Notes under the pieces: generated by a model
The model's input: only the letters and a program-made list of their open reading frames with translations
Told to the model about the DNA's origin: nothing
Database searches by the model: none
Origin: Leucobacter sp. OLIS6
Lineage (GTDB): Bacteria; Actinomycetota; Actinomycetes; Actinomycetales; Microbacteriaceae
Assembly (NCBI RefSeq): GCF_002752355.1
Contig: NZ_MRAV01000011.1
Coordinates: forward strand, 62,001-126,000
Direction of reading: 5' to 3'
DNA length: 64,000 bases
Translations under genes and position numbers: made by a program
Part shown: positions 1 to 64,000 of the stretch, piece after piece
How positions within the stretch are numbered: position 1 is the stretch's first letter
Layout: every line of letters starts with the position of its first letter

Positions 1-358
1 CGCGGGTCACCTGGGTCGAGGCCCAGCGGAGCGTGGGGCCGACCTCTTCGACCTCGAGGTCGAGCGAGGTGCGCTGCTGCCCCTGGTTGTCGGTGTAGCT
101 GCGCTGGGTGAGACGGCCCTGGACGATCACTCGCGTGCCCTTGGTGAGCGACGCGGCGATGTTGTCCGCGTACTCGCCGAAGGCGCGGCAACCGAGGAAC
201 AGCGCCTCGCCGTCCGACCAGTCGCCCGACTGACGGTCGCGCACGCGCGGCGTCGAGGCGATCCGGAACGTCACCCAGGACTTACCGGCCTGGCTGACGC
301 GCGGTTCGGGGTCGGCAACCAGGTTCCCGACGACGGTGATCAGCGGCTCGCCGGCCAT
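1..358 (-). CDS. ssb: single-stranded DNA-binding protein SSB (3' end cut off)
   Basis: N-terminal 119 codons of SSB; the gene runs off the left edge. The protein begins MAGEPLITVVGNL, a typical actinobacterial SSB start, and continues with OB-fold segments such as W-V-T-F-R-I-A-S and V-Q-G-R-L-T-Q-R. SSB coats single-stranded DNA in replication, repair and recombination. The start ATG lies three bases after the rpsF stop codon, so it is translated from the rpsF transcript, as in the common rpsF–ssb–rpsR–rplI operon. The acidic C-terminal tail is outside the window. Confidence 0.95.
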   Translation of the reverse strand, partial: MAGEPLITVVGNLVADPEPRVSQAGKSWVTFRIASTPRVRDRQSGDWSDGEALFLGCRAFGEYADNIAASLTKGTRVIVQGRLTQRSYTDNQGQQRTSLDLEVEEVGPTLRWASTQVTR

Positions 359-361
359 GGC

Positions 362-721
362 TTATGCGCCCTGCTTCGCGGCGCGAGCGGCCTTGGCCTG
401 GTCGCGCTTCGACTGAGCGGCACGCTGAGCGATGAGCTCGTCGGCGCGGAGGACCTTGGTGCGCAGCACGGCCTCGCTGAGGCCCAGCTGACGATCCAGC
501 TCGTTCGTGGCCTCGGGCGTAGCGGTGAAGTTCACCACGACGTAGATGCCCTCGGACTGCTTCTTGATCTCGTAGGCGAGACGGCGCTTGCCCCAGATGT
601 CGACGTTCTCGATCTCGCCGCCCGCGTTGCGGATGACCCCGAGGAACTTGTCCATGCTGGGGGCCACGGTGCGCTCGTCGATACCGGGATCGAGGATCAC
701 CATCAGTTCGTACGGATGCAT
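362..721 (-). CDS. rpsF: 30S ribosomal protein bS6
   Basis: Ribosomal protein S6, 119 aa, a small-subunit protein that pairs with S18. It starts [13 protein letters not shown] and contains the conserved [10 protein letters not shown] stretch. The start ATG is preceded by a strong AAGGAGGTGG ribosome binding site, which rules out the longer upstream frame. It is the first gene of the unit and is followed by ssb. The 5' leader (722–865) contains a small hairpin. Confidence 0.97.
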
Positions 722-865
722 TACTGACCCACCTCCTTCGGACTTCACGGCCACAGGATTTCTGTGACAGGAGGGTGTTTGTGCATTGTGTCCGTGGGCA
801 GCGCGGATCGCGACGCGCACAGACAACCGTCACAGCCTATCAGTTCGAACGATTTCGCGCAGGCC

Positions 866-1726
866 TCACCGCTCGGTGATCGAAAGCCCCGCGAGCGCCG
901 GATCCCCGAAGGTCCGCGCCGCCCAGCTCGGGCAATCGACCTGCGCCATCAGCGCGCTGTTCGCGGGGGTGAACGCGCGCAGCAGGATCGTGCGCTCCCG
1001 TTCGCCGTCGGCCGTCCGGTACCGGCTCGTGAGCCGCAGCATCTCGACGCTGCCGCCGCCGTCCAACGGCACGGAGACCGTGCTGTCCGGCTGCACCTCC
1101 GGACTCCCGATAGCGCCGGTCCACGGCAGCCCGATCTTCAGAGCAGCCTCGATGGTGTCGTCCGTGGCGGCCCGGTCGCTCTCCATCGACGCCTTCGGAT
1201 CCCCAGAGCCCTGGAAGGTCATGAGCACGCAGCTCGTCCGCTCGTTGCGGATCCGGTTGACCCCCTGCTGATCGACGATCTCGGCCGTCCAGCCGTTGGC
1301 GGAGTCGATCGTCATCGACCAGAAGGGGCCCGCAGCGAAGTCGATCCGGGTGTCGAGCGAGTTCCCGGATCCCGCGCCGCCGTCGGACGGAGCGGTCTCG
1401 CTCGGCGCGGGGGAGGACGAGGATCCCGCCGTCGACGATCGCGGCTGCGCACCGAGCACCCCGGCGACGAGGAACACCCCGAGGGCGATCACCAGCAGGA
1501 GCGCGAGCGCGCCCGCGCCGATCCCGATCCAGGCGCCGACGGGCAGCCGGCGGACGGCGGAGGGAGGCGGTCCGTAGGGGGAGGCGGCCGGTGCGACCTG
1601 CGGGGCGGCGTACTGCGGCGGCGCGTACCGCGGGGGAGGCGCGTAGCGGGGCGCGTCCGCAGGCGCGGGGCCCGCCGGGGTGCCGCTCTGCGGGTCCGGT
1701 GCCCCGGAGAACTGCTGATCGGACAT
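866..1726 (-). CDS. membrane-anchored protein of unknown function
   Basis: 286 aa, family not recognised. Residues 1–55 are rich in Pro, Ala and Tyr with PPPRYAPP-type repeats. A strong transmembrane segment follows at about 62–92, then a Ser/Gly/Asp linker and an extracytoplasmic domain of about 180 residues. Two cysteines in that domain (in S-C-V-L and D-C-P-S) could form a disulfide. This layout is common in actinobacterial single-pass proteins with an extracellular sensor-like or lipoprotein-like domain. The start MSDQQFSG was chosen over an upstream in-frame start because the upstream extension is basic and unlike coding sequence. It is encoded between mshB and rpsF on the same strand. 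Confidence 0.75.
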   Translation of the reverse strand: MSDQQFSGAPDPQSGTPAGPAPADAPRYAPPPRYAPPQYAAPQVAPAASPYGPPPSAVRRLPVGAWIGIGAGALALLLVIALGVFLVAGVLGAQPRSSTAGSSSSPAPSETAPSDGGAGSGNSLDTRIDFAAGPFWSMTIDSANGWTAEIVDQQGVNRIRNERTSCVLMTFQGSGDPKASMESDRAATDDTIEAALKIGLPWTGAIGSPEVQPDSTVSVPLDGGGSVEMLRLTSRYRTADGERERTILLRAFTPANSALMAQVDCPSWAARTFGDPALAGLSITER

Positions 1727-1801
1727 GGCGGCTCCGTTCGCTGCGAATCGCTTGCGCCTCACGATACCCGGCGCGGGAACGCGCGGATGGAATACCCGGG
1801 G

Positions 1802-2572
1802 TCAGCCCTCGAGGGGCACGTGCGGGACCCGTCGGAAACGCTCGATCCGCGCGATCGGCTCCCGCTGGCCGCCGACGTGCACGATGTCGTCGCCGTCGAC
1901 CGTCAGCTGCGTGCCGTGGGCGCGCAGCGCGGCGACCTTGCGCTCCATCCAGTCCGAGACGTCGTGCGCCTCGACCTGCTCCTCGTCGGCGTCGGCGGTG
2001 ATCGCCCAGAATGGCAGGCCGAGCGCCTGCGCGACCGCTCGGGACAGCCGGTGCGTCAGCACGTGGTCCGGGTGGCCGTAGCCCCCGTCGTCGTCGTAGC
2101 TCACGATCGCGGATGCGCCCGCCTGATAGGCCGCGGCGAGCAGATCGTTCAGCGCCTCGACCGCCGGCACGCTGGTCAGCGCATCGCGGCTCGCGTCGCC
2201 CGCGGCGATCGCGCGACCATCCGGACCCCAGGCCATGCCCGAGTCCTCGTAGATGGTGGGGGAGAGATCGTCGGCGCGGGCCGGGGGCACCCCGAGGAAC
2301 GCGTGCCGCTGCACCCCGAGGAACGCGAGCGCCGCCGCCAGCTCCTGCTGCCGGTGCGGGGCGAGCCCGTCGGTCCCCGCGAGCGCCGCGAACGGCCCGG
2401 GCGTCACCTCGCCGCGCTCACCGCGGGTGAGCGTGACGAGCAGGGGCTCGCGCCCCGCCTCGGCGAGCCCCGCGAGGGTGCCGCCGGTCGTGATCGTCTC
2501 GTCGTCGGGGTGCGCGTGGACGAACATGACGCGCGCCGCCCCGTCGAACCAGTCGTGCGAATCCGTGTTCAT
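1802..2572 (-). CDS. mshB: N-acetyl-1-D-myo-inositol-2-amino-2-deoxy-alpha-D-glucopyranoside deacetylase (mycothiol synthesis)
   Basis: PIG-L family zinc deacetylase, 256 aa. The H-A-H-P-D-D-E motif near residue 19 supplies zinc ligands and the catalytic Asp; the later G-Y-G-H-P-D-H block supplies the third ligand. L-T-R-G-E-R-G-E-V matches the MshB-specific loop. In mycothiol biosynthesis MshB removes the acetyl group from GlcNAc-inositol. The start ATG overlaps the cca stop codon (ATGA), so the two genes are translationally coupled. The MshB assignment within PIG-L is strong but not unique; a mycothiol-conjugate amidase or another PIG-L deacetylase is the alternative. Confidence 0.85.
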   Translation of the reverse strand: MNTDSHDWFDGAARVMFVHAHPDDETITTGGTLAGLAEAGREPLLVTLTRGERGEVTPGPFAALAGTDGLAPHRQQELAAALAFLGVQRHAFLGVPPARADDLSPTIYEDSGMAWGPDGRAIAAGDASRDALTSVPAVEALNDLLAAAYQAGASAIVSYDDDGGYGHPDHVLTHRLSRAVAQALGLPFWAITADADEEQVEAHDVSDWMERKVAALRAHGTQLTVDGDDIVHVGGQREPIARIERFRRVPHVPLEG

Positions 2573-3996
2573 GCGAGCTCCTTCGCGGCCCATTCCCTCA
2601 GGCGCTCCTCGGCGGCCTCGGGCCCGATGGGGCCCTCGTCGAGGCGTACCTCGAGCAGATACTTGTATGCGCGCCCGACGAGCGGGCCGGGCGGCACGCC
2701 GAGCACGGCCATGATCCGCTCGCCGTCGAGCTCGGGGCGCACGGCGGCGAGCTCCTCGGCCTCGGCCAGCTCGTCGATGCGGCGCTCGATGTCGTCGTAG
2801 GCATGCTCCAGGCGCTCCGCCTTGCGCCGGTTACGCGTGGTCACATCGGCGCGGGTGAGGATGTGCAGGCGCTCGAGCTCCTCGCCGGCGTCGCGCACGT
2901 AGCGGCGCACTGCCGAGTCGGTCCACTGCTGGTCGCTGTAGCCGAAGAACCGCAGGTGCAGCTCCACCAGCCGGGCCACCCGCTTGACCGTGCTGTTGTC
3001 GAAGCGGAGCGCACGCAGCCGCTTCTTGACGAGCTTCGCCCCGACGATGTCGTGGTGGTGGAAGGTCACACCGCCGCGCTCGAAGCGGCGAGTGGCCGGC
3101 TTGCCGATGTCGTGCAGCAGCGCGGCGAGGCGCAGCACCGCGTCCGGGGCCTCGCCCGGGTGGCGCTCGCCCTCGAGCGCGATCGCCTGCTGCAGCACGG
3201 TCAGGCTGTGCTCGTAGACGTCCTTGTGGCGCCCGTGATCGTCCTGAGTGGCGACGAGCGCGGTCAGCTCGGGCAGGAATCGCTCGGCGAGGCCCGTGTC
3301 GACCAGCAGCCGGAGGCCGGGTGCCGGGTCCGCGGCCGAGAGCAGCTTCACCAGTTCGTCGCGGATCCGCTCGGCCGAGATGATGTCGAGCCGCTCCGCG
3401 AACTCGACCATCGCCTCGCGCGTCTCGGACGCGACGTCGAATCCGAGCTGGGACGCGAAGCGCGCGGCGCGCAGCATGCGCAGCGGGTCGTCGGTGAACG
3501 ACGCCTCGGCGGAGCCCGGCGTGGAGATGCGTCCGGCGAGCAGGTCCTCGACGCCGCCCGAGACGTCGACGAGGCGCAGCTCGGGGAGCATGAGCGCGAG
3601 CGCGTTGATCGTGAAGTCGCGCCGCACGAGGTCGCCCTCGATCGTGTCGCCGTAGCTGACCTCGGGCTTGCGCGAGTCGTCGCGGTAGACCTCCGCACGG
3701 TAGGTCGTGATCTCGACCGTCTCGCCGTGGACCTTCGCGGCGATGGTTCCGAAGTCCCGGCCGACGTCCCAGGTCTGCGTGCCGAGGTCGTCGAGGATCC
3801 GCTGCGTCTGCTCGGGACGGGCCGAGGTGGTGAAGTCGAGGTCGGTGACCGAGCGTCCGAGCAGGGCGTCGCGCACGGGCCCGCCGACGATCGCGAACTC
3901 GTGCCCCGCAGCGGCGAACGCCTCGGCGAGCTCGCGGACGGGCCGCGAGTCGGCGATCGCGCGCAGGTCGGCCATGGAATCGGCAAGGGGACGCAT
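2569..3996 (-). CDS. cca: CCA tRNA nucleotidyltransferase
   Basis: 475 aa. The nucleotidyltransferase head has the V-G-G-P-V-R-D-A-L-L-G signature and the D-L-D-F catalytic aspartates. The C-terminal half carries an HD domain (L-L-H-D-I-G-K). The enzyme adds or repairs the 3' CCA of tRNAs; neither tRNA-Ile nor tRNA-Ala in this window encodes its CCA, so it is needed. The start MRPLADSM lies six bases downstream of a TACCCT -10 box, suggesting a leaderless mRNA. A second ATG seven codons later is possible. It is transcribed divergently from the DUF6049 gene, as in many actinobacteria. Confidence 0.95.
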   Translation of the reverse strand: MRPLADSMADLRAIADSRPVRELAEAFAAAGHEFAIVGGPVRDALLGRSVTDLDFTTSARPEQTQRILDDLGTQTWDVGRDFGTIAAKVHGETVEITTYRAEVYRDDSRKPEVSYGDTIEGDLVRRDFTINALALMLPELRLVDVSGGVEDLLAGRISTPGSAEASFTDDPLRMLRAARFASQLGFDVASETREAMVEFAERLDIISAERIRDELVKLLSAADPAPGLRLLVDTGLAERFLPELTALVATQDDHGRHKDVYEHSLTVLQQAIALEGERHPGEAPDAVLRLAALLHDIGKPATRRFERGGVTFHHHDIVGAKLVKKRLRALRFDNSTVKRVARLVELHLRFFGYSDQQWTDSAVRRYVRDAGEELERLHILTRADVTTRNRRKAERLEHAYDDIERRIDELAEAEELAAVRPELDGERIMAVLGVPPGPLVGRAYKYLLEVRLDEGPIGPEAAEERLREWAAKELA

Positions 3997-4002
3997 GGTT
4001 CC

Positions 4003-4008
4003 AGGGTA
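4003..4008 (-). promoter_or_regulatory. -10 box of cca, leaderless
   Basis: TACCCT on the minus strand ends six bases before the cca ATG, so transcription would begin at or next to the start codon. No Shine-Dalgarno sequence fits. Confidence 0.5.
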
Positions 4009-4060
4009 CCGAGTGCGGCTGTGCGGCCCGCGCCTCAGGCCGCTCACGAGCCCGAGACTC

Positions 4061-4066
4061 TACACT
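4061..4066 (+). promoter_or_regulatory. -10 box of the DUF6049 gene, leaderless
   Basis: TACACT ends six bases before the ATG at 4073. Together with the cca -10 box it forms a compact divergent promoter. Confidence 0.5.
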
Positions 4067-4072
4067 GGGCGC

Positions 4073-6394
4073 ATGCCCTGCCCGCCCGCCGCGCGCCGTC
4101 GAACGCGCCCCCGATCCGGCGCGCTCGCGCGGGTCGTCCGCGCGAGCGCCGCAGTGCTCGGGGTGACGATCGCGCTGATCGGCGGCCCCGTCCCGGGCCT
4201 CCCGCTCGGCGGTCCGACGGGCGCGTCGGCGCACGCCGACGGCGGCTCGGACTCGACGGGCGATCCGACGCCGGCCGCGAAGCCGGAGCTCGTGGTCGCG
4301 CCCGCGGAAGCGGTCATCCGCGACGACGCCGCGTCGGTGGTGTTCCAGGTGCTCGTCCGCAACGCGACGCAACGGGATCTGCCTGCGGGCAGTCTCGAGC
4401 TTCGGATCGATCCGAAGCGGATCGCGTCGGCCGGCGCGCTGGCCGACGGCCTCGCGCCACCGAAGGGCAGCGGGACCGCTCAGGCCGAGGCGGTTCCCGG
4501 CTCGGTACTCGCGACCCAGCGCATCGATCCGACGAGTGCGGGCAACGAGCAGACCGTCTCGGCGACGGTGCGCCGGTCCGATCTCGCGATCCTGCTGGGT
4601 CAGGTCCCCGGCGTCTTCGCCGTACACGCCTCGTTCACCCCCGACGCGACCGGGAACAGCGTCCCGCCTTCGTCGTCGCCCCCCGCGTCCCCCCTGGATC
4701 CTTCGGCCGCATCGGGCGGATCGCTCGCGGATCGCCTCGACGCGAGCGCCCCCGTCGTCTGGCGCGGGGTCGCGGCGAAGCACCGCACCGCGCTCACGGT
4801 GATCGTCCCGTTCCTCCTGCCCAGCGCGGTCACGGGCATGCCCACCCGCGGCCAGCTCGGCGACGCGGCCGCCCGGCTCACGCCCCTGCTCGACGCTGCC
4901 GAGCGGCATCAGTCCACCCTCGCGATCGACCCCCGGCTCATCGCCGCGATCCGCGGCCTCGGATCCCAGGCTCCCCAGTCCGCGCGCGATCTGCTCGCCC
5001 GCCTCGAGGCGTCGACGCTCCCGCAGTTCCTGCTCCAGTTCGCCGACGCCGACCCGGCCGCGCAGGCTGCTCTCGGATCGGATCGCCTGCTCGAGCCCAA
5101 CGGGCTCGACTATTACACCGCCACCGCCTCGGCGGCGGGCACGGGCACCGGTACCGAGGACTCCGCCGGCCAGGATCAGGGCAGCAGCGGCACCACGCCG
5201 TCCGCTGACCCCGCTGCCGCTCCCACGCTCGACGAGCTCGTCGCTTGGCCGAACGGCGCCGCCCGGGCCTGGCCCGCCGACGGCCAGGCGGACGCCTCGA
5301 CGCTCGCGCTGCTGCAGCACAGCGGCACCGAGTCCGTCGTGCTCGACTCGTCCAACGTCTCGCTGACGGGCGGTTCCGCGGCCCGCGTCGACGGGATGCA
5401 GGCGCTCGTGGCGGATGCGCGGCTGAGCGCCTCGGTGCGCGGCGGTCTCGCGGCGACCACCGAGGCCGAACGGGGCGCCGACACCGCGGAAGCCACCGCC
5501 CGCCTCGCCCTCCTCGCAGTACCCGACGGCACCGCGGGCGGCACCGTGCTCGCGCTCGACCGGCGCACCATGGCCGACGACGATCACCCCGAAGAGGTGT
5601 TCGAGGTGCTCGACACGCTCTCCTGGGTCTCGCCGGTGCGCGAGACCGCGCAGGCCACCGGCACGGCGACGCTGCGCCCTCTGAAGCCGTCGCAGGATCG
5701 CCTCGACCTGCTGAAGGACGCCATCGCCCGCGAGTCCGCCGTGACCGACCTCGCTCCGCTGCTGGCACGTCCCGAGAGCCTCGGCGAGTACCAGCGGGTG
5801 CGTCTGCTCGCCCTGCTCTCGACCTCGGGGGCTTCGCCGGAGGCGGACTTCGCGAAGACGGCCTCCGACTACCGGGCGCGCGACGCGAAGCTGCTGAACG
5901 GCGTCTCCGCGATCCGCAACGACCACACCCAGCTGGTGGGCGCCTCCACGCGGGTGCCCGTGCTGCTGCGCAACGACCTGCCGTTCGACGCGGTCGTCAC
6001 CGTCGCCGCGTCCCCGGCTTCGGCCGGCATCTCGGTGCCGACCCGGTCCTTCCCGCGCGTCGAGATCCCCGCGAACAGCGGTCGCACCATGCTCGTCCCG
6101 GTCGACAGCCGCATCTCGTCGGGGGAGTCCGGTCTCATCGTCGACATCTCGCCCGTCGGCAGCACCGAGGTGGCGTTCACCGGCACGCTGCCGCTCACCA
6201 TCCGGAGCGTCGTCGAGACAGTCGCCCTGAGCGTGCTCGGCGGCCTCGCCGCTCTCCTGCTCGGCTTCGGCATCTGGCGCAGCGTCCGCCGCCGCAGGCG
6301 ACCCGGAATATCCGAGGCCCCCGAAGAGTTTCACCCCCTGAACCCTGACCCGGAGTCGGAGAACCCGACGGATCAGGGCCGTCCACACCCCTAG
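4073..6394 (+). CDS. DUF6049 family exported membrane protein
   Basis: 773 aa, close in position and architecture to the large protein encoded beside cca in actinobacteria (DUF6049; Rv3909-like). It has an N-terminal basic region and hydrophobic export segment (about 20–45), a long extracytoplasmic part with Ser/Gly/Pro-rich linkers, and a C-terminal membrane helix (about 715–738) followed by Arg-rich anchors. The biochemical role is not established; conserved linkage with murJ suggests a cell-envelope role. Here trxB follows seven bases after the stop codon, with no murJ between. The start was chosen because the ATG sits directly behind a TACACT -10 box and the preceding in-frame sequence overlaps cca. 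Confidence 0.8.
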   Translation: MPCPPAARRRTRPRSGALARVVRASAAVLGVTIALIGGPVPGLPLGGPTGASAHADGGSDSTGDPTPAAKPELVVAPAEAVIRDDAASVVFQVLVRNATQRDLPAGSLELRIDPKRIASAGALADGLAPPKGSGTAQAEAVPGSVLATQRIDPTSAGNEQTVSATVRRSDLAILLGQVPGVFAVHASFTPDATGNSVPPSSSPPASPLDPSAASGGSLADRLDASAPVVWRGVAAKHRTALTVIVPFLLPSAVTGMPTRGQLGDAAARLTPLLDAAERHQSTLAIDPRLIAAIRGLGSQAPQSARDLLARLEASTLPQFLLQFADADPAAQAALGSDRLLEPNGLDYYTATASAAGTGTGTEDSAGQDQGSSGTTPSADPAAAPTLDELVAWPNGAARAWPADGQADASTLALLQHSGTESVVLDSSNVSLTGGSAARVDGMQALVADARLSASVRGGLAATTEAERGADTAEATARLALLAVPDGTAGGTVLALDRRTMADDDHPEEVFEVLDTLSWVSPVRETAQATGTATLRPLKPSQDRLDLLKDAIARESAVTDLAPLLARPESLGEYQRVRLLALLSTSGASPEADFAKTASDYRARDAKLLNGVSAIRNDHTQLVGASTRVPVLLRNDLPFDAVVTVAASPASAGISVPTRSFPRVEIPANSGRTMLVPVDSRISSGESGLIVDISPVGSTEVAFTGTLPLTIRSVVETVALSVLGGLAALLLGFGIWRSVRRRRRPGISEAPEEFHPLNPDPESENPTDQGRPHP

Positions 6395-6401
6395 GAGTGT
6401 C

Positions 6402-7328
6402 ATGCACCAGATCATCATCATCGGCTCCGGCCCCGCCGGCTTCACCGCGGCCATCTACGCCGCGCGCGCCGGCCTCGAGCCCGTGCTCATCGCGAGCTCG
6501 GTCGAACCAGGTGGCGAACTGATGAACACCACCGAGGTCGAGAACTTCCCGGGCTTCCCCGAGGGGATCCAGGGCCCCGAGCTGATGGAGAAGATGCAGG
6601 CGCAGGCCGAGCGCTTCGGCACCAAGGTCGTGTACGACGACGTGACCGCGGTCGAGCTCGCGGGCGATGTGAAGCGGATCAGCACGGGCGACGGCTCCGT
6701 GTACGAGGCGCAGTCGGTCATCTTCGCCACCGGCTCGGCCTACCGCAAGCTGGGCCTCGCCGACGAGGAGCGCCTCTCGGGCCACGGTGTCTCGTGGTGC
6801 GCCACCTGCGACGGGTTCTTCTTCCGCGAGAAGACGATCGCCGTCATCGGCGGCGGCGACTCGGCGATGGAGGAGGCCACGTTCCTCACGCGCTTCGCGT
6901 CGAAGGTCTACGTGGTCCACCGCCGCGAGGAGCTCAAGGCGTCGAAGATCATGCAGCAGCGCGCCTTCGACAACGAGAAGATCGAGTTCATCTGGAACAG
7001 CGAGGTCGCGGCGATCCACGGCGAGACCGAGGTCACCGGCCTGACGCTGCGCAGCACCGTCGACGGCTCCGAGCAGGAGCTGCCGATCGAGGGCCTGTTC
7101 ATCGCCATCGGCAACGACCCCCGCGTGCACCTCGTGCACGGCCAGCTGGAACTCACCGAGGACGGCACTATCGCAGTGGAGGGCCGCAGCTCGAAGACCG
7201 GGATCCCCGGCGTCTTCGCGGCGGGCGACGTGATCGATCCCAGCTACCGCCAGGCGATCACCGCCGCCGCGTCGGGCACGGTCGCCGCCCTCGATGCCGA
7301 GCACTACCTCGCCGCGCTCGAATCCTGA
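6402..7328 (+). CDS. trxB: thioredoxin reductase
   Basis: 308 aa, full length. FAD-binding G-S-G-P-A-G at residues 8–13, redox-active C-A-T-C at 133–136, NADPH-binding G-G-G-D-S-A around 152, and the C-terminal G-V-F-A-A-G-D-V FAD motif. It reduces thioredoxin with NADPH. The gene starts seven bases after the DUF6049 stop and is followed 35 bases later by trxA, so all three are probably co-transcribed. Confidence 0.97.
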   Translation: MHQIIIIGSGPAGFTAAIYAARAGLEPVLIASSVEPGGELMNTTEVENFPGFPEGIQGPELMEKMQAQAERFGTKVVYDDVTAVELAGDVKRISTGDGSVYEAQSVIFATGSAYRKLGLADEERLSGHGVSWCATCDGFFFREKTIAVIGGGDSAMEEATFLTRFASKVYVVHRREELKASKIMQQRAFDNEKIEFIWNSEVAAIHGETEVTGLTLRSTVDGSEQELPIEGLFIAIGNDPRVHLVHGQLELTEDGTIAVEGRSSKTGIPGVFAAGDVIDPSYRQAITAAASGTVAALDAEHYLAALES

Positions 7329-7363
7329 GCGCTCCGAACACTCACAGAAACGAAGGAGTCAGC

Positions 7364-7687
7364 ATGTCCCAGGCACTCGCAGTCACCGAGTCCACCTTCA
7401 CCGATGAGGTCCTGAAGAGCGACACCCCGGTGCTCGTCGATTTCTGGGCGGAATGGTGCGGCCCCTGCCGCGCCGTCGCGCCCGTGCTCGATCAGATCGC
7501 CGAGGAGCACGCGGGCAAGATCCGCATCGTCAAGGTGAACGTCGACGAGAACCCGGGCCTCGCGGCCCAGTACCGCATCACCTCCATCCCCGCGATGAAG
7601 GTGTTCAAGGCGGGCGAGGAGGTGCGCGAGATCATCGGCGCCATGCCGAAGCCGATGATCGAGGAGCACCTGAACGGCATCATCTGA
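7364..7687 (+). CDS. trxA: thioredoxin
   Basis: 107 aa thioredoxin with the active site W-C-G-P-C (Cys32, Cys35) and the cis-proline segment T-S-I-P-A-M-K-V-F. It is the general protein disulfide reductant and the partner of the adjacent trxB product. The start ATG follows GAAGGAG with seven bases between. The gene ends the unit and is followed by a strong hairpin terminator. Confidence 0.97.
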   Translation: MSQALAVTESTFTDEVLKSDTPVLVDFWAEWCGPCRAVAPVLDQIAEEHAGKIRIVKVNVDENPGLAAQYRITSIPAMKVFKAGEEVREIIGAMPKPMIEEHLNGII

Positions 7688-7702
7688 GCCGTTTGATCCC
7701 CG

Positions 7703-7749
7703 AACGCGTGAGGGCCCGGATCCATCTCAGATCCGGGCCCTCACGCGTT
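7703..7749. terminator. terminator between trxA and the SRPBCC gene
   Basis: Perfect inverted repeat: AACGCGTGAGGGCCCGGATC, a 7-base loop, then its complement. It lies 15 bases after the trxA stop, between convergent genes, so it can serve both. There is no T-run. Confidence 0.8.
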
Positions 7750-7778
7750 GGTCGCGACGCTTCGCCGCGGCGGTCCGC

Positions 7779-8249
7779 TCAGCTCGCGCTGCGCTCGGCC
7801 GCCTCGGTTTCGGCGAGCGCGGTCAGCCGATCGATCGACGCCTGCAGGTTCGCCGCGGTGGTCGCGCGTGCGCGCTCCTGCCGCTTCGGATCCTCCAGCT
7901 CGGTCCAGTCGTAGGTGTGGCGCACGAGCGTGCCGCCCTCGACGGGGGAGAGCTCCCAGCGCCACAGGTGGCCCGGCTCGGCCTCCCCTTCGGGGGCCGG
8001 CTTCCACGCGATGCGGCGGCCCTCCTCGAACTCCACGATGCGATTGACGCGCACGGCGGCGTTCTTGGTCAGGGTCATGCGGAAGACGTCGTCGACCGCG
8101 TGGACGCGCTGGCCGGGGGCGGCCTCGGAGAGGTTGTCGTTGCCGTCCCAGCGGGGCTGCTGGGCCGGATCGGCGATCAGTTCGAACAGCACCTCGGACG
8201 GGGCCTTGGTGGAGCCGACTGCGGAGACGATGCGCTGCTCTTCAGACAT
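7779..8249 (-). CDS. SRPBCC (START/Bet v1-like) family protein
   Basis: 156 aa. The pattern fits a single SRPBCC helix-grip domain (polyketide cyclase/dehydrase type): an N-terminal V-F-E-L-I-A-D-P-like helix, W-D-G-N, alternating strands, and a long C-terminal helix with R-L-T-A-L-A-E. Such proteins bind hydrophobic ligands, but the ligand is unknown. The start MSEEQRIVS was chosen because the four preceding residues add nothing conserved. It is convergent with trxA and downstream of parB. Family certain; function unknown. Confidence 0.75.
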   Translation of the reverse strand: MSEEQRIVSAVGSTKAPSEVLFELIADPAQQPRWDGNDNLSEAAPGQRVHAVDDVFRMTLTKNAAVRVNRIVEFEEGRRIAWKPAPEGEAEPGHLWRWELSPVEGGTLVRHTYDWTELEDPKRQERARATTAANLQASIDRLTALAETEAAERSAS

Positions 8250-8263
8250 GCCGCCAGTCAATC

Positions 8264-8284
8264 ATGCCGGGCTGAGCCCGGCAT
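8264..8284. terminator. hairpin after parB
   Basis: ATGCCGGGCT followed by AGCCCGGCAT, a near-perfect stem with a one-base centre. It lies between the parB stop and the next gene, so it probably ends the rsmG–parA–parB transcript. Confidence 0.5.
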
Positions 8285-8317
8285 TCACCGGGCTCACAGC
8301 GGGTACGTGGCCGAGGC

Positions 8318-9421
8318 CTACCCGAATCCGGGATCGTCGATCTCGGCGAGGATCCGCTTCAGGTCCTGAATCGTCGCGAAGTCGATGATGATCTGGCCCT
8401 TCTTAGCCCCCAGCTTCACCGAGACGCGAGTGTCGAGACGGTCGCCCAGACGATCCGCGATCTCCTCCAACTGCCCCTGACGCCCGCCCGCCCGCGGCTT
8501 CGGCGTCTTGCGCTTCGGCTCCTCCGAGGCGACGGCCTCGGCGGCGCGCACCGAGAGCCCTTCGTTCACGATCTTGTCGGCGAGACGGAGCATCGCGTCC
8601 GCGTCCCCGTCGAGCGAGAGGATCGCGCGAGCGTGCCCCGCGGTCAGCACACCGGCCGCGACCCGGGCCTGCACCGGCTCGGGCAGCTTGAGCAGGCGGA
8701 TCGTGTTGGAGATCTGGGGGCGGGAGCGGCCGATGCGCTCGGCGAGCTGCTCCTGCGTGATGCCGAAGTCCGCGAGCAGCTGCTGGTAGGCCGACGCTTC
8801 TTCGAGCGGGTTGAGCTGGGCCCGGTGCAGGTTCTCGAGCAGTGCGTCGCGCAGCATATGCTCGTCGGCGGTGGTGCGCACGATCGCGGGGATACTGTCG
8901 AGCCCCGCGCGCTTCGAGGCGCGGAGGCGACGCTCGCCCATGATGAGCTCGTACTTCGGCCCCTCGACGGGAGCGGGCTCGATCGCGCGCACGACGATCG
9001 GCTGGAACACGCCGAACTCGCGCACGCTGTGCGTGAGCTCCTCGAGCGCCTGCTCGTCGAACTCGGTGCGCGGCTGCACGTGGTTGGGGACGATGTCCTC
9101 CACCGCGAGGCGCGTGAGCGTCGCGCCGGGCACCGCCTGCAGCTCGGGCTCCGGCTCGGCCGGGGTGCTCGCCGTCTTCGCCTTGGCGCGCGTGCGCGGC
9201 TTGGCCGCCGTCGCGTCCACGGAATCGGACTCCGCGGACGGAGCGTCGGAACCGGAATCGGCGCCGTCCCAGGCCTCGTCGAGCTCGGTGTCGTTCGCCG
9301 GAGCCTCGGTCACGGTGCGAGCGGGGAAGAACACGTCGACGGGACGATCGCCCTCGGTCGTCGACTGGGGGATCAGGGCTCCGATCCCGCGTCCGAGACC
9401 GCTGCGCTTCTTCGTAGCCAT
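8318..9421 (-). CDS. parB: chromosome-partitioning protein ParB
   Basis: 367 aa CTP-dependent DNA clamp that loads at parS and organises the origin region. The N-terminus reads K-K-R-S-G-L-G-R-G-I-G-A-L-I. A Ser/Ala/Glu-rich linker follows (about 30–95), then the ParB/Srx domain with G-E-R-R-L-R-A-S, a helix-turn-helix (Q-E-Q-L-A-E-R-I-G-R-S-R-P-Q-I-S-N), and a C-terminal dimerisation segment. Its ATG overlaps the last base of the parA stop codon (TGATG). Five perfect cognate parS sites lie in the window. Confidence 0.97.
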   Translation of the reverse strand: MATKKRSGLGRGIGALIPQSTTEGDRPVDVFFPARTVTEAPANDTELDEAWDGADSGSDAPSAESDSVDATAAKPRTRAKAKTASTPAEPEPELQAVPGATLTRLAVEDIVPNHVQPRTEFDEQALEELTHSVREFGVFQPIVVRAIEPAPVEGPKYELIMGERRLRASKRAGLDSIPAIVRTTADEHMLRDALLENLHRAQLNPLEEASAYQQLLADFGITQEQLAERIGRSRPQISNTIRLLKLPEPVQARVAAGVLTAGHARAILSLDGDADAMLRLADKIVNEGLSVRAAEAVASEEPKRKTPKPRAGGRQGQLEEIADRLGDRLDTRVSVKLGAKKGQIIIDFATIQDLKRILAEIDDPGFG

Positions 9422-10326
9422 CAGGCTCCTTCGTTGCTGGTGTTGACTGCGGGGGCCCCGCGCTCGGCCATCTCGGCCGCGGCCTCGAGGTAGGCGAGCG
9501 CTCCGATGGAGGCCGGGTCGTAGGCGAGCACGGTCTGACCGTAGCTGGGCGCCTCCGAGATGCGCACCGAGCGCGGCACCGCGACGCCGAGGGTCTGGGT
9601 GGGGAAGTGCTCGCGCACCTCCGCTGCGACCTCGTGCGCCAGGTTGGTGCGGGCATCGAACATCGTGAGCAGGATCGTCGAGACGTTCAGGGTCGGGTTG
9701 AGGTGCTTCTGGATCAGCTGGATATTGCCGAGCAGCTGGCTCAAGCCCTCCAGCGCGTAGTACTCGCACTGGATCGGGATCAGCACCTCCTGCGCCGCGA
9801 CGAACGCGTTGACCGTGAGGAGGCCGAGCGATGGCGGGCAGTCGATGAACACGTAGTGGAATTCGCGCTCGGATCGCTCGAGGAACGAGACGACGGCGCT
9901 GCGGAGCCGCTGCTCGCGGGCGACGAGCGAGACGAGTTCGATCTCCGCGCCGGCGAGGTTGATGGTCGACGGCACGCAGAACAGGTTCTCGTTGTCGGTG
10001 GTCGGCTGGATCGCCTCTTCGATCTCGCTGTCTCCGAGCAGCACCTCGTAGACGCTGGTGATCTCGGACTGGTGCGGAACCCCGAGCGCGGTGGACGCGT
10101 TGCCCTGGGGATCGAGGTCGATGACCAGCACATTGGCCCCGCGGCGCGCGAGCGCCGAGGCGAGGTTGACGGTCGTGGTGGTCTTGCCCACCCCGCCCTT
10201 CTGATTGGAGACGGTGATGATGCGCGGCTCAGTGGGCAACGGAGACTTGGTCCTCTCGAGTTTGCGTCGACGCCTGATCTTGTCCACCAGGTGGTCGCCC
10301 ACCGGGGTGTTGTTCGTTGCAGTCAT
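9421..10326 (-). CDS. parA: chromosome-partitioning ATPase ParA (Soj)
   Basis: 301 aa. Deviant Walker A motif K-G-G-V-G-K-T-T-T follows I-I-T-V-S-N-Q, with F-I-D-C-P-P-S-L-G as Walker B. It is a DNA-binding ATPase whose gradient segregates ParB–parS complexes. The start MTATNN was chosen because ACGAGGA lies five bases upstream; another in-frame ATG at 10344 has no such site. A basic stretch (R-R-R-R-K) precedes the ATPase domain. It lies 46 bases after rsmG and overlaps parB. Confidence 0.96.
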   Translation of the reverse strand: MTATNNTPVGDHLVDKIRRRRKLERTKSPLPTEPRIITVSNQKGGVGKTTTTVNLASALARRGANVLVIDLDPQGNASTALGVPHQSEITSVYEVLLGDSEIEEAIQPTTDNENLFCVPSTINLAGAEIELVSLVAREQRLRSAVVSFLERSEREFHYVFIDCPPSLGLLTVNAFVAAQEVLIPIQCEYYALEGLSQLLGNIQLIQKHLNPTLNVSTILLTMFDARTNLAHEVAAEVREHFPTQTLGVAVPRSVRISEAPSYGQTVLAYDPASIGALAYLEAAAEMAERGAPAVNTSNEGA

Positions 10327-10372
10327 GGCATCCTCGTGCGTCATCGAATCGTCGGCGGAGGAGCCGGCCCGC

Positions 10373-11080
10373 TCACTCCGCCCGCGAGCCACGTTCTACT
10401 GTAGCCCGGAAGACCCGAGTCGTTTCGGCGAGCAAACCCTCGCCGAGCTCCTCGACCGAGACGCCGGTCACGCGGTGCTTGCGCAGAACCTTCTCGGCGG
10501 CCCGGATCTCGGCCTCGACGGAGGCGCCCTTGAGGAACAGCATCTCGCCGCCGTCGCGCAGCAGGGGAGCGGTGATCGGGACGAGGGTGCGCAGCGCGGT
10601 GACCGCGCGAGCGGTGACCTGATCGACTTCGAAGGCGTCGTGGTATTCCTCCGCGCGGCCGCGCCGGACCTCGACGTTCTCGAGCCCGAGCCGTTCGATC
10701 TGCTCGGTCAGCCACGCGCAGCGGCGCTCCATGGGCTCGATCAGCAGGAACCGCGCGTCGGGCCGGACGATCGCGAGCACCAGCCCGGGCATCCCGCCGC
10801 CGGTGCCGATGTCGGCCACCCGGGCACCGGAGGCGATGAGCGGCGCCAGGATCGCGCTGTTGAGCACGTGCCGGGTCCAGAGCCGCGGGGGCTCAAGGGG
10901 CCCGATGAGCCCGAGGGGTTCGCCGCGCTCCGCGAGATCCGCGGTGAAGGCGCGCAGCACCTCGATCCGGTCGCCCGCGATCTGCGCCGTCGATGCCGGT
11001 TCCGGCTCCACCGGAACGGCCGGCCCGGCATCGACGGGCTCGGAGGCGTCGACCGCTTCGATCGGGGTGCCGCGTTTCAC
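10373..11080 (-). CDS. rsmG: 16S rRNA (guanine-N7)-methyltransferase RsmG
   Basis: 235 aa (gidB family), which methylates the 530-loop guanine of 16S rRNA. The SAM-binding motif D-I-G-T-G-G-G-M-P-G-L is present, with N-terminal P-P-R-L-W-T-R-H-V-L-N-S matching the family. No ATG exists before the conserved core. The best start is the GTG lying inside a parS site (11074–11087), preceded by AAGGGG; residues 1–25 are then a Pro/Ala/Glu-rich extension. This makes parS part of the translation start. Neighbours are jag upstream and parA downstream. Confidence 0.93.
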   Translation of the reverse strand: MKRGTPIEAVDASEPVDAGPAVPVEPEPASTAQIAGDRIEVLRAFTADLAERGEPLGLIGPLEPPRLWTRHVLNSAILAPLIASGARVADIGTGGGMPGLVLAIVRPDARFLLIEPMERRCAWLTEQIERLGLENVEVRRGRAEEYHDAFEVDQVTARAVTALRTLVPITAPLLRDGGEMLFLKGASVEAEIRAAEKVLRKHRVTGVSVEELGEGLLAETTRVFRATVERGSRAE

Positions 11081-11087
11081 GTGAAAC
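11074..11087. promoter_or_regulatory. parS site 1, at the rsmG start
   Basis: Perfect 16-mer core gtttcacgtgaaac, the ParB loading sequence known from many bacteria. It lies between jag and rsmG and contains the GTG start codon of rsmG. Confidence 0.95.
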
Positions 11088-11090
11088 CCC

Positions 11091-11591
11091 TTATGCCTGC
11101 GAGATGACGAGACGACGGTCGCGGCCCTCGCCGCGCGACTCGGAGTGGTAGCCGCGCTCGGCGACGATGTCGTGCACGAGCTTGCGCTCGTACGACGACA
11201 TGGGCTCGAGCTCGACCTCGGTGCGGCCGGCGGCGAGCTGCGCCACCGCCGCATCGACGAGGCGTCCGAGTTCGGCGGCGCGCGCGTCGCGCGAGCCGCC
11301 GATGTCGAGGATGAGCCGCGAGAAGCGGCCGGTGCCGCCCTGCACCGCGAGGCGGGTCAGATCCTGCAGCGCCTGCACGGTGTCGGGCATCGCGAGGCGG
11401 TCGAGGTCCTCGCCGCCACCGGTCACCGAGACGTACGCGCGACCGCTCGCGACCGAGATGTCGAGATCCCCGTCGAGGTCCGCGATGTCGAGGAAGCCCT
11501 CGATGTAGTCCGCGGCGAGATCACCCTCCGCCTCGAGCTCCTCGAGGGTGGGGTCTTCGTTCGTCACCACGGCGCCGTTGCTTTCGGTCAT
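11091..11591 (-). CDS. khpB: R3H/KH domain RNA-binding protein Jag (KhpB)
   Basis: 166 aa. An N-terminal acidic segment is followed by a KH-like region (about 50–95) and an R3H domain with E-L-E-P-M-S-S-Y-E-R-K-L-V-H and S-E-S-R-G-E-G. Jag/KhpB proteins bind RNA and are linked to envelope growth. The N-terminal Jag_N domain found in Firmicutes is absent, as usual for actinobacteria. It lies 13 bases after yidC in the conserved yidC–jag–rsmG order. Confidence 0.93.
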   Translation of the reverse strand: MTESNGAVVTNEDPTLEELEAEGDLAADYIEGFLDIADLDGDLDISVASGRAYVSVTGGGEDLDRLAMPDTVQALQDLTRLAVQGGTGRFSRLILDIGGSRDARAAELGRLVDAAVAQLAAGRTEVELEPMSSYERKLVHDIVAERGYHSESRGEGRDRRLVISQA

Positions 11592-11604
11592 GATCCGCTC
11601 CTGC

Positions 11605-12552
11605 CTACTTCTTCTTCTTGGCGCGCTTGGCGCTCATCGGCTGCTGACGCTGGCCCTGCGGTTCGGCGGAGCCCTCGATGCGCTCGATCTCGGCGGCCTC
11701 CTCCTCGGTCAGCTTGCCCTTGGCCTTGAGTCGGGCCTGGCGCTGGCGCCACGCTTCGCTGCCGGGGGTCGGCATGTTCTTGATGACGATGTACTGCTGG
11801 CCCATGGTCCACAGGTTCGAGGTGAACCAGTAGATGTTGAGCGCGAGCGGGAAGGTCACGCCCGAGAAGATGAAGGCGAAGGGGATGATGTAGAGCAGGA
11901 TCTTCTGCTGGCGGTACATCGGCGAGTTCTTCGTCTCGTCCGAAACGTTCTTCGACATGATCTGCAGCTGGGTGAAGAACTGCGAGGCGATCATGAGCAC
12001 CATGATCACGCCGAGCAGGATGATGATGACCCAGTTCTGCTCGGCCCAGCCCTGCGTGAAGGTCATCTTCAGCGGAGCACCGAAGAGCTCGGCGGCGTTG
12101 AAGTTGTGCGTCAGCTCCTGGTTCATGAAGCCGATGCCCGTCTTGTTCTCGGCCGCGTGGCGCAGCACGTAGAACAGCGAGAAGAAGACCGGCATCTGGA
12201 TCAGGATCGGCAGGCAGGAGGAGAACGGGTTGGTCCCGTGCTTCTTGTAGAGCGCCATCGTCTCGCGGCTCATCGCCTCGCGCGAGAACTGATCCGTCTT
12301 GCCCTTGTACTTCGCCTGGATCTTCTTCATCTCGGGCGCGAGATCCATCATGCGGCGCTGCGACTTGATCTGCCGCACCGTGATCGGGATCAGCGCCGAA
12401 CGCACCACGAGCACGAGGCCGATGATCGAGAGCACCCAGGTCAGGCCGGACGCCGGGTTCAGGCCGAAGAAGGTGAAGATCTGGTGCCAGACCGCCAGCA
12501 CCAGCTCGACGAGCCAGCGCAGCGGCCAGAGCAGTGTTTCGATGAAGTCCAC
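11605..12552 (-). CDS. yidC: membrane protein insertase YidC
   Basis: 315 aa Oxa1/YidC insertase, which inserts and folds inner-membrane proteins alone or with Sec. Transmembrane segments appear near residues 35–55, around 105–130, around 165–185, and at 200–240 (F-I-F-S-G-V-T-F-P-L-A-L-N-I-Y-W). The C-terminus is basic and ends A-K-R-A-K-K-K-K. The start is a GTG (M-D-F-I-E-T-L-L-W-P). It follows yidD by six bases. Confidence 0.96.
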   Translation of the reverse strand: MDFIETLLWPLRWLVELVLAVWHQIFTFFGLNPASGLTWVLSIIGLVLVVRSALIPITVRQIKSQRRMMDLAPEMKKIQAKYKGKTDQFSREAMSRETMALYKKHGTNPFSSCLPILIQMPVFFSLFYVLRHAAENKTGIGFMNQELTHNFNAAELFGAPLKMTFTQGWAEQNWVIIILLGVIMVLMIASQFFTQLQIMSKNVSDETKNSPMYRQQKILLYIIPFAFIFSGVTFPLALNIYWFTSNLWTMGQQYIVIKNMPTPGSEAWRQRQARLKAKGKLTEEEAAEIERIEGSAEPQGQRQQPMSAKRAKKKK

Positions 12553-12558
12553 TGGGAT

Positions 12559-12870
12559 TCAGGCCTTTCGGTACGTGGGGCGGACGAATCCGCTGGAGTT
12601 CGTGACGAATCGAGGACGCCGCTTCGGCGGGACGTCGTCGATCCCTCCGGGGGTGAAGGGATTGCACCGCAGGAGGCGCCAGGCGGTGAGCGCGACGCCG
12701 GTGACGAAGCCGCGCTGTTGGAACGCTTCCAGAGCGTACCGGGAACAGCTGGGGTGATACCGGCATACCTGCCCGTAGAGCGGGGAGATGAGCCGGCGGT
12801 AGATCCGCATCACGGTGATCGCCGCGTTGCGGGGGAGGAGCCAGAGCTCCAGCACCGGAGCGGGGATCAC
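12559..12870 (-). CDS. yidD: membrane protein insertion efficiency factor YidD
   Basis: 103 aa, DUF37 family. The Y-R-R-L-I-S-P-L-Y-G segment and C-R-Y-H-P-S-C-S-R-Y-A motif are diagnostic, followed by R-C-N-P-F-T-P-G-G. It is thought to assist YidC-dependent membrane insertion. The GTG start overlaps the rnpA stop by four bases, giving coupled translation. Confidence 0.96.
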   Translation of the reverse strand: MIPAPVLELWLLPRNAAITVMRIYRRLISPLYGQVCRYHPSCSRYALEAFQQRGFVTGVALTAWRLLRCNPFTPGGIDDVPPKRRPRFVTNSSGFVRPTYRKA

Positions 12871-13274
12871 GATCGCCTTCCCGGTTCCGGGGACGGATCC
12901 TGCGGTGCATCGCGCTCGGCGAGCATGCGCTCCACCTTGCCCAGTGCCCGAGTCACATCGCGTTCAAGACCCTCGAATCCGGCCTCAGCACTGGCCGGCA
13001 GAGCGCGGAACACGATGTCCGCTCCCTCGAACCCGGCGTGCAGCCCCCGTTCGACGAGGAACTTCAACCGGCGCCGGACCAGGTTCCGGGTGACGGCGTT
13101 GCCCACCGCCTTGGAGACGATGAAGCCGAACCGGGCAGGCTGATCCGGAGCGTCGGCCTCGCGCACATGCAAAACCGCGTGGGCGATGCATGTTGCACCA
13201 CCCACGCGGTTTCCGGTTCGCACGATGCGCCGGTAGTCGTCACCCCGGGTGACGCGATGCTGCCGCGCGGGCAC
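12867..13274 (-). CDS. rnpA: ribonuclease P protein component
   Basis: 135 aa protein subunit of RNase P, which matures tRNA 5' ends. The family signature is R-F-G-F-I-V-S-K-A-V-G-N-A-V-T-R-N followed by L-V-R-R-R-L. The N-terminus reads M-P-A-R-Q-H-R-V-T-R-G-D-D-Y-R-R. A GTG start was chosen because no ATG fits and the segment matches the usual RnpA N-terminus. The ribosome binding site is weak; coupling to rpmH, 23 bases upstream, is likely. Confidence 0.94.
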   Translation of the reverse strand: MPARQHRVTRGDDYRRIVRTGNRVGGATCIAHAVLHVREADAPDQPARFGFIVSKAVGNAVTRNLVRRRLKFLVERGLHAGFEGADIVFRALPASAEAGFEGLERDVTRALGKVERMLAERDAPQDPSPEPGRRS

Positions 13275-13297
13275 GATCGAACCGGGATGCGTGTGGA

Positions 13298-13435
13298 CTA
13301 GGCCGTGAGCTTCGAGCGGCCCTTGCCGCGGCGCGCTGCGACGATGGCGCGGCCGGCACGGGTGCGCATGCGGGCGCGGAAGCCGTGCACCTTGGCGCGG
13401 CGGCGGTTGTTGGGCTGGAAGGTACGCTTGCTCAT
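13298..13435 (-). CDS. rpmH: 50S ribosomal protein bL34
   Basis: 45 aa, complete: [14 protein letters not shown] through K-G-R-S-K-L-T-A. Ribosomal protein L34 is almost always encoded next to rnpA and divergently from dnaA, as here. Confidence 0.98.
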
Positions 13436-13834
13436 AAGAAGACTCCGTGACTTTTGGCAGTGCTCTCCGCCGCTCTCGGCGACGAAGAAGTTCGGACTCG
13501 ATGGGGCGCGCGGCACCCGCGGAGAACGCTTCGCGAGCTCCGCAGCGCACACTGGCGCCCATACAAGGTGTTAACTTTACGCGCACTCGGGCCCGCAGTC
13601 AAAGCGATCCTCCCGGAACACGCGCGAACGCGCGACGAGGACACCCCGAACCGCACGGTTTCCACGACTCCGCCGGTTCGACTTGCCTGTGGACAGATCT
13701 GTGACTAACGTGGGCGCAGGTGTTCTCCCGGGCGGATCAATCTGACAGAATCTCGCCGTTTTTCCGCCCTTCTACTTGTGGATAATCTGGGGATAACGCC
13801 CAGCACAGACTCACAACTTTTCGGACGGATCCCA
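13436..13834. promoter_or_regulatory. rpmH–dnaA divergent regulatory region with DnaA boxes
   Basis: No gene in 399 bp. It holds the promoters of rpmH (leftward) and dnaA (rightward). DnaA-box-like sequences sit close before dnaA: TGTGGATAA (13777–13785, perfect) and TGGGGATAA (13788–13796, one mismatch), with TGTGGACAG near 13690 weaker. These suggest DnaA autoregulation. A GTTAAC palindrome, repeated in oriC, is at 13570–13575. Confidence 0.7.
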
Positions 13835-15286
13835 GTGACAGAGGACGAGGTACAGGGAGTTTGGGCGCAGATCACCCGCGCGGTGGCTGACGACCCGATG
13901 GTGGCCCGCTCCCTGATCGGCCAGCTCGGCCTCGCGGTACCCCGCGGGGTCGGAGCGGGGTCGCTGTACCTCGCGGTCCAGTACGACTTCACCCAGCGGC
14001 TGCTCGATCACGAACTGCGGCCGGCCATCATGTCGGCGATCGCCAAGACCCCCGACGCGACCGGCATCGAGAACTTCATCGTGCTCGTCGATCCGACCCT
14101 GCAGGTCGACCACAGCGTCGGCACGGCGGAGCAGGAGACCGAGGCTGAGCAATCCGCCGATGCGGGCGCACCCGTCGACGAGCAGCCCACCGCGCCGTCC
14201 GAACCGGTCCGGCCCCTGCACGAGCCCTCGCCCCGCCACGGTCGGCGCGAGGTCGAAGACAGCCGGCTGAACGAGAAGTACCGCTTCGACACCTTCGTCA
14301 TCGGCCAGTCGAACCGCTTCGCCCACGCGGCCTCCGTCGCCGTCGCCGAAGCTCCGGCCCGTGCCTACAACCCGCTCTTCATCTACGGCGACTCGGGCCT
14401 GGGCAAGACTCACCTGCTCCACGCGATCGGGCACTACACCCGCGAGCTGTTCCCGGATGTCCGCGTGCGCTACGTCAGTTCCGAGGACTTCACCAACGAC
14501 TTCATCAATTCGATCGCCAACAATGAGGGCGCGGCGTTCCACCAGCGCTACCGCAGCGTCGATCTGCTGCTCGTCGACGACATCCAGTTCCTCGAGGGCA
14601 AGGCCGAGACCCAGGAAGCCTTCTTCCACACCTTCAACACGCTGCACGACCACAACAAGCAGGTCGTGATCACGAGCGATGTGCAGCCCAAGCAGCTCCG
14701 CGGCTTCGAGGAGCGCATGCTCTCGCGCTTCGAGTGGGGTCTGCTCACCGACATCCAGGTACCCGACCTCGAGACCCGCATCGCGATCCTGCGCAAGAAG
14801 GCGCAGCGCGAGCAGCTCGTGATCGAGGACGAGATCCTCGAGTTCATCGCGACCAAGTTCTCCTCGAACATCCGCGAACTCGAAGGCACGCTGATCCGAG
14901 TGACGGCGTTCGCGAGCCTCAACCAGCAGCGCATCGACATGAGCCTCGTGCAGACGGTCCTGAAGGATCTGATCTCGCTCGACGACGACAATGAGGTGCA
15001 GCCCTCCGACATCATCAACCGCACCGCGGACTACTTCGACCTGTCGGTCGACGACCTCTACGGGCAGTCCCGCGCGCAGCAGATCGCGCTCGCCCGCCAG
15101 ATCGCGATGTACCTGTGCCGGGAGCTGACTCCGCTTTCGCTCCCCAAGATCGGTCAGCTCTTCGGCGGCCGGGATCACACGACGGTGATGTACGCGCACA
15201 AGAAGATCGCCCAGCTGCTCAAGGAGCGCCGCGCGGTCTACAACCAGGTCATGGAGATCACCGCCCGGGTGAAGCAGGCGCGCTGA
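13835..15286 (+). CDS. dnaA: chromosomal replication initiator DnaA
   Basis: 483 aa. Domain I begins [12 protein letters not shown]. An acidic linker is followed by the AAA+ domain, with [12 protein letters not shown], Walker [12 protein letters not shown] and Walker [10 protein letters not shown]. Domain IV near the C-terminus has [14 protein letters not shown], which binds DnaA boxes. The GTG at 13835 was chosen by homology of the first residues. An in-frame GTG at 13778 lies within a DnaA box and would add 19 unconserved residues. Confidence 0.97.
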
Positions 15287-15875
15287 CCCGCGTCCCGCGG
15301 CTCGGTGCCGATCGGCGACGGGCCGGTGAGGGCTCCGCTCGCTGCGTCGGGCGTCGGCGAAGCGTGCGCCCGGAACACGCAAGCCGGTTCTCCCCAGCCC
15401 TTACCCCACCAGGCGTTAACGTCCCGGATCGCCCGAGTTATCCACAGCTTTCCACCGGGTTGTGGGTAACTGGGGAGAACTCGGGCGAGTCTGTGCATGG
15501 ATCCGGGTGGCCTGTGGAATGCCGGGAGTGTTAACACTTCGGCGTGATTCCGCGGAACCCCATCGATCCACGCCCCACTCACAAGTCACAACCGTGTAGT
15601 TTGCTTACAGGGCTTAGCGAATAGCAAGTTATCCACAGCATCCACAGGCGTTAACACCGTTAACAGTTCCATCTCTCTTACAGGGAATCTCGATCACGCG
15701 TTCCGCCTGCCGGCCCGGCCGGACTCGAAAATCTGCTCAACCGAGCGTCAGCCGCACCGTTCCGGGGTTCTCCGCTGCTGAATGACAGGATCCGTGATGC
15801 TCCGCCGATCCGAATGTGCAAGGATTGTCAGGCCCGGAACTTGGCATTCGTCCCACCATCACGAGGAGTCGCCTC
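15287..15875. other. oriC: origin of replication oriC
   Basis: 589-bp region without a gene between dnaA and dnaN, the standard actinobacterial oriC position. Perfect DnaA boxes TTATCCACA lie at 15438–15446 and 15629–15637. TGTGGGTAA (15461–15469) has one mismatch, and weaker boxes lie near 15513 and 15640. Four GTTAAC palindromes (15415, 15530, 15650, 15659) cluster here. The stretch around 15600–15680 is AT-richer than its surroundings and may be the unwinding element (inference). The dnaN promoter lies in the last ~100 bp. Confidence 0.92.
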
Positions 15876-17018
15876 ATGCGTTTCACCGTCAACCGTGACG
15901 TGTTCAGCGAGGCCGTCTCGTTCGCAGCGAAGCTGCTCCCGCAGCGGCCGACGCAGCCGCTGCTGAGCGGTGTGCTCCTCGAGGCCTCCGGCGATGCGGT
16001 GACGCTGTCCTCCTTCGACTACGAGGTGTCTTCGCGTACGTCGGTCACCGCGCAGGTCGCAGACGCCGGCCGGGCTCTCGTCTCGGGCCGACTGCTCGGC
16101 GAGATCGCCCAGCGCCTTCCGCACGCCGATGTCGAGGTGTCACTCGTCGAGAGCCGCGTGCAGGTGCGATGCGGCTCGGCGTCCTTCAGCCTTCCTGCGA
16201 TGCCGGTCGAGGAGTACCCGCAGATTCCGAAGATCGATTCGGTCTCGGGCATCGTTCCCGCGGACGTCTTCGCTGAGGCCATTGCACAGGTCTCACTTGC
16301 AGCCTCGAAGGACGATGTGACCCCGGTCATCACCGGCGTGCAGTTCGAGGTCAGCGAGAACGCCCTCACGCTGACGGCGACCGACCGGTACCGAGTGGCG
16401 ACCCGTCGGATCGACTGGGAGGCGCAGGATGGATCCGGCGACCTGACCGCGCTCGTGCCCTCGAAGGTGGTCACCGAGGTCGGCAAGACCTTCTCGAACG
16501 CCGGCCAGGTTCAGGTCTCGATCATCAAGGATGGCGAGCGCGAGCTCGTTGCGTTCACCGGCGGAAACAAGACGGTTACCTCCCTGTTGATCAAGGGCAA
16601 TTACCCGCCGGTCGGACGCCTTTTCCCTGATGGCATCGATAATTACGCGGTCGTCAACACCAGCGATCTGGTCGAGGCCGTCGGCCGCGTCGGCCTGGTG
16701 CTTGAGCGCGAGGCCGCACTGAGGTTCTCCTTCGTTGAGGGCCAGGTCACCCTGGAGGCCGCGGGCTCCGAGACCGCGCAGGCGGTCGAGGTGGTCGACG
16801 CGCACCTCGTCGGCGACGAGATGATCGTCTCGCTCAAGCCGCAGTTCCTGCTCGACGGCCTGCGCTCCACCCATGCGGAGTTCGCTCGCGTCGGCTTCAC
16901 CCGCACCGACAACCCGGGAAAGCCGGGCCCCGTGCTCATCACGAGCCAGCGGAGCAAGGACGACGCCGACGAGCAGAGCTTCCGCTACCTGCTGCAGCCG
17001 AACCTGCTGCTCCGCTAA
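15876..17018 (+). CDS. dnaN: DNA polymerase III sliding clamp, beta subunit
   Basis: 380 aa, the processivity clamp. It begins M-R-F-T-V-N-R-D-V-F and ends R-Y-L-L-Q-P-N-L-L-L-R, with the three-domain clamp pattern (L-P-A-M-P-V-E-E-Y-P at the end of domain I, A-T-D-R-Y-R-V-A in domain II). ACGAGGAG lies upstream of the ATG with nine bases between. recF follows nine bases after the stop codon. Confidence 0.98.
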   Translation: MRFTVNRDVFSEAVSFAAKLLPQRPTQPLLSGVLLEASGDAVTLSSFDYEVSSRTSVTAQVADAGRALVSGRLLGEIAQRLPHADVEVSLVESRVQVRCGSASFSLPAMPVEEYPQIPKIDSVSGIVPADVFAEAIAQVSLAASKDDVTPVITGVQFEVSENALTLTATDRYRVATRRIDWEAQDGSGDLTALVPSKVVTEVGKTFSNAGQVQVSIIKDGERELVAFTGGNKTVTSLLIKGNYPPVGRLFPDGIDNYAVVNTSDLVEAVGRVGLVLEREAALRFSFVEGQVTLEAAGSETAQAVEVVDAHLVGDEMIVSLKPQFLLDGLRSTHAEFARVGFTRTDNPGKPGPVLITSQRSKDDADEQSFRYLLQPNLLLR

Positions 17019-17027
17019 GGAGGGCCG

Positions 17028-18254
17028 ATGCGGGTCGCGCATCTGTCTCTCGCCGATTTTCGCAATTACGCGACGGCGGAGGTGCCGTTCGCGGCAGGAC
17101 CCAACCTGCTGGTCGGACGCAACGGGCAGGGCAAGACCAACCTCGCCGAAGCGATCGCCTATTTCGCTACCTTGAAGTCCCATCGGGTCACCGGCGATAC
17201 GGCACTCATCCGCGCGGGTCAGGAGTCCGCGATTCTTCGCATGCGGGTGGAGTCGGGCGGCCGAGATGTGCTGCTCGAAGCACAGATCAATCGGGATCGT
17301 CCGAATCGGGCGCAGGTGAATCGCAATGCGGTTCGTCCTCGTGAGCTGACCCGGTGGTTCTCCACCGTCTTGTTCGCCCCGGAAGACCTCGGAATCGTTC
17401 GTGGAGATCCATCAGGACGGCGCCGCTTTCTCGATGAGGCCGTCGTAGCTCGATCACCGGCGCTCTCAGGAACGCTGTCTGACTATGAACGCGTCGTCAG
17501 GCAGCGTACTTCGCTGCTCAAGTCCGCTCGCAAGGGTGCGCGAAGCGCCGTCGAAGCAACGCTGGACGTTTGGGATGCGCAGCTGGTCGAGCACGGGTCG
17601 AGGATCATGCTGGCGCGGCACGAGTTGCTCCGAGCACTCGAGGAGCCGCTTCGGGCTGGATACGAAACGCTGGTCGACCAGGATCACCGGCCGCGATTGT
17701 CTCTGGCGGAGAGCGTCGCAGCGGCATGTGAGCGTGAGGGTGTTTCACGTGAAACGGGACTCGCCGAGGTGCCGGCCTCGGGCGAGGGGAGCGTTTCACG
17801 TGAAACCGCGACCATTGAACCCCTCTCCGGCGTTTCACGTGAAACGATTGCGGCCGAATTCCGGGGGGCGCTGCAAGCGGTGCGGGCACAGGAGCTCGAC
17901 CGCGGCGTTACGCTGGTCGGTCCGCACCGGGACGATCTCGTGCTGGAGTTGAACGGCCTTCCGGTAAAGGGCTATGCGAGCCACGGAGAATCCTGGTCAT
18001 TCGCGCTCGCGCTTCGCTTAGGGATGGCGGTGCTCCTGCGCGGTGAGTCTGCGGGCGGCGATCCTGTCATTCTGTTGGACGATGTGTTCGCAGAGCTCGA
18101 CACGCGGCGGCGGTCGAAGTTGATGTCGGCGGTCCAGAGCTTCGAGCAGGTGATTGTGACAGCCGCGGTCGAGGAGGACATCCCCGAGGGAATCGCTTGG
18201 CATCGCATTGGCGTCGAGCGCGGCACGGTCTCGCTCCGGAGCGCTGAGCAATGA
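17028..18254 (+). CDS. recF: DNA replication and repair protein RecF, with three in-frame parS sites
   Basis: 408 aa SMC-like ATPase that helps load RecA at gaps. Walker A is G-R-N-G-Q-G-K-T-N, the signature region F-A-L-A-L-R-L-G and Walker B P-V-I-L-L-D-D-V-F-A-E-L-D. Between S-L-A-E-S-V-A-A-A (about 230) and F-R-G-A-L-Q-A-V (about 278) lies a low-conservation segment where V-S-R-E-T occurs three times (residues 239, 256, 269). Each copy is encoded by a perfect parS. The segment is probably a surface loop. The stop codon overlaps the dciA start (ATGA). Confidence 0.96.
   Translation: MRVAHLSLADFRNYATAEVPFAAGPNLLVGRNGQGKTNLAEAIAYFATLKSHRVTGDTALIRAGQESAILRMRVESGGRDVLLEAQINRDRPNRAQVNRNAVRPRELTRWFSTVLFAPEDLGIVRGDPSGRRRFLDEAVVARSPALSGTLSDYERVVRQRTSLLKSARKGARSAVEATLDVWDAQLVEHGSRIMLARHELLRALEEPLRAGYETLVDQDHRPRLSLAESVAAACEREGVSRETGLAEVPASGEGSVSRETATIEPLSGVSRETIAAEFRGALQAVRAQELDRGVTLVGPHRDDLVLELNGLPVKGYASHGESWSFALALRLGMAVLLRGESAGGDPVILLDDVFAELDTRRRSKLMSAVQSFEQVIVTAAVEEDIPEGIAWHRIGVERGTVSLRSAEQ
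17742..17755. promoter_or_regulatory. parS site 2, inside recF
   Basis: Perfect gtttcacgtgaaac, read in recF frame as V-S-R-E-T. Confidence 0.95.
17793..17806. promoter_or_regulatory. parS site 3, inside recF
   Basis: Perfect gtttcacgtgaaac, 51 bp after site 2, in the same reading frame. Confidence 0.95.
17832..17845. promoter_or_regulatory. parS site 4, inside recF
   Basis: Perfect gtttcacgtgaaac, 39 bp after site 3, in the same reading frame. Confidence 0.95.
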
Positions 18255-18742
18255 AGCCCGAGCATTCCGACTTCGCCAGCAGCGCGTATCTGCGCGCGAA
18301 GTCGGTGTGGAAGGGTGTTCCGTATCGGCGCCGTCGGCTCGGCTCGGATTCGACCGAGGGGGAGGGGCGCACGCCGTTCGGATCCGGTCGTGATCCGAGG
18401 ATGCTCGGTGACATTCTCGCGAAAGCCGCGACGGACATGGGTTGGAGTGCAGACCTTGAGCAGGCTCGTGTCATCACGGAGTGGGCGGAGTTCGTCGGGC
18501 AGCCGACCTCGGACCACACCGAGGTAGTCGGGGTCCGCGACGGAGTACTCCTCCTGCAGTGCGACTCGACTGCGTGGGCGACCGAGCTCCGCCGACTGAG
18601 ATCCGAGATCCTGACCCGGCTCCTGCGCGAGTTCCCGGATTCTGAGATTCGCGATCTCCGCTTCCTCGCGCCGGGCGCACCCAGCTGGCGACACGGCCCC
18701 AGGACGGTTCAGGGGCGCGGGCCGCGGGATACTTACGGATAG
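18251..18742 (+). CDS. DciA-like DUF721 protein
   Basis: 163 aa. The C-terminal half (about 65–150) matches DUF721/DciA: W-A-E-F-V-G, T-E-V-V-G-V-R-D-G-V-L-L-L-Q-C-D-S-T-A-W-A-T-E-L-R. DciA proteins are associated with the replicative helicase in many bacteria. In actinobacteria the gene is regularly found between recF and gyrB, as here (Rv0004-like). The N-terminal 60 residues are basic and poorly conserved. Translation is coupled to recF through a four-base overlap. Confidence 0.88.
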   Translation: MKPEHSDFASSAYLRAKSVWKGVPYRRRRLGSDSTEGEGRTPFGSGRDPRMLGDILAKAATDMGWSADLEQARVITEWAEFVGQPTSDHTEVVGVRDGVLLLQCDSTAWATELRRLRSEILTRLLREFPDSEIRDLRFLAPGAPSWRHGPRTVQGRGPRDTYG

Positions 18743-18851
18743 GCCGACCGCAGGATCGCTCTGAGACAAGGATTCTTGATCGTAGGACTGTGTATATTGC
18801 CCCTAACCAGGTGTTTCTCCACCGAAGGATCACGCCGGAAAGTGCCCCATT

Positions 18852-18881
18852 TTGGCCTCGTTTCACGTGAAACGAGGCCAA
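18852..18881. promoter_or_regulatory. parS site 5 inside a 30-bp perfect palindrome
   Basis: parS gtttcacgtgaaac (18860–18873) is extended on each side by TTGGCCTC/GAGGCCAA into a perfect 30-bp palindrome. It lies 110 bp after dciA. As RNA it would fold into a strong stem that could also end the dnaA–dciA transcripts. Confidence 0.9.
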
Positions 18882-20003
18882 AGCGGTGAAACGGAAGGTG
18901 CTCGGGGGATTGAGTTCCTGCGATCGATGCTTCGTGCCGGGCGGGCTGGAGCCGTGAGTGGTCTCGTGTTCGGATCATGAGACCGGGCCACTTCGCGGCT
19001 TCGCTTCTGTTGAGGCGTGTCCTCCTCTGCGAAGAGGAAGCCATCTAGTTCGGCGAGCGGGAGTCCTGGCTCCCATCTTGAGTCCGCTGCCGGTACCGGG
19101 GAGGCCCGAGATCCCGTGCGCGCGGTGCGGGAGGAGGAATGTTCGGATCCCGCTGGCCGAGCCATACGACCGAGCGGTACCCCGCTGGTGCGGGAGGGTA
19201 CGGGTGGGACTCCTCGGAGCGCGAGGCTTTTCCGCTTCTCGCCGAAATGTCGGGCCGTCCTTCGTCGCGGCCTCTCGGAGCCTCGCTGATGCCTGGCGGC
19301 GGGAGTGGGTCTCGCGCCCCAGTTCGGACATCCGAGCCTTCGTGCTTCGAGGCGAGTATTCCTTTCGATTCCCCTGGGGATTCGGGCTCGAGTGCATCCA
19401 GCCCCGGACTTCTGAGCGCTCGGCACTGGTGCCCGGCTCCGACGCCGGAGTGGCGGGTGGGTCGCACCTCTAGAGGACGGAGCTATTCGGCGCCTTCGGA
19501 TTTCGCGCCAGCGGTTCGCGTGAGCCGGGCGAGCGCGCGCGTCGCGCACGACGAGTAGGGAAAGCGCGGAGTGAGCGTGGGCGTGCGGGATTCGGCGTGC
19601 AGGATAGAGCGGTGAGTGTGGCAGAGGGAGGACCCTCAGTCAGAAGTCGGACCGGGATCCGGTCCGGATCTGCCGGTGTCGTTGGTTCCGACGAACATCG
19701 TGCCAATCCGGATGATCTTGACTCGGCCGCCTCGGCAGGCCGGCCCGGACCGAGTGACTTCGCGCGTTGGGCAAACGGGGGAGCGGGCCGGCCGGCTCGA
19801 ACCCGCGGTCACCCGGCCCGGAGCGCGCTTACTGCGACGCGGATCGAGGGCCTGCGACGCCCCGGGCAGAGAGTGCGATGCGGCACAGGGGCGGCAGCGG
19901 ACGGGAGCCAGGCGAAAATCAGCCCACTTCGGAGGGGGAACGATCCCAGCCGGAATCCGTGCTCCAAAGGCCCGAAATCACCGTTCTGAGCGCCTCGAAT
20001 TGA

Positions 20004-20009
20004 TAGGCT
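20004..20009 (+). promoter_or_regulatory. possible -10 box of gyrB
   Basis: TAGGCT, 67 bases before the gyrB ATG. No clear -35 box is visible. Confidence 0.35.
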
Positions 20010-20018
20010 GGGGTGTGA

Positions 20019-24676
<4,658 letters not shown>

Positions 24677-24684
<8 letters not shown>

Positions 24685-25084
24685 CACTGTCGCCGACAAG
24701 CTGGCGCGTAAGACCCGCAAGAAAGCGCCGTCCAAGCAGGTACGCCTCAAGCTCGTCTACGTCGACTTCTGGTCGGCCGTGAAGTTCTCCTTCCTGGTGT
24801 CGGTCTGCTGGGCCATCGTCGGGATCGTCGCGACGGTGCTCGTGTACCTCGTGCTGATGCAGACCGGCCTGCTGGCCAAGGTCGACTCCCTGTTCATGGA
24901 CGTCGTGGGCGACAAGAACAGCCTCATGACGTTCCTCGGCTTCCCGCAGGTCTTCGGATTCTCGGTCGTGGTCGGGATCCTGAACATCATCGTGGGCACC
25001 GCGCTCGGCGCGGTCGCATCGCTGATCTACAACCTTCTCACCCGCATCGTCGGCGGTTTCCAGCTGGGCTTCACCAGCAACTGA
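24677..25084 (+). CDS. DUF3566 membrane protein
   Basis: 135 aa with two strong transmembrane regions (about 33–60 and 87–122) around an extracytoplasmic loop, after a basic N-terminus. It matches DUF3566, encoded immediately after gyrA throughout actinobacteria (Rv0007-like). Its role is not well defined; membrane-division links are known for relatives. The ATG lies inside the gyrA 3' end (8-base overlap), with AAGGAAAG as ribosome binding site. Confidence 0.9.
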
Positions 25085-25105
25085 TCGCCCCGGCGCAGCG
25101 GTTCG

Positions 25106-25140
25106 CGTGCCCCGACGACCTTCCCGGTCGGCGGGGCACG
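25106..25140 (+). terminator. terminator after the gyrase operon
   Basis: CGTGCCCCGACGACC, TTCC loop, GGTCGGCGGGGCACG: a 15-bp stem with one mismatch, 22 bases after the DUF3566 stop. Confidence 0.65.
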
Positions 25141-25225
25141 CGGCGTTTCCGGTCGCGGCACGCGGAGCGGATCCGGCCGATTTGTGTTTTCGGCGAGGAG
25201 CCGTGTAGAGTCGTTTCTTGGTCAA

Positions 25226-25299
25226 GGGGCTATAGCTCAGGCGGTTAGAGCGCTTCACTGATAATGAAGAGGTCCCAGGTTCAAGTCCTGGTAGCCCCA
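25226..25299 (+). tRNA. tRNA-Ile(GAT)
   Basis: 74 nt. Acceptor GGGGCTA pairs with TAGCCCC, discriminator A, no encoded CCA. Anticodon stem CTTCA/TGAAG holds loop CTGATAA with anticodon GAT; the T-arm contains GGTTCAAGTCC. An isoleucine–alanine tRNA pair after the gyrase genes is conserved in actinobacteria. Confidence 0.97.
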
Positions 25300-25324
25300 C
25301 CGAACGACTCGCAAGAGCCGTTCC

Positions 25325-25397
25325 GGGTCCTTAACTCAGTTGGTAGAGTGCCTGCTTTGCAAGCAGGATGTCGGGAGTTCGATTCTCCCAGGATCCA
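25325..25397 (+). tRNA. tRNA-Ala(TGC)
   Basis: 73 nt. Acceptor GGGTCCT pairs with AGGATCC (one G-U), discriminator A, no encoded CCA. Anticodon stem CCTGC/GCAGG with loop TTTGCAA, anticodon TGC. It is 25 bases after tRNA-Ile. Confidence 0.97.
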
Positions 25398-25402
25398 CAG
25401 AC

Positions 25403-25430
25403 AACGCCCCCGGCTCGCGCCGGGGGCGTT
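25403..25430 (+). terminator. terminator after tRNA-Ala
   Basis: AACGCCCCCGGC…GCCGGGGGCGTT: 11–12 bp GC stem followed by a short T-rich stretch. Confidence 0.85.
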
Positions 25431-25646
25431 CTGCGTTTTCGGGGTCACGGGAGTGGCGCGCCTGGCCGTTCGGGCCGAGCAGCAGAGCGCTCGGCAGCGG
25501 CGCGCCGGCGGCGAGGGGCGCACCCTACTGCGGCGACGGTCGATCTTCAATATTGAATCGAACCGTCCCCGGCTACTAGAAAGGGGGAGGGCAGTGAGCC
25601 CGCCCCGGCCACAAGCCGGGGTACTCCCTCGAGAGGATCCTCAACG

Positions 25647-27152
25647 ATGAGATCATCATTCCGTCAGCGCTCCATCCGGGCGGCCGTCTGCACCGCAGCG
25701 GCGATCGGCCTGCTGGTGGGCACGGCGACCACCGCCACCGCGGCCGTCGCGGAGCCGTCCACCCCCGTTCCGGTGAATCCGCCGGACGGCACCGTCATGA
25801 GCTACGTGGTGAACGCCGGCAAGGCGAACCCTGGTCAGGTGCGCAAGGTCGAGAAGGCCGTTACCGCGGCGGGCGGCGTCGTCGTGCAGACGTGGCCCGA
25901 GATCGGCGTCGTGATCGCGCAGAGCGACCGCGCGGCGTTCCGCGATCGGGTCAAGGTCACGGGCAAGAACGCGGTCGAATCGGTCGGTGCGACCCGCACG
26001 GTCGAGGTCTCCGACCGGGTAGAGGGTCCGCAGGTGCCCTGGGGCCCCGGGGCCTCCGGCTGGAAGCAGGGCGGCAAGAACAAGCGCGTCGACGTCGACG
26101 AGCCCACCACGCCGGTGCCCGCGAAGGCGGGCGACGCCATGGAGGCCCAGCAGTGGGACATGGCCATGATCAAGTCCGATCAGGCGAACGCGATCACCGA
26201 CGGCAGCCGCAAGGTGCTCGTGGGCGTGCTCGATTCCGGCATCGATCCGCAGCATTCGGACCTGGCACCGAACATCGATGTCGCGAACTCGGTGAACTGC
26301 ACCGTGGGCGGCCGGCCCGATCAGACGGCCGGCGGCTGGGAGCCGACGACCTCGGATCACGGCACGCACGTGGCCGGTACGATCGCCGCGGCCCGCAACG
26401 GTACGGGCATCGTCGGCGTCGCCCCGAACGTGCGCCTCGCCTCGGTGAAGGTCGTGAACGACGACGGCTTCATCTACCCCGAGTACGCGATCTGCGGCTT
26501 CATGTGGGCCTCGCAGCGCGGCATGGACGTGACGAACAACAGCTACTACGTCGATCCCTTCGAGTTCTGGTGCGACGACCAGCCCGATCAGGCGGCCGTG
26601 CGCGAGGCGATGGCACGCGCCGTGAACTGGTCCACCTCTCGCGGCGTGGTCAACGCGGCCGCCGCCGGCAACTCGGGACTCGACCTGACCGTGAACACGC
26701 GCGACGAGGGCAGCCCGAACGACGCACCGGCGCCGACTCCGCGCACCATCAACCAGGGCTGCAAGGACGTCCCCGCGCAGATCCCCGGTGTGGTCACGGT
26801 CTCTTCGGTCACCCAGACCGGCCAGCTCTCGTACTTCTCGAACCGCGGGCTCGGCGAGATCGATGTAGCGGCACCCGGATCCCGGATCCTGTCGACCCTG
26901 CCCGGCGGCGGCTACGGCCTGAAGAGCGGCACCTCGATGGCGACCCCGCACGTCGCCGGCGTCCTCGCCCTCATGAAGTCGGCTCACCCGAACCTGACGC
27001 CGGCGCAGCTGACGGCGAAGCTCAAGGCGGACGCGACCCCGACGCCCTGCTCGGCACCCGAGCGCGGCAACGGCGCGGCCTGCGTGGGCACGACGGCGCT
27101 GAACAGCTACTTCGGCACGGGCCTCGTGAACGCGCTGAAGGCGGTGCAGTAG
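25647..27152 (+). CDS. secreted subtilisin-like serine protease (S8 family)
   Basis: 501 aa. A signal peptide (basic start, hydrophobic 11–33, A-T-A-A-V-A cleavage region) is followed by an inhibitor-like propeptide (about 45–120) and the peptidase domain. The catalytic triad is visible: Asp196 in V-L-D-S-G-I-D, His238 in D-H-G-T-H-V-A-G, Ser430 in G-T-S-M-A-T-P-H, with oxyanion Asn342 in A-A-G-N-S-G. There is no sorting signal or C-terminal membrane helix, so the enzyme is probably released. A monocistronic gene: terminators lie on both sides. Confidence 0.93.
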   Translation: MRSSFRQRSIRAAVCTAAAIGLLVGTATTATAAVAEPSTPVPVNPPDGTVMSYVVNAGKANPGQVRKVEKAVTAAGGVVVQTWPEIGVVIAQSDRAAFRDRVKVTGKNAVESVGATRTVEVSDRVEGPQVPWGPGASGWKQGGKNKRVDVDEPTTPVPAKAGDAMEAQQWDMAMIKSDQANAITDGSRKVLVGVLDSGIDPQHSDLAPNIDVANSVNCTVGGRPDQTAGGWEPTTSDHGTHVAGTIAAARNGTGIVGVAPNVRLASVKVVNDDGFIYPEYAICGFMWASQRGMDVTNNSYYVDPFEFWCDDQPDQAAVREAMARAVNWSTSRGVVNAAAAGNSGLDLTVNTRDEGSPNDAPAPTPRTINQGCKDVPAQIPGVVTVSSVTQTGQLSYFSNRGLGEIDVAAPGSRILSTLPGGGYGLKSGTSMATPHVAGVLALMKSAHPNLTPAQLTAKLKADATPTPCSAPERGNGAACVGTTALNSYFGTGLVNALKAVQ

Positions 27153-27171
27153 GGGATTGTGCCCCACCGGC

Positions 27172-27205
27172 GGGGCCGGGATCGCCGACCGGCGGTCCCG
27201 GCCCC
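27172..27205. terminator. terminator between the protease gene and the next gene
   Basis: GGGGCCGGGATCGCC, GACC loop, GGCGGTCCCGGCCCC: a 15-bp stem with one G-T pair. It lies between convergent genes. Confidence 0.75.
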
Positions 27206-27214
27206 GTTCCGCGT

Positions 27215-27733
27215 TCAGCGGCGCCCGGTGTCGGCGGAGGGGCCGGTGCGGCCGCCTCGGGACCCGCGCACGCGCAGGTAGCCGCGGATCGGCCGGGTGG
27301 CGAGCGCCACGAAGATGAGCACCGAAGCCGCCCAGGGGATCCAGGGATCGTCGTCGTTCGTCGGCAGGAGGAAGAACAGCGCAGCGAGCCCGCCGCAGAC
27401 GAGCAGCGCGAACGCGAGCAGCAGCTCGGGGAGCAGGCCGGGCAGCGGCTCGGGGGGAGTCCGCCGCGAGGCCGCTCCCTCAGCGGGCGACCGCTCGGCC
27501 GCGGAACCGCCGGATCGCTGATCCGCCGCGACCCGCCGCAGCAGCGCGATCACGGCGGCGCCGGCGCTCAGCGCGGTCAGCGCGACGACCGCGAAGAACA
27601 GCGGGCCCTGCGACAGACCCAGGGGCCGTTCCCAGCACCACAGTGCGACGACGCCGACAGCGCCGAGTGAAAGCCCGGTCCAGGCGACCCAGCGCGCACC
27701 CGACGGGGTGCGGCGGCCTGGGGACTGCGGCAT
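27215..27733 (-). CDS. membrane protein of unknown function
   Basis: 172 aa, not recognised. Four hydrophobic segments (about 15–32, 41–62, 93–115, 122–142) arranged as two pairs separated by a hydrophilic Arg/Ser/Pro-rich loop suggest a four-helix membrane protein; the C-terminus is basic. The start ATG was chosen because GGAGG lies eight bases upstream. A longer GTG start at 27772 is possible. It is divergent from the alpha/beta hydrolase. Confidence 0.65.
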   Translation of the reverse strand: MPQSPGRRTPSGARWVAWTGLSLGAVGVVALWCWERPLGLSQGPLFFAVVALTALSAGAAVIALLRRVAADQRSGGSAAERSPAEGAASRRTPPEPLPGLLPELLLAFALLVCGGLAALFFLLPTNDDDPWIPWAASVLIFVALATRPIRGYLRVRGSRGGRTGPSADTGRR

Positions 27734-27812
27734 CTGCGGGCCTCCGATGGGTTCGAGTGCGGAATCGGGCACCCCGATCGTATCCGGACCCCTGTCGCGC
27801 AGCCGCCCCTCC

Positions 27813-27818
27813 TACACT
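27813..27818 (+). promoter_or_regulatory. -10 box of the hydrolase gene, leaderless
   Basis: TACACT ends six bases before the ATG at 27825. Confidence 0.5.
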
Positions 27819-27824
27819 GGCGAT

Positions 27825-28880
27825 ATGACGCACGATCCGGACGCCTGGCAGCCCGATGTCCTCGGACCGGGGTTCGCGCAGCGCACGATCCCGCTGGGGG
27901 AGGACGACGAGGGACCGCTGGTCGCGACCCTCGTGCGTTCGCTGCCCGGCACCGTGCGTCTCACCGATCGACTGGCGGGCCGCTCGCGGATCGTGCACCC
28001 GCTCGCGGGGGTCGACGTGCTCTACGTGCACGGCTGGTCGGACTACTTCTTCCAGCGCGAGCTCGCCGCATTCTTCACGGACCGCGGAGCGCGCTTCTTC
28101 GCGCTCGACCTCCGCAAGTACGGGCGCAGCCTGCGGCCGGGGCAGACGCCGGGCTTCATCGAGGACCTTGCGCAGTACGACGCCGAGATCGGAGCGGCGC
28201 TCGAGATCATGTCGGCCGAACCGGCGCACGGGGGATCGGCGGCCTTCGGCGGCCGGCCCCGTCGCCTGCTGCTCATGGGCCACTCGACCGGCGGCCTGAT
28301 CCTCAGCCTGTGGGCCGACCGGCATCCCGGTGTGGCCTCGGGGGTGCTGCTGAACAGCCCGTGGCTCGAGTTCCAGCTGCCGGGGAGGATCCGGGCGAGC
28401 ATCGCCCCCCTCGTCGACCTCAGCGCCCGGTTCAACCCGCGCGAGTCCGCGCCGCAGTTCGACTTCGGCTACTACACGCGGGCGCAGCGCGCGGTCGCCG
28501 ACGACGAGCACCCGCTCAACGTGAACACCGAATGGCGGCCGGAGCAGGCGATGGCGGTGCACGCGGGCTGGCTGCGAGCGATCCTGCGGGGCCACAGCGA
28601 GGTGGTGGAGCGCGGACTGCGCATCACGGCGCCCGTGGGCGTGCTCCTGTCGCGGCGGTGGATCTCGCCGCTCCGCTGGAGCGAGGAGCTGACGAGCGTC
28701 GACTCCGTGCTCGACGTCGACGAGATCGCACGCGCGGCGACCCGGCTCGGGCCCACGGTCACCATCGAACGCATCGACGGCGCCCTGCACGACGTGTTCC
28801 TCTCGCGTCCGTCGGTGCGTGCCGAGGCGTATCGGCGACTCGAGGTGTGGCTGCGCGGCTGGATCGCCGAGATCGGCTGA
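27825..28880 (+). CDS. alpha/beta hydrolase (serine hydrolase/lysophospholipase-like)
   Basis: 351 aa cytoplasmic alpha/beta hydrolase. The oxyanion segment is V-L-Y-V-H-G-W-S-D-Y, and the nucleophile elbow G-H-S-T-G-G places Ser154. A late H-D-V-F is a plausible catalytic His. The lid between (about 160–250) resembles monoglyceride lipase/lysophospholipase relatives. The substrate cannot be read from sequence. No signal peptide. The gene appears leaderless and is followed 36 bases later by a Nudix gene with its own -10 box. Confidence 0.85.
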   Translation: MTHDPDAWQPDVLGPGFAQRTIPLGEDDEGPLVATLVRSLPGTVRLTDRLAGRSRIVHPLAGVDVLYVHGWSDYFFQRELAAFFTDRGARFFALDLRKYGRSLRPGQTPGFIEDLAQYDAEIGAALEIMSAEPAHGGSAAFGGRPRRLLLMGHSTGGLILSLWADRHPGVASGVLLNSPWLEFQLPGRIRASIAPLVDLSARFNPRESAPQFDFGYYTRAQRAVADDEHPLNVNTEWRPEQAMAVHAGWLRAILRGHSEVVERGLRITAPVGVLLSRRWISPLRWSEELTSVDSVLDVDEIARAATRLGPTVTIERIDGALHDVFLSRPSVRAEAYRRLEVWLRGWIAEIG

Positions 28881-28903
28881 GCATCGGCCCTCGCGCGAGA
28901 CAC

Positions 28904-28909
28904 TAGGCT
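28904..28909 (+). promoter_or_regulatory. -10 box of the Nudix gene, leaderless
   Basis: TAGGCT ends seven bases before the ATG at 28917. Confidence 0.45.
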
Positions 28910-28916
28910 CAGCACT

Positions 28917-29624
28917 ATGGATATGCGGGTGGCGGCCTACGCGGTGATCGAGCGGCGCGGCTCGATCCTGCTCACGCACTGGCGCCGGGGTCGTATGCAC
29001 GGGTGGACCCTGCCGGGCGGCGGCATCGAGAACGGCGAGGATCCGCAGCAGACGGTGGTCCGAGAGGTGCTCGAAGAGACGGGACTCACGGCGAAGACGG
29101 GCAAGCTCCTCGGTGTCGACTCGCGAGTCATGATCCGCGAGGAGGTCGAGGACGGGCAGGATCCGCAGCTGCACACGATCCGGATCGTCTACCGGGCGAC
29201 CGTCGTCGACGGGCCGCTGAGGCACGAGGTCGATGGATCCTCCGACGAGGCGCGCTGGGTGCCGATCCGCGAGATCCGCTCGCTCAAGACGCTCTCGCTC
29301 GTGCAGACCGGGTTGCGCATGGCGGGCATCTCGCTGCGCAGTTCGGCCGGACGCTCGGGATCCCGGCGGTCCCGGCGCTCCGGCGGTGGCGCCGGCAACG
29401 GCTCCGCGGCCGCGGGCACCGGTGGATCGCAGCCGAAGAAGGCTGCGGCGGATCCGCAGCAGAGCGGCGAGAGCGCTTCGAAGGGCCCCGCGACCAAGAA
29501 CGCGGCTCCCACGGGCTCCGGACAGAAGTCCGGCGCCGCGAGATCGGGCCCGCGCCGGGCACAGAAAACGGGTGGGTCCCGCACCGCGGAACCCACCCGG
29601 AAGTCCGACTCCGCGACCGGCTGA
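28917..29624 (+). CDS. Nudix hydrolase with low-complexity tail
   Basis: 235 aa. The Nudix domain (about 1–140) has a complete box, G-G-G-I-E-N-G-E-D-P then R-E-V-L-E-E-T-G-L, so it should hydrolyse a nucleoside diphosphate derivative. The substrate is unknown. Residues 145–235 form an unusual Gly/Ser/Ala/Lys/Arg-rich tail without hydrophobic core, probably disordered and basic; it may bind nucleic acid or be dispensable. It is convergent with the following minus-strand gene. Confidence 0.85.
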   Translation: MDMRVAAYAVIERRGSILLTHWRRGRMHGWTLPGGGIENGEDPQQTVVREVLEETGLTAKTGKLLGVDSRVMIREEVEDGQDPQLHTIRIVYRATVVDGPLRHEVDGSSDEARWVPIREIRSLKTLSLVQTGLRMAGISLRSSAGRSGSRRSRRSGGGAGNGSAAAGTGGSQPKKAAADPQQSGESASKGPATKNAAPTGSGQKSGAARSGPRRAQKTGGSRTAEPTRKSDSATG

Positions 29625-29642
29625 CCGGCCGCTGAATCCGGC

Positions 29643-30149
29643 CTACTCGCCGGACTCGGGGGCGACCCAGAGCTCGTCGTCGCTGCGGAACGCCTGCCAC
29701 AGGGTGTAGCCGACGCCCACGGCGGCGGCGATGCCCAGGCCGAGGGCGATGAACCCGCCCACACCGCGCTTCTTCTTCTGCGGGGCCAGGAGGCCGCGCT
29801 TTTCGCCGAAGCGGCGCACCTGCTGCGCGCCCTCGGCGTTCTCGAGCTGCTCGAGGGTGCGCACCGTGCTGGCGAGCGCGCCTGCGACGAGCGGCGCGGT
29901 CGCGCGGCGCACCTGCTCGGACGCGCGTCGGGCGGCGAGGATGCCCCGGTCGACCTGCGGCCGAACGGTGGTCATCGCGTCGTTCACCCGTGGGGCCAGG
30001 TGCTCGTCGCTCAGACGACGGGCCTGGGAACCGGCGGCCTGCAGCACCTCCCCGGCGTGGCCGAGCACAATGCGCTGCTCGTCGAGCACGTCTTGCGCGT
30101 GGTTGCGCAGTCGACGCAGCTCGCGACGGTTCTTGCGAGTGAGTGACAT
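29643..30149 (-). CDS. putative membrane-anchored helical protein
   Basis: 168 aa, no named family. The N-terminal ~115 residues are predicted mostly helical, Arg/Ala/Leu-rich, with a basic start ([12 protein letters not shown]). A K-K-K-K-R stretch precedes one transmembrane helix (about 132–155), and the tail is acidic. This layout resembles actinobacterial envelope-associated coiled-coil proteins. The start is supported by GGAGG seven bases before the ATG. It is divergent from ppiA. Confidence 0.65.
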
Positions 30150-30232
30150 GGGAACCTCCGATGCTTCCGCAGGGTCGCGTGCCACCCACGCTACACCGAA
30201 GCGACGCACAGTGCCTCCCAAAGCGCTGGCCG

Positions 30233-30238
30233 TAGAAT
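30233..30238 (+). promoter_or_regulatory. -10 box of ppiA, leaderless
   Basis: TAGAAT ends seven bases before the ATG at 30246; no ribosome binding site is visible. Confidence 0.5.
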
Positions 30239-30245
30239 TACTGCC

Positions 30246-30755
30246 ATGACTCTTCACACTGCGGTCGCAACCGTTCACACCAACCACGGCGACATCGTCA
30301 TCAACCTGTTCGGCGACCACGCGCCGAAGACCGTCAAGAACTTCGTCGACCTGGCGAACAAGGGCTTCTACGACGGGGTCATCTTCCACCGCATCATCAA
30401 GGACTTCATGATCCAGGGCGGCGACCCCACCGGCACCGGCACGGGCGGCCCGGGCTACACCTTCGACGACGAGATCCACCCGGAGCTCCTCTTCACCGAG
30501 CCCTACCAGCTGGCGATGGCCAACGCGGGCAAGCGCCCCGACATGACCGGTCGTCTCGCGGGCACCAACGGCTCGCAGTTCTTCATCACCACCATCGCTC
30601 CGGCGTGGCTGAACGGAAAGCACACCATCTTCGGTGCGGTCGCCGATGACGCTTCGAAGGCCGTCGTCGATGCCATCGAGGGCGTGCAGACCGGTGCGAT
30701 GGACCGTCCCGTCGAGGACGTCGTCATCACCGGCGTCGATATCGCCGAGGTCTGA
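30246..30755 (+). CDS. ppiA: peptidyl-prolyl cis-trans isomerase, cyclophilin type
   Basis: 169 aa single cyclophilin domain without signal peptide, so cytoplasmic. Catalytic motif [14 protein letters not shown], then G-S-Q-F-F-I-T and L-N-G-K-H-T-I-F-G. It speeds proline isomerisation during folding. Location a few genes after gyrA matches actinobacterial ppiA (Rv0009). The rhomboid gene begins three bases later. Confidence 0.96.
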
Positions 30756-30758
30756 GGC

Positions 30759-31709
30759 GTGAGCCTGGGCGGGTCGCGGCCGGAGTTCGGCGAGCGCGCG
30801 GAGTACGGTCCGAACGACGTCTGTTACCGGCACCCGGACTCGCCCAGCTTCACCCTCTGCCAGCGCTGCGGCCGCACCATCTGCGCGCAGTGCCAGACGA
30901 ACGCCCCCGTCGGCGTGCTGTGCCCCGAGTGCATGCGCGAGCTCCGCGGGGGCGCTCGTGCGTCCGGGCGCGGACCCGGCCGCACGCAGAACCCGGCCGC
31001 GCGCAAGGTCACGGTGATGGGCCGCCGGCTTGCCGCGACCGATGCCCCCGTGGTGACCTACGGGATCATGATCGCCTGCGCGGTGGTCTGGGTGGTGCAG
31101 CTCCTCATCCCCGACGCTACCCGGGCGCTCTGGTTCGCGCCCGCGCACGCGGATCCGCAGCTGTACCAGCCGTGGCGCTTCATCACCGCGATGTTCACGC
31201 ACTCGACGGGCAGCATCTTCCACATCCTCTTCAACATGCTCACGTTGTGGCTGTTCGGCCGCAATCTCGAGCAGTTGCTGGGCCGACTGCCGTTCTTCTG
31301 GCTGTATCTCTTCTCGGGCGTCGGAGGATCCATCGGCACGATGCTGTGGGCCTACGCCGACCCCGCAGCCGCGCTCGTTCCCACGGTCGGCGCCTCGGGC
31401 GCGATCTTCGGCGTCATGGGCGCGACGCTCGTGGCGTTCCGCGCGGCCGGCGTCAGCATCACCTCGCTCGCGGTGCTCATCGCGATCAACGTCGGCATCG
31501 GATTCCTGCCGGGCAACAGCGTGTCCTGGCAGGCGCACCTCGGCGGCCTCGCCGTCGGCGCGCTCACCATGTGGATCCTGGTGCAGACCCGCGGCCCGCG
31601 CCGCAAGGGTGCACGGATCGGTGGATTGATCGGTCTCGGCGCAGGGCTCATCGCGCTGACCTTCATGTATTTCGTCGTGTCTCCGCTCCCTGCCGCAGTG
31701 CTGATCTGA
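30759..31709 (+). CDS. rhomboid family intramembrane serine protease with zinc-binding N-terminus
   Basis: 316 aa. Residues 22–60 contain paired cysteines and a histidine (C-Y-R-H-P, C-Q-R-C, C-A-Q-C, C-P-E-C), a B-box-like zinc-binding region common in actinobacterial rhomboids. Six or seven membrane helices follow. The catalytic Ser is in G-A-S-G-A-I-F-G, and the His in W-Q-A-H-L-G-G-L. It cleaves membrane-protein substrates, unknown here. The GTG start is three bases after ppiA, so the two are co-transcribed. Confidence 0.93.
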   Translation: MSLGGSRPEFGERAEYGPNDVCYRHPDSPSFTLCQRCGRTICAQCQTNAPVGVLCPECMRELRGGARASGRGPGRTQNPAARKVTVMGRRLAATDAPVVTYGIMIACAVVWVVQLLIPDATRALWFAPAHADPQLYQPWRFITAMFTHSTGSIFHILFNMLTLWLFGRNLEQLLGRLPFFWLYLFSGVGGSIGTMLWAYADPAAALVPTVGASGAIFGVMGATLVAFRAAGVSITSLAVLIAINVGIGFLPGNSVSWQAHLGGLAVGALTMWILVQTRGPRRKGARIGGLIGLGAGLIALTFMYFVVSPLPAAVLI

Positions 31710-31740
31710 CCTGGTCAGGACCGGTTTCCCGGCGCCGATG

Positions 31741-31815
31741 ACCCGAAAAATCACACCGGTGTAGTTCGTCCCCAGTTGGGGAGAAAACTGTGGATAACCC
31801 TGGGTGTTAACGCTT
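31741..31815. promoter_or_regulatory. oriC-like intergenic element with a DnaA box
   Basis: Holds a perfect DnaA box TGTGGATAA (31789–31797), a GTTAAC palindrome (31806–31811), GGGGAGAA and GTGTAGTT. All of these also occur in the oriC region 16 kb away. See the findings. Confidence 0.5.
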
Positions 31816-31848
31816 CCGGCGTTCCCGGCCCGAGCGTGGATCCGAATG

Positions 31849-31892
31849 AAAAAGCCGCCCGCCGCATCCTGAGATGCGGCGGGCGGCTTTTT
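31849..31892 (-). terminator. terminator of crgA
   Basis: AAAAAGCCGCCCGCCGCATC, CTGA loop, then its complement ending in TTTTT. A perfect 20-bp stem with A and T runs, so it can work in both directions for the convergent rhomboid gene and crgA. Confidence 0.92.
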
Positions 31893-31907
31893 CGCGTTCG
31901 GGCGGGG

Positions 31908-32183
31908 CTACTTCCACCAGGGGGTCATGAGGAAGCCAATGAGCACGAGGCCGAAGCCGACGAAGATGTTGGCCTGGCCGAGCATGGGGATCGGCAGCTG
32001 CAGCGAGGAGCTGGTGATGTAGTAGAGCACGATCCAGAGCAGGCCGAGCAGCATGAAGCCGAACATGACCGGCTTGAACCACACCGGGTTCGGTGCGTCC
32101 TCGCGTGCCTCGCGCGCTTCGGCACGGGTGCGCGTCACCTGGGACGCCTTGCGCTTGCTCACGTCTTTTGCAGCTGCTGCCAT
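31908..32183 (-). CDS. crgA: cell division protein CrgA
   Basis: 91 aa with a basic N-terminus (K-D-V-S-K-R-K) and two transmembrane segments (about 36–55 and 65–87) ending T-P-W-W-K. Matches CrgA, an actinobacterial septal protein that helps recruit division and wall-synthesis proteins. The start follows a TAGACT -10 box by seven bases, suggesting a leaderless mRNA. Confidence 0.93.
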   Translation of the reverse strand: MAAAAKDVSKRKASQVTRTRAEAREAREDAPNPVWFKPVMFGFMLLGLLWIVLYYITSSSLQLPIPMLGQANIFVGFGLVLIGFLMTPWWK

Positions 32184-32190
32184 GCCCAAG

Positions 32191-32196
32191 AGTCTA
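32191..32196 (-). promoter_or_regulatory. -10 box of crgA, leaderless
   Basis: TAGACT on the minus strand ends seven bases before the crgA ATG. Confidence 0.5.
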
Positions 32197-32234
32197 TCCG
32201 GTAACCGACGGGGACCCGCTGATATTCCCGCTCG

Positions 32235-32258
32235 CACTAAAGGTGCCGAGGACACTAA
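32235..32258 (+). promoter_or_regulatory. candidate operator before nrtR
   Basis: CACTAA occurs twice, at 32235 and 32253, 18 bp apart on the same strand, just upstream of the nrtR start. It may be a binding site for the regulator itself or part of the promoter. Inference only. Confidence 0.3.
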
Positions 32259-32284
32259 GATGGATCCCGGAGGTTAAAGTCATC

Positions 32285-32998
32285 ATGACCAGAAGTTCCG
32301 GGATCGACGTGGCGGTGTCCACCGCGATCCTCACCCTGCGCAGAACCGAGCGCGGCGTCGTGCTCTCGCTTCCCCTGGTGCGCCGCACCCGCGAGCCGTT
32401 CGCCGACCGCTGGGCGCTGCCCGGCGGCTGGCTCACCGCGACCGAGGCTCCCGTCGGCGCCGCCGCTCGCACGCTCGCCGAGACCACGGGTCTCGCCCCC
32501 AGCTACCTGGAGCAGCTCTACGCCTTCGGCGCCGTGGACCGCTCGCCCAGCCGCGTCGTATCCATCGTCTACTGGGCGCTGCTGCGTTCCGACCAGGTCG
32601 ACGCGCAGAGCGCCGAGTACCGGCGCACGGGCCTCTCCCCCGAGAACGTGCGCTGGTTCGACGCCGACGATCTGCCGGCCCTGGCCTTCGACCACGCGCA
32701 GATCATCGAGTACGCGCTGTGGCGCCTGCGCAACAAGGTCGGCTACAGCCGCGTGGCCCAGGGCTTCCTGCCCGAGGAGTTCACGCTCGCCGAACTGCGC
32801 GAGGCCGTCGAGACGATCCTCGGCCGCAGGCTCGATCCGGCGAACTTCCGCCGACAGGTCGAGTCGAGCGGCACGCTGATCGCCACCGACGAGTTCCGCA
32901 CCGGCAACCATCGACCCGCGCGGCTCTACCGCTCCAGTCCCGACGCCGAACTGGCCGACCGCGGTCCCCTCTCCTCCGAAGAAATGAGCATCCGATGA
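32285..32998 (+). CDS. nrtR: NrtR family transcriptional regulator of NAD synthesis
   Basis: 237 aa. N-terminal Nudix-like domain (about 8–150) and C-terminal winged helix (about 160–235, with L-A-E-L-R-E-A-V-E-T-I-L-G and N-F-R-R-Q-V). This two-domain form is typical of NrtR, a repressor that senses ADP-ribose derivatives. The Nudix box is degenerate: where catalytic enzymes have R-E-x-x-E-E it reads R-T-L-A-E-T, consistent with sensing rather than hydrolysis. It heads the nadABC operon, with a four-base overlap to nadA. GGAGG lies 11 bases before the ATG. Confidence 0.9.
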   Translation: MTRSSGIDVAVSTAILTLRRTERGVVLSLPLVRRTREPFADRWALPGGWLTATEAPVGAAARTLAETTGLAPSYLEQLYAFGAVDRSPSRVVSIVYWALLRSDQVDAQSAEYRRTGLSPENVRWFDADDLPALAFDHAQIIEYALWRLRNKVGYSRVAQGFLPEEFTLAELREAVETILGRRLDPANFRRQVESSGTLIATDEFRTGNHRPARLYRSSPDAELADRGPLSSEEMSIR

Positions 32999-34287
32999 GC
33001 ACCCCCGTCTCCCTCGATCCCTCCGTCGACCACCGGATCCTCGAGCTCGTCTCGGCCGGCGACGACGGCGTCTGCAGCACGGACCTCGCCGCGGGCCCGT
33101 GGACCTTCGACGCGGTGCCCGGCTACGGCCCCGGATCCTCCATGGGCGACGTGATCCCCACGGGCTCGCCGCGCCAGGGCGAGCTGCCCGCCGCGTACCG
33201 GGAGGCCGACGAAGCCGATCTGGAGGCGCGGATCGTCGCCGCGCGCGCGACCCTGGGCGACCGGGTCGTCGTGCTCGGGCACTTCTACCAGCGCGAGGAG
33301 GTCGTGCGGCACGCGGACTACGTCGGCGACTCCTACCAGCTCGCCGTCGCGGCGAAGCAGCATCCCGAGGCCGAGGCGATCGTGTTCTGCGGCGTCCACT
33401 TCATGGCCGAGACCGCCGATCTGCTCTCGGGGCCCGATCAGGCCGTGATCCTGCCGAACCTCGCCGCCGGCTGCTCGATGGCCGACATGGCCGACATCGA
33501 CCAGGTCGAGGAGTGCTGGGAGCAGCTCGCCGACGTGCTCGGCCCGCTCGACGAGCCGGACACCGACGGGCTCCTGCCCGTGATCCCCGTGACCTACATG
33601 AACTCCTCGGCGGCGATCAAGGGCTTCGTGGGACGCAACGGCGGGATCGTGTGCACCTCGTCGAACGCGCGCACGGTGCTCGAGTGGGCGTTCGCGCGGG
33701 GGCGCCGCGTGCTGTTCTTCCCGGATCAGCACCTGGGCCGCAACACGGCGAAGGAGATGGGCGTCTCGCTCGACCGGATGCCCATGTGGAACCCGCACCG
33801 CCCGCTCGGCGGCTCGTCGGCCGAGACCCTGGTCGACTCGCGCGTGATCCTGTGGCACGGCTTCTGCTCGGTGCACCGCAGGTTCACGACCGCGCAGATC
33901 GACCGGGCACGCGCCGAGCACCCCGGGGTCCGCGTGATCGTGCACCCCGAGTGCCCGATGGAGGTCGTCGACGCCGCCGACGAGGCCGGTTCCACCGCCT
34001 ACATCCGCGAGGCGATCGAGGCCGCGACCGAACCCGCGACCTTCGCGATCGGCACCGAGATCAATCTGGTGCGACGGCTCGCCGCCCAGCACCCGCAGCA
34101 CGAGATCTTCTGCCTCGATCCCGTGGTCTGCCCCTGCTCGACCATGTACCGGATCCACCCCGGGTATCTCGCCTGGGTGCTGGAGGAGCTCGTGGCGGGA
34201 CGGACGGTGAACCGGATCGAGGTGCCTTCCTCGGTCGCGGATCCGGCGCGCGTCGCGCTCGAGCGCATGCTGGCGGCGCGGCCGTGA
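32995..34287 (+). CDS. nadA: quinolinate synthase A
   Basis: 430 aa [4Fe-4S] enzyme that condenses iminoaspartate with dihydroxyacetone phosphate to quinolinate. Recognisable blocks: G-H-F-Y-Q-R-E-E-V, F-C-G-V-H-F-M-A-E-T-A, the A-A-G-C-S-M-A-D-M cysteine, P-E-C-P-M-E-V-V and C-P-C-S-T-M-Y. It is longer than compact archaeal NadA owing to an N-terminal extension of about 75 residues. Overlaps nrtR and nadB by four bases each. Confidence 0.96.
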   Translation: MSTPVSLDPSVDHRILELVSAGDDGVCSTDLAAGPWTFDAVPGYGPGSSMGDVIPTGSPRQGELPAAYREADEADLEARIVAARATLGDRVVVLGHFYQREEVVRHADYVGDSYQLAVAAKQHPEAEAIVFCGVHFMAETADLLSGPDQAVILPNLAAGCSMADMADIDQVEECWEQLADVLGPLDEPDTDGLLPVIPVTYMNSSAAIKGFVGRNGGIVCTSSNARTVLEWAFARGRRVLFFPDQHLGRNTAKEMGVSLDRMPMWNPHRPLGGSSAETLVDSRVILWHGFCSVHRRFTTAQIDRARAEHPGVRVIVHPECPMEVVDAADEAGSTAYIREAIEAATEPATFAIGTEINLVRRLAAQHPQHEIFCLDPVVCPCSTMYRIHPGYLAWVLEELVAGRTVNRIEVPSSVADPARVALERMLAARP

Positions 34288-35885
34288 GAGCGATCGTCGT
34301 CGGCTCCGGCATCGCCGGGTTGACCGCGGCGCTGCGCGCCGACGAGCTGGGCCACGAGGTCGTGCTCGTCGCGAAGGGCGCGCTCGGCGACGGCTGCACC
34401 GCCGCCGCCCAGGGCGGGATCGCGGGCGCGTACGGCCCGGGCGACTCCGCCGAGCTGCACGCGAGCGACACGCTGCGCGCCGGCGCCGGGCACGGGGATC
34501 CCGGGGCCGTTGAGGCGCTGACTGCGGGTGCGGCCGCCGCGATCGATCGGCTCGTCGCGCTGGGAACGCGCTTCGACCGCGACGCCGCGGGCCGGATCCA
34601 GCGCGGACTCGAGGCGGCGCACACCCTGCCGCGCATCGCGCACGCCGGTGGGGACGCGACGGGAGCCGAGATCTCGCGGGCGCTGATCGCCGAACTGCGG
34701 GCGCGTCCACGGATCGAGGTGCGCACCGGGGAGATGCTGGCGGATCTGCAGGTGGACGATGCCTGCAGCCTCGACGGTCCGCTCCCGGCTCGCGTCTCCG
34801 GGATCTCCCTGGTCTCCGGCGAGACGCTCGAAGCCGATGCGGTGGTGCTCGCGACGGGCGGCGCCGGACGGCTGTTCGCGCGCACCACGAACCCGGCGGG
34901 CGCCACGGGCGACGGGATCGCAGCGGCGCTCCGCGTCGGAGCCCGGATCGCCGACCTGGAGTTCGTGCAGTTCCACCCGACCGTGCTGGCCGAGGGCGAG
35001 CCCTTCCTGCTGACGGAGGCGCTGCGCGGGGCCGGTGCGGTACTGATCGACGCCGACGGGCGACGGTTCCTGGCCGACACGCACCCGGACGCCGAACTCG
35101 CGCCGCGCGACGTGGTGGCGCGAGCGGTCGCCGCCCGCGCCGCCGAGACCGGGGCGCCCGTGCGGCTCGACGCGACCGCGCTCGGCGCGGAGGCGCTCGC
35201 GCAGCGCTTCCCCACGGTGGATCGCGAGTTGCGCAGGCGCGGGATCGACTGGGCCCGCGAAGCCGTGCCCGTGACCCCGGCCGAGCACTACCTGATGGGC
35301 GGCATCGAGACCGACAGCACGGGTCGCTCCTCCCTCGCCGGCCTCTTCGCCGTCGGCGAGACCGCACGCTCCGGCGTGCACGGAGCCAACCGGCTCGCCT
35401 CGAATTCGCTGCTCGAGGGCGCCGTGTTCGGCGCGCGGGCGGCGGAGGCGCTGGCGAGCACGGCGTGGTCGAACGGCGGATGGCCGGTCGATGCGTGGCC
35501 CGCCGAGACGTGGGCGTTCGACGGCAGCTCGGGCGCGTACCTCGAAGCGGATCCCGCCGGTGCGCCGATCACCGCGCCGCTGAGCGGCCCGGCCTTCTCG
35601 CGGACCGCTCTGCAGCAGCTGATGTGGGAGCACGCCGGTCTGCTGCGGAGCGAGACCGGACTCACCGAGGCCGCACGGGTGCTCGACGGATGGGCCGCGG
35701 ACGCGGCGGGCACCGCGCCTGAACCGGGCGATGCCCGCGCCCAGGAGGACGCGAACCTGCTGCTCCTCGCCCGCGCCACGGTCGCGGCGGCCCGCGCCCG
35801 CACCCGATCCCTCGGCGCCCACCACCGACTCGACGGCGGAGCCGAGGCGCTCCGCCCAGCACCCGAACCGATCGGAGCACGATGA
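34284..35885 (+). CDS. nadB: L-aspartate oxidase
   Basis: 533 aa flavoenzyme making iminoaspartate for NadA. FAD-binding G-S-G-I-A-G-L-T-A-A-L at the N-terminus; T-A-A-A-Q-G-G-I-A and H-Y-L-M-G-G-I-E-T-D are family motifs; S-N-S-L-L-E-G lies near the flavin. The GTG start overlaps the nadA stop. The C-terminal domain is Ala-rich but complete. Confidence 0.95.
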   Translation: MRAIVVGSGIAGLTAALRADELGHEVVLVAKGALGDGCTAAAQGGIAGAYGPGDSAELHASDTLRAGAGHGDPGAVEALTAGAAAAIDRLVALGTRFDRDAAGRIQRGLEAAHTLPRIAHAGGDATGAEISRALIAELRARPRIEVRTGEMLADLQVDDACSLDGPLPARVSGISLVSGETLEADAVVLATGGAGRLFARTTNPAGATGDGIAAALRVGARIADLEFVQFHPTVLAEGEPFLLTEALRGAGAVLIDADGRRFLADTHPDAELAPRDVVARAVAARAAETGAPVRLDATALGAEALAQRFPTVDRELRRRGIDWAREAVPVTPAEHYLMGGIETDSTGRSSLAGLFAVGETARSGVHGANRLASNSLLEGAVFGARAAEALASTAWSNGGWPVDAWPAETWAFDGSSGAYLEADPAGAPITAPLSGPAFSRTALQQLMWEHAGLLRSETGLTEAARVLDGWAADAAGTAPEPGDARAQEDANLLLLARATVAAARARTRSLGAHHRLDGGAEALRPAPEPIGAR

Positions 35886-36733
35886 TCCCGCAGCACACCC
35901 TCACCCGCACGGTCCAGGCGGCGCTCGAGGAGGACGCGCCCTGGGGCGACCTCACGAGCACGGCCTTCCTGCCCGAGCACGCGCGCGCCACCGCCGACCT
36001 CGTCGCGCGCGAGCCGGGCGTCCTCAGCGGGGGCGAGGTCTTCGCGACGGCGTTCGCGCTCACCGATCCGGGCATCGACGTCGAACTGCGCGCGGCCGAC
36101 GGCCACCGCTTCGCGGCCGGCGAAGTGCTCGCCTCGGTCACGGGACCCGCGCGCGGGATCCTCACCGCCGAACGGGTCGCGCTGAACTTCGCCCAGCGCA
36201 TGAGCGGGATCGCGACCGTCACCGCCGAGTACGCGGCGGCCGTCGCGGGCACGGGCGCCCGCATCGCCGACACCCGCAAGACCACGCCGGGGCTCCGGTC
36301 CCTCGAACGGCACGCGGTGCTGAGCGGCGGCGGCAGCAACCACCGGCGCACCCTGTCGGACGCGGTGATGGCGAAGGACAACCACCTCGCCGTGCTGCGC
36401 GCTCAGGGCCTCGACCTCGCCGAAGCGCTGCGCGAAGGCATCGCCCGGCTGCCCCACACCACTCACGTGGTGGTCGAGGTCGACCGGCTCGACCAGATCG
36501 AGGCGGCTCTCGCGGGCGGGGCGCACACCGTGATGCTCGACAACTTCTCGCTCCAAGATCTCCGCACGGGCGTCGCGCGCATCGCCGGCCGCGCCGCGGT
36601 CGAAGCCTCGGGCGGCGTGCACCTCGGCACGGTGCGCGCCATCGCCGAGACCGGCGTCGACGTCATCTCGGTCGGCGCGCTCACCCACTCGGCGCGCGCC
36701 CTCGACCTGGGCCTGGACGTCCGGATCGACTGA
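35882..36733 (+). CDS. nadC: nicotinate-nucleotide pyrophosphorylase (carboxylating)
   Basis: 283 aa quinolinate phosphoribosyltransferase, the third step of de novo NAD synthesis. Signature blocks: E-D-A-P-W-G-D-L-T, D-T-R-K-T-T-P-G-L-R, V-M-A-K-D-N-H and E-A-S-G-G-V. The start overlaps the nadB stop (ATGA), and the stop shares one base with the start of the desulfurase gene. Confidence 0.96.
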   Translation: MIPQHTLTRTVQAALEEDAPWGDLTSTAFLPEHARATADLVAREPGVLSGGEVFATAFALTDPGIDVELRAADGHRFAAGEVLASVTGPARGILTAERVALNFAQRMSGIATVTAEYAAAVAGTGARIADTRKTTPGLRSLERHAVLSGGGSNHRRTLSDAVMAKDNHLAVLRAQGLDLAEALREGIARLPHTTHVVVEVDRLDQIEAALAGGAHTVMLDNFSLQDLRTGVARIAGRAAVEASGGVHLGTVRAIAETGVDVISVGALTHSARALDLGLDVRID

Positions 36734-37890
36734 TGCTCTACGCCGACCACGCCGCGACCGCCCCGATCCGGCCCGAGGTGCTCGAGGCCATGCGCCCGGC
36801 GCTCACCGGCGCCTTCGGAAACCCGTCGAGCCATCACACGGCCGGCGAAGCGGCGGCCGCGCTGCTCGAGGACGCCCGGCGCAGGGTCGCCCGCGTGCTG
36901 GGCGCGCGCACCGGCGACGTGGTCTTCACCTCGGGCGGCACCGAGGCCAACAATCTCGCGCTCAAGGGCATCGCGCTCGGCACCGGCACGGATCGGGTGC
37001 TCACCACCCCGATCGAGCACGAATCGATCCTCGCCTCCGTCGACTACCTCGAGCGCTTCCACGGGGTGCGCGGGACGCGGATCCCGGTCGATCCGACGGG
37101 CCGGCTCGAACCGGAGGCGCTCGGCGCAGCGATCGATGCGGCGCTCGCCGCAGGGGACCAGCGCGTCCTCGTGAGCTTCGCGCACGCGAACAACGAGGTC
37201 GGTACGGTGCAGGACGCGGCGGCGCTCGTCGCGGTGGCGCGGCAGCGCGGCGCGATGGTGCACGTTGACGCCGTGCAGTCGGGCGGCTGGCTCGCCCTCG
37301 ACGGGCTCGGGGCCGATGCCGTGTCGATCGCCGGCCACAAGCTCGGTGCGCCGAAGGGGATCGGCGCGCTCGCGGTGCGGGGCCGGGTGCCGATCGAACC
37401 CCTCGTGCACGGCGGCGGGCAGGAGCGCGGACGGCGTTCGGGCACCGAGAACGTGGCGGGGGCGATCGGGCTCGCGACCGCGCTGGAGCTCGCCGAGGCC
37501 GAGCGCGAGGCCGTCGTCGCCCGCGCGGGCGTTGCGACCGCCCGGTTCGCGGACGAGGTGCTGCGGCTCGTGCCGAGCGCGCGTGCGACGGGGGATCCCG
37601 CCTTCGGCGACCCGGCCCGCAGGCTGCCGGCGACGGCGAGCTTCACCCTGGCCGGCGTGAGCGGCGAGTCCGTCCTGCTCGAGCTCGAACGCCGCGGCGT
37701 CGTCTCGTCGAGCGGATCGGCGTGCGCGGCCGGCAGCGACGAGCCCTCGCACGTGCTGCTCGCGTGCGGCATCGATCCCGCGGTCGCGCAGACCTCGATC
37801 CGCTTCACCTTCGGCCGCGCCCCCATCTCCGATCCGGCGGGCCTCGCGGCGCTCGTCGCGGCCGCGGTGGCGGCGGTCGTCGGGCCGTGA
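36733..37890 (+). CDS. cysteine desulfurase (NifS/IscS-like), NAD operon member
   Basis: 385 aa PLP enzyme. Begins M-L-Y-A-D-H-A-A-T-A-P; the PLP lysine is in S-I-A-G-H-K-L-G-A-P-K-G, and the catalytic Cys loop is S-S-S-G-S-A-C-A-A-G. It moves sulfur from cysteine to Fe–S cluster assembly. Tight coupling to nadC suggests it builds the NadA [4Fe-4S] cluster, as known for operon-linked desulfurases of NAD synthesis in other bacteria. Last gene of the operon. Confidence 0.9.
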   Translation: MLYADHAATAPIRPEVLEAMRPALTGAFGNPSSHHTAGEAAAALLEDARRRVARVLGARTGDVVFTSGGTEANNLALKGIALGTGTDRVLTTPIEHESILASVDYLERFHGVRGTRIPVDPTGRLEPEALGAAIDAALAAGDQRVLVSFAHANNEVGTVQDAAALVAVARQRGAMVHVDAVQSGGWLALDGLGADAVSIAGHKLGAPKGIGALAVRGRVPIEPLVHGGGQERGRRSGTENVAGAIGLATALELAEAEREAVVARAGVATARFADEVLRLVPSARATGDPAFGDPARRLPATASFTLAGVSGESVLLELERRGVVSSSGSACAAGSDEPSHVLLACGIDPAVAQTSIRFTFGRAPISDPAGLAALVAAAVAAVVGP

Positions 37891-37955
37891 CGATCGGTCC
37901 GGGCACGCGACGCAAGAACACAGGGGCCGCAAAGGACCCGTGCACCTCGCGCACG

Positions 37956-37961
37956 TAGAAT
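37956..37961 (+). promoter_or_regulatory. -10 box of the sortase gene, leaderless
   Basis: TAGAAT ends six bases before the ATG at 37968. Confidence 0.5.
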
Positions 37962-37967
37962 GAGCGA

Positions 37968-38942
37968 ATGGTCGATCCCTCCGATTCGCGGCGCGCCCGC
38001 CGCGAACAGCGCGCGTCGTCGCCCCGACGCGACCCCGACCTCGACGCCGTGCGCTCGCTCGGCTTCGAGGTCACCGAGCCGCCCCGGCAGTCGGCTCCGC
38101 GCGCGAACGCCGCAGGCGGGGGCGCTCGGGGCCGCGGACGCAAGCGCCGCCGCGGGCGGCTGAGCCCGCTCACGGTCATCGGCGAGCTGCTGCTCGTCGC
38201 CGGCATCGCGGTGTTCGGCTACCTCGTCTGGCAGCCGTGGCACACGGGCCTCGCCGTCGTCGACAAGCAGGCCGGCCTCGCCGCGGACGACTCCGCCAAG
38301 TGGCGCGAGCAGGCCGCCGAGCAGCCCAAGTGGGACGGCAAGGTCCCCGTCGTGCCGAAGCCCGAGGCCGCGCAGGTGTTCGGAGTGCTCTACGTGCCCG
38401 CGTTCGGCAAGACCTACGCCAACCGCATGGCCCAGACCACCGACTGGTGGACCGTGCTCAACCTCGACGAGAAGGGCATCGGGCACTACGAGAACACGCA
38501 GATGCCCGGCGAGCCCGGAAACTTCGCCGTGGCGGGGCACCGATCCGGGCCCCTGATCAACTCGTTCCGCGAGATCATGAACCTCCGCGTCGGCGATCCG
38601 CTGTACGTCGAGACCGCGCAGGGCTGGTACACCTACCGCTTCCGCAACGTCGAGTACGTGCTGCCGAACGAGACCGACGTGCTCAACCCGTTCCCGCGGC
38701 TCGAAGGAACCCCGGGCAAAGATCAGATCATGACCCTGACCACCTGCCATCCGAAGCTCGCGGGCAGTGCCGAGCGAGCCATCGGCTACGCCGTGTTCGA
38801 GGGCTTCCAGCCGCTGTCCGAGGGGCCGCCCGCGGCGCTCGCCAAGGCGAACCCCGAGGTCGCAAAGCAGTCGAAGGATCCGAACGCCCCCGCCGGCAAC
38901 CCCGTCGAGCACGCGGCCTCGCAGATCGGAAAGGTGGGCTGA
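37968..38942 (+). CDS. class E sortase
   Basis: 324 aa. A basic, disordered cytoplasmic N-terminus (1–63) is followed by a membrane helix (about 65–90) and the sortase domain. Catalytic His191 (A-G-H-R-S-G), Cys260 (T-L-T-T-C-H-P) and likely Arg270 are present. Class E enzymes of high-GC actinobacteria attach proteins with LAXTG-like signals to the cell wall. Three putative substrates (LSTTG, LAKTG, LSTTG) are encoded at 53–63 kb; this is the only sortase in the window. A Pro/Ala-rich extension follows the domain. Confidence 0.93.
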   Translation: MVDPSDSRRARREQRASSPRRDPDLDAVRSLGFEVTEPPRQSAPRANAAGGGARGRGRKRRRGRLSPLTVIGELLLVAGIAVFGYLVWQPWHTGLAVVDKQAGLAADDSAKWREQAAEQPKWDGKVPVVPKPEAAQVFGVLYVPAFGKTYANRMAQTTDWWTVLNLDEKGIGHYENTQMPGEPGNFAVAGHRSGPLINSFREIMNLRVGDPLYVETAQGWYTYRFRNVEYVLPNETDVLNPFPRLEGTPGKDQIMTLTTCHPKLAGSAERAIGYAVFEGFQPLSEGPPAALAKANPEVAKQSKDPNAPAGNPVEHAASQIGKVG

Positions 38943-39100
38943 TGTTCTCCCTGCTCTGGCGCTTCTTCCCCGGTCCCGTGTGGCTCCGCATCATCGTGCT
39001 GCTACTCGTCGCGGCGGCGCTCGTCTTCGCCCTCATCACGTACGTCTACCCGTGGGTCGCCATGCAGCTCTCCACGGAGGAAGTGACGGTCACCTCATGA
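38942..39100 (+). CDS. small membrane protein
   Basis: 52 aa with one transmembrane helix (about 14–38; I-I-V-L-L-L-V-A-A-A-L-V-F-A) and a short polar tail. The start shares one base with the sortase stop; its end overlaps trpG by four bases. A small protein in this position is frequent in actinobacterial sortase–trpG clusters. Function unknown. Confidence 0.8.
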   Translation: MFSLLWRFFPGPVWLRIIVLLLVAAALVFALITYVYPWVAMQLSTEEVTVTS

Positions 39101-39735
39101 CGCGCATCCTGGTCATCGACAACTACGACAGCTTCGTCTACACCCTGAACGGGTATCTGCAGCAGCTCGGGGCGACCACCCGGGTGATCCGCAACGACGA
39201 GGTCGGTCTGGGCGAGCTCGAGCAGCTCGCCGCCGACTACGACGGCGTGCTCGTCTCTCCGGGCCCCGGCACCCCGGCCGATGCGGGCGTCTCCATCGGC
39301 ATGGTGGGCATCGCGCTGCGCACCGGGATCCCGCTGCTCGGCGTCTGCCTCGGCCACCAGGCCATCGCGGAGGCCCTCGGCGCGACGGTGACGCACGCCG
39401 AGGAGCTGATGCACGGCAAGGTGTCGCGGGTGCGCCACCACGGCGACGCGTTCTTCGCGGGAGTGCCCGATGAGTTCGACGCGACCCGCTACCACTCGCT
39501 CGCGGTCGTCAGCGGCACCGTGCCCGAGGATCTGGTGGTCACGGCCGAGACGGCGGGCGGCGTCATCATGGCGCTGCGGCACCGCGAGCTGCCCATCTAC
39601 GGCGTGCAGTACCACCCCGAGTCGGTGCTCACCGAGGGCGGCTACCAGCAGCTCGGCAACTGGCTCGCGGTCACGGGCGCGGCGAACGCGGCCGAGGTCG
39701 CGGCGACGCTCTCGCCCCTGCTCGCGCGCGACTGA
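39097..39735 (+). CDS. glutamine amidotransferase, anthranilate/aminodeoxychorismate synthase component II
   Basis: 212 aa class I amidotransferase. Starts I-L-V-I-D-N-Y-D-S-F-V-Y-T-L, S-P-G-P-G-T-P loop, nucleophile Cys84 in G-V-C-L-G-H-Q, and His/Glu in Q-Y-H-P-E-S. It supplies ammonia to chorismate-using synthases (TrpG or PabA). Which one cannot be told from sequence alone, since neither trpE nor pabB is adjacent. The location beside pknB matches actinobacterial trpG/pabA (Rv0013). Confidence 0.93.
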   Translation: MTRILVIDNYDSFVYTLNGYLQQLGATTRVIRNDEVGLGELEQLAADYDGVLVSPGPGTPADAGVSIGMVGIALRTGIPLLGVCLGHQAIAEALGATVTHAEELMHGKVSRVRHHGDAFFAGVPDEFDATRYHSLAVVSGTVPEDLVVTAETAGGVIMALRHRELPIYGVQYHPESVLTEGGYQQLGNWLAVTGAANAAEVAATLSPLLARD

Positions 39736-39774
39736 CGCGGGTCGGCACGACGGTTCGACGGAGCCGAGGGACCC

Positions 39775-40185
39775 TCAGTTGATGATCTCGCCGCGCTCGT
39801 CGTCGCGGATCGCCGCCAGGCGATCCCGCCACCCCTGCAGCGCCTCGGGGCTCAGCCGGGTCCAGTCGTCGACGACGGCGACGACCCGGAGCGGGTCCGC
39901 GCTGCGGTACGAGCGCGTCGGGTTGCCCGGGAATTTCTGGTCAGTCACGTTGGGGTCGTTCTCGAAGTCGCCCGTCGGCTCGACCAGGTAGACGCGGGGT
40001 TCGCCGTCCCCGGCCGCCAGCTCCGCCGCGAGGCCTGCGCCGTCGCGCAGCGCCGTGAAGTAGATGTGGTTCATCACGATCTCGGGGCGGTAGTTCGAGC
40101 GGAACCCCGCGGTGAGCAGGTCTCCGACCCGCAGCTTGGCCTTCGTGCCGTGGAAGAACGGTCCCGCATCGAGCACCTCGGTCAT
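39775..40185 (-). CDS. arr: NAD+–rifampin ADP-ribosyltransferase
   Basis: 136 aa, normal Arr length. F-F-H-G-T-K-A (His12), N-H-I-Y-F-T-A (Tyr42) and the F-E-N-D-P-N-V-T-D block with P-G-N-P-T-R-S-Y-R-S carry the conserved residues of this fold. Arr transfers ADP-ribose from NAD+ to rifamycins and so inactivates them. It has its own TAGCCT -10 box ending six bases before the ATG, so it need not depend on the pknB operon 62 bp upstream. No mobile-element remnants flank it, which suggests a resident rather than recently acquired gene. Confidence 0.93.
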   Translation of the reverse strand: MTEVLDAGPFFHGTKAKLRVGDLLTAGFRSNYRPEIVMNHIYFTALRDGAGLAAELAAGDGEPRVYLVEPTGDFENDPNVTDQKFPGNPTRSYRSADPLRVVAVVDDWTRLSPEALQGWRDRLAAIRDDERGEIIN

Positions 40186-40191
40186 CGCCAC

Positions 40192-40197
40192 AGGCTA
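40192..40197 (-). promoter_or_regulatory. -10 box of arr, leaderless
   Basis: TAGCCT on the minus strand ends six bases before the arr ATG. Confidence 0.45.
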
Positions 40198-40247
40198 CTC
40201 CGTTGAAGCGCGGAGCGCATGCGGGGAATGACCGGGTTCGGCGGAGA

Positions 40248-41942
40248 TCAGCCCGCGCAGTAGAAGATCTCGAGCTTGGTGCCCTGCGGCTGCTGGCCAG
40301 CGGTGGACTGCTCGACGATCGGCAGGTTCGCCACCTGCGGGCAGGTGTTGCGCGGCGTCACCGTGACGTCGAGGCCGAGGCCGCCGAGCAGCGACTTGGC
40401 GGCGTCGAGCGACTGGCCCGTCACGTCGGGCACGTTCACGCTGCCGCTCGCGATGGTGATCTGCACGGAGTCGCCCGGCTTGAGCCCGGTCCCTACCGCA
40501 GGGCTGACCGCGAGCACGCGGTCGGCGGGTGCGACGGCATCGTCCTGCTTCTTGATCACGCCGATCGAGAGGCCGAGATCCTCGAGCTTCTTCGTGTACT
40601 CGGCGACCGAGAGGTTCTGGAAGTCGGGCACGTCCGGCGAGACGGGGCCGGTCGAGATGAGGACCCGCACCGAGGTGTCGAGGTCGATCTTGCTGCCGCC
40701 GGCGGGATCGGTGCTGATCACGTGGCCGGAGGCGACCTTGTCGTCGCTCTGCTCGACCGGGACCGCGACGATGCCCATGTCCTTCAGCGTCTTGAGCGCG
40801 GCGTCCTTCTCGACGTTCACGAGCTCCGGCACCTGCCGGGTGTTGCTCGGCTGGATGTCCTTCGGCGCGAGGGTCATGAGCCAGAACACGACGGCGATGA
40901 TGACGGCGCCGACGGTGAGGATCGCGGCCCAGGTCCACATCACCGGCGGGCGGCTCTGCGTGCGGGTGCCGCCGCCCTCGGAGAGCTGACGCAGCGCGAG
41001 CTCGGACTCGGAGACCTCGTCGCCGCCCGAGAACAGCACGTTGGTCTGATCGTCGGAACCGCCGAGCTTCGGCATGGTGCCGGAGAGCGCGAGGGCGAGC
41101 GCCTCGCGGAACTCGGACGCCGACTGGAACCGGCGGGCGCGATCCTTCGAGAGCGCGTGCAGCACGATTCGCTCGAGCTCCGGCGGGATCGAGGGGTTGC
41201 GCTCGGTGGGCGGCTGGGGCCGCTCGCTGACGTGCTGGTAGGCGACCGCGACCGCGGTGTCGCCGCGGAAGGGGACGTCGCCGGCCAGCAGCTCGTAGAG
41301 CAGAACGCCGACCGAGTAGAGGTCGGTGCGGGCGTCGACCGTCTCGCCCTTCGCCTGCTCGGGCGAGAAGTATGCGGCGGTGCCGAGGATCGCGGTGGTC
41401 TGCTGCACCGTCGAGGAGGTCTCGGAGACGGCGCGGGCGATGCCGAAGTCCATCACCTTGACCTGCCCGCTGCGAGTGATCATGATGTTCGCGGGCTTGA
41501 TGTCGCGGTGCACGATCCCGGCGCGGTGCGAGTACTCGAGCGCGGTGAGCACGGCGTCGACCACGCGGCACGCCTCGGCGTGCGAGAGCGGTCCCTGGCT
41601 GAGCAGCTGGCGCAGGTTCTGTCCGTCGACGAACTCCATGACGATGAACGGCAGCCGCTGCGGGCCGTCGGCGGTCTGGATCAGGTCGTCGCCGGCGTCG
41701 AGCACGCGCACCACGCTGGGGTGCGCGAGTCGGGACGCCGACTGCGCCTCCTGCCGGAACCGCAGCCGGAACTGCTCGTCGCCCGCCAGATTCGCCTTCA
41801 TCACCTTGATGGCGACCTGGCGACCCAGCTTGGTGTCGGTGCCGCGGTAGACGGTCGACATCCCGCCCTGGCCGATGAACTCGCCGATGGCGTAACGACC
41901 GGCGAGGATTCGCTGCTCGCCGACGTCCGTGCTCTCGGACAT
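40248..41942 (-). CDS. pknB: serine/threonine protein kinase PknB with PASTA domains
   Basis: 564 aa. Cytoplasmic kinase domain (about 15–275): G-Q-G-G-M-S-T-V-Y glycine loop, V-A-I-K-V-M-K, V-H-R-D-I-K-P-A-N, M-D-F-G-I-A-R. A juxtamembrane linker leads to one membrane helix (about 338–362) and three PASTA domains (about 372–440, 440–508, 508–564) that bind peptidoglycan fragments. The third PASTA has two cysteines (T-C-P-Q and the terminal F-Y-C-A-G) able to form a disulfide. It controls growth and division. 84 bases separate it from pknA. Confidence 0.94.
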   Translation of the reverse strand: MSESTDVGEQRILAGRYAIGEFIGQGGMSTVYRGTDTKLGRQVAIKVMKANLAGDEQFRLRFRQEAQSASRLAHPSVVRVLDAGDDLIQTADGPQRLPFIVMEFVDGQNLRQLLSQGPLSHAEACRVVDAVLTALEYSHRAGIVHRDIKPANIMITRSGQVKVMDFGIARAVSETSSTVQQTTAILGTAAYFSPEQAKGETVDARTDLYSVGVLLYELLAGDVPFRGDTAVAVAYQHVSERPQPPTERNPSIPPELERIVLHALSKDRARRFQSASEFREALALALSGTMPKLGGSDDQTNVLFSGGDEVSESELALRQLSEGGGTRTQSRPPVMWTWAAILTVGAVIIAVVFWLMTLAPKDIQPSNTRQVPELVNVEKDAALKTLKDMGIVAVPVEQSDDKVASGHVISTDPAGGSKIDLDTSVRVLISTGPVSPDVPDFQNLSVAEYTKKLEDLGLSIGVIKKQDDAVAPADRVLAVSPAVGTGLKPGDSVQITIASGSVNVPDVTGQSLDAAKSLLGGLGLDVTVTPRNTCPQVANLPIVEQSTAGQQPQGTKLEIFYCAG

Positions 41943-42026
41943 GCTCACCAACCTTTCGTTGCTCGCGATCTTCTCAGTCTAAAGGCAGGATCCTGGGATC
42001 CTCGGACGAGGGTACCTTACTGGCCG

Positions 42027-43775
42027 TTAGGGAGTCGGAGTCGGCGTTCCGTCGCTGTCACCGTTCGCATCGGCGGTGCTCGCCGCCTGCACCTGGATGG
42101 TGAGGGTGTCGGAGGCGGGCGAGGTGCGCTGGGCGGGGCCCGAGCAGGTGAAGGTGTAGCTCACGGTGAGCGGACCCGCCGTGTTGCCGGCCTTGATCTG
42201 GGCGCTGCCCTGGCTGGGCGGGCTCACGAGCGTGCCTCCGGTGACCTTCACGTCGAAGCTGTCGACGGTGAGGCCGGTCGGGCAGCTCGCGGTGATGCCC
42301 TGCACCGTGAAGGTGTCGCCCGCGGTGACCGTCTGCGGCCCGGTCGGGGTCCCGGGCTTCGCGGCGTCGCCGAACTTCGCGCTGAAGGTCAGTACGATCG
42401 CCTCGTCGAACGGGACGTCGGTGCCGGTCGGGTTGACTTCGGTGACGGTGTTCACCTTGTCGTCGGGGCCTGGGTTCCCCGCTTCGGTCTTGACGTTCGT
42501 GAAGCCGAGGCCCGTCAGGTAGGCCTTCGCCTCGTCGGCGTTCATGCCCACGAGCTTCGCGGAGTCGACCACACCGGTGGTCGGCTTCGGGGGCTCGGTC
42601 GTCTTCGACGTGGTCGGCTTGGTCGTGGTCGGCGTCTTGGAGTTCGTCGCCTTCGGCTTGTCGCCGCCCTGGTTCATCAGGGCGATGGCGGTGCCGCCGC
42701 CGATGATGAGCAGGAGTGCGAGCAGCGTGATGAGCGGCCAGGTCCACGGGCTGCGCTTCTTCTTGGGCTTCTCCTCGACGTCGCCCTCGGGCTCGCCGTC
42801 GATCGGCAGGCCGAGCTGCGCAGTGCCGGGCAGCGCGGTGGTCTGCGGCAGCGCGGTCGTCGCGGCATCGGCGGCCTGGGTCTGCGGCAGCACCTGGGTG
42901 GCGTCGGCCGGCGCGGTGCCGAGCACCTGCGGCACGTAGCTCGCCGCGAGGCGCACGTCGCCGCGGTGCAGCGCGGTCGCCGCCTGGGCGAGCTTCGCCG
43001 CGGTCTGCGGGCGATCCTCCGCGGCCTTCGCGAGGCACGCGTAGACGAGGTTGCGCACGGGTGCGGGGATGTCCTCGGGCAGGTCCGGCGGGGTGTCGTT
43101 GATCTGCGCCATCGCGATGGCGACCTGCGACTCGCCCGTGAAGGGGCGCTTGCCGGCGAGGCACTCGTAGGCGACGACGCCGAGCGAGTAGATGTCGGTC
43201 GACGGCGTCGCGGTGTGCCCGCTCGCCTGCTCGGGCGCCAGATACTGCACGGTGCCCATCACCTGGCCGGTGGCGGTGAGCGGCACCTGGTCGGCGATCC
43301 GTGCGATGCCGAAGTCGGTGATCTTGACGCGACCCTCGGGCGTGATCAGCAGGTTGCCCGGCTTGATGTCGCGGTGCACGAGGCCGGCGTCGTGCGCGGC
43401 CTGCAGCGAGGTCGCGGTCTGCGCGACGATGCCGAGCACGCGGTCCGGCGGCAGCTTGCCCTCGCGCTCGATGATGGTCGAGAGCGGTTCGCCGGGCACG
43501 AGCTCCATGACGATGTACGCGGAGCCCTGCTCCTCGCCGTAGTCGAACACGTTGGCGATGCCCTCGTGATTGACGAGCGCGGCGTGCCGCGCCTCCGCGC
43601 GGAAACGCTCGAGGAACCCGGGGTCCCCCATGTACTCGTCCTTCAGGATCTTGATCGCGACGGAGCGGCCGATGATGCTGTCGGTGGCTTTCCACACTTC
43701 GCCCATGCCGCCGACGGCGATCCGCGAGCTCAGCTCGTAGCGCCCACCGAACGTGACTCCTGCCGTAGGTCTCAT
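42027..43775 (-). CDS. pknA: serine/threonine protein kinase PknA-like, with extended extracellular part
   Basis: 582 aa. Kinase domain (about 12–270) with A-V-G-G-M-G-E-V-W, V-A-I-K-I-L-K, V-H-R-D-I-K-P-G-N and T-D-F-G-I-A-R; membrane helix about 340–363. Outside are a Thr/Lys/Pro-rich linker, one PASTA-like domain (about 395–465) and a further beta-rich module with two cysteines (S-C-P-T, F-T-C-S) ending in a Thr/Pro tail. M. tuberculosis PknA has little extracellular sequence, so this one is enlarged. The start overlaps the pbpA stop by four bases. Confidence 0.92.
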   Translation of the reverse strand: MRPTAGVTFGGRYELSSRIAVGGMGEVWKATDSIIGRSVAIKILKDEYMGDPGFLERFRAEARHAALVNHEGIANVFDYGEEQGSAYIVMELVPGEPLSTIIEREGKLPPDRVLGIVAQTATSLQAAHDAGLVHRDIKPGNLLITPEGRVKITDFGIARIADQVPLTATGQVMGTVQYLAPEQASGHTATPSTDIYSLGVVAYECLAGKRPFTGESQVAIAMAQINDTPPDLPEDIPAPVRNLVYACLAKAAEDRPQTAAKLAQAATALHRGDVRLAASYVPQVLGTAPADATQVLPQTQAADAATTALPQTTALPGTAQLGLPIDGEPEGDVEEKPKKKRSPWTWPLITLLALLLIIGGGTAIALMNQGGDKPKATNSKTPTTTKPTTSKTTEPPKPTTGVVDSAKLVGMNADEAKAYLTGLGFTNVKTEAGNPGPDDKVNTVTEVNPTGTDVPFDEAIVLTFSAKFGDAAKPGTPTGPQTVTAGDTFTVQGITASCPTGLTVDSFDVKVTGGTLVSPPSQGSAQIKAGNTAGPLTVSYTFTCSGPAQRTSPASDTLTIQVQAASTADANGDSDGTPTPTP

Positions 43776-45253
43776 TCGCTCAACACCGCTTCCATCACTT
43801 GTTTTCCGACCTTGGTCGGGAGCTCGTACGAGCTCCCGACGTTTCCAAACCGTTCGCCGCCGCCGTTCGCGATCACCACTGCCACCGCGATCTTCGGGTC
43901 CTGCACCGGCGCGAAGCCGGTGAACCAGAGCGTGTAGGGGCGGTCCGCGCCGTTCTCCTGGACACCGTTCTCCGCGGTGCCGGTCTTGCCGGCGACGCGC
44001 ACGCCATCGATGGCGGCGAGGTGTCCCGTGCCGTCGGCGTCGGCGACCACACGCTCCATCATGTCAGTCATCGTCTGTGCCGTGGCTTTGGAGATGGGCT
44101 GGCTGAACTCTTCGGCCGAGAACTTCCGCTCGACCCGCAGGTCGGGAGTGATGATCTCGTCGACGAGCTGGGGTTTCATGACGGTGCCCTCGTTGGCGAT
44201 GCCTGCCGAGACCATGGCCATCTGCAGCGGCGTGGCGCGCACGTCGAGCTGGCCGATCGAGGCGCTCGCGGCCTGGGCCTTGTCGATGGGGTTCGGCGAC
44301 GCGCTCTGGGTGACCTTGAGCGGGATCTGCAGATCCTGCTCAAAACCGAACTTGCGGGCCATGTCGGACACCGTGTTGAGGTCCATGCCCATGGCCATCT
44401 CGGCGATCGGGATGTTGCAGGAGAGGATGAGCGCCTTCTCGAGCGACACCTTGTCGCCGGGGCCGCAGGTGGTGCGCGAGGCGTTCTGCATCACGGAGCT
44501 CGACTGGGGCAGGGTCAGCCGCGCCGGGTTCGGGTAGGTGCTCGTCGGCTTGGCCTTGCCCGCCTCGATGGCGGCCGCGGCGGTGACGAGCTTGAACGTC
44601 GAACCGGGGTGGTAGGTGTCGCCGGCGATCGCGCGGTTGTCCAGCGGCTTGGCCGGATCCGCGGTGAGCTGGTGGTAGTTCGTGATGATCTGCGCGTCGT
44701 CGTTCGACGAGAGCTTCGCAGGATCGAAGCTCGGGGTCGAGACCATCGCGAGGATCTTGCCGGTCTTGGGGTCGAGCGCCACGACAGCGCCCTCGAAGCC
44801 CTGCATCGCGTCCCACGCGGCGCGCTGCGCCTTGGCGTCGATGGTGGTCGAGACCGAGCTGCCCTGCGGCTCCACGCCGGTGATGGTGCGCATGAGGCGC
44901 GTGAAGAACTGCGAGTCGCCGATGCCCGAGAGCTCCTGGTTCATGGCCGACTCGAGGCCGGTCATGCCCTGGGAGTGCGAGTAGTAGCCCGTGATGGGCG
45001 CGTAGATCTCGCCGTCCTTGTAGTTGCGGGCGAAGCGGTACGTGTCCTTGGTGGGCGTCGAGTAGGCGACGGGGTTGCCGTCGACGAGGATCGATCCGCG
45101 CTCGACCTTGTAGCTGTTCTTGACCGTGCGCTGATTGAGCGCGTTGGAGCGCAGGTCGTCGGCCGAGACGAACTGGATCATCGTCACCGCAAAGAACAGC
45201 ACGAAGAACATGCCGAACACGGTGCGGGTGAGGAGCTTGAGCGGTTTGTTCAT
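43772..45253 (-). CDS. pbpA: penicillin-binding protein 2 (PbpA), class B transpeptidase
   Basis: 493 aa. One N-terminal membrane anchor (about 8–30), a pedestal domain and a transpeptidase domain with S-T-F-K (Ser218), S-C-N (278–280) and K-T-G (423–425). It cross-links peptidoglycan together with RodA, encoded next to it. The start overlaps the rodA stop by four bases. Size and position match actinobacterial PbpA. Confidence 0.95.
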   Translation of the reverse strand: MNKPLKLLTRTVFGMFFVLFFAVTMIQFVSADDLRSNALNQRTVKNSYKVERGSILVDGNPVAYSTPTKDTYRFARNYKDGEIYAPITGYYSHSQGMTGLESAMNQELSGIGDSQFFTRLMRTITGVEPQGSSVSTTIDAKAQRAAWDAMQGFEGAVVALDPKTGKILAMVSTPSFDPAKLSSNDDAQIITNYHQLTADPAKPLDNRAIAGDTYHPGSTFKLVTAAAAIEAGKAKPTSTYPNPARLTLPQSSSVMQNASRTTCGPGDKVSLEKALILSCNIPIAEMAMGMDLNTVSDMARKFGFEQDLQIPLKVTQSASPNPIDKAQAASASIGQLDVRATPLQMAMVSAGIANEGTVMKPQLVDEIITPDLRVERKFSAEEFSQPISKATAQTMTDMMERVVADADGTGHLAAIDGVRVAGKTGTAENGVQENGADRPYTLWFTGFAPVQDPKIAVAVVIANGGGERFGNVGSSYELPTKVGKQVMEAVLSE

Positions 45254-46656
45254 GCGCGGATCACCAGCTTGGGTCGGTTGCGCACCGAGTTCGACAGGCG
45301 CAGCAGCAGGGCGACGATGATCCAGCTCGAGACGAGCGCGGACCCGCCGGCCGCGAGGAACGGCGCGGTGAGGCCGGTGAGCGGGATCACGCGGGTCACG
45401 CCGCCGACGACCACGAAGACCTGCAGCGCGAACGCGAAGCCGAGGCCGGCGCCGAGCAGCTTGCCGAAGTCGTCCTGCGCCGCGAATCCGATGCGCAGGG
45501 CGCGGCCGACGAGCAGCAGGTACGCCGCGAGCACGACGAAGAGGCCGATGAGGCCGAGCTCCTCGCCGAGGCTGGGGATGATGTAGTCGCTCTCGGAGAC
45601 CGGGGTGTCCTGCGGGAATCCCTGGCCGAGGCCCGTGCCGGTCATGCCGCCGTTGGCCATGCCGAAGAGGCCCTGCACGAGCTGGTAGCTGGCACCCTGC
45701 GGGTCGGCGAACGGGTCGAGCCAGTTCGCGAAGCGCTTGTGCACGTAGGCGAGCGTCTGGCTCGCGATGAGGCCGCCGGCGAGGAAGAGGCCGCCGCCGA
45801 GGATGATCCAGCCGATGCGGCCCGTCGCGAGGTACAGCAGCGACAGGAACAGGCCGAAGTAGAGCAGCGAGGTGCCGAGGTCGCGCTGGAACACGAGCAC
45901 CGACATGGCCGCCAGCCAGAACAGCAGCAGCGGGCCGAGGTCGCGGCCGCGCGGGAACCGGATGCCGGCGAACTTGCGGCCGACCATCGAGAGCGCCTCG
46001 CGGTTGCGGATCAGGTATCCGGCGAGGCAGACGGCCAGTAGGATCTTGGCGATCTCGCCGGGCTGGAACGTGAAGCTGCCGAGCTGGATCCACACCCGTG
46101 CGCCGCCGCGCTCGATGCCGATGCCCGGAAGCATCGGCAGGAGCAGCAGCACGACGGCCGCGAGGCCGGTGAGGTAGGTGTAGCGGAACAGCACCAGATG
46201 GTTGCGGATCACCGCGATCACGACGATGGCGGCGACGATGGCGATCGTCGACCAGACGAGCTGCTTGACCGAGAACGAGTCCCAGCCGGTGAGCTTCTTG
46301 GCGAGGTCGATCCGGTAGATCATCGCGATGCCGAGCGAGTTCAGGAACACGGCGATCGGCATGATCAGCGGGTCCGCGTCGGGCGCGACCCAGCGCACGG
46401 TGAAGTGCAGCCCGAGCACGGCGACCACGAACATGATCCCGGTCGGCAGCAGCGTGCTGCTCGGCTTGCCGGTCAACGTGAGGTCTGTGATGACGACGGC
46501 CGCGACGCCGATGGCGAGCGCGAACAGCACGAGCGCGAACTCGAGGCCGCGCAGCAGGCGCGGTGCGCGGATCGCGGTGATGCGCTGCAGCACGGTCTCG
46601 CTGGTGCGGGTCTGCTCGAAGGTGCGCGGCTCGTTCGTCTTGCTCTGCTTGCTCAC
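45250..46656 (-). CDS. rodA: SEDS peptidoglycan glycosyltransferase RodA/FtsW
   Basis: 468 aa, about twelve transmembrane helices. SEDS motifs include F-Q-P-G-E-I-A-K-I, Q-R-D-L-G-T-S-L-L-Y-F and the C-terminal P-L-T-G-L-T-A-P-F-L-A-A-G-G-S-A. It polymerises lipid II with its partner PbpA. The GTG start lies within the pstP 3' end. An N-terminal cytoplasmic tail of about 35 polar residues precedes the first helix. Confidence 0.95.
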   Translation of the reverse strand: MSKQSKTNEPRTFEQTRTSETVLQRITAIRAPRLLRGLEFALVLFALAIGVAAVVITDLTLTGKPSSTLLPTGIMFVVAVLGLHFTVRWVAPDADPLIMPIAVFLNSLGIAMIYRIDLAKKLTGWDSFSVKQLVWSTIAIVAAIVVIAVIRNHLVLFRYTYLTGLAAVVLLLLPMLPGIGIERGGARVWIQLGSFTFQPGEIAKILLAVCLAGYLIRNREALSMVGRKFAGIRFPRGRDLGPLLLFWLAAMSVLVFQRDLGTSLLYFGLFLSLLYLATGRIGWIILGGGLFLAGGLIASQTLAYVHKRFANWLDPFADPQGASYQLVQGLFGMANGGMTGTGLGQGFPQDTPVSESDYIIPSLGEELGLIGLFVVLAAYLLLVGRALRIGFAAQDDFGKLLGAGLGFAFALQVFVVVGGVTRVIPLTGLTAPFLAAGGSALVSSWIIVALLLRLSNSVRNRPKLVIRA

Positions 46657-47903
46657 TTGCCCGGCACCCCCAACCGCAGCACGATGTCGCGGGCCTCCTC
46701 GAGGGAGTCCGCGCTGAGCGTCCGCTTCACCTGGCGCTGCTCGTTGCCGTCGAGGGCGTCGAGCGGGATCTCGGTGTTCTCGGCGACCGAGTGCAGCGAG
46801 AACGAGCCGATGTCCTGCTGCACGCCGCGGTAGATGATCACGGTGCTGCCGTCGGTGCCGACGTAGTACCGGGTCTGGGTCCACTGGTAGCCGAGCACGA
46901 GCGCGGCCGCGATGCCGCCGAGGATCGCGAGCACGCCGAGCAGCCAGAGCAGGCGGCGCTGCCGGTTGCGGCGACGCGTCTCGGCGATGAGCTCGGCCAG
47001 GTACTCGTCGACGCGCGGCTCGAAGTGGCTCTCGGCGACGGGCGTCGCGCGGCGCACGGTGCGTCGGCGGTTGAGGATCTTGTTGCGGGCGGTGCTGATC
47101 CGCTCGCCGCCGGGGATCTCGGCCGCGGCGCTGCCCGCGAAGCGCGCACCGGGCAGCTGCTCCTCGGGGATCGGCTCCGGCGTGGTCTCGACGAGCACGA
47201 CGGTCACGTTGTCGGGGGCGCCGTGCGAGAGGCTCTTGTCGATCAGCGCGTCGACGGCGCCCTGCAGCGAGCTGCGCCGGCGCATGATCTTCTCGATGTC
47301 GACGTCCTCGACATAGCCGCACAGGCCGTCGGAGCAGAGCAGCCAGACGTCGCCGGGCACGGTGTCGAGCACCGCGGTGTCGATCTCGGGGCTCGAGTCG
47401 ACGTCGCCGAGCACACGCATGAGCACCGAGCGGCGGGGGTGGGTCTTCGCCTCCTCCTCGGTGATGCGGCCGCTGTCGACGAGGCGCTGCACGAAGGTGT
47501 GGTCCTTGGTGATCTGCTGCAGGCTGCCGTCGCGCAGCAGGTAGAGGCGGGAGTCGCCGATGTGGGCGAGCGCCAGGTGGTCGTCGACGGTCATGAAGCC
47601 GCAGAACGTGGTGCCCATGCCCGACAGCTCGGGGCGGTCGGAGACCGTGGAACGGAGCATGCGGTTCGCGTCGAGCAGCGACTGGCGCAGGGTCGAGGTC
47701 GCGGCCTCGGGGGTGGCGAGCTCGTCCTCGTCGAGTCGCGCCATGGCCTGCGTTGCGAGTGCGGAGGCGACGTCGCCGCCCGCGTGGCCGCCCATGCCGT
47801 CGGCCACCAGGAAGAGCTGCGTGCCGGCGAAGCCCGAATCCTGGTTGTTGGATCGCACCATGCCGACGTGGGAGCCGATGGCGCTCGCGAAACCGAATGC
47901 CAC
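46653..47903 (-). CDS. pstP: PP2C-family serine/threonine phosphatase
   Basis: 416 aa. PP2C catalytic domain (about 1–235) with metal-binding V-A-D-G-M-G-G-H-A-G-G, A-H-I-G-D-S-R-L-Y and C-S-D-G-L-C-G-Y. Then a linker, one membrane helix (about 310–335) and an extracellular C-terminus of about 80 residues. It reverses PknA/PknB phosphorylation. A GTG start was chosen two bases after the fhaB stop. Confidence 0.94.
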   Translation of the reverse strand: MAFGFASAIGSHVGMVRSNNQDSGFAGTQLFLVADGMGGHAGGDVASALATQAMARLDEDELATPEAATSTLRQSLLDANRMLRSTVSDRPELSGMGTTFCGFMTVDDHLALAHIGDSRLYLLRDGSLQQITKDHTFVQRLVDSGRITEEEAKTHPRRSVLMRVLGDVDSSPEIDTAVLDTVPGDVWLLCSDGLCGYVEDVDIEKIMRRRSSLQGAVDALIDKSLSHGAPDNVTVVLVETTPEPIPEEQLPGARFAGSAAAEIPGGERISTARNKILNRRRTVRRATPVAESHFEPRVDEYLAELIAETRRRNRQRRLLWLLGVLAILGGIAAALVLGYQWTQTRYYVGTDGSTVIIYRGVQQDIGSFSLHSVAENTEIPLDALDGNEQRQVKRTLSADSLEEARDIVLRLGVPGK

Positions 47904-47905
47904 GG

Positions 47906-48496
47906 TCAGGGCCTCAGCTCGAAGGTGGTCGTGCCGATCGTAACCGGGGTGAACGTGGGGAGGGGGACCGGACCCGAGACGCGCTGGCCGTCGAGCTTGG
48001 TGCCGTTGGTCGAGTCGAGATCGGTCAGGGTCCACTGCTCGCCGACGCGGTTGAGGCGTGCGTGGTAGGTCGAGGTGTACTCGTCGACGATGACGAGGGT
48101 GGAATCGGGGCTGCGGCCGATGGTCACCAGATCCTCGTCGAGGGGGATCGCGGTGCCCGAGGCGACGCCCGAGGTGATGACGAGGGAACGGGCGGTACTG
48201 CCACCGGCAGAAGGGAGCGCGCCGCCCGTGGGGGTGACCACGGGTGCTGGCGGGATGCGGATCGAATCGGGCACCTGCGGTGCGGTGACGGGCGGTGCGG
48301 CCGCCGGAGCGGGGGCGGGCACGCTCGCGACGCCCGGGATCGGGCTCTGCGCGCCGCGCCCGCGGCCCTCGCCGCCGAGCTTGCGCACCGGGGCGCCGAA
48401 CAGGTCGCTGCGCAGCGCGTAGACGATCGAGAAGATGAAGAACCACAGCAGCAGCAGGAAGCCGATGCGGAGGATCAGCAGAGTCAGCTCGCTCAC
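47906..48496 (-). CDS. fhaB: FHA-domain protein FhaB (FipA type)
   Basis: 196 aa. N-terminal membrane helix (about 4–26), Pro/Ala-rich linker and a C-terminal FHA domain (about 105–196): I-G-R-S-P-D-S-T-L, Y-T-S-T-Y-H-A-R-L, D-S-T-N-G-T-K-L. FHA domains bind phosphothreonine, here probably on PknA/PknB targets. GTG start overlapping the fhaA stop. Confidence 0.93.
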   Translation of the reverse strand: MSELTLLILRIGFLLLLWFFIFSIVYALRSDLFGAPVRKLGGEGRGRGAQSPIPGVASVPAPAPAAAPPVTAPQVPDSIRIPPAPVVTPTGGALPSAGGSTARSLVITSGVASGTAIPLDEDLVTIGRSPDSTLVIVDEYTSTYHARLNRVGEQWTLTDLDSTNGTKLDGQRVSGPVPLPTFTPVTIGTTTFELRP

Positions 48497-49341
48497 AAGC
48501 CCCTCCAGAAGTCCTGGTCGATGCCGGGGGAGTCGCCGCCCGCCGAGGGCGCCGCGCTCGAGGCGCCGCCGGCGCGGGATCCCTGCTGCGGGTCGCGCGC
48601 GAGGTCGCGCTCGTGCTGGGACGGCACCGCGGTGGTCGGTGCCGCGGCGGGGCGCTGCGCCGGGGCTGCGCTCTGGGTGCGTGCCGGGACGAGCTGGAAC
48701 CGCAGCTGGGTCTGGCCGATCGTGATGACCGTGCCGGGGCTCAGCGCGGCCTCGCGGAAGCGCTGCCCGTTGATCTTGGAACCGTTGGTCGAGCCGAGGT
48801 CGCGGGCGAGGCCGGCCTTGCCGTCCCAGAGCACCTGCAGGTGCTGGCGCGAGGCGCCCGTGTCGTTCAGCCGGATGTCGCAGTCGCTGCCGCGGCCGAT
48901 GACCGTGGTGCCGGTGCGGAGCTGATGCCGCTGCCCGTCGACCTCGAGGGCGGGGATCCACTCCACGCCGCCCTTGACCTGGCTGGCGTCGACCTCGAGC
49001 ACGCCCGTGGTGAGCTGCGGATCGACCCGGATCTCGACGTCGGGCTCACCGAGCAGCTGGTACTCCTGACGGGCGGCGTGCTTGCGCACGACCCCGACGA
49101 GCTCGGTCTCGAGCTGTCCGCCCATGCGCTGCAACCGGGTGCCGTCGGACTCGGAGACGCGCACCACGAATCGGTTCGGGGCGAGCGTGCGGTCGCGATC
49201 CACGATCACGGAGCCGACGTCGAGCTGCTTCTTCAGAGCGGAGGCGATCTCGACGGGCTGGACGCCGGAACGGAAGGTGCGCGCGAAGGCGCCGTTCACG
49301 GCGCGCTCGAGCCCGCGCTCCACGCTGTCGAGGATTCCCAT
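48493..49341 (-). CDS. fhaA: FHA-domain protein FhaA (DUF3662 + FHA)
   Basis: 282 aa. N-terminal DUF3662 domain (about 1–130; M-G-I-L-D-S-V-E-R-G-L-E), then an FHA domain (about 150–230: V-I-G-R-G-S-D-C-D-I-R, S-R-Q-H-L-Q-V, G-S-T-N-G-S-K-I-N) and a Pro/Ala/Gln-rich tail. FhaA homologues link PASTA-kinase signalling to peptidoglycan synthesis. GAGGGGAGG precedes the ATG. It is the first gene of the seven-gene operon; a TAGCAT -10 box lies about 95 bp upstream (minus strand). Confidence 0.94.
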   Translation of the reverse strand: MGILDSVERGLERAVNGAFARTFRSGVQPVEIASALKKQLDVGSVIVDRDRTLAPNRFVVRVSESDGTRLQRMGGQLETELVGVVRKHAARQEYQLLGEPDVEIRVDPQLTTGVLEVDASQVKGGVEWIPALEVDGQRHQLRTGTTVIGRGSDCDIRLNDTGASRQHLQVLWDGKAGLARDLGSTNGSKINGQRFREAALSPGTVITIGQTQLRFQLVPARTQSAAPAQRPAAAPTTAVPSQHERDLARDPQQGSRAGGASSAAPSAGGDSPGIDQDFWRGL

Positions 49342-49561
49342 CCCGTGCCTCCCCTCGTGCTGTTCGTCGGCGTGCGCCGTCGGATTCGGTGTGCGAGGGG
49401 AGCGACAGCCGGGGCCGCGCACACTCCTCGAGTGTTGCTCATGCTACTCGGAGCTGCTGAACGGGGTCCAAATCGCGCCGGGCGTCGTCGACTTTGGCAG
49501 AACGAGCCGATCCTGCTAAGCTGGTCTGGTTGCCCGGCGCTTCGGTGCTGGCGGCAGACTC

Positions 49562-49645
49562 GCGCGAGTGGCGGAATTGGCAGACGCGCTGGCTTCAGGT
49601 GCCAGTGCTCGAAAGGGCGTGGGGGTTCAAGTCCCCCCTCGCGCA
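49562..49645 (+). tRNA. tRNA-Leu(CAG)
   Basis: 84 nt class II tRNA. Acceptor GCGCGAG pairs with CTCGCGC, discriminator A. Anticodon stem CTGGC/GCCAG with loop TTCAGGT, anticodon CAG; a long variable arm and T-arm GGGGGTTCAAGTCCCCC. Location behind fhaA is the same as in other actinobacteria. Confidence 0.97.
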
Positions 49646-49655
49646 CGAGTAAGAA

Positions 49656-49693
49656 ACAGCAGGCCCCGGATCGGATGATCCGGGGCCTGCTGT
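49656..49693 (+). terminator. terminator after tRNA-Leu
   Basis: ACAGCAGGCCCCGGATC…GATCCGGGGCCTGCTGT, about 17 bp stem, followed by GTTTTC. Confidence 0.88.
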
Positions 49694-49755
49694 GTTTTCG
49701 ACTCCAGGGGTGTCAACAGCGTGCTCGTCGACGAGCAAGCCAAGCCGTGCCGCGA

Positions 49756-50496
49756 TCAGGCGATCGCGACCCCGAAGAGGAGCCCGATCGCGTAGGTGGC
49801 GGCCATCGTCGCCGAGCCCATGATCACGTTGCGCAGGATCGCCGGCCAGATGGGCGCCCTGCCGAGCCGTGCGCTGATGAGTCCCGTGAGGAACAGACCG
49901 ACCACGACCGACGCGGCGGTCACGGCGACGGGAGAGCCGAGGGGCAGCAGGATCATCGCCAGGGGGATCAGCGCGCCGATCGTGAACGCGACGAACGACG
50001 ACAGGGCGGCGTGCCACGGGTTCGTGAGTTCTTCGGGGTCGATCCCGAGCTCGACCTCCGCGTGCGCGGCGAGGGCGTTGTGCGCGGTGAGCTCCTCGGC
50101 GACCTGGCGGGCGAGGCCCGCCGACAGTCCGCGCTTCCGGTAGAGGCCGGTCAGCTCGGCGAGCTCCGCTGCGGGCTGCTCCTCGAGCTCCTGGATCTCC
50201 TTCGTGACCATCGCCTTCTCGGTGTCGCGCTGGGTGCTCACCGAGACGTATTCGCCGCCGGCCATGGAGAAGGCGCCGGCCACGAGGGCGGCGATGCCGG
50301 CGGTGGCGATCGCGGGGACGTTGCCGGGGGTGGCCGCGGCGACACCGACGACGACGCCCGCGACCGAGACGATCCCGTCGTTCGCGCCGAGCACGCCCGC
50401 GCGCAACCAGTTCAGGCGCTGGCCCAGGCGCTCATCGTTGTGGGCCTCGTGCAAGTGGTTAATCGCCGCTTCGATATCGGACGTCTCGTCGCTCAT
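49756..50496 (-). CDS. VIT1/CCC1 family membrane transporter
   Basis: 246 aa. N-terminal amphipathic part, then five hydrophobic segments; L-R-A-G-V-L-G-A-N-D-G-I-V-S-V-A-G and A-G-A-F-S-M-A-G-G-E-Y-V-S-V-S are hallmark motifs of VIT1/CCC1 iron/manganese transporters. A cytoplasmic Glu-rich region (E-I-Q-E-L-E-E-Q) between helices matches the metal-binding loop. Probably removes Fe2+ or Mn2+ from the cytoplasm; direction and metal are inferred from the family. It ends convergently with the tRNA-Leu terminator. Confidence 0.9.
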   Translation of the reverse strand: MSDETSDIEAAINHLHEAHNDERLGQRLNWLRAGVLGANDGIVSVAGVVVGVAAATPGNVPAIATAGIAALVAGAFSMAGGEYVSVSTQRDTEKAMVTKEIQELEEQPAAELAELTGLYRKRGLSAGLARQVAEELTAHNALAAHAEVELGIDPEELTNPWHAALSSFVAFTIGALIPLAMILLPLGSPVAVTAASVVVGLFLTGLISARLGRAPIWPAILRNVIMGSATMAATYAIGLLFGVAIA

Positions 50497-50575
50497 GGCT
50501 CCATGATGCTCCCGCTCAGGAGGCCCCACAAGCAAGGTAAGGCTGCGCATACCGGGCGCAGAGGTCGGCCTCGCC

Positions 50576-50581
50576 TAGGGT
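50576..50581 (+). promoter_or_regulatory. -10 box of the lipoprotein gene, leaderless
   Basis: TAGGGT ends seven bases before the ATG at 50589. Confidence 0.4.
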
Positions 50582-50588
50582 GTGATCC

Positions 50589-51236
50589 ATGCGCCTCCGT
50601 CCCGTACTCGCCTTTGCAGCTCTCGGTGCTCTGCTCCTCGCCGGGTGTGCGCAGGAGCCCGACCGATCGAAGAGGACAGCACCGGCGGATAGACCGGAGA
50701 CGACCGCGCAGGTCTCGACCGCTGATCCCAGCGAGAAGACGCAGTCGGATCCCTCTGCAGGGAAGCGCTGGACGATGCCGAAGGACTGCAGCGGCGTGGT
50801 GTCCGCCGAGCAGCTGGCGCGCTTCGACGGTCGGGTGGAACCGATGGTGTACTCGGCGACGTTCACCGGAGAAGCGGGCGACGAGCCTCGGTGGGCGTAC
50901 TCGCTCGGGCCGGTGGCGCTCGCCGCGATGGCCTCGGCGACGGAGTCGATGAACTGCTCCTGGGGCATCCACTCGACCGATGCGGGAGCGACGGTGTTCG
51001 TCGGAAGGATCACCGAAAAGACCGCGACGGAGCTCTCTGCCGCACTCTCGGACTCCGTCTGGGAAGCGTACCGGGTGCCGGGTGCTGCGCACGCGTTCTC
51101 GAACCCGGTGAACAGCGACCATCGCCTCAGCACCCACCTGATCATCGATGGAGATCTCATCGTGATCGACGACCACACGATCGGGGATCCGTCCGGCGAT
51201 TTCGCGATGTTCGCGTTCGAGAACATCTCCGGCTGA
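50589..51236 (+). CDS. lipoprotein of unknown function
   Basis: 215 aa. Lipoprotein signal with lipobox L-L-A-G-C (Cys19), a Thr/Asp/Ser-rich linker (20–55), then a domain of about 160 residues with two further cysteines (D-C-S-G, N-C-S-W) that could pair. No family recognised. It lies 146 bp before the ECF sigma gene in the same direction but lacks the GTCAC-N17-CACTCT motif in its own upstream region. Relation to the surface locus is open. Confidence 0.75.
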   Translation: MRLRPVLAFAALGALLLAGCAQEPDRSKRTAPADRPETTAQVSTADPSEKTQSDPSAGKRWTMPKDCSGVVSAEQLARFDGRVEPMVYSATFTGEAGDEPRWAYSLGPVALAAMASATESMNCSWGIHSTDAGATVFVGRITEKTATELSAALSDSVWEAYRVPGAAHAFSNPVNSDHRLSTHLIIDGDLIVIDDHTIGDPSGDFAMFAFENISG

Positions 51237-51273
51237 GGCGTCGTGGACCCCCGGATCCGCTCCTCGCCGCCGC

Positions 51274-51301
51274 GTCACTTTTCCCGCCGGGACTGCACTC
51301 T
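51274..51301 (+). promoter_or_regulatory. ECF-type promoter motif 1 (sigma gene)
   Basis: GTCAC (51274–51278), 17 bases, CACTCT (51296–51301). It lies 81 bases before the sigma-factor start. The same motif with the same spacing occurs at 53108 and 63586, so it is probably recognised by this sigma factor (autoregulation). Confidence 0.65.
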
Positions 51302-51382
51302 GTTTTGAAGGTCCATCGCTTGCGGGGGTGAGGCCTGTCATCATGAAGTACAGGGGGATACCGAGGACATGCCGTTCCGGAC

Positions 51383-53080
51383 ATGCACTCGGGTTGGCAG
51401 ATGTTGGAACCACAGAACGGCGAGCTCGGGGAGCTCGCAGACGAAGCGCTGATCGCCGCGTCACGAGAAGGCAATGAGCTCGCTTTCGCGGAGCTGTGGC
51501 GGAGGCATTCCGGTGCGGCCCTCACGGTGGCGCGCCGGCTCGCGTTCTCGGACGCCGAGGACGTCGTCTCGGAGGCCTTCGAGACGGTCTGGGAGCAGCT
51601 CGGGCGGGGGATCGGACCACGGCAGTACTTCCGCGCGTACGTATTCACGGTGGTCAGGAACATCGCCGCCCGCCAGTACCGCCTGCGCCAGCGCACCGTC
51701 ACCGGGGTGGAGATCGAGGGCACTCCGGTGCCCGGTGGCGATGAGATCATCGCCCTGACCGAGAACGTCCACGAGGTGCTCGAGGCGTTCCAGACCCTTC
51801 CGGAGCGCTGGCAGCTCGCGCTTTGGTGGATGGAGGTCGAGGGACTGTCCCGCGGTGAGGTCGCGCAGCGCTTCGACCTCAGCCCGAACGCCCTCTCGGT
51901 GCTGCTCAGGAGGGCCAAGGAGGGCCTCCGCGTCGCCTGGCTGGAGAAGCAGCTCCCGCCGCTCGCCGACGACGAGCACCGCTTCGCCTTGGAGGCGCTT
52001 CCCCGGTACGTCCGTCGAGGCCTGGGCAACGCGTTCCGTCGGGACGTCACCGCGCACCTCCGGAGCTGCGCGAGCTGCGCGGCGGCGGAGGCGGAGCTGC
52101 GGGAGGAGAACCGCAGGCTCGGCGGGAAGGTCGGCGGTTCGCTCCTCGTGCTCGTGCTGGGGATCGCGGCCGTCGACCACGCGTGGAGACCGACGAGTGC
52201 CCTCGCCGCGGAGGCCGCGAACGATCATCACTCCGCGGGAGGCCTCGGCACGCTGCTCGGAGCGTTCCCGCTCAAGGCCATGGCGTGGATCGCCGGTGTC
52301 GCGGTCTTCATCGTGGTCGCCGGCTTCGTCATGTGGCCCCGGCCGGAGCCGGCCGGGGACCCGCAGTCCCCGTCGAGCACCGACACCCGGACGGGGGAGG
52401 CGCGCCCTTCGACCCCGGCGCCGACGGTGCGCCGACCGAGCACCGGCGCGACCGGGGGAGAGACTCCCGCGCCCGGCGCGGGCTCCGGTGCGGCGGACGA
52501 CGCGCCGCTGCCCACGAAGCCGGGCCCCGTCCCCACCACTCCGGCGCCCCCGCAGGGCACGAGCGGCACCTTCACGCTCGTGACCGCCGACGGCGCCGAG
52601 GGCGGGTTCGCCCCGGTCATCTCGGGTCGGAGCGCCCCCGGTTCGGCGGTCGCGCTGTCGGTGGGCGGCATCGGATACTCGGTCGACGCATCGCCGGAGG
52701 GGGTCTGGTCGAGCGACCTGTCGACCCTCGACCTCCCGGCCGGCACGTACGAGGTCTCGGCGCGACCGTCCGCGAGCGGGTGGAGCCCCGAGGTGCTCAC
52801 CGCGGGATTCGTCGTCGTGGTACCTGGCATGTCGGCCCGGCTCTCCCCGTCCGCCGCGCAGGCGGGCGGGTCCGGCGAGGCGAACGTCTCGATCTCGGGG
52901 CTCCCGTCCCGCGAGGTCTGCGTGATCCTGGGCCCCGGCGTGTACCAGCGATTCGTCCTCGATGCTTCGGGCGCGGCCTCCGGAACCGTTCCGTTGACGG
53001 AGCCGAAGCAGTCCGCGGTGAGCTTTCGGTACTGCTCCGGCAGCCGATTCGGAGCGATCGCGAGTACCCCGGTGCGATGA
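51383..53080 (+). CDS. ECF sigma factor fused to anti-sigma-like zinc motif, membrane segment(s) and extracellular Ig-like domain
   Basis: 565 aa chimera. Sigma-70 region 2 at about 33–105 (F-A-E-L-W-R-R-H, D-A-E-D-V-V-S-E-A-F) and region 4 at about 132–190 (L-P-E-R-W-Q-L-A-L, L-S-R-G-E-V-A-Q-R-F). A zinc anti-sigma (zf-HC2-like) motif follows: His199, then H-x3-C-x2-C at 225–232. Hydrophobic segments lie at 252–266 (short) and 299–317 (strong). A Pro/Thr/Gly-rich linker (319–392) leads to a beta-rich region with an Ig-like module (P-V-I-S-G-R-S-A-P-G-S). The sigma part is thus tethered to the membrane with its own inhibitor-like motif. How it is released is unknown. An alternative ATG lies at 51398. 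It stands directly before the surface-protein genes. Confidence 0.88.
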   Translation: MHSGWQMLEPQNGELGELADEALIAASREGNELAFAELWRRHSGAALTVARRLAFSDAEDVVSEAFETVWEQLGRGIGPRQYFRAYVFTVVRNIAARQYRLRQRTVTGVEIEGTPVPGGDEIIALTENVHEVLEAFQTLPERWQLALWWMEVEGLSRGEVAQRFDLSPNALSVLLRRAKEGLRVAWLEKQLPPLADDEHRFALEALPRYVRRGLGNAFRRDVTAHLRSCASCAAAEAELREENRRLGGKVGGSLLVLVLGIAAVDHAWRPTSALAAEAANDHHSAGGLGTLLGAFPLKAMAWIAGVAVFIVVAGFVMWPRPEPAGDPQSPSSTDTRTGEARPSTPAPTVRRPSTGATGGETPAPGAGSGAADDAPLPTKPGPVPTTPAPPQGTSGTFTLVTADGAEGGFAPVISGRSAPGSAVALSVGGIGYSVDASPEGVWSSDLSTLDLPAGTYEVSARPSASGWSPEVLTAGFVVVVPGMSARLSPSAAQAGGSGEANVSISGLPSREVCVILGPGVYQRFVLDASGAASGTVPLTEPKQSAVSFRYCSGSRFGAIASTPVR

Positions 53081-53107
53081 TCGTCCGCTGAGTTTCTGCG
53101 AACTCGC

Positions 53108-53135
53108 GTCACTTTCCCGGCACGGCCGCCACTCT
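53108..53135 (+). promoter_or_regulatory. ECF-type promoter motif 2 (surface operon)
   Basis: GTCAC (53108–53112), 17 bases, CACTCT (53130–53135), 68 bases before the first surface-protein ATG. Flanks also match motif 1 (CGCGTCACTTT). Confidence 0.7.
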
Positions 53136-53203
53136 TCGGAGTGAACGCGCATGGCTGCTGGGTGATCTCTTCCATCGCATGCGCCCGGAACAAGGGGAGC
53201 TTG

Positions 53204-56200
53204 ATGACGCTCAAGAGACAGGGACGCCGCTTCAGAGCCGCCGCGGGGGCGGTCGTCATGGCACTGCTGGCAGTGACGATCGGCACGACCACGGCGGCGC
53301 AGGCGGTCGTGGGGGATCCGGCCGTTTCGACGCAGCCCGCCGGGGTGACGAGCGTCGCCTCGACGGCGGGCAAGGCGAAGGGGTCGGGCCTCTGGGGCTA
53401 CGCGGGCGACGTGAAGACGCGCTCGACGGGGACGGTCTTCAGCTACGGACTCGATCTCAGCCCCGCGGACGGGTCGCTGTGGGTGACCGACAGCGCCAAG
53501 ATCCAGTGGACCTCGAACAGCTTCCTCTGCTCCCTCGCGGGTGGCACGCTGATGACCGCGTCCGGCCCGTGCTACGTCGGCGATTCGAAGCTGCACCGCT
53601 ACGCGCTGTCGAGCGCTCCCGATTGGGCATTGGGCCAGTATCAGGCGAACGGCGTCTACGGCGCGGTCGCCGCCGGCGACAACGCGGGCCTGGGCGCGAA
53701 CTACGCGAAGCTCGCCGATGCGCAGCGTCTCGACGGCGCTGCGATGCCGAGCGGCCAGTTCGGCGGCGTGCGCGGCGTCGCCGTCACCGATGCGGGCGTC
53801 GCCTGGACGGTGGACTCCGACGCGGGGTACGCGTGGCTCAACCACGCGAACCACACCCTCCGCATGGTGAACCCCGACGGCTCGGAGGCCGGGGCGCTGG
53901 GCAAGACGACCTGGCCGAGCGGCAACACCTGGTCGAATCGGAACGATCCCGAGGCGTTCGACTACTCGGTGGGCATCGCGCGCATGCTGAACGGTGACAT
54001 GGTCGTCACGAGCCAGACGCCGGAGCTGCTGAAGCAGTACAAGCCCGACGGCACGTTCGTGCGCAACATCTACCTGAACCAGCCCGCGGGCACGGCTTAC
54101 CCGACGGACGGCGGGTACCGCTCGCCGTACGCGATCGCGGTGGATCCGGCCGACGGCTCACTGCTCGTCGGTTTCATCGATCCGGGCGCCGGCAACCAGA
54201 CCTTCATCCAGCGCATCGATCCCAACAATTGCACGACCGAGGCGGTCGGCAATCCGACGGGTTCCTCGCGCGACCGGTGCGCGGTCACCCAGACGATCGG
54301 TCTCGGCACGCTCGCGACGGGTGATGGGCAGACGAATGCCACGTTCACGATCCAGGTGGAGCCGCGGACGGGCGACATCTACGTCGGCCAGCGCAACGGG
54401 CTCATCTCCATCTTCGCGTCCGACGGAACGCCGAAGGGCAAGTTCTCGGCGTTCGGGCAGGGCAATGCGAACGGCCAGGTGAACCAGGTCCGCGGCATCG
54501 CGTTCGACGACCGCGGATTCATGTACCTCACGGTGTCCGAGGGCACGGCGAGCACCCGGGTCGAGATCTTCGCGCGCACCCCGGACGCGGTGACCGGGCT
54601 CACCGGCGCGTACACGGATGCGAGCAAGACCTCGGCGCAGCTGACCTGGAACGCGCTGCCGACCGGAGTGACCGCCGACGCCCAGGCGCCCCTGCGCGAC
54701 TTCGTGGTGGAGCAGTCCACCGACGGCGGGACCACCTGGAGCGTCGTGACGACCCCGGCGGGCACCGGTGCTTCGGCGACGGTCACGGGTCTCGACCCGA
54801 CGAAGACGTACCAGTTCCGGGTGTCCGCCTGGAACGAGGCGGGCAACGGCAATACGGCCGTGACCCCGCTCGCATCGCCGCCCTCGGAGATCAGCGTGGT
54901 GAAGACCGGCAACGGCGTGGCGACGCCGACGGCCGCGGACGCGGTGCATGTCGCTGCGGGATCGAACGTCGCGTTCTCCTACACGGTCACCAACGAGGGC
55001 GCCTCGCCGGTGACCGGTGTGACGCTCTCGGACAGCGTGCTCGGCACCGTCGCTGCGCCGGCCGGATTCTCCGGCACCCTCGCCGGGGGCGAGAGCGTGA
55101 CCTTCACGGCCACGGGTCCCGTGGCCGCGGGGAGCTATCAGAACATGGCCACCGCGAAGGGCGTCTCGGAAGGACAGGACGTGACTGCGTCCGACACCTG
55201 GTACGGCTTCGGTGTGACGACCGGCATCAGCGTCGTCAAGACCGGCAACGGCCAGACGGCTGAGAACGCGGGAGATGCGATCCAGGTTCCGGCCGGAGCC
55301 GACGTGACCTTCAACTACACGGTCACCAACACGGGCAACGTCCCGGTCACCGATCTGGAGCTCGTCGACAGCAAGCTCGGCGCCGTCGGCACCGTGGTCA
55401 GCCCCTCGGGCTTCACGGGCACCCTGGCACCCGGCGCCTCGGCGGTCTACCAGGCCACCGGCCCGGTCGCAGCGGGTGCCTACACGAACACGGTCGAGGC
55501 GACGGGCACGCAGAACGGCTCGGAGGTGACGGCCTCCGACGAATGGTTCGGCTTCGGCGTCACCGCCGCACTCTCGGTCGTGAAGACGGGCGACGGCGTC
55601 GCAACCGCGTCCGCATCGGCACCGGCCTACGTCGCTGCGGGATCGGACGTCGACTTCGCGTACCGGATCACCAACGGCGGGAACGTCCCGATGACGATCA
55701 GTACGGTCGTCGACAGCGTGCTGGGCACGATCCAGGCGCCGGCCGGGTTCTCCGGGGTGCTGAACGCGGGTGAGAGCGTCACCTTCACCGCGACCGGGCC
55801 CGTCGCGGCGGGCGCGTACGAGAACACGGTCGATGTGCGCGCGACCGCCGGATCCGAAGCGCTGACGGCGTCGGACGACTGGTTCGGGTTCGGTGTCACC
55901 AGCGGGCTCACCGTCGTGAAGAGCGGTGACGGCGTGACGAACGACTCGGCCGCCGACGCGCACGCCGTGGCAGCGGGCGCCGCGGTCGACTTCACCTACA
56001 CGGTGACGAACACGGGCAACTCGACCGTGTCGATCACGGGCGTCGACGACGACCGGATCGGTGCGGCAACGCCTCCGTCCGGCTTCGACGGAACGCTCGC
56101 TCCCGGTGCGCACGTGGTCTTCACCGGGTCCGGGCCGATCCCCGCGGGGGACTACCGCAACTCGGTGACCGTCGCCGCAGCGACGCTCTCGGGCGGAACG

Positions 56201-56788
56201 CTCACCGCGACCGACGACTGGTTCGGGTTCGGCGTGGTCTCCGCGCTCGACGTGGTGAAGCGCGGCGACGGAGTGCGGGCATCGACGAAGGCGCAGGCCC
56301 GGCACGTGGTCGCCGGTTCGACGGTCGCGTTCGAGTACGTCATCACCAACCGCGGCAACACCCCGGTGCGGCTCGGGGCGGTCGAGGACAGCGTCCTCGG
56401 CGCCATCACCGCACCGGCCGGCTTCGACGGCCTGCTGAAGCCGGGCGCCTCGGTCACCTACACCGGATCCGGCCCCGTCGCGAAGGGCGCGTACCGCAAC
56501 ACCGTCGAGGTCTCAGCGACCGAGACGCTGCTCGGGGTGAAGCTGACGGTGAAGGACGACTGGTACGGGCACGGTGATGCGAAGGTCGTGCCGCCGACGC
56601 CCAAGCCGACGCCGAAGCCCCCGGTGGATCCGGGCACGCCCGTCGACCCGAAGCATCCCGGCGAGTTGAGCACGACCGGCTCGAGCGGGGCGCCGTGGAT
56701 GGCGGCGGTCGCCACGGTGGCGCTGCTCGCGGCCGGCGGCGCGCTCCTGGTCGTCAGGCGGCGACGGGATCGTCCCGCCGGCGAGTGA
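53204..56788 (+). CDS. large sortase-anchored surface protein with five DUF11/DUF7507-like repeats
   Basis: 1194 aa. Signal peptide (about 1–36); a beta-propeller-like region (about 40–460) with blade-like segments such as G-I-A-F-D-D-R-G-F-M-Y; a fibronectin type III domain (about 470–560). Five tandem repeats of about 112 residues begin near 563, 674, 789, 900 and 1014, each opening V-V-K-x-G-(N/D)-G and closing D-x-W-(Y/F)-G-F-G-V (the last G-H-G). A Pro/Lys linker, L-S-T-T-G signal (about 1155), hydrophobic stretch and R-R-R-R tail follow. It should be anchored by the class E sortase. Start: ATG behind AAGGGGAG; the earlier in-frame start overlaps the transcription start expected from promoter 2. 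Confidence 0.9.
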   Translation: MTLKRQGRRFRAAAGAVVMALLAVTIGTTTAAQAVVGDPAVSTQPAGVTSVASTAGKAKGSGLWGYAGDVKTRSTGTVFSYGLDLSPADGSLWVTDSAKIQWTSNSFLCSLAGGTLMTASGPCYVGDSKLHRYALSSAPDWALGQYQANGVYGAVAAGDNAGLGANYAKLADAQRLDGAAMPSGQFGGVRGVAVTDAGVAWTVDSDAGYAWLNHANHTLRMVNPDGSEAGALGKTTWPSGNTWSNRNDPEAFDYSVGIARMLNGDMVVTSQTPELLKQYKPDGTFVRNIYLNQPAGTAYPTDGGYRSPYAIAVDPADGSLLVGFIDPGAGNQTFIQRIDPNNCTTEAVGNPTGSSRDRCAVTQTIGLGTLATGDGQTNATFTIQVEPRTGDIYVGQRNGLISIFASDGTPKGKFSAFGQGNANGQVNQVRGIAFDDRGFMYLTVSEGTASTRVEIFARTPDAVTGLTGAYTDASKTSAQLTWNALPTGVTADAQAPLRDFVVEQSTDGGTTWSVVTTPAGTGASATVTGLDPTKTYQFRVSAWNEAGNGNTAVTPLASPPSEISVVKTGNGVATPTAADAVHVAAGSNVAFSYTVTNEGASPVTGVTLSDSVLGTVAAPAGFSGTLAGGESVTFTATGPVAAGSYQNMATAKGVSEGQDVTASDTWYGFGVTTGISVVKTGNGQTAENAGDAIQVPAGADVTFNYTVTNTGNVPVTDLELVDSKLGAVGTVVSPSGFTGTLAPGASAVYQATGPVAAGAYTNTVEATGTQNGSEVTASDEWFGFGVTAALSVVKTGDGVATASASAPAYVAAGSDVDFAYRITNGGNVPMTISTVVDSVLGTIQAPAGFSGVLNAGESVTFTATGPVAAGAYENTVDVRATAGSEALTASDDWFGFGVTSGLTVVKSGDGVTNDSAADAHAVAAGAAVDFTYTVTNTGNSTVSITGVDDDRIGAATPPSGFDGTLAPGAHVVFTGSGPIPAGDYRNSVTVAAATLSGGTLTATDDWFGFGVVSALDVVKRGDGVRASTKAQARHVVAGSTVAFEYVITNRGNTPVRLGAVEDSVLGAITAPAGFDGLLKPGASVTYTGSGPVAKGAYRNTVEVSATETLLGVKLTVKDDWYGHGDAKVVPPTPKPTPKPPVDPGTPVDPKHPGELSTTGSSGAPWMAAVATVALLAAGGALLVVRRRRDRPAGE

Positions 56789-56810
56789 CCGCTCAGAACG
56801 AATCGTGGAT

Positions 56811-56844
56811 GGCCGGTGCGGGTCCCGGAGGACCCGCACCGGCC
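56811..56844 (+). terminator. intergenic hairpin in the surface operon, 1
   Basis: GGCCGGTGCGGGTCC, CGGA loop, then the exact complement: a perfect 15-bp stem, 22 bases after the stop codon and 27 before the next ATG. No T-run; it may attenuate read-through or stabilise the 3' end. Confidence 0.6.
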
Positions 56845-56871
56845 GCTGAAACCAGAAGGAGAACCCAGCAG

Positions 56872-58035
56872 ATGAATACTCGTACGCGCGGCCTCGCGCT
56901 GATCCCGGGCCTCGCGCTCGTCCTGGCGGTGCCGCTGCTCGGCGCGCCGGCCGCGTCCGCCGCGGAGACCGATATCTCGGTCACCTACTCGACCCAGAAC
57001 AACGCGAACGCCGCGATCGACGGCAGCACCACCGTGCACGGCCGGGTCGGTCAGACGCGCGACGACATGCGGGTCACCTACACGATCAAGAGCGACACCG
57101 TGAAGTACCCGATCCCGGTGCTCACCTACACGGGCGATTTCACCGACAGCTCCGACGCGACCTACACGTTCCGCTTCGGCTGCGACGCCACCGTGCCCGG
57201 CAGCGACTGCGCGGGGTACCAGTACCAGGTCGACGCGATGAACGCCGTCGCGGCCACGCTCGACGGCCGGAGCATCTCCGGGTTCACCGCGGACGTGACC
57301 CCGATCATCATGACCTTCGGCGGCGACGTGCCTCCCGGCATCACCGGCACGGTGACGGCCTCGGTCAACTCGAGCGTTCCCGGAACGGGGCAGCTCGAGT
57401 TCTTCCTCCAGGAAGGTCAGCAGGCCGGCGCGGAGCGGCTCTCGCCGACGGCGGTGACCCCGCTCTCGATCACCCGGCCCGAGCTCGCCGCCAAGTCGGC
57501 CTCGTCGTTCTGCGCCGCGGATCTCGCGGAGCACGTCGAGGGCACGACGAAGTACACGCCGACCGGTTTCGGGCGCTCGACCTTCGACGTCTCGGCGACC
57601 GTGACTGACGCCGGCATCCTTCCCGATGACACGACCGCGGTCGGCACCGATCCCGCGGCGCTCCGCTTCAGCGTGCAGAACGGTGCGACGAACCTGACCG
57701 AGGCCCAGCTCGAGACGACGCTGCTCGCCGCCGCCCCCGGCACCTACCAGGTGGCGGGCTCGTACACCGCGCCCGACGGCGTCGCAGCCCCCGGCATCTC
57801 GACCGGCGTCACCGTGCTCGGCGCCGATGCCGCCGAGTGCTGGTCGACCAGCGAGGTAAAGCCGCCGGTAACCCCGAAGCCCGAGAAGCCGAAGCCGACT
57901 CCGACCGCTCCGGCACCCGAGCTCGCCAAGACCGGTGCCGACGGACAGAACGCGCTCCTCGCGGGCGGAGCGGGCATCGGCCTGCTCGGCGCGGCGCTGA
58001 TCGCGGGCGCACTGGTGCGCCGCCGCGCGATCTGA
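56872..58035 (+). CDS. sortase-anchored surface protein (LAKTG)
   Basis: 387 aa. Signal peptide (about 1–30, ending A-A-S-A-A-E), a beta-rich extracellular region with three Cys-containing segments (F-G-C-D-A, S-D-C-A-G, S-F-C-A-A), a Pro/Lys/Thr linker and L-A-K-T-G (about 351) followed by a hydrophobic helix and R-R-R-A-I. L-A-x-T-G is the classical class E sortase signal. No domain family recognised for residues 31–330. AGAAGGAG precedes the ATG. Middle gene of the surface operon. Confidence 0.88.
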   Translation: MNTRTRGLALIPGLALVLAVPLLGAPAASAAETDISVTYSTQNNANAAIDGSTTVHGRVGQTRDDMRVTYTIKSDTVKYPIPVLTYTGDFTDSSDATYTFRFGCDATVPGSDCAGYQYQVDAMNAVAATLDGRSISGFTADVTPIIMTFGGDVPPGITGTVTASVNSSVPGTGQLEFFLQEGQQAGAERLSPTAVTPLSITRPELAAKSASSFCAADLAEHVEGTTKYTPTGFGRSTFDVSATVTDAGILPDDTTAVGTDPAALRFSVQNGATNLTEAQLETTLLAAAPGTYQVAGSYTAPDGVAAPGISTGVTVLGADAAECWSTSEVKPPVTPKPEKPKPTPTAPAPELAKTGADGQNALLAGGAGIGLLGAALIAGALVRRRAI

Positions 58036-58054
58036 ACGATCATTCTCTGAAAGG

Positions 58055-58084
58055 AGGTGCGCCGGACGCCCGTCCGGCGCACCT
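58055..58084 (+). terminator. intergenic hairpin in the surface operon, 2
   Basis: AGGTGCGCCGGAC, GCCC loop, then the exact complement: a perfect 13-bp stem, 19 bases after the stop codon. A consensus-like AAAGGAGGTG overlaps its left arm, though no start codon follows at ribosome-binding distance. Confidence 0.6.
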
Positions 58085-58155
58085 CGCCCACCCCTGACAG
58101 GTCGGTCCCCTCCCACGGGATCGGGCTCCTCTCGAGGTCGAAGGAACACCCGCTC

Positions 58156-61100
58156 ATGAAAATCGTCAATCGGGCCGCGGTCGCGGCCGGGCTCGTCGTC
58201 GGTCTGCTGCTCGGCCTGCTCGGCGTTCCCGTCGCGGCGACCGCCGCGAGCGGGACCTTCGACTCGGTGAAGCTCACCAAGATCGCCGACGGATACTCCT
58301 TCGCGAACAATCCCGTCGACCCGAACAACTCGAACGGCGTCGTCGGCGTGCGCGACCTCGTCGGGTTCGAGATCCAGGCGACGACCACCGGCGCGGTCAA
58401 CGGCGCGACGATGACGCTGAAGAAGCCGAGCTGCTGGGTGTGGGACGCCTCGGTCGATCAAAACCTCACCTTCAACCTGAACGGCGGGCAGACGACCGGC
58501 TCGGTCGCGCATCCGGACGCCGACACCATCGTCGTCACGTGGACCCAGGCGGCGAACGGCGTCGTGCTGACCCAGCCGTTCCGCGCCAAGGCGGGCGAGG
58601 GCTGCGCCGACGGGTCCACCTGGACCCCCGAACTGACCGTCACCGATGATTCGGGAACGCAGACCCAGACGCTCCCTGCGATCACCGTCCGCTCCGTCGC
58701 GAGCGCCGACATCTCGCTCCAGGCCGTGGGCGCACCGTCGATCCAGGCCAGCCACTGGTTCGCGGGCCCCGAGTTCGGTCCGGGCGGGGCGGGTCCGGCG
58801 CTGGTGCAGCGGTGGGACATCCGCCTGCAGCCCGATACGCTCTCGAAGGTCGGCTACGCGGATCCGAACGGCAACATCACTTTCACGGTGGCCTACTCGG
58901 GACCCCGATCCTCCTTCGAGCTCCCGCGCAACAACAGCACGCAGGTGCCCGTCGGCGGCGGATGCTGGGCGTTCGTGGGCCCCAACCCCTACAACAACAA
59001 CCAGTACTACCCGTCGAGCAGCGCTCAGACGGTGACCATCACGATGAAGAAGAACCCGGCGTGCGAGGCGATGCTGGCGGATCAGGGCAACGTCCTGCAG
59101 ATCTATTCCTTCACTCCGCAGAAGGTGCTCGAGGACGACTACGGCTGCCAGGCCACGCTCAGCGCGCACGTCGCCGCCGGATCCTGGGTCGACGCCAACG
59201 GACGCCCCATCGCCGACTCGAACCCGAACAACAACGATGCGAACCGGGCGCTCGCGTGCCAGACCGTCGAGTACGGCTACCAGCAGGGGGCCTCGTACTT
59301 CACCCCGAAGGTCGCGGGCGCCGACCTCGTCGACGCGTATCCGTGGCGCAGCACCGCGCAGCCGATCGTGCGCACTCCGGCCGTTGCGGAGTGGGCCCTC
59401 CTCGCCGACATCAACAACCTCGGGTACATCGGCAAGGACGGCACCTTCACGAGCGAGACGATCTACGTGCCCGAGGAGCCCGCGCTGACCAACGTCACGA
59501 GCTTCCACCTCTGGGACCCGACGAAGCAGCGCCTCGACGTGGCCCACCTCGACGGCGCCGTGCTCGGCGCGGTCGCCCCGAGCTCGAGCTCCGCGGCCAC
59601 CGATCCGTCGATGGACACCCGCGCGTTCCCCGCATCCTCGTACACGGTGCAGTGCACCGTCGACTTCACCGGGACGAACTCGGGGGCCGCGCCGACGATG
59701 ACCTGGGCCGACTGCGACTCGCTCGATCCCGCGAAGATCAGCGGGCTCCGATTCCTCCGGGCAGGATCCTTCACCGGCGAGAACTTCGGGGTGAACTTCC
59801 CGAACTCGAAGCTGCTGTTCTCGCAGGTCCCGATGATCGCCGTCGGCCAGATCGGGGAACGGCTGCCGACCATCACGCGCTGGCTCGCCGACGAGTTCGC
59901 GTCGAAGCCCGCCCGCCAGAACACGGTGAACACCGAGATCATCGGCAACGTGCTGCGCATCTCGAAGGACGCCGCGGAGTCGCAGGCGATGCCCGAAGAC
60001 GAGCTCCACTACACGATCAAGCCGACCGTGGCACCCGGCGCGGGCACCTTCGTCCCCTACGCGGTCGATGACCTGCGGGTGGTGGACACCCTCGACATCG
60101 GCGTGCTCAGCGTCGACGTGTCGAACGTCGATCCGTTCTGGACGGTGACCCAGACGCCGGCCGACCTCGGGCCCGACGGGGTCCCGTACACGGCCGACGA
60201 TGTGAGCGGCATCGTGCTGACCTTCACCCCGGCGGGTGCGGTGCGCACCGATACCGCTCTGCCCCCGATCACCTACTCCGGCAAGCTCGGGGTGCTCCTG
60301 CCCCCGCAGGCCGCGCCCTACAGCGCGACCGTCACGAACACCGCCAGAGTCTCGGCGACCGGCATGGACCCCGAGGTGGCCGCCGGTGTCTCGCCGAAGC
60401 GCCACTCCGACACGGCGACGGTGCTCGCGGGCACCCCGCAGGCGGCGTTCTTCTCGAAGCAGCTCATCTCCGCTCCCGAGATCGAGGTCGAGGACGTCCC
60501 CGCCGCGTGGCGCGTGCAGTGGGTCAACTACAACAACTACGACCTCGGGCAGGGCCGTTTCGTCGACGTGTTCCCGTTCGACGGCGATGGACGCGGGAGT
60601 GCGTTCAGCGGTACGGCGAAGCTCGCGAGCATCGGCCGCGTCGGCGCGGCGAAGCAGCCGGGAACGGTGTTCGAGCTGACCGAGGCGGCACCCGCGGGCA
60701 TCGGCGCCTCACCGGCGACGGGGACCAACTGGGTCGTCGTCGATCCCGCGGATCCGACCGGATGGCCGGCGCACCCGACTGCGATCCGGGTGACCGTCCC
60801 GAACATCCAGGCCAGCACGCAGGGCTACGGCGCGGTCGATCTCGGCTTCGAGGTCGACGGTCAGGTCAAGAACGATATCTACCACAACGACGCCTCCGGC
60901 ACGGTCCAGGACCCGGTGCAGGGGCGGACGATCAACCTCGGCGAGAAGGCGGCGGACCCGGTCAAGGTCGTCGCGAGTTCGATCGCGGGCGTCGCCTGGG
61001 TGGATCGCAATTCCGACGGCGTGCGCCAGGACACCGAGGCGCTCCTTCCGGGCGTCACCGTTCGTCTCTTCCGCGACGGCGATCGGAGCACCGCCTTCCG

Positions 61101-63534
61101 CACCGCGACGACCGACGCGAACGGCGCCTATCGATTCACCCAGCTCCACAGCTCGGACTACCAGGTGGTCTTCGACGCGGACGAGCTCCGGGCCAAGGGG
61201 TACCGCCTCACCGACCAGGGGGTCGGAACGGATCGCACGATCGACTCCGACGCGGACGTCGACTCCGGCGAGGTCGATGAGCTCGCGCTTCCGCGTTCCA
61301 CCGACGTCGCGCACCTCGACGCGGGTGTGATCCCCATCGGGCTCCAGGCCGCGGTCGACGCCGATGCCTCCCTGACCCGCACGTTCGGCTGGAACATCGA
61401 GAAGACGGCCGTCAATCGCGACTCGCTCGCCGTCGACCCGGCCACGGGCGCGACCCGGATCGACTACGCGGTGACGACGACCGAGGGGAAGGCGATCGAT
61501 TCGAACGCCCGGCTCTCGGGCACGGTCACGGTCACGAACCCGTCGGACACGAAGACCTACACCTTCACGGCAACTGCGGTCGCCGACGGGACCGGACTCA
61601 GCTGCACCGTCACCGGGGGCAGCGGCCGGCAGATCGCGCCCGGCGCCCAGCTCTCGCTGCCGTACTCCTGCACCGGTGCTCCGGGGAGCGATCTGGACCG
61701 CACCGTGACCGTGACGGTCGCCGCGAGCGACCTCGACCCGATCACCGGCCAGCCGGTCGAACCGGCGACGGCGAGCGTCGATACCAGCTATCGGGTCTCC
61801 GAGGTCAACAAGACGGTGAACGTCACCGATACCGCGACGATCGCCGGCGCGACCACGGATCGGAGCTTCGGCCCGTACACCTGGAGCGCGGAAGGGACCG
61901 AGCACGCCGAGCGGTACAGCGTCGACGCGACGGTGCCCGCCGGAGACTGCCTCGGTGTCGACAACACGGCGAAGATCATCGAGACGGGCCAGTCCGACAC
62001 CGAATCGGTGAACGCCTGCCTGCCCGTGGACCTGGCGGTCGGGAAGAACGTCGTCACCGGACTGCAGCGCAGCTACGGGTGGAGCCTGTCGAAGCGACTG
62101 ACCAACCCCACCGTGCAGCTCGACGCGGACGGGAAGGCGACGCTCGAGTACGCCGTCACCCTGACCGAGGGCGCGAAGACGGATGCGGCCTGGACGATGA
62201 ACGGCACGGTCACCGTGCAGAACCCCAACCGCTACAAGAGCGTGCAGGCCTCGCTGTCCGATACGCCCGACATCGGCGGGGGTGCGGACTGCGTCTTCGC
62301 CGCGGGCGCCACCGTGACCCTCGCCGCGGGTGAGACCCGCGCGCTGGCGTACTCCTGCTCCTTCACCTCCGAGCCCGCCTACGCGGGCACGAACACCGCG
62401 AAGGTGACTTGGCGGAGCGACGTTCCCGGAAGCGACCGCGCCCTGACCGTCGACCGAGCGGCCGAGGCTACGGCCGAGATCCGCGAGGCCGACTGGAACC
62501 TGACCGAGTTCCGCAGGACCGTCTCGGTGCGCGACCTCATGAAGATCGGCGGGAAGGCCGCCCCGGTACGCGACTTCGGTCCGTACACCTGGAGCGCGGA
62601 AGGGACGACCCACGTGGAGCGGTACTCGGTGCCGGTGCAGGTGGATCCCGGAACGTGCCTGGCGGTGGACAACGGGGCGACGATCCGTGAGCTCGGCGTC
62701 ACGGCGAGCACGCAGCACACGCTCTGCAGGCAGGCCCCCCTTGCCGTGGCCGATACGGCCACGGCGAGCAAGGTGCGGGTGTTCGGCTGGGCGATCGACA
62801 AGCGGCTCGACAACCGCGACGACATCGCTCGCGACGCCAGCCCCGAGTCGGTCGACGCGCGCTACTCGGTGACCGTCACGGAGCGCGGATTCACCGACTC
62901 GGCGCACCAGCTCTCGGGAACCGTCCTGCTGACGAACCCGAACACGTTCCGCGCGCTGACCGTGAGCGTGCAGGACCTCACCGATATCGACGGGCTGGAG
63001 TGCCGCATCGAGGGGGCGCAGAAGGTGTTGATCCCGGCTTCGGGAACGGCGCGCGTGCCCTATCGATGCACCGGCGCCCCCTCGGCCGGAGCCGATGCGA
63101 AGCATCTCATCCGGGTCACCGGCACCGGGATCGACCCGATCGACCACGGGACCGCGGTGAAGTACCGGACCTCCGAGGTCGACCGGAAGGTCACCGTCTC
63201 GGACGACCGGTTCCGCTTCGATCCGGCGTGGCGGATCACCTGGAGCGCTGCGGGCACGGAGCATCGACGCGAGTACTCGATCCCCGTGCGCACGGAGGCG
63301 GGATCCTGCCAGGTGTTCACCAACACGGCGTCGCTCGGTCCGAAGGCGCCTGCGTCGACGGCCTCGTTCGAGATCTGCGCTCCCAGCGGCGCGGGCGGCA
63401 CCGGGCAGGGGTTCCTCGATCGGCTCTCCACCACGGGCGCCGGCGGGTGGGGCCTCATGATCGGGACGGGAGCGCTGCTGGCCGCAGCCGGTGCGCTCCT
63501 GGTGCTCCGTGCGCGACGGAGGCCGCGCGCATAG
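58156..63534 (+). CDS. giant sortase-anchored surface protein with SdrD B-like domain and three long repeats
   Basis: 1792 aa. Signal peptide (about 1–35, ending A-T-A-A-S); a long beta-rich adhesin-like region (35–940). One SdrD B-like domain (about 943–1058) opens G-V-A-W-V-D-R-N-S-D-G-V-R and contains T-D-A-N-G-A-Y-R-F. Three tandem repeats of about 230 residues start near 1074, 1304 and 1540 (F-G-W-N-I-E-K, Y-G-W-S-L-S-K, F-G-W-A-I-D-K), two containing F-G-P-Y-T-W-S-A-E-G-T. L-S-T-T-G lies at about 1756, then a membrane helix and R-A-R-R-R tail. Likely a cell-wall-anchored stalk or adhesin. AAGGAA lies 11 bases before the ATG. Last gene of the operon. Confidence 0.9.
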   Translation: MKIVNRAAVAAGLVVGLLLGLLGVPVAATAASGTFDSVKLTKIADGYSFANNPVDPNNSNGVVGVRDLVGFEIQATTTGAVNGATMTLKKPSCWVWDASVDQNLTFNLNGGQTTGSVAHPDADTIVVTWTQAANGVVLTQPFRAKAGEGCADGSTWTPELTVTDDSGTQTQTLPAITVRSVASADISLQAVGAPSIQASHWFAGPEFGPGGAGPALVQRWDIRLQPDTLSKVGYADPNGNITFTVAYSGPRSSFELPRNNSTQVPVGGGCWAFVGPNPYNNNQYYPSSSAQTVTITMKKNPACEAMLADQGNVLQIYSFTPQKVLEDDYGCQATLSAHVAAGSWVDANGRPIADSNPNNNDANRALACQTVEYGYQQGASYFTPKVAGADLVDAYPWRSTAQPIVRTPAVAEWALLADINNLGYIGKDGTFTSETIYVPEEPALTNVTSFHLWDPTKQRLDVAHLDGAVLGAVAPSSSSAATDPSMDTRAFPASSYTVQCTVDFTGTNSGAAPTMTWADCDSLDPAKISGLRFLRAGSFTGENFGVNFPNSKLLFSQVPMIAVGQIGERLPTITRWLADEFASKPARQNTVNTEIIGNVLRISKDAAESQAMPEDELHYTIKPTVAPGAGTFVPYAVDDLRVVDTLDIGVLSVDVSNVDPFWTVTQTPADLGPDGVPYTADDVSGIVLTFTPAGAVRTDTALPPITYSGKLGVLLPPQAAPYSATVTNTARVSATGMDPEVAAGVSPKRHSDTATVLAGTPQAAFFSKQLISAPEIEVEDVPAAWRVQWVNYNNYDLGQGRFVDVFPFDGDGRGSAFSGTAKLASIGRVGAAKQPGTVFELTEAAPAGIGASPATGTNWVVVDPADPTGWPAHPTAIRVTVPNIQASTQGYGAVDLGFEVDGQVKNDIYHNDASGTVQDPVQGRTINLGEKAADPVKVVASSIAGVAWVDRNSDGVRQDTEALLPGVTVRLFRDGDRSTAFRTATTDANGAYRFTQLHSSDYQVVFDADELRAKGYRLTDQGVGTDRTIDSDADVDSGEVDELALPRSTDVAHLDAGVIPIGLQAAVDADASLTRTFGWNIEKTAVNRDSLAVDPATGATRIDYAVTTTEGKAIDSNARLSGTVTVTNPSDTKTYTFTATAVADGTGLSCTVTGGSGRQIAPGAQLSLPYSCTGAPGSDLDRTVTVTVAASDLDPITGQPVEPATASVDTSYRVSEVNKTVNVTDTATIAGATTDRSFGPYTWSAEGTEHAERYSVDATVPAGDCLGVDNTAKIIETGQSDTESVNACLPVDLAVGKNVVTGLQRSYGWSLSKRLTNPTVQLDADGKATLEYAVTLTEGAKTDAAWTMNGTVTVQNPNRYKSVQASLSDTPDIGGGADCVFAAGATVTLAAGETRALAYSCSFTSEPAYAGTNTAKVTWRSDVPGSDRALTVDRAAEATAEIREADWNLTEFRRTVSVRDLMKIGGKAAPVRDFGPYTWSAEGTTHVERYSVPVQVDPGTCLAVDNGATIRELGVTASTQHTLCRQAPLAVADTATASKVRVFGWAIDKRLDNRDDIARDASPESVDARYSVTVTERGFTDSAHQLSGTVLLTNPNTFRALTVSVQDLTDIDGLECRIEGAQKVLIPASGTARVPYRCTGAPSAGADAKHLIRVTGTGIDPIDHGTAVKYRTSEVDRKVTVSDDRFRFDPAWRITWSAAGTEHRREYSIPVRTEAGSCQVFTNTASLGPKAPASTASFEICAPSGAGGTGQGFLDRLSTTGAGGWGLMIGTGALLAAAGALLVLRARRRPRA

Positions 63535-63548
63535 CGGATGATCGACCG

Positions 63549-63588
63549 GACGCGGCGCGGGAGAATTCGAATTCTCCCGCGCCGCGTC
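63549..63588 (+). terminator. 40-bp perfect palindrome ending the surface operon
   Basis: Perfect palindrome centred at 63568/63569 (TTCGAA centre), 14 bases after the stop codon. In RNA it forms a stem of up to 18–19 bp. Its right edge overlaps the GTCAC element of promoter motif 3. Confidence 0.8.
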
Positions 63589-63613
63589 ACCTTTGCACCG
63601 CCCCCGGCACTCT
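63586..63613 (+). promoter_or_regulatory. ECF-type promoter motif 3 (orphan)
   Basis: GTCAC (63586–63590), 17 bases, CACTCT (63608–63613). Same elements and spacing as motifs 1 and 2, but no rightward gene follows before a strong hairpin at 63715. Confidence 0.6.
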
Positions 63614-63619
63614 CAATGC

Positions 63620-63745
63620 GAAGAAGTCGAATACGGCAGAGAGTCCCCCTACTCGAGTCCCGGCTCTTCACCCACCGGCTCGCAGTTCCCCCCTTCTTGC
63701 CGCAGCCGGCACGGATGGGCGTTCCTCCCCGGGAGGAACGCCCAT
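63620..63745 (+). ncRNA. possible small RNA under the ECF promoter
   Basis: Inferred transcript of about 125 nt from just behind promoter motif 3 to the hairpin at 63715–63745. No protein-like open frame with a ribosome binding site is present. The boundaries are estimates. Confidence 0.35.
63715..63745. terminator. hairpin terminator before the SorC-type gene end
   Basis: ATGGGCGTTCCTCCC, C loop position, GGGAGGAACGCCCAT: a 15-bp perfect stem. It lies five bases beyond the stop codon of the minus-strand regulator gene and can act in both directions. Confidence 0.8.
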
Positions 63746-63749
63746 TCCC

Positions 63750-64000
63750 TTACCCTGCTCCGCTCCGCTCGCCCTCCAGCGCGAGCCACGCGAGCTCCTC
63801 GTCGACGACGAGCTCGGTGATGATCCCGGCCGCGAGGGCGCCGCGCAGGCTCTGCAGCTTGGCGGCTCCCGAGACGACGCAGATGCGGCGGGGGATCCGG
63901 CGCACGATGTCGAAGGAGGGGCCGCTCGATCGTTCGTTCAGGGGGATCCCGTCGGTGCTGCCGTCTTCGCGGAAGAACTGGGTGGCGCAGTCGCCGACCA
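63750..64000 (-). CDS. SorC/DeoR-type sugar-binding transcriptional regulator (5' part outside window)
   Basis: C-terminal 82 codons. V-G-D-C-A-T-Q-F-F, L-N-E-R-S, R-R-I-P-R-R-I-C-V-V-S-G-A-A-K and A-L-A-A-G-I-I-T-E-L-V-V-D-E-E-L-A match the C-terminal effector-binding domain of SorC regulators, which bind phosphorylated sugars and control sugar catabolic genes. The DNA-binding domain and the target genes lie to the right, outside the window. Confidence 0.85.
   Translation of the reverse strand, partial: VGDCATQFFREDGSTDGIPLNERSSGPSFDIVRRIPRRICVVSGAAKLQSLRGALAAGIITELVVDEELAWLALEGERSGAG

Follow-up and report, generated by a model that had tools for sequence, protein, structure and literature searches.

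In ParABS systems, the ParB protein nucleates at parS, forms a closed CTP clamp that slides over the DNA, and serves both ParA and SMC. In a stretch of 64,000 nucleotides from Leucobacter sp. OLIS6, hereafter the window, three perfect copies of the parS 14-mer GTTTCACGTGAAAC lie within recF and each is read as V-S-R-E-T. This raises the question of which is under selection, the DNA word or the peptide that it spells, and why centromere sites should stand inside a housekeeping gene. The original prediction was that a RecF loop has been shaped to host a cluster of ParB loading sites, with the protein sequence as a by-product.

The recF sites and partition genes of OLIS6

The features of the window are collected in Table 1. 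The recF product matches NCBIfam TIGR00611 with 275.8 bits (cut-off 172) and Pfam SMC_N with 70 bits (cut-off 40). The predicted positions of the three sites and the gaps between successive sites (51 and 39 bp) were verified; all three are in codon phase 0 of the recF ORF, where the translations through them are VSRETG, VSRETA and VSRETI. Two accompanying observations also held, namely that one frame of the palindrome contains TGA (it reads F-T-stop-N) and that the host segment is poorly conserved and flanked by conserved blocks, as is seen when RecF proteins are compared. The dnaA-dnaN gap, which is taken here as oriC, is approximately 2.2 kb away. The sites themselves are near-consensus palindromes: the 14-bp core of the parS consensus TGTTTCACGTGAAACA (PMC7383237) is perfect at all three, whilst none of them fully matches the outermost base pair of the 16-bp consensus (T..G, C..C and C..G).

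Table 1. Positions of parS sites and associated genes in the OLIS6 window.
Feature	Position	Strand	Remarks
parB	8318..9421	-	367 aa; GERRLRA motif; parB_part 190.7 bits (cut-off 58)
parA	9421..10392	-	Pfam families and place beside parB
parS, perfect	11074..11087	.	gap between jag stop codon and rsmG, possibly 5′ end of rsmG
recF	17028..18254	+	408 aa, intact; P-loop GRNGQGKTN, Walker B ILLDDVFAELD
RecF variable loop	17736..17837	+	residues 237-270, modelled as disordered, between helices 229-236 and 271-284
parS site 1	17742..17755	.	perfect; V-S-R-E-T is RecF residues 239-243
parS site 2	17793..17806	.	perfect; V-S-R-E-T is RecF residues 256-260
parS site 3	17832..17845	.	perfect; V-S-R-E-T is RecF residues 269-273, start of helix 271-284
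parS, perfect	18860..18873	.	gap between dciA (ends 18742) and gyrB (starts 20055)
gyrB	20055..22073	+	host of the third-frame site; TIGR01059 938 bits (cut-off 882)
parS variant GTTTCACGTGGAAC in gyrB	20509..20522	+	third frame, G-F-T-W-N; TGG replaces canonical TGA

The window encodes both partition proteins. The parA product scored 110 bits against NCBIfam ParA_partition, below the cut-off of 180. ParB has R and G at the positions of Caulobacter R173 and G201, which are described as absolutely conserved in ParB (PMC7383237), with T at 179 and K at 184, and the protein is predicted to have parS specificity. Noc binding sites were considered and rejected: the Noc word TATTTCCCGGGAAATA differs from the recF sites, Noc needs Q and R where this ParB has R and G, and the protein scored 212.8 bits against the Noc model, under its cut-off of 315.

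Throughout the genome (3.33 Mb in 22 contigs) there are five perfect 14-mers, three of them in recF, against 0.0017 expected for a genome of this size with the base composition of the window. All five fall within 7.8 kb at dnaA-gyrB. With up to three mismatches to the 16-mer, the window holds six matches against 0.05 expected, a number reached by none of 100 shuffles. Genome-wide, 13 places match parS with at most two mismatches, compared with two for a reversed control pattern. Six places have one mismatch, one of them in the window (in gyrB) and five outside it; as a counterpoint to the origin clustering, such one-mismatch words also lie far from dnaA. One variant word, GTTCCACGTGAAAC at G000:C15:24905-24918 (in L135), is approximately 55 kb from dnaA. 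The same one-base variant is tolerated in recF, and this place is possibly a further parS.

The sequence CACGTG is a frequent core of DNA-binding sites, and the palindrome might belong to another regulator that binds CACGTG. We found no support for such a regulator. The identity of the 14-bp core with that of the parS consensus and the clustering of perfect sites by dnaA, near parAB, argue against it. Moreover, Pseudomonas aeruginosa ParB binds both GTTTCAC and GTTCCAC (PMC10419367), the two half-sites that are combined in the variant tolerated most often. Of the explanations weighed here we hold this one to be the least credible, and would be most surprised if it were correct.

Codons and peptide in the RecF loop

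RecFs were collapsed to 212 unique sequences before the site-by-gene, tree, peptide and gyrB counts; several genomes had been sampled twice. Three look-alikes with four mismatches (L045, L175 and L184) were dropped, which took the sites from 116 to 113 and the RecFs from 59 to 57. Among the 113 sites of these 57 clade RecFs, 106 are perfect and seven have one mismatch. All seven variants are nonsynonymous (VPRET three times, VSRGT three times and VSRDT once), and six of them are one half-site change, GTTCCACGTGAAAC or its reverse complement. Synonymous changes number 0 of 113. RecFs that keep V-S-R-E-T with codons that break parS, which would have spoken for selection at the protein level, were absent: each of the 108 V-S-R-E peptides in the 212 RecFs is a perfect parS.

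The codons themselves point the same way. Only six of the 117 columns conserved in clade RecFs use a single codon, and all six are in VSRET. Given codon usage, the probability of the parS codons for V-S-R-E is 0.0012. Immediately beyond the 14-mer, at the wobble position of the Thr codon, 96 of 106 cases have A or G against 0.53 by usage, an excess that fits the 16-bp palindromic consensus. The 57 clade RecFs represent one origin and not 57 independent tests; the comparison that matters is with the silent sites elsewhere in the same gene, which changed freely. Taken at the level of sequence, these comparisons show conservation of the DNA word and not of the peptide, with selection acting on the DNA.

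The opposite reading would give V-S-R-E-T a function in the RecF protein, such as capping a helix or making a contact, with the parS spelling secondary. In its favour, the last site is followed directly by L, I or V in 54/54 RecFs with two or more sites, and in the structural model that site starts helix 271-284. Both points hint at a protein-level constraint that may act on the last site on top of the DNA constraint. However, a protein motif does not account for the absence of synonymous changes whilst seven amino-acid changes are tolerated, nor for the codons in those columns of clade RecFs where V, S, R, E or T is conserved, which number 4, 4, 6, 2 and 4 in the median. The first site lies in a low-confidence loop and is followed by any of 13 different residues among clade RecFs, and V-S-R-E does not occur apart from parS in the 212 RecFs. 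V-S-R-E-T as a protein motif was rejected on the codon and peptide evidence, and we judge that reading highly improbable. A protein-first origin from L-S-R-E-K, found in one Agreia RecF, was likewise rejected, as the DNA there is unlike parS.

An AlphaFold2 model of RecF, built from a 33-row alignment (mean pLDDT 91.4), places sites 1 and 2 inside a low-confidence loop whilst site 3 opens helix 271-284. Over residues 241-270, pLDDT in blocks of ten is 43, 48 and 62, and residues 239-254 are under 50. In the clade (n=57) as in other RecFs (n=155), the median start of the conserved GPHRD block is residue 281, which gives no support to a loop built or lengthened for parS, although single clade members have long inserts between the sites. 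Rather, equal positions of this block indicate that an existing loose loop was overwritten. Therefore the original prediction stands in one part, the peptide following the DNA word, and has to be amended in the other, the loop having been occupied and not made. From the alignment and the model, this loop probably accepts parS because it is loose and poorly conserved.

Neighbouring sites are 39 to 267 bp apart from start to start, in steps of three, and 39 bp is found in 27 of 56 pairs. This range rules out a fixed helical phasing between sites. The widest spacing, 267 bp, is in the recF of L128 (residues about 245-328), where a long low-complexity insert keeps the frame.

Distribution of the recF pair and the third-frame site in gyrB

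The genus sample comprised 54 genomes, of which 52 yielded recF; the remaining two (G035 and G038) gave neither recF nor parS. The sample is assigned to Leucobacter on recF sequence, that of four named Leucobacter records (L034 to L037) being identical to recF from genomes in the sample. Allowing one mismatch, 49 of the 52 carry two sites in the loop. Three sites were found only in OLIS6 and G016, and a single one only in G024, which shows that one site is tolerated. Every loop site in the genus genomes with recF uses the V-S-R-E-T frame. Across the genus, 98 of 155 perfect sites are in the recF loop, which holds half or more of a genome's perfect sites in 50 of 52 cases. Genus g47 (one genome) and genus g51 (two genomes) also have the pair, and two g6 genomes have one site each.

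Overall, 57 of 212 unique RecFs have the V-S-R-E-T trait. In all 57 the ORF runs through the sites, and with the RecF of OLIS6 above the TIGR00611 cut-off these parS count as intragenic. On a RecF tree made without the loop (FastTree) the trait requires one change, and the 55 members outside g6 form one group with a support of 95. The tree thereby establishes the in-frame pair, as far as RecF relationships can be read from sequence, as an inherited trait common to Leucobacter and its nearest genera. The family sample comprised recF DNA from part of 299 genomes and included some genera without a sampled recF. The other 155 family RecFs contain no V-S-R-E-T site: 147 are without a parS-like site, five have a site in the F-H-V-K frame (one of these, MFHEK, is weak) and three have one in the F-T-W-N frame near the C-terminus (one genome each of g4, g19 and g24). 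These sites occupy parts of recF different from the loop used by the clade. In total, sites in recF require six changes of state on the family tree.

Outside the family, 54 RecFs were compared (56 new loci, two of which proved to be family members), from part of the genomes searched. In one of them (L268, from another family of the same order) a perfect V-S-R-E-T site lies in a different region of RecF. Three RecFs of a single distant family carry C-terminal F-H-V-E sites, and the remaining 50 of these 54 have no parS inside recF.

Several single loci and genera are recorded here in their own right. In L031 (7001-8668, a Leucobacter edaphi record whose recF is the same as that of L017) RecF is 556 aa long and ends, ahead of dciA, in a putative low-complexity tail of about 160 residues; this tail remains open in the V-S-R-E-T frame and contains two further perfect parS, giving four in one ORF. 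The presumed start of recF in L225 coincides in part with a one-mismatch parS (GTTGCACGTGAAAC), and a GTG inside this word could be the start codon. No perfect 14-mer was found in G068, G148 and G209 (genus g16) or in G083, G156, G263, G305 and G342 (genus g31), all at least 99% complete; G302 and G213, of the same genera, have one or two. The ParB of the genomes without a perfect site may use a variant word. Genera g6 and g20 carry 7 to 20 perfect parS in 1.3 to 2.8 Mb (20 in G296 and 12 in G303), more than most family genomes listed.

The gyrB site follows from the third frame of the palindrome. The canonical word has TGA in this frame and cannot stand there inside a gene. The gyrB copy differs from it by an A11-to-G change, which turns TGA into TGG and gives GTTTCACGTGGAAC, a word that joins the same half-sites GTTTCAC and GTTCCAC. 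Across the 212 contexts, all 55 third-frame sites with at most one mismatch are GTTTCACGTGGAAC and are read F-T-W-N, and 52 of them are in gyrB. The exact word occupies one conserved gyrB place in 51 of 53 covered clade members and in 1 of 136 covered others. Four clade members were uncovered at this place, including the fetched stretch of OLIS6, whose site is visible in the window. The two g6 genomes have no gyrB site, and other genera have G-H-V-W-R-Q or similar at this place, at least four mismatches away. The spelling of parS thus appears to track the reading frame, canonical in the two frames that are open and A11 to G where there is a stop.

The one occurrence outside the clade is in L208, at the same gyrB place; its genome, G152, is 85% complete and no perfect parS was found in it. 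A separate gain, transfer or contamination are possible explanations.

Taken together, these data make it very probable that the three recF sites are chromosomal parS within the recF coding sequence, and that it is the DNA word which is conserved, with both V-S-R-E-T in RecF and F-T-W-N in GyrB as by-products. ParB would bind the recF sites and then close as a CTP clamp. The clamp would slide along the dnaA-gyrB region and build a partition complex moved by ParA, and SMC would be loaded at this same region. As a whole, the interpretation first put forward is supported, with ParB loading at the sites as its presumptive step.

Coding sequence as a home for parS

Whether it matters that these sites lie inside a gene is a separate question. 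Two parS of P. aeruginosa, parS1 and parS2, are within recF (PMC5521831), and segregation needs no more than one of parS1-4, whichever that is (PMC4368675). As in Leucobacter, there are two recF sites that are near oriC and intragenic, and in P. aeruginosa these are of high affinity and bound by ParB in cells. The P. aeruginosa word, GTTCCACGTGGAAC, differs from that of Leucobacter and has no stop in any frame; moreover, parS1 and parS2 read F-H-V-E, as deduced from the silent mutations in Table 1 of PMC4368675, and not V-S-R-E-T. P. aeruginosa belongs to another phylum and its recF parS presumably have a separate origin. Nine of the ten P. aeruginosa sites are placed in coding sequence, parS3 included (PMC4368675), whereas PMC5521831 calls parS3 as well as parS4 intergenic. 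Corynebacterium glutamicum likewise has an actinobacterial ParABS system with an origin-near parS cluster, in which parS1 is in trpCF and the other nine sites are between genes (PMC7083940). Its ten sites form one 35-kb cluster 73 kb from oriC, compared with five perfect sites in 7.8 kb in OLIS6. In Caulobacter, the recF-gyrB region is an insertion hot spot for transposon-borne parS (PMC5815017). The same two genes therefore tolerate or favour parS there, although these are experimental insertions and the mechanism is stated in that paper as unknown.

The main rival to a role for the intragenic position accepts the sites as parS but holds that they came to lie in recF by chance, through drift in a loop near the origin, and that being inside a gene brings no advantage. 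A single origin accounts for all 57 clade members, the loop is loose in the model, and perfect intergenic parS coexist with those in recF. On the other hand, sites in recF recur, with six state changes on the family tree, the cases outside the family and P. aeruginosa (PMC5521831), and to these the Caulobacter hot spot at recF-gyrB (PMC5815017) can be added. Searches of dnaN (208 loci), dciA (210), dnaA (136) and gyrA (131) found no site, which weighs weakly against drift as the loci are related and dominated by kin. One site was found among 68 parA loci, again related, and 198 further sites fell in none of the eleven genes checked. We regard drift as a strong contender whose chances come close to even.

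A third reading is that ParB at these sites regulates the dnaN, recF, dciA and gyrB genes, and that regulation is the selected function. In P. aeruginosa, genes around parS1-4 are expressed less when ParB is in excess, and for the dnaA-dnaN-recF-gyrB operon the authors put this down to parS1 and parS2 within recF (PMC5521831). However, at the native ParB level these two intragenic sites did not repress their neighbours, whereas the intergenic parS3 and parS4 repress (PMC5521831). We consider regulation an improbable function of the sites. Our guess is that intragenic sites, being away from promoters, load ParB without silencing them, which fits these native-level data.

The occurrence of parS in coding sequence is thus known. 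New, among the literature matches listed, are the clade-wide in-frame pair, the all-nonsynonymous pattern of change and the spelling that depends on frame; the matched parts of the P. aeruginosa and C. glutamicum accounts contain neither a clade-wide codon comparison nor frame-dependent spelling. The titles and abstract starts of these matches hold no account of recF parS sites in Microbacteriaceae or Leucobacter. A comparative survey was published by Livny et al. (2007).

In summary, Leucobacter and its nearest genera offer a clean natural example of a protein sequence that appears to be fixed, throughout a genus, by the DNA word of a centromere. If this is true, two housekeeping proteins, RecF and GyrB, carry residues dictated by the centromere. 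At the recF sites no silent change was seen and only amino-acid changes survive, the reverse of normal coding evolution, and the site variants suggest which bases of parS are needed by ParB in the cell. Tentatively, and with somewhat more doubt than confidence, we propose that selection favours coding sequence as the place of centromere sites, and that parS has come to recF-gyrB repeatedly, in at least two phyla, because ParB can be loaded inside a transcription unit, at a distance from promoters, with no gene silenced. The placement of parS at recF-gyrB in Actinomycetota and Pseudomonadota would thereby become accessible to experiment. Moreover, there is a warning here that conserved peptides in proteins encoded near the origin may be DNA signals.
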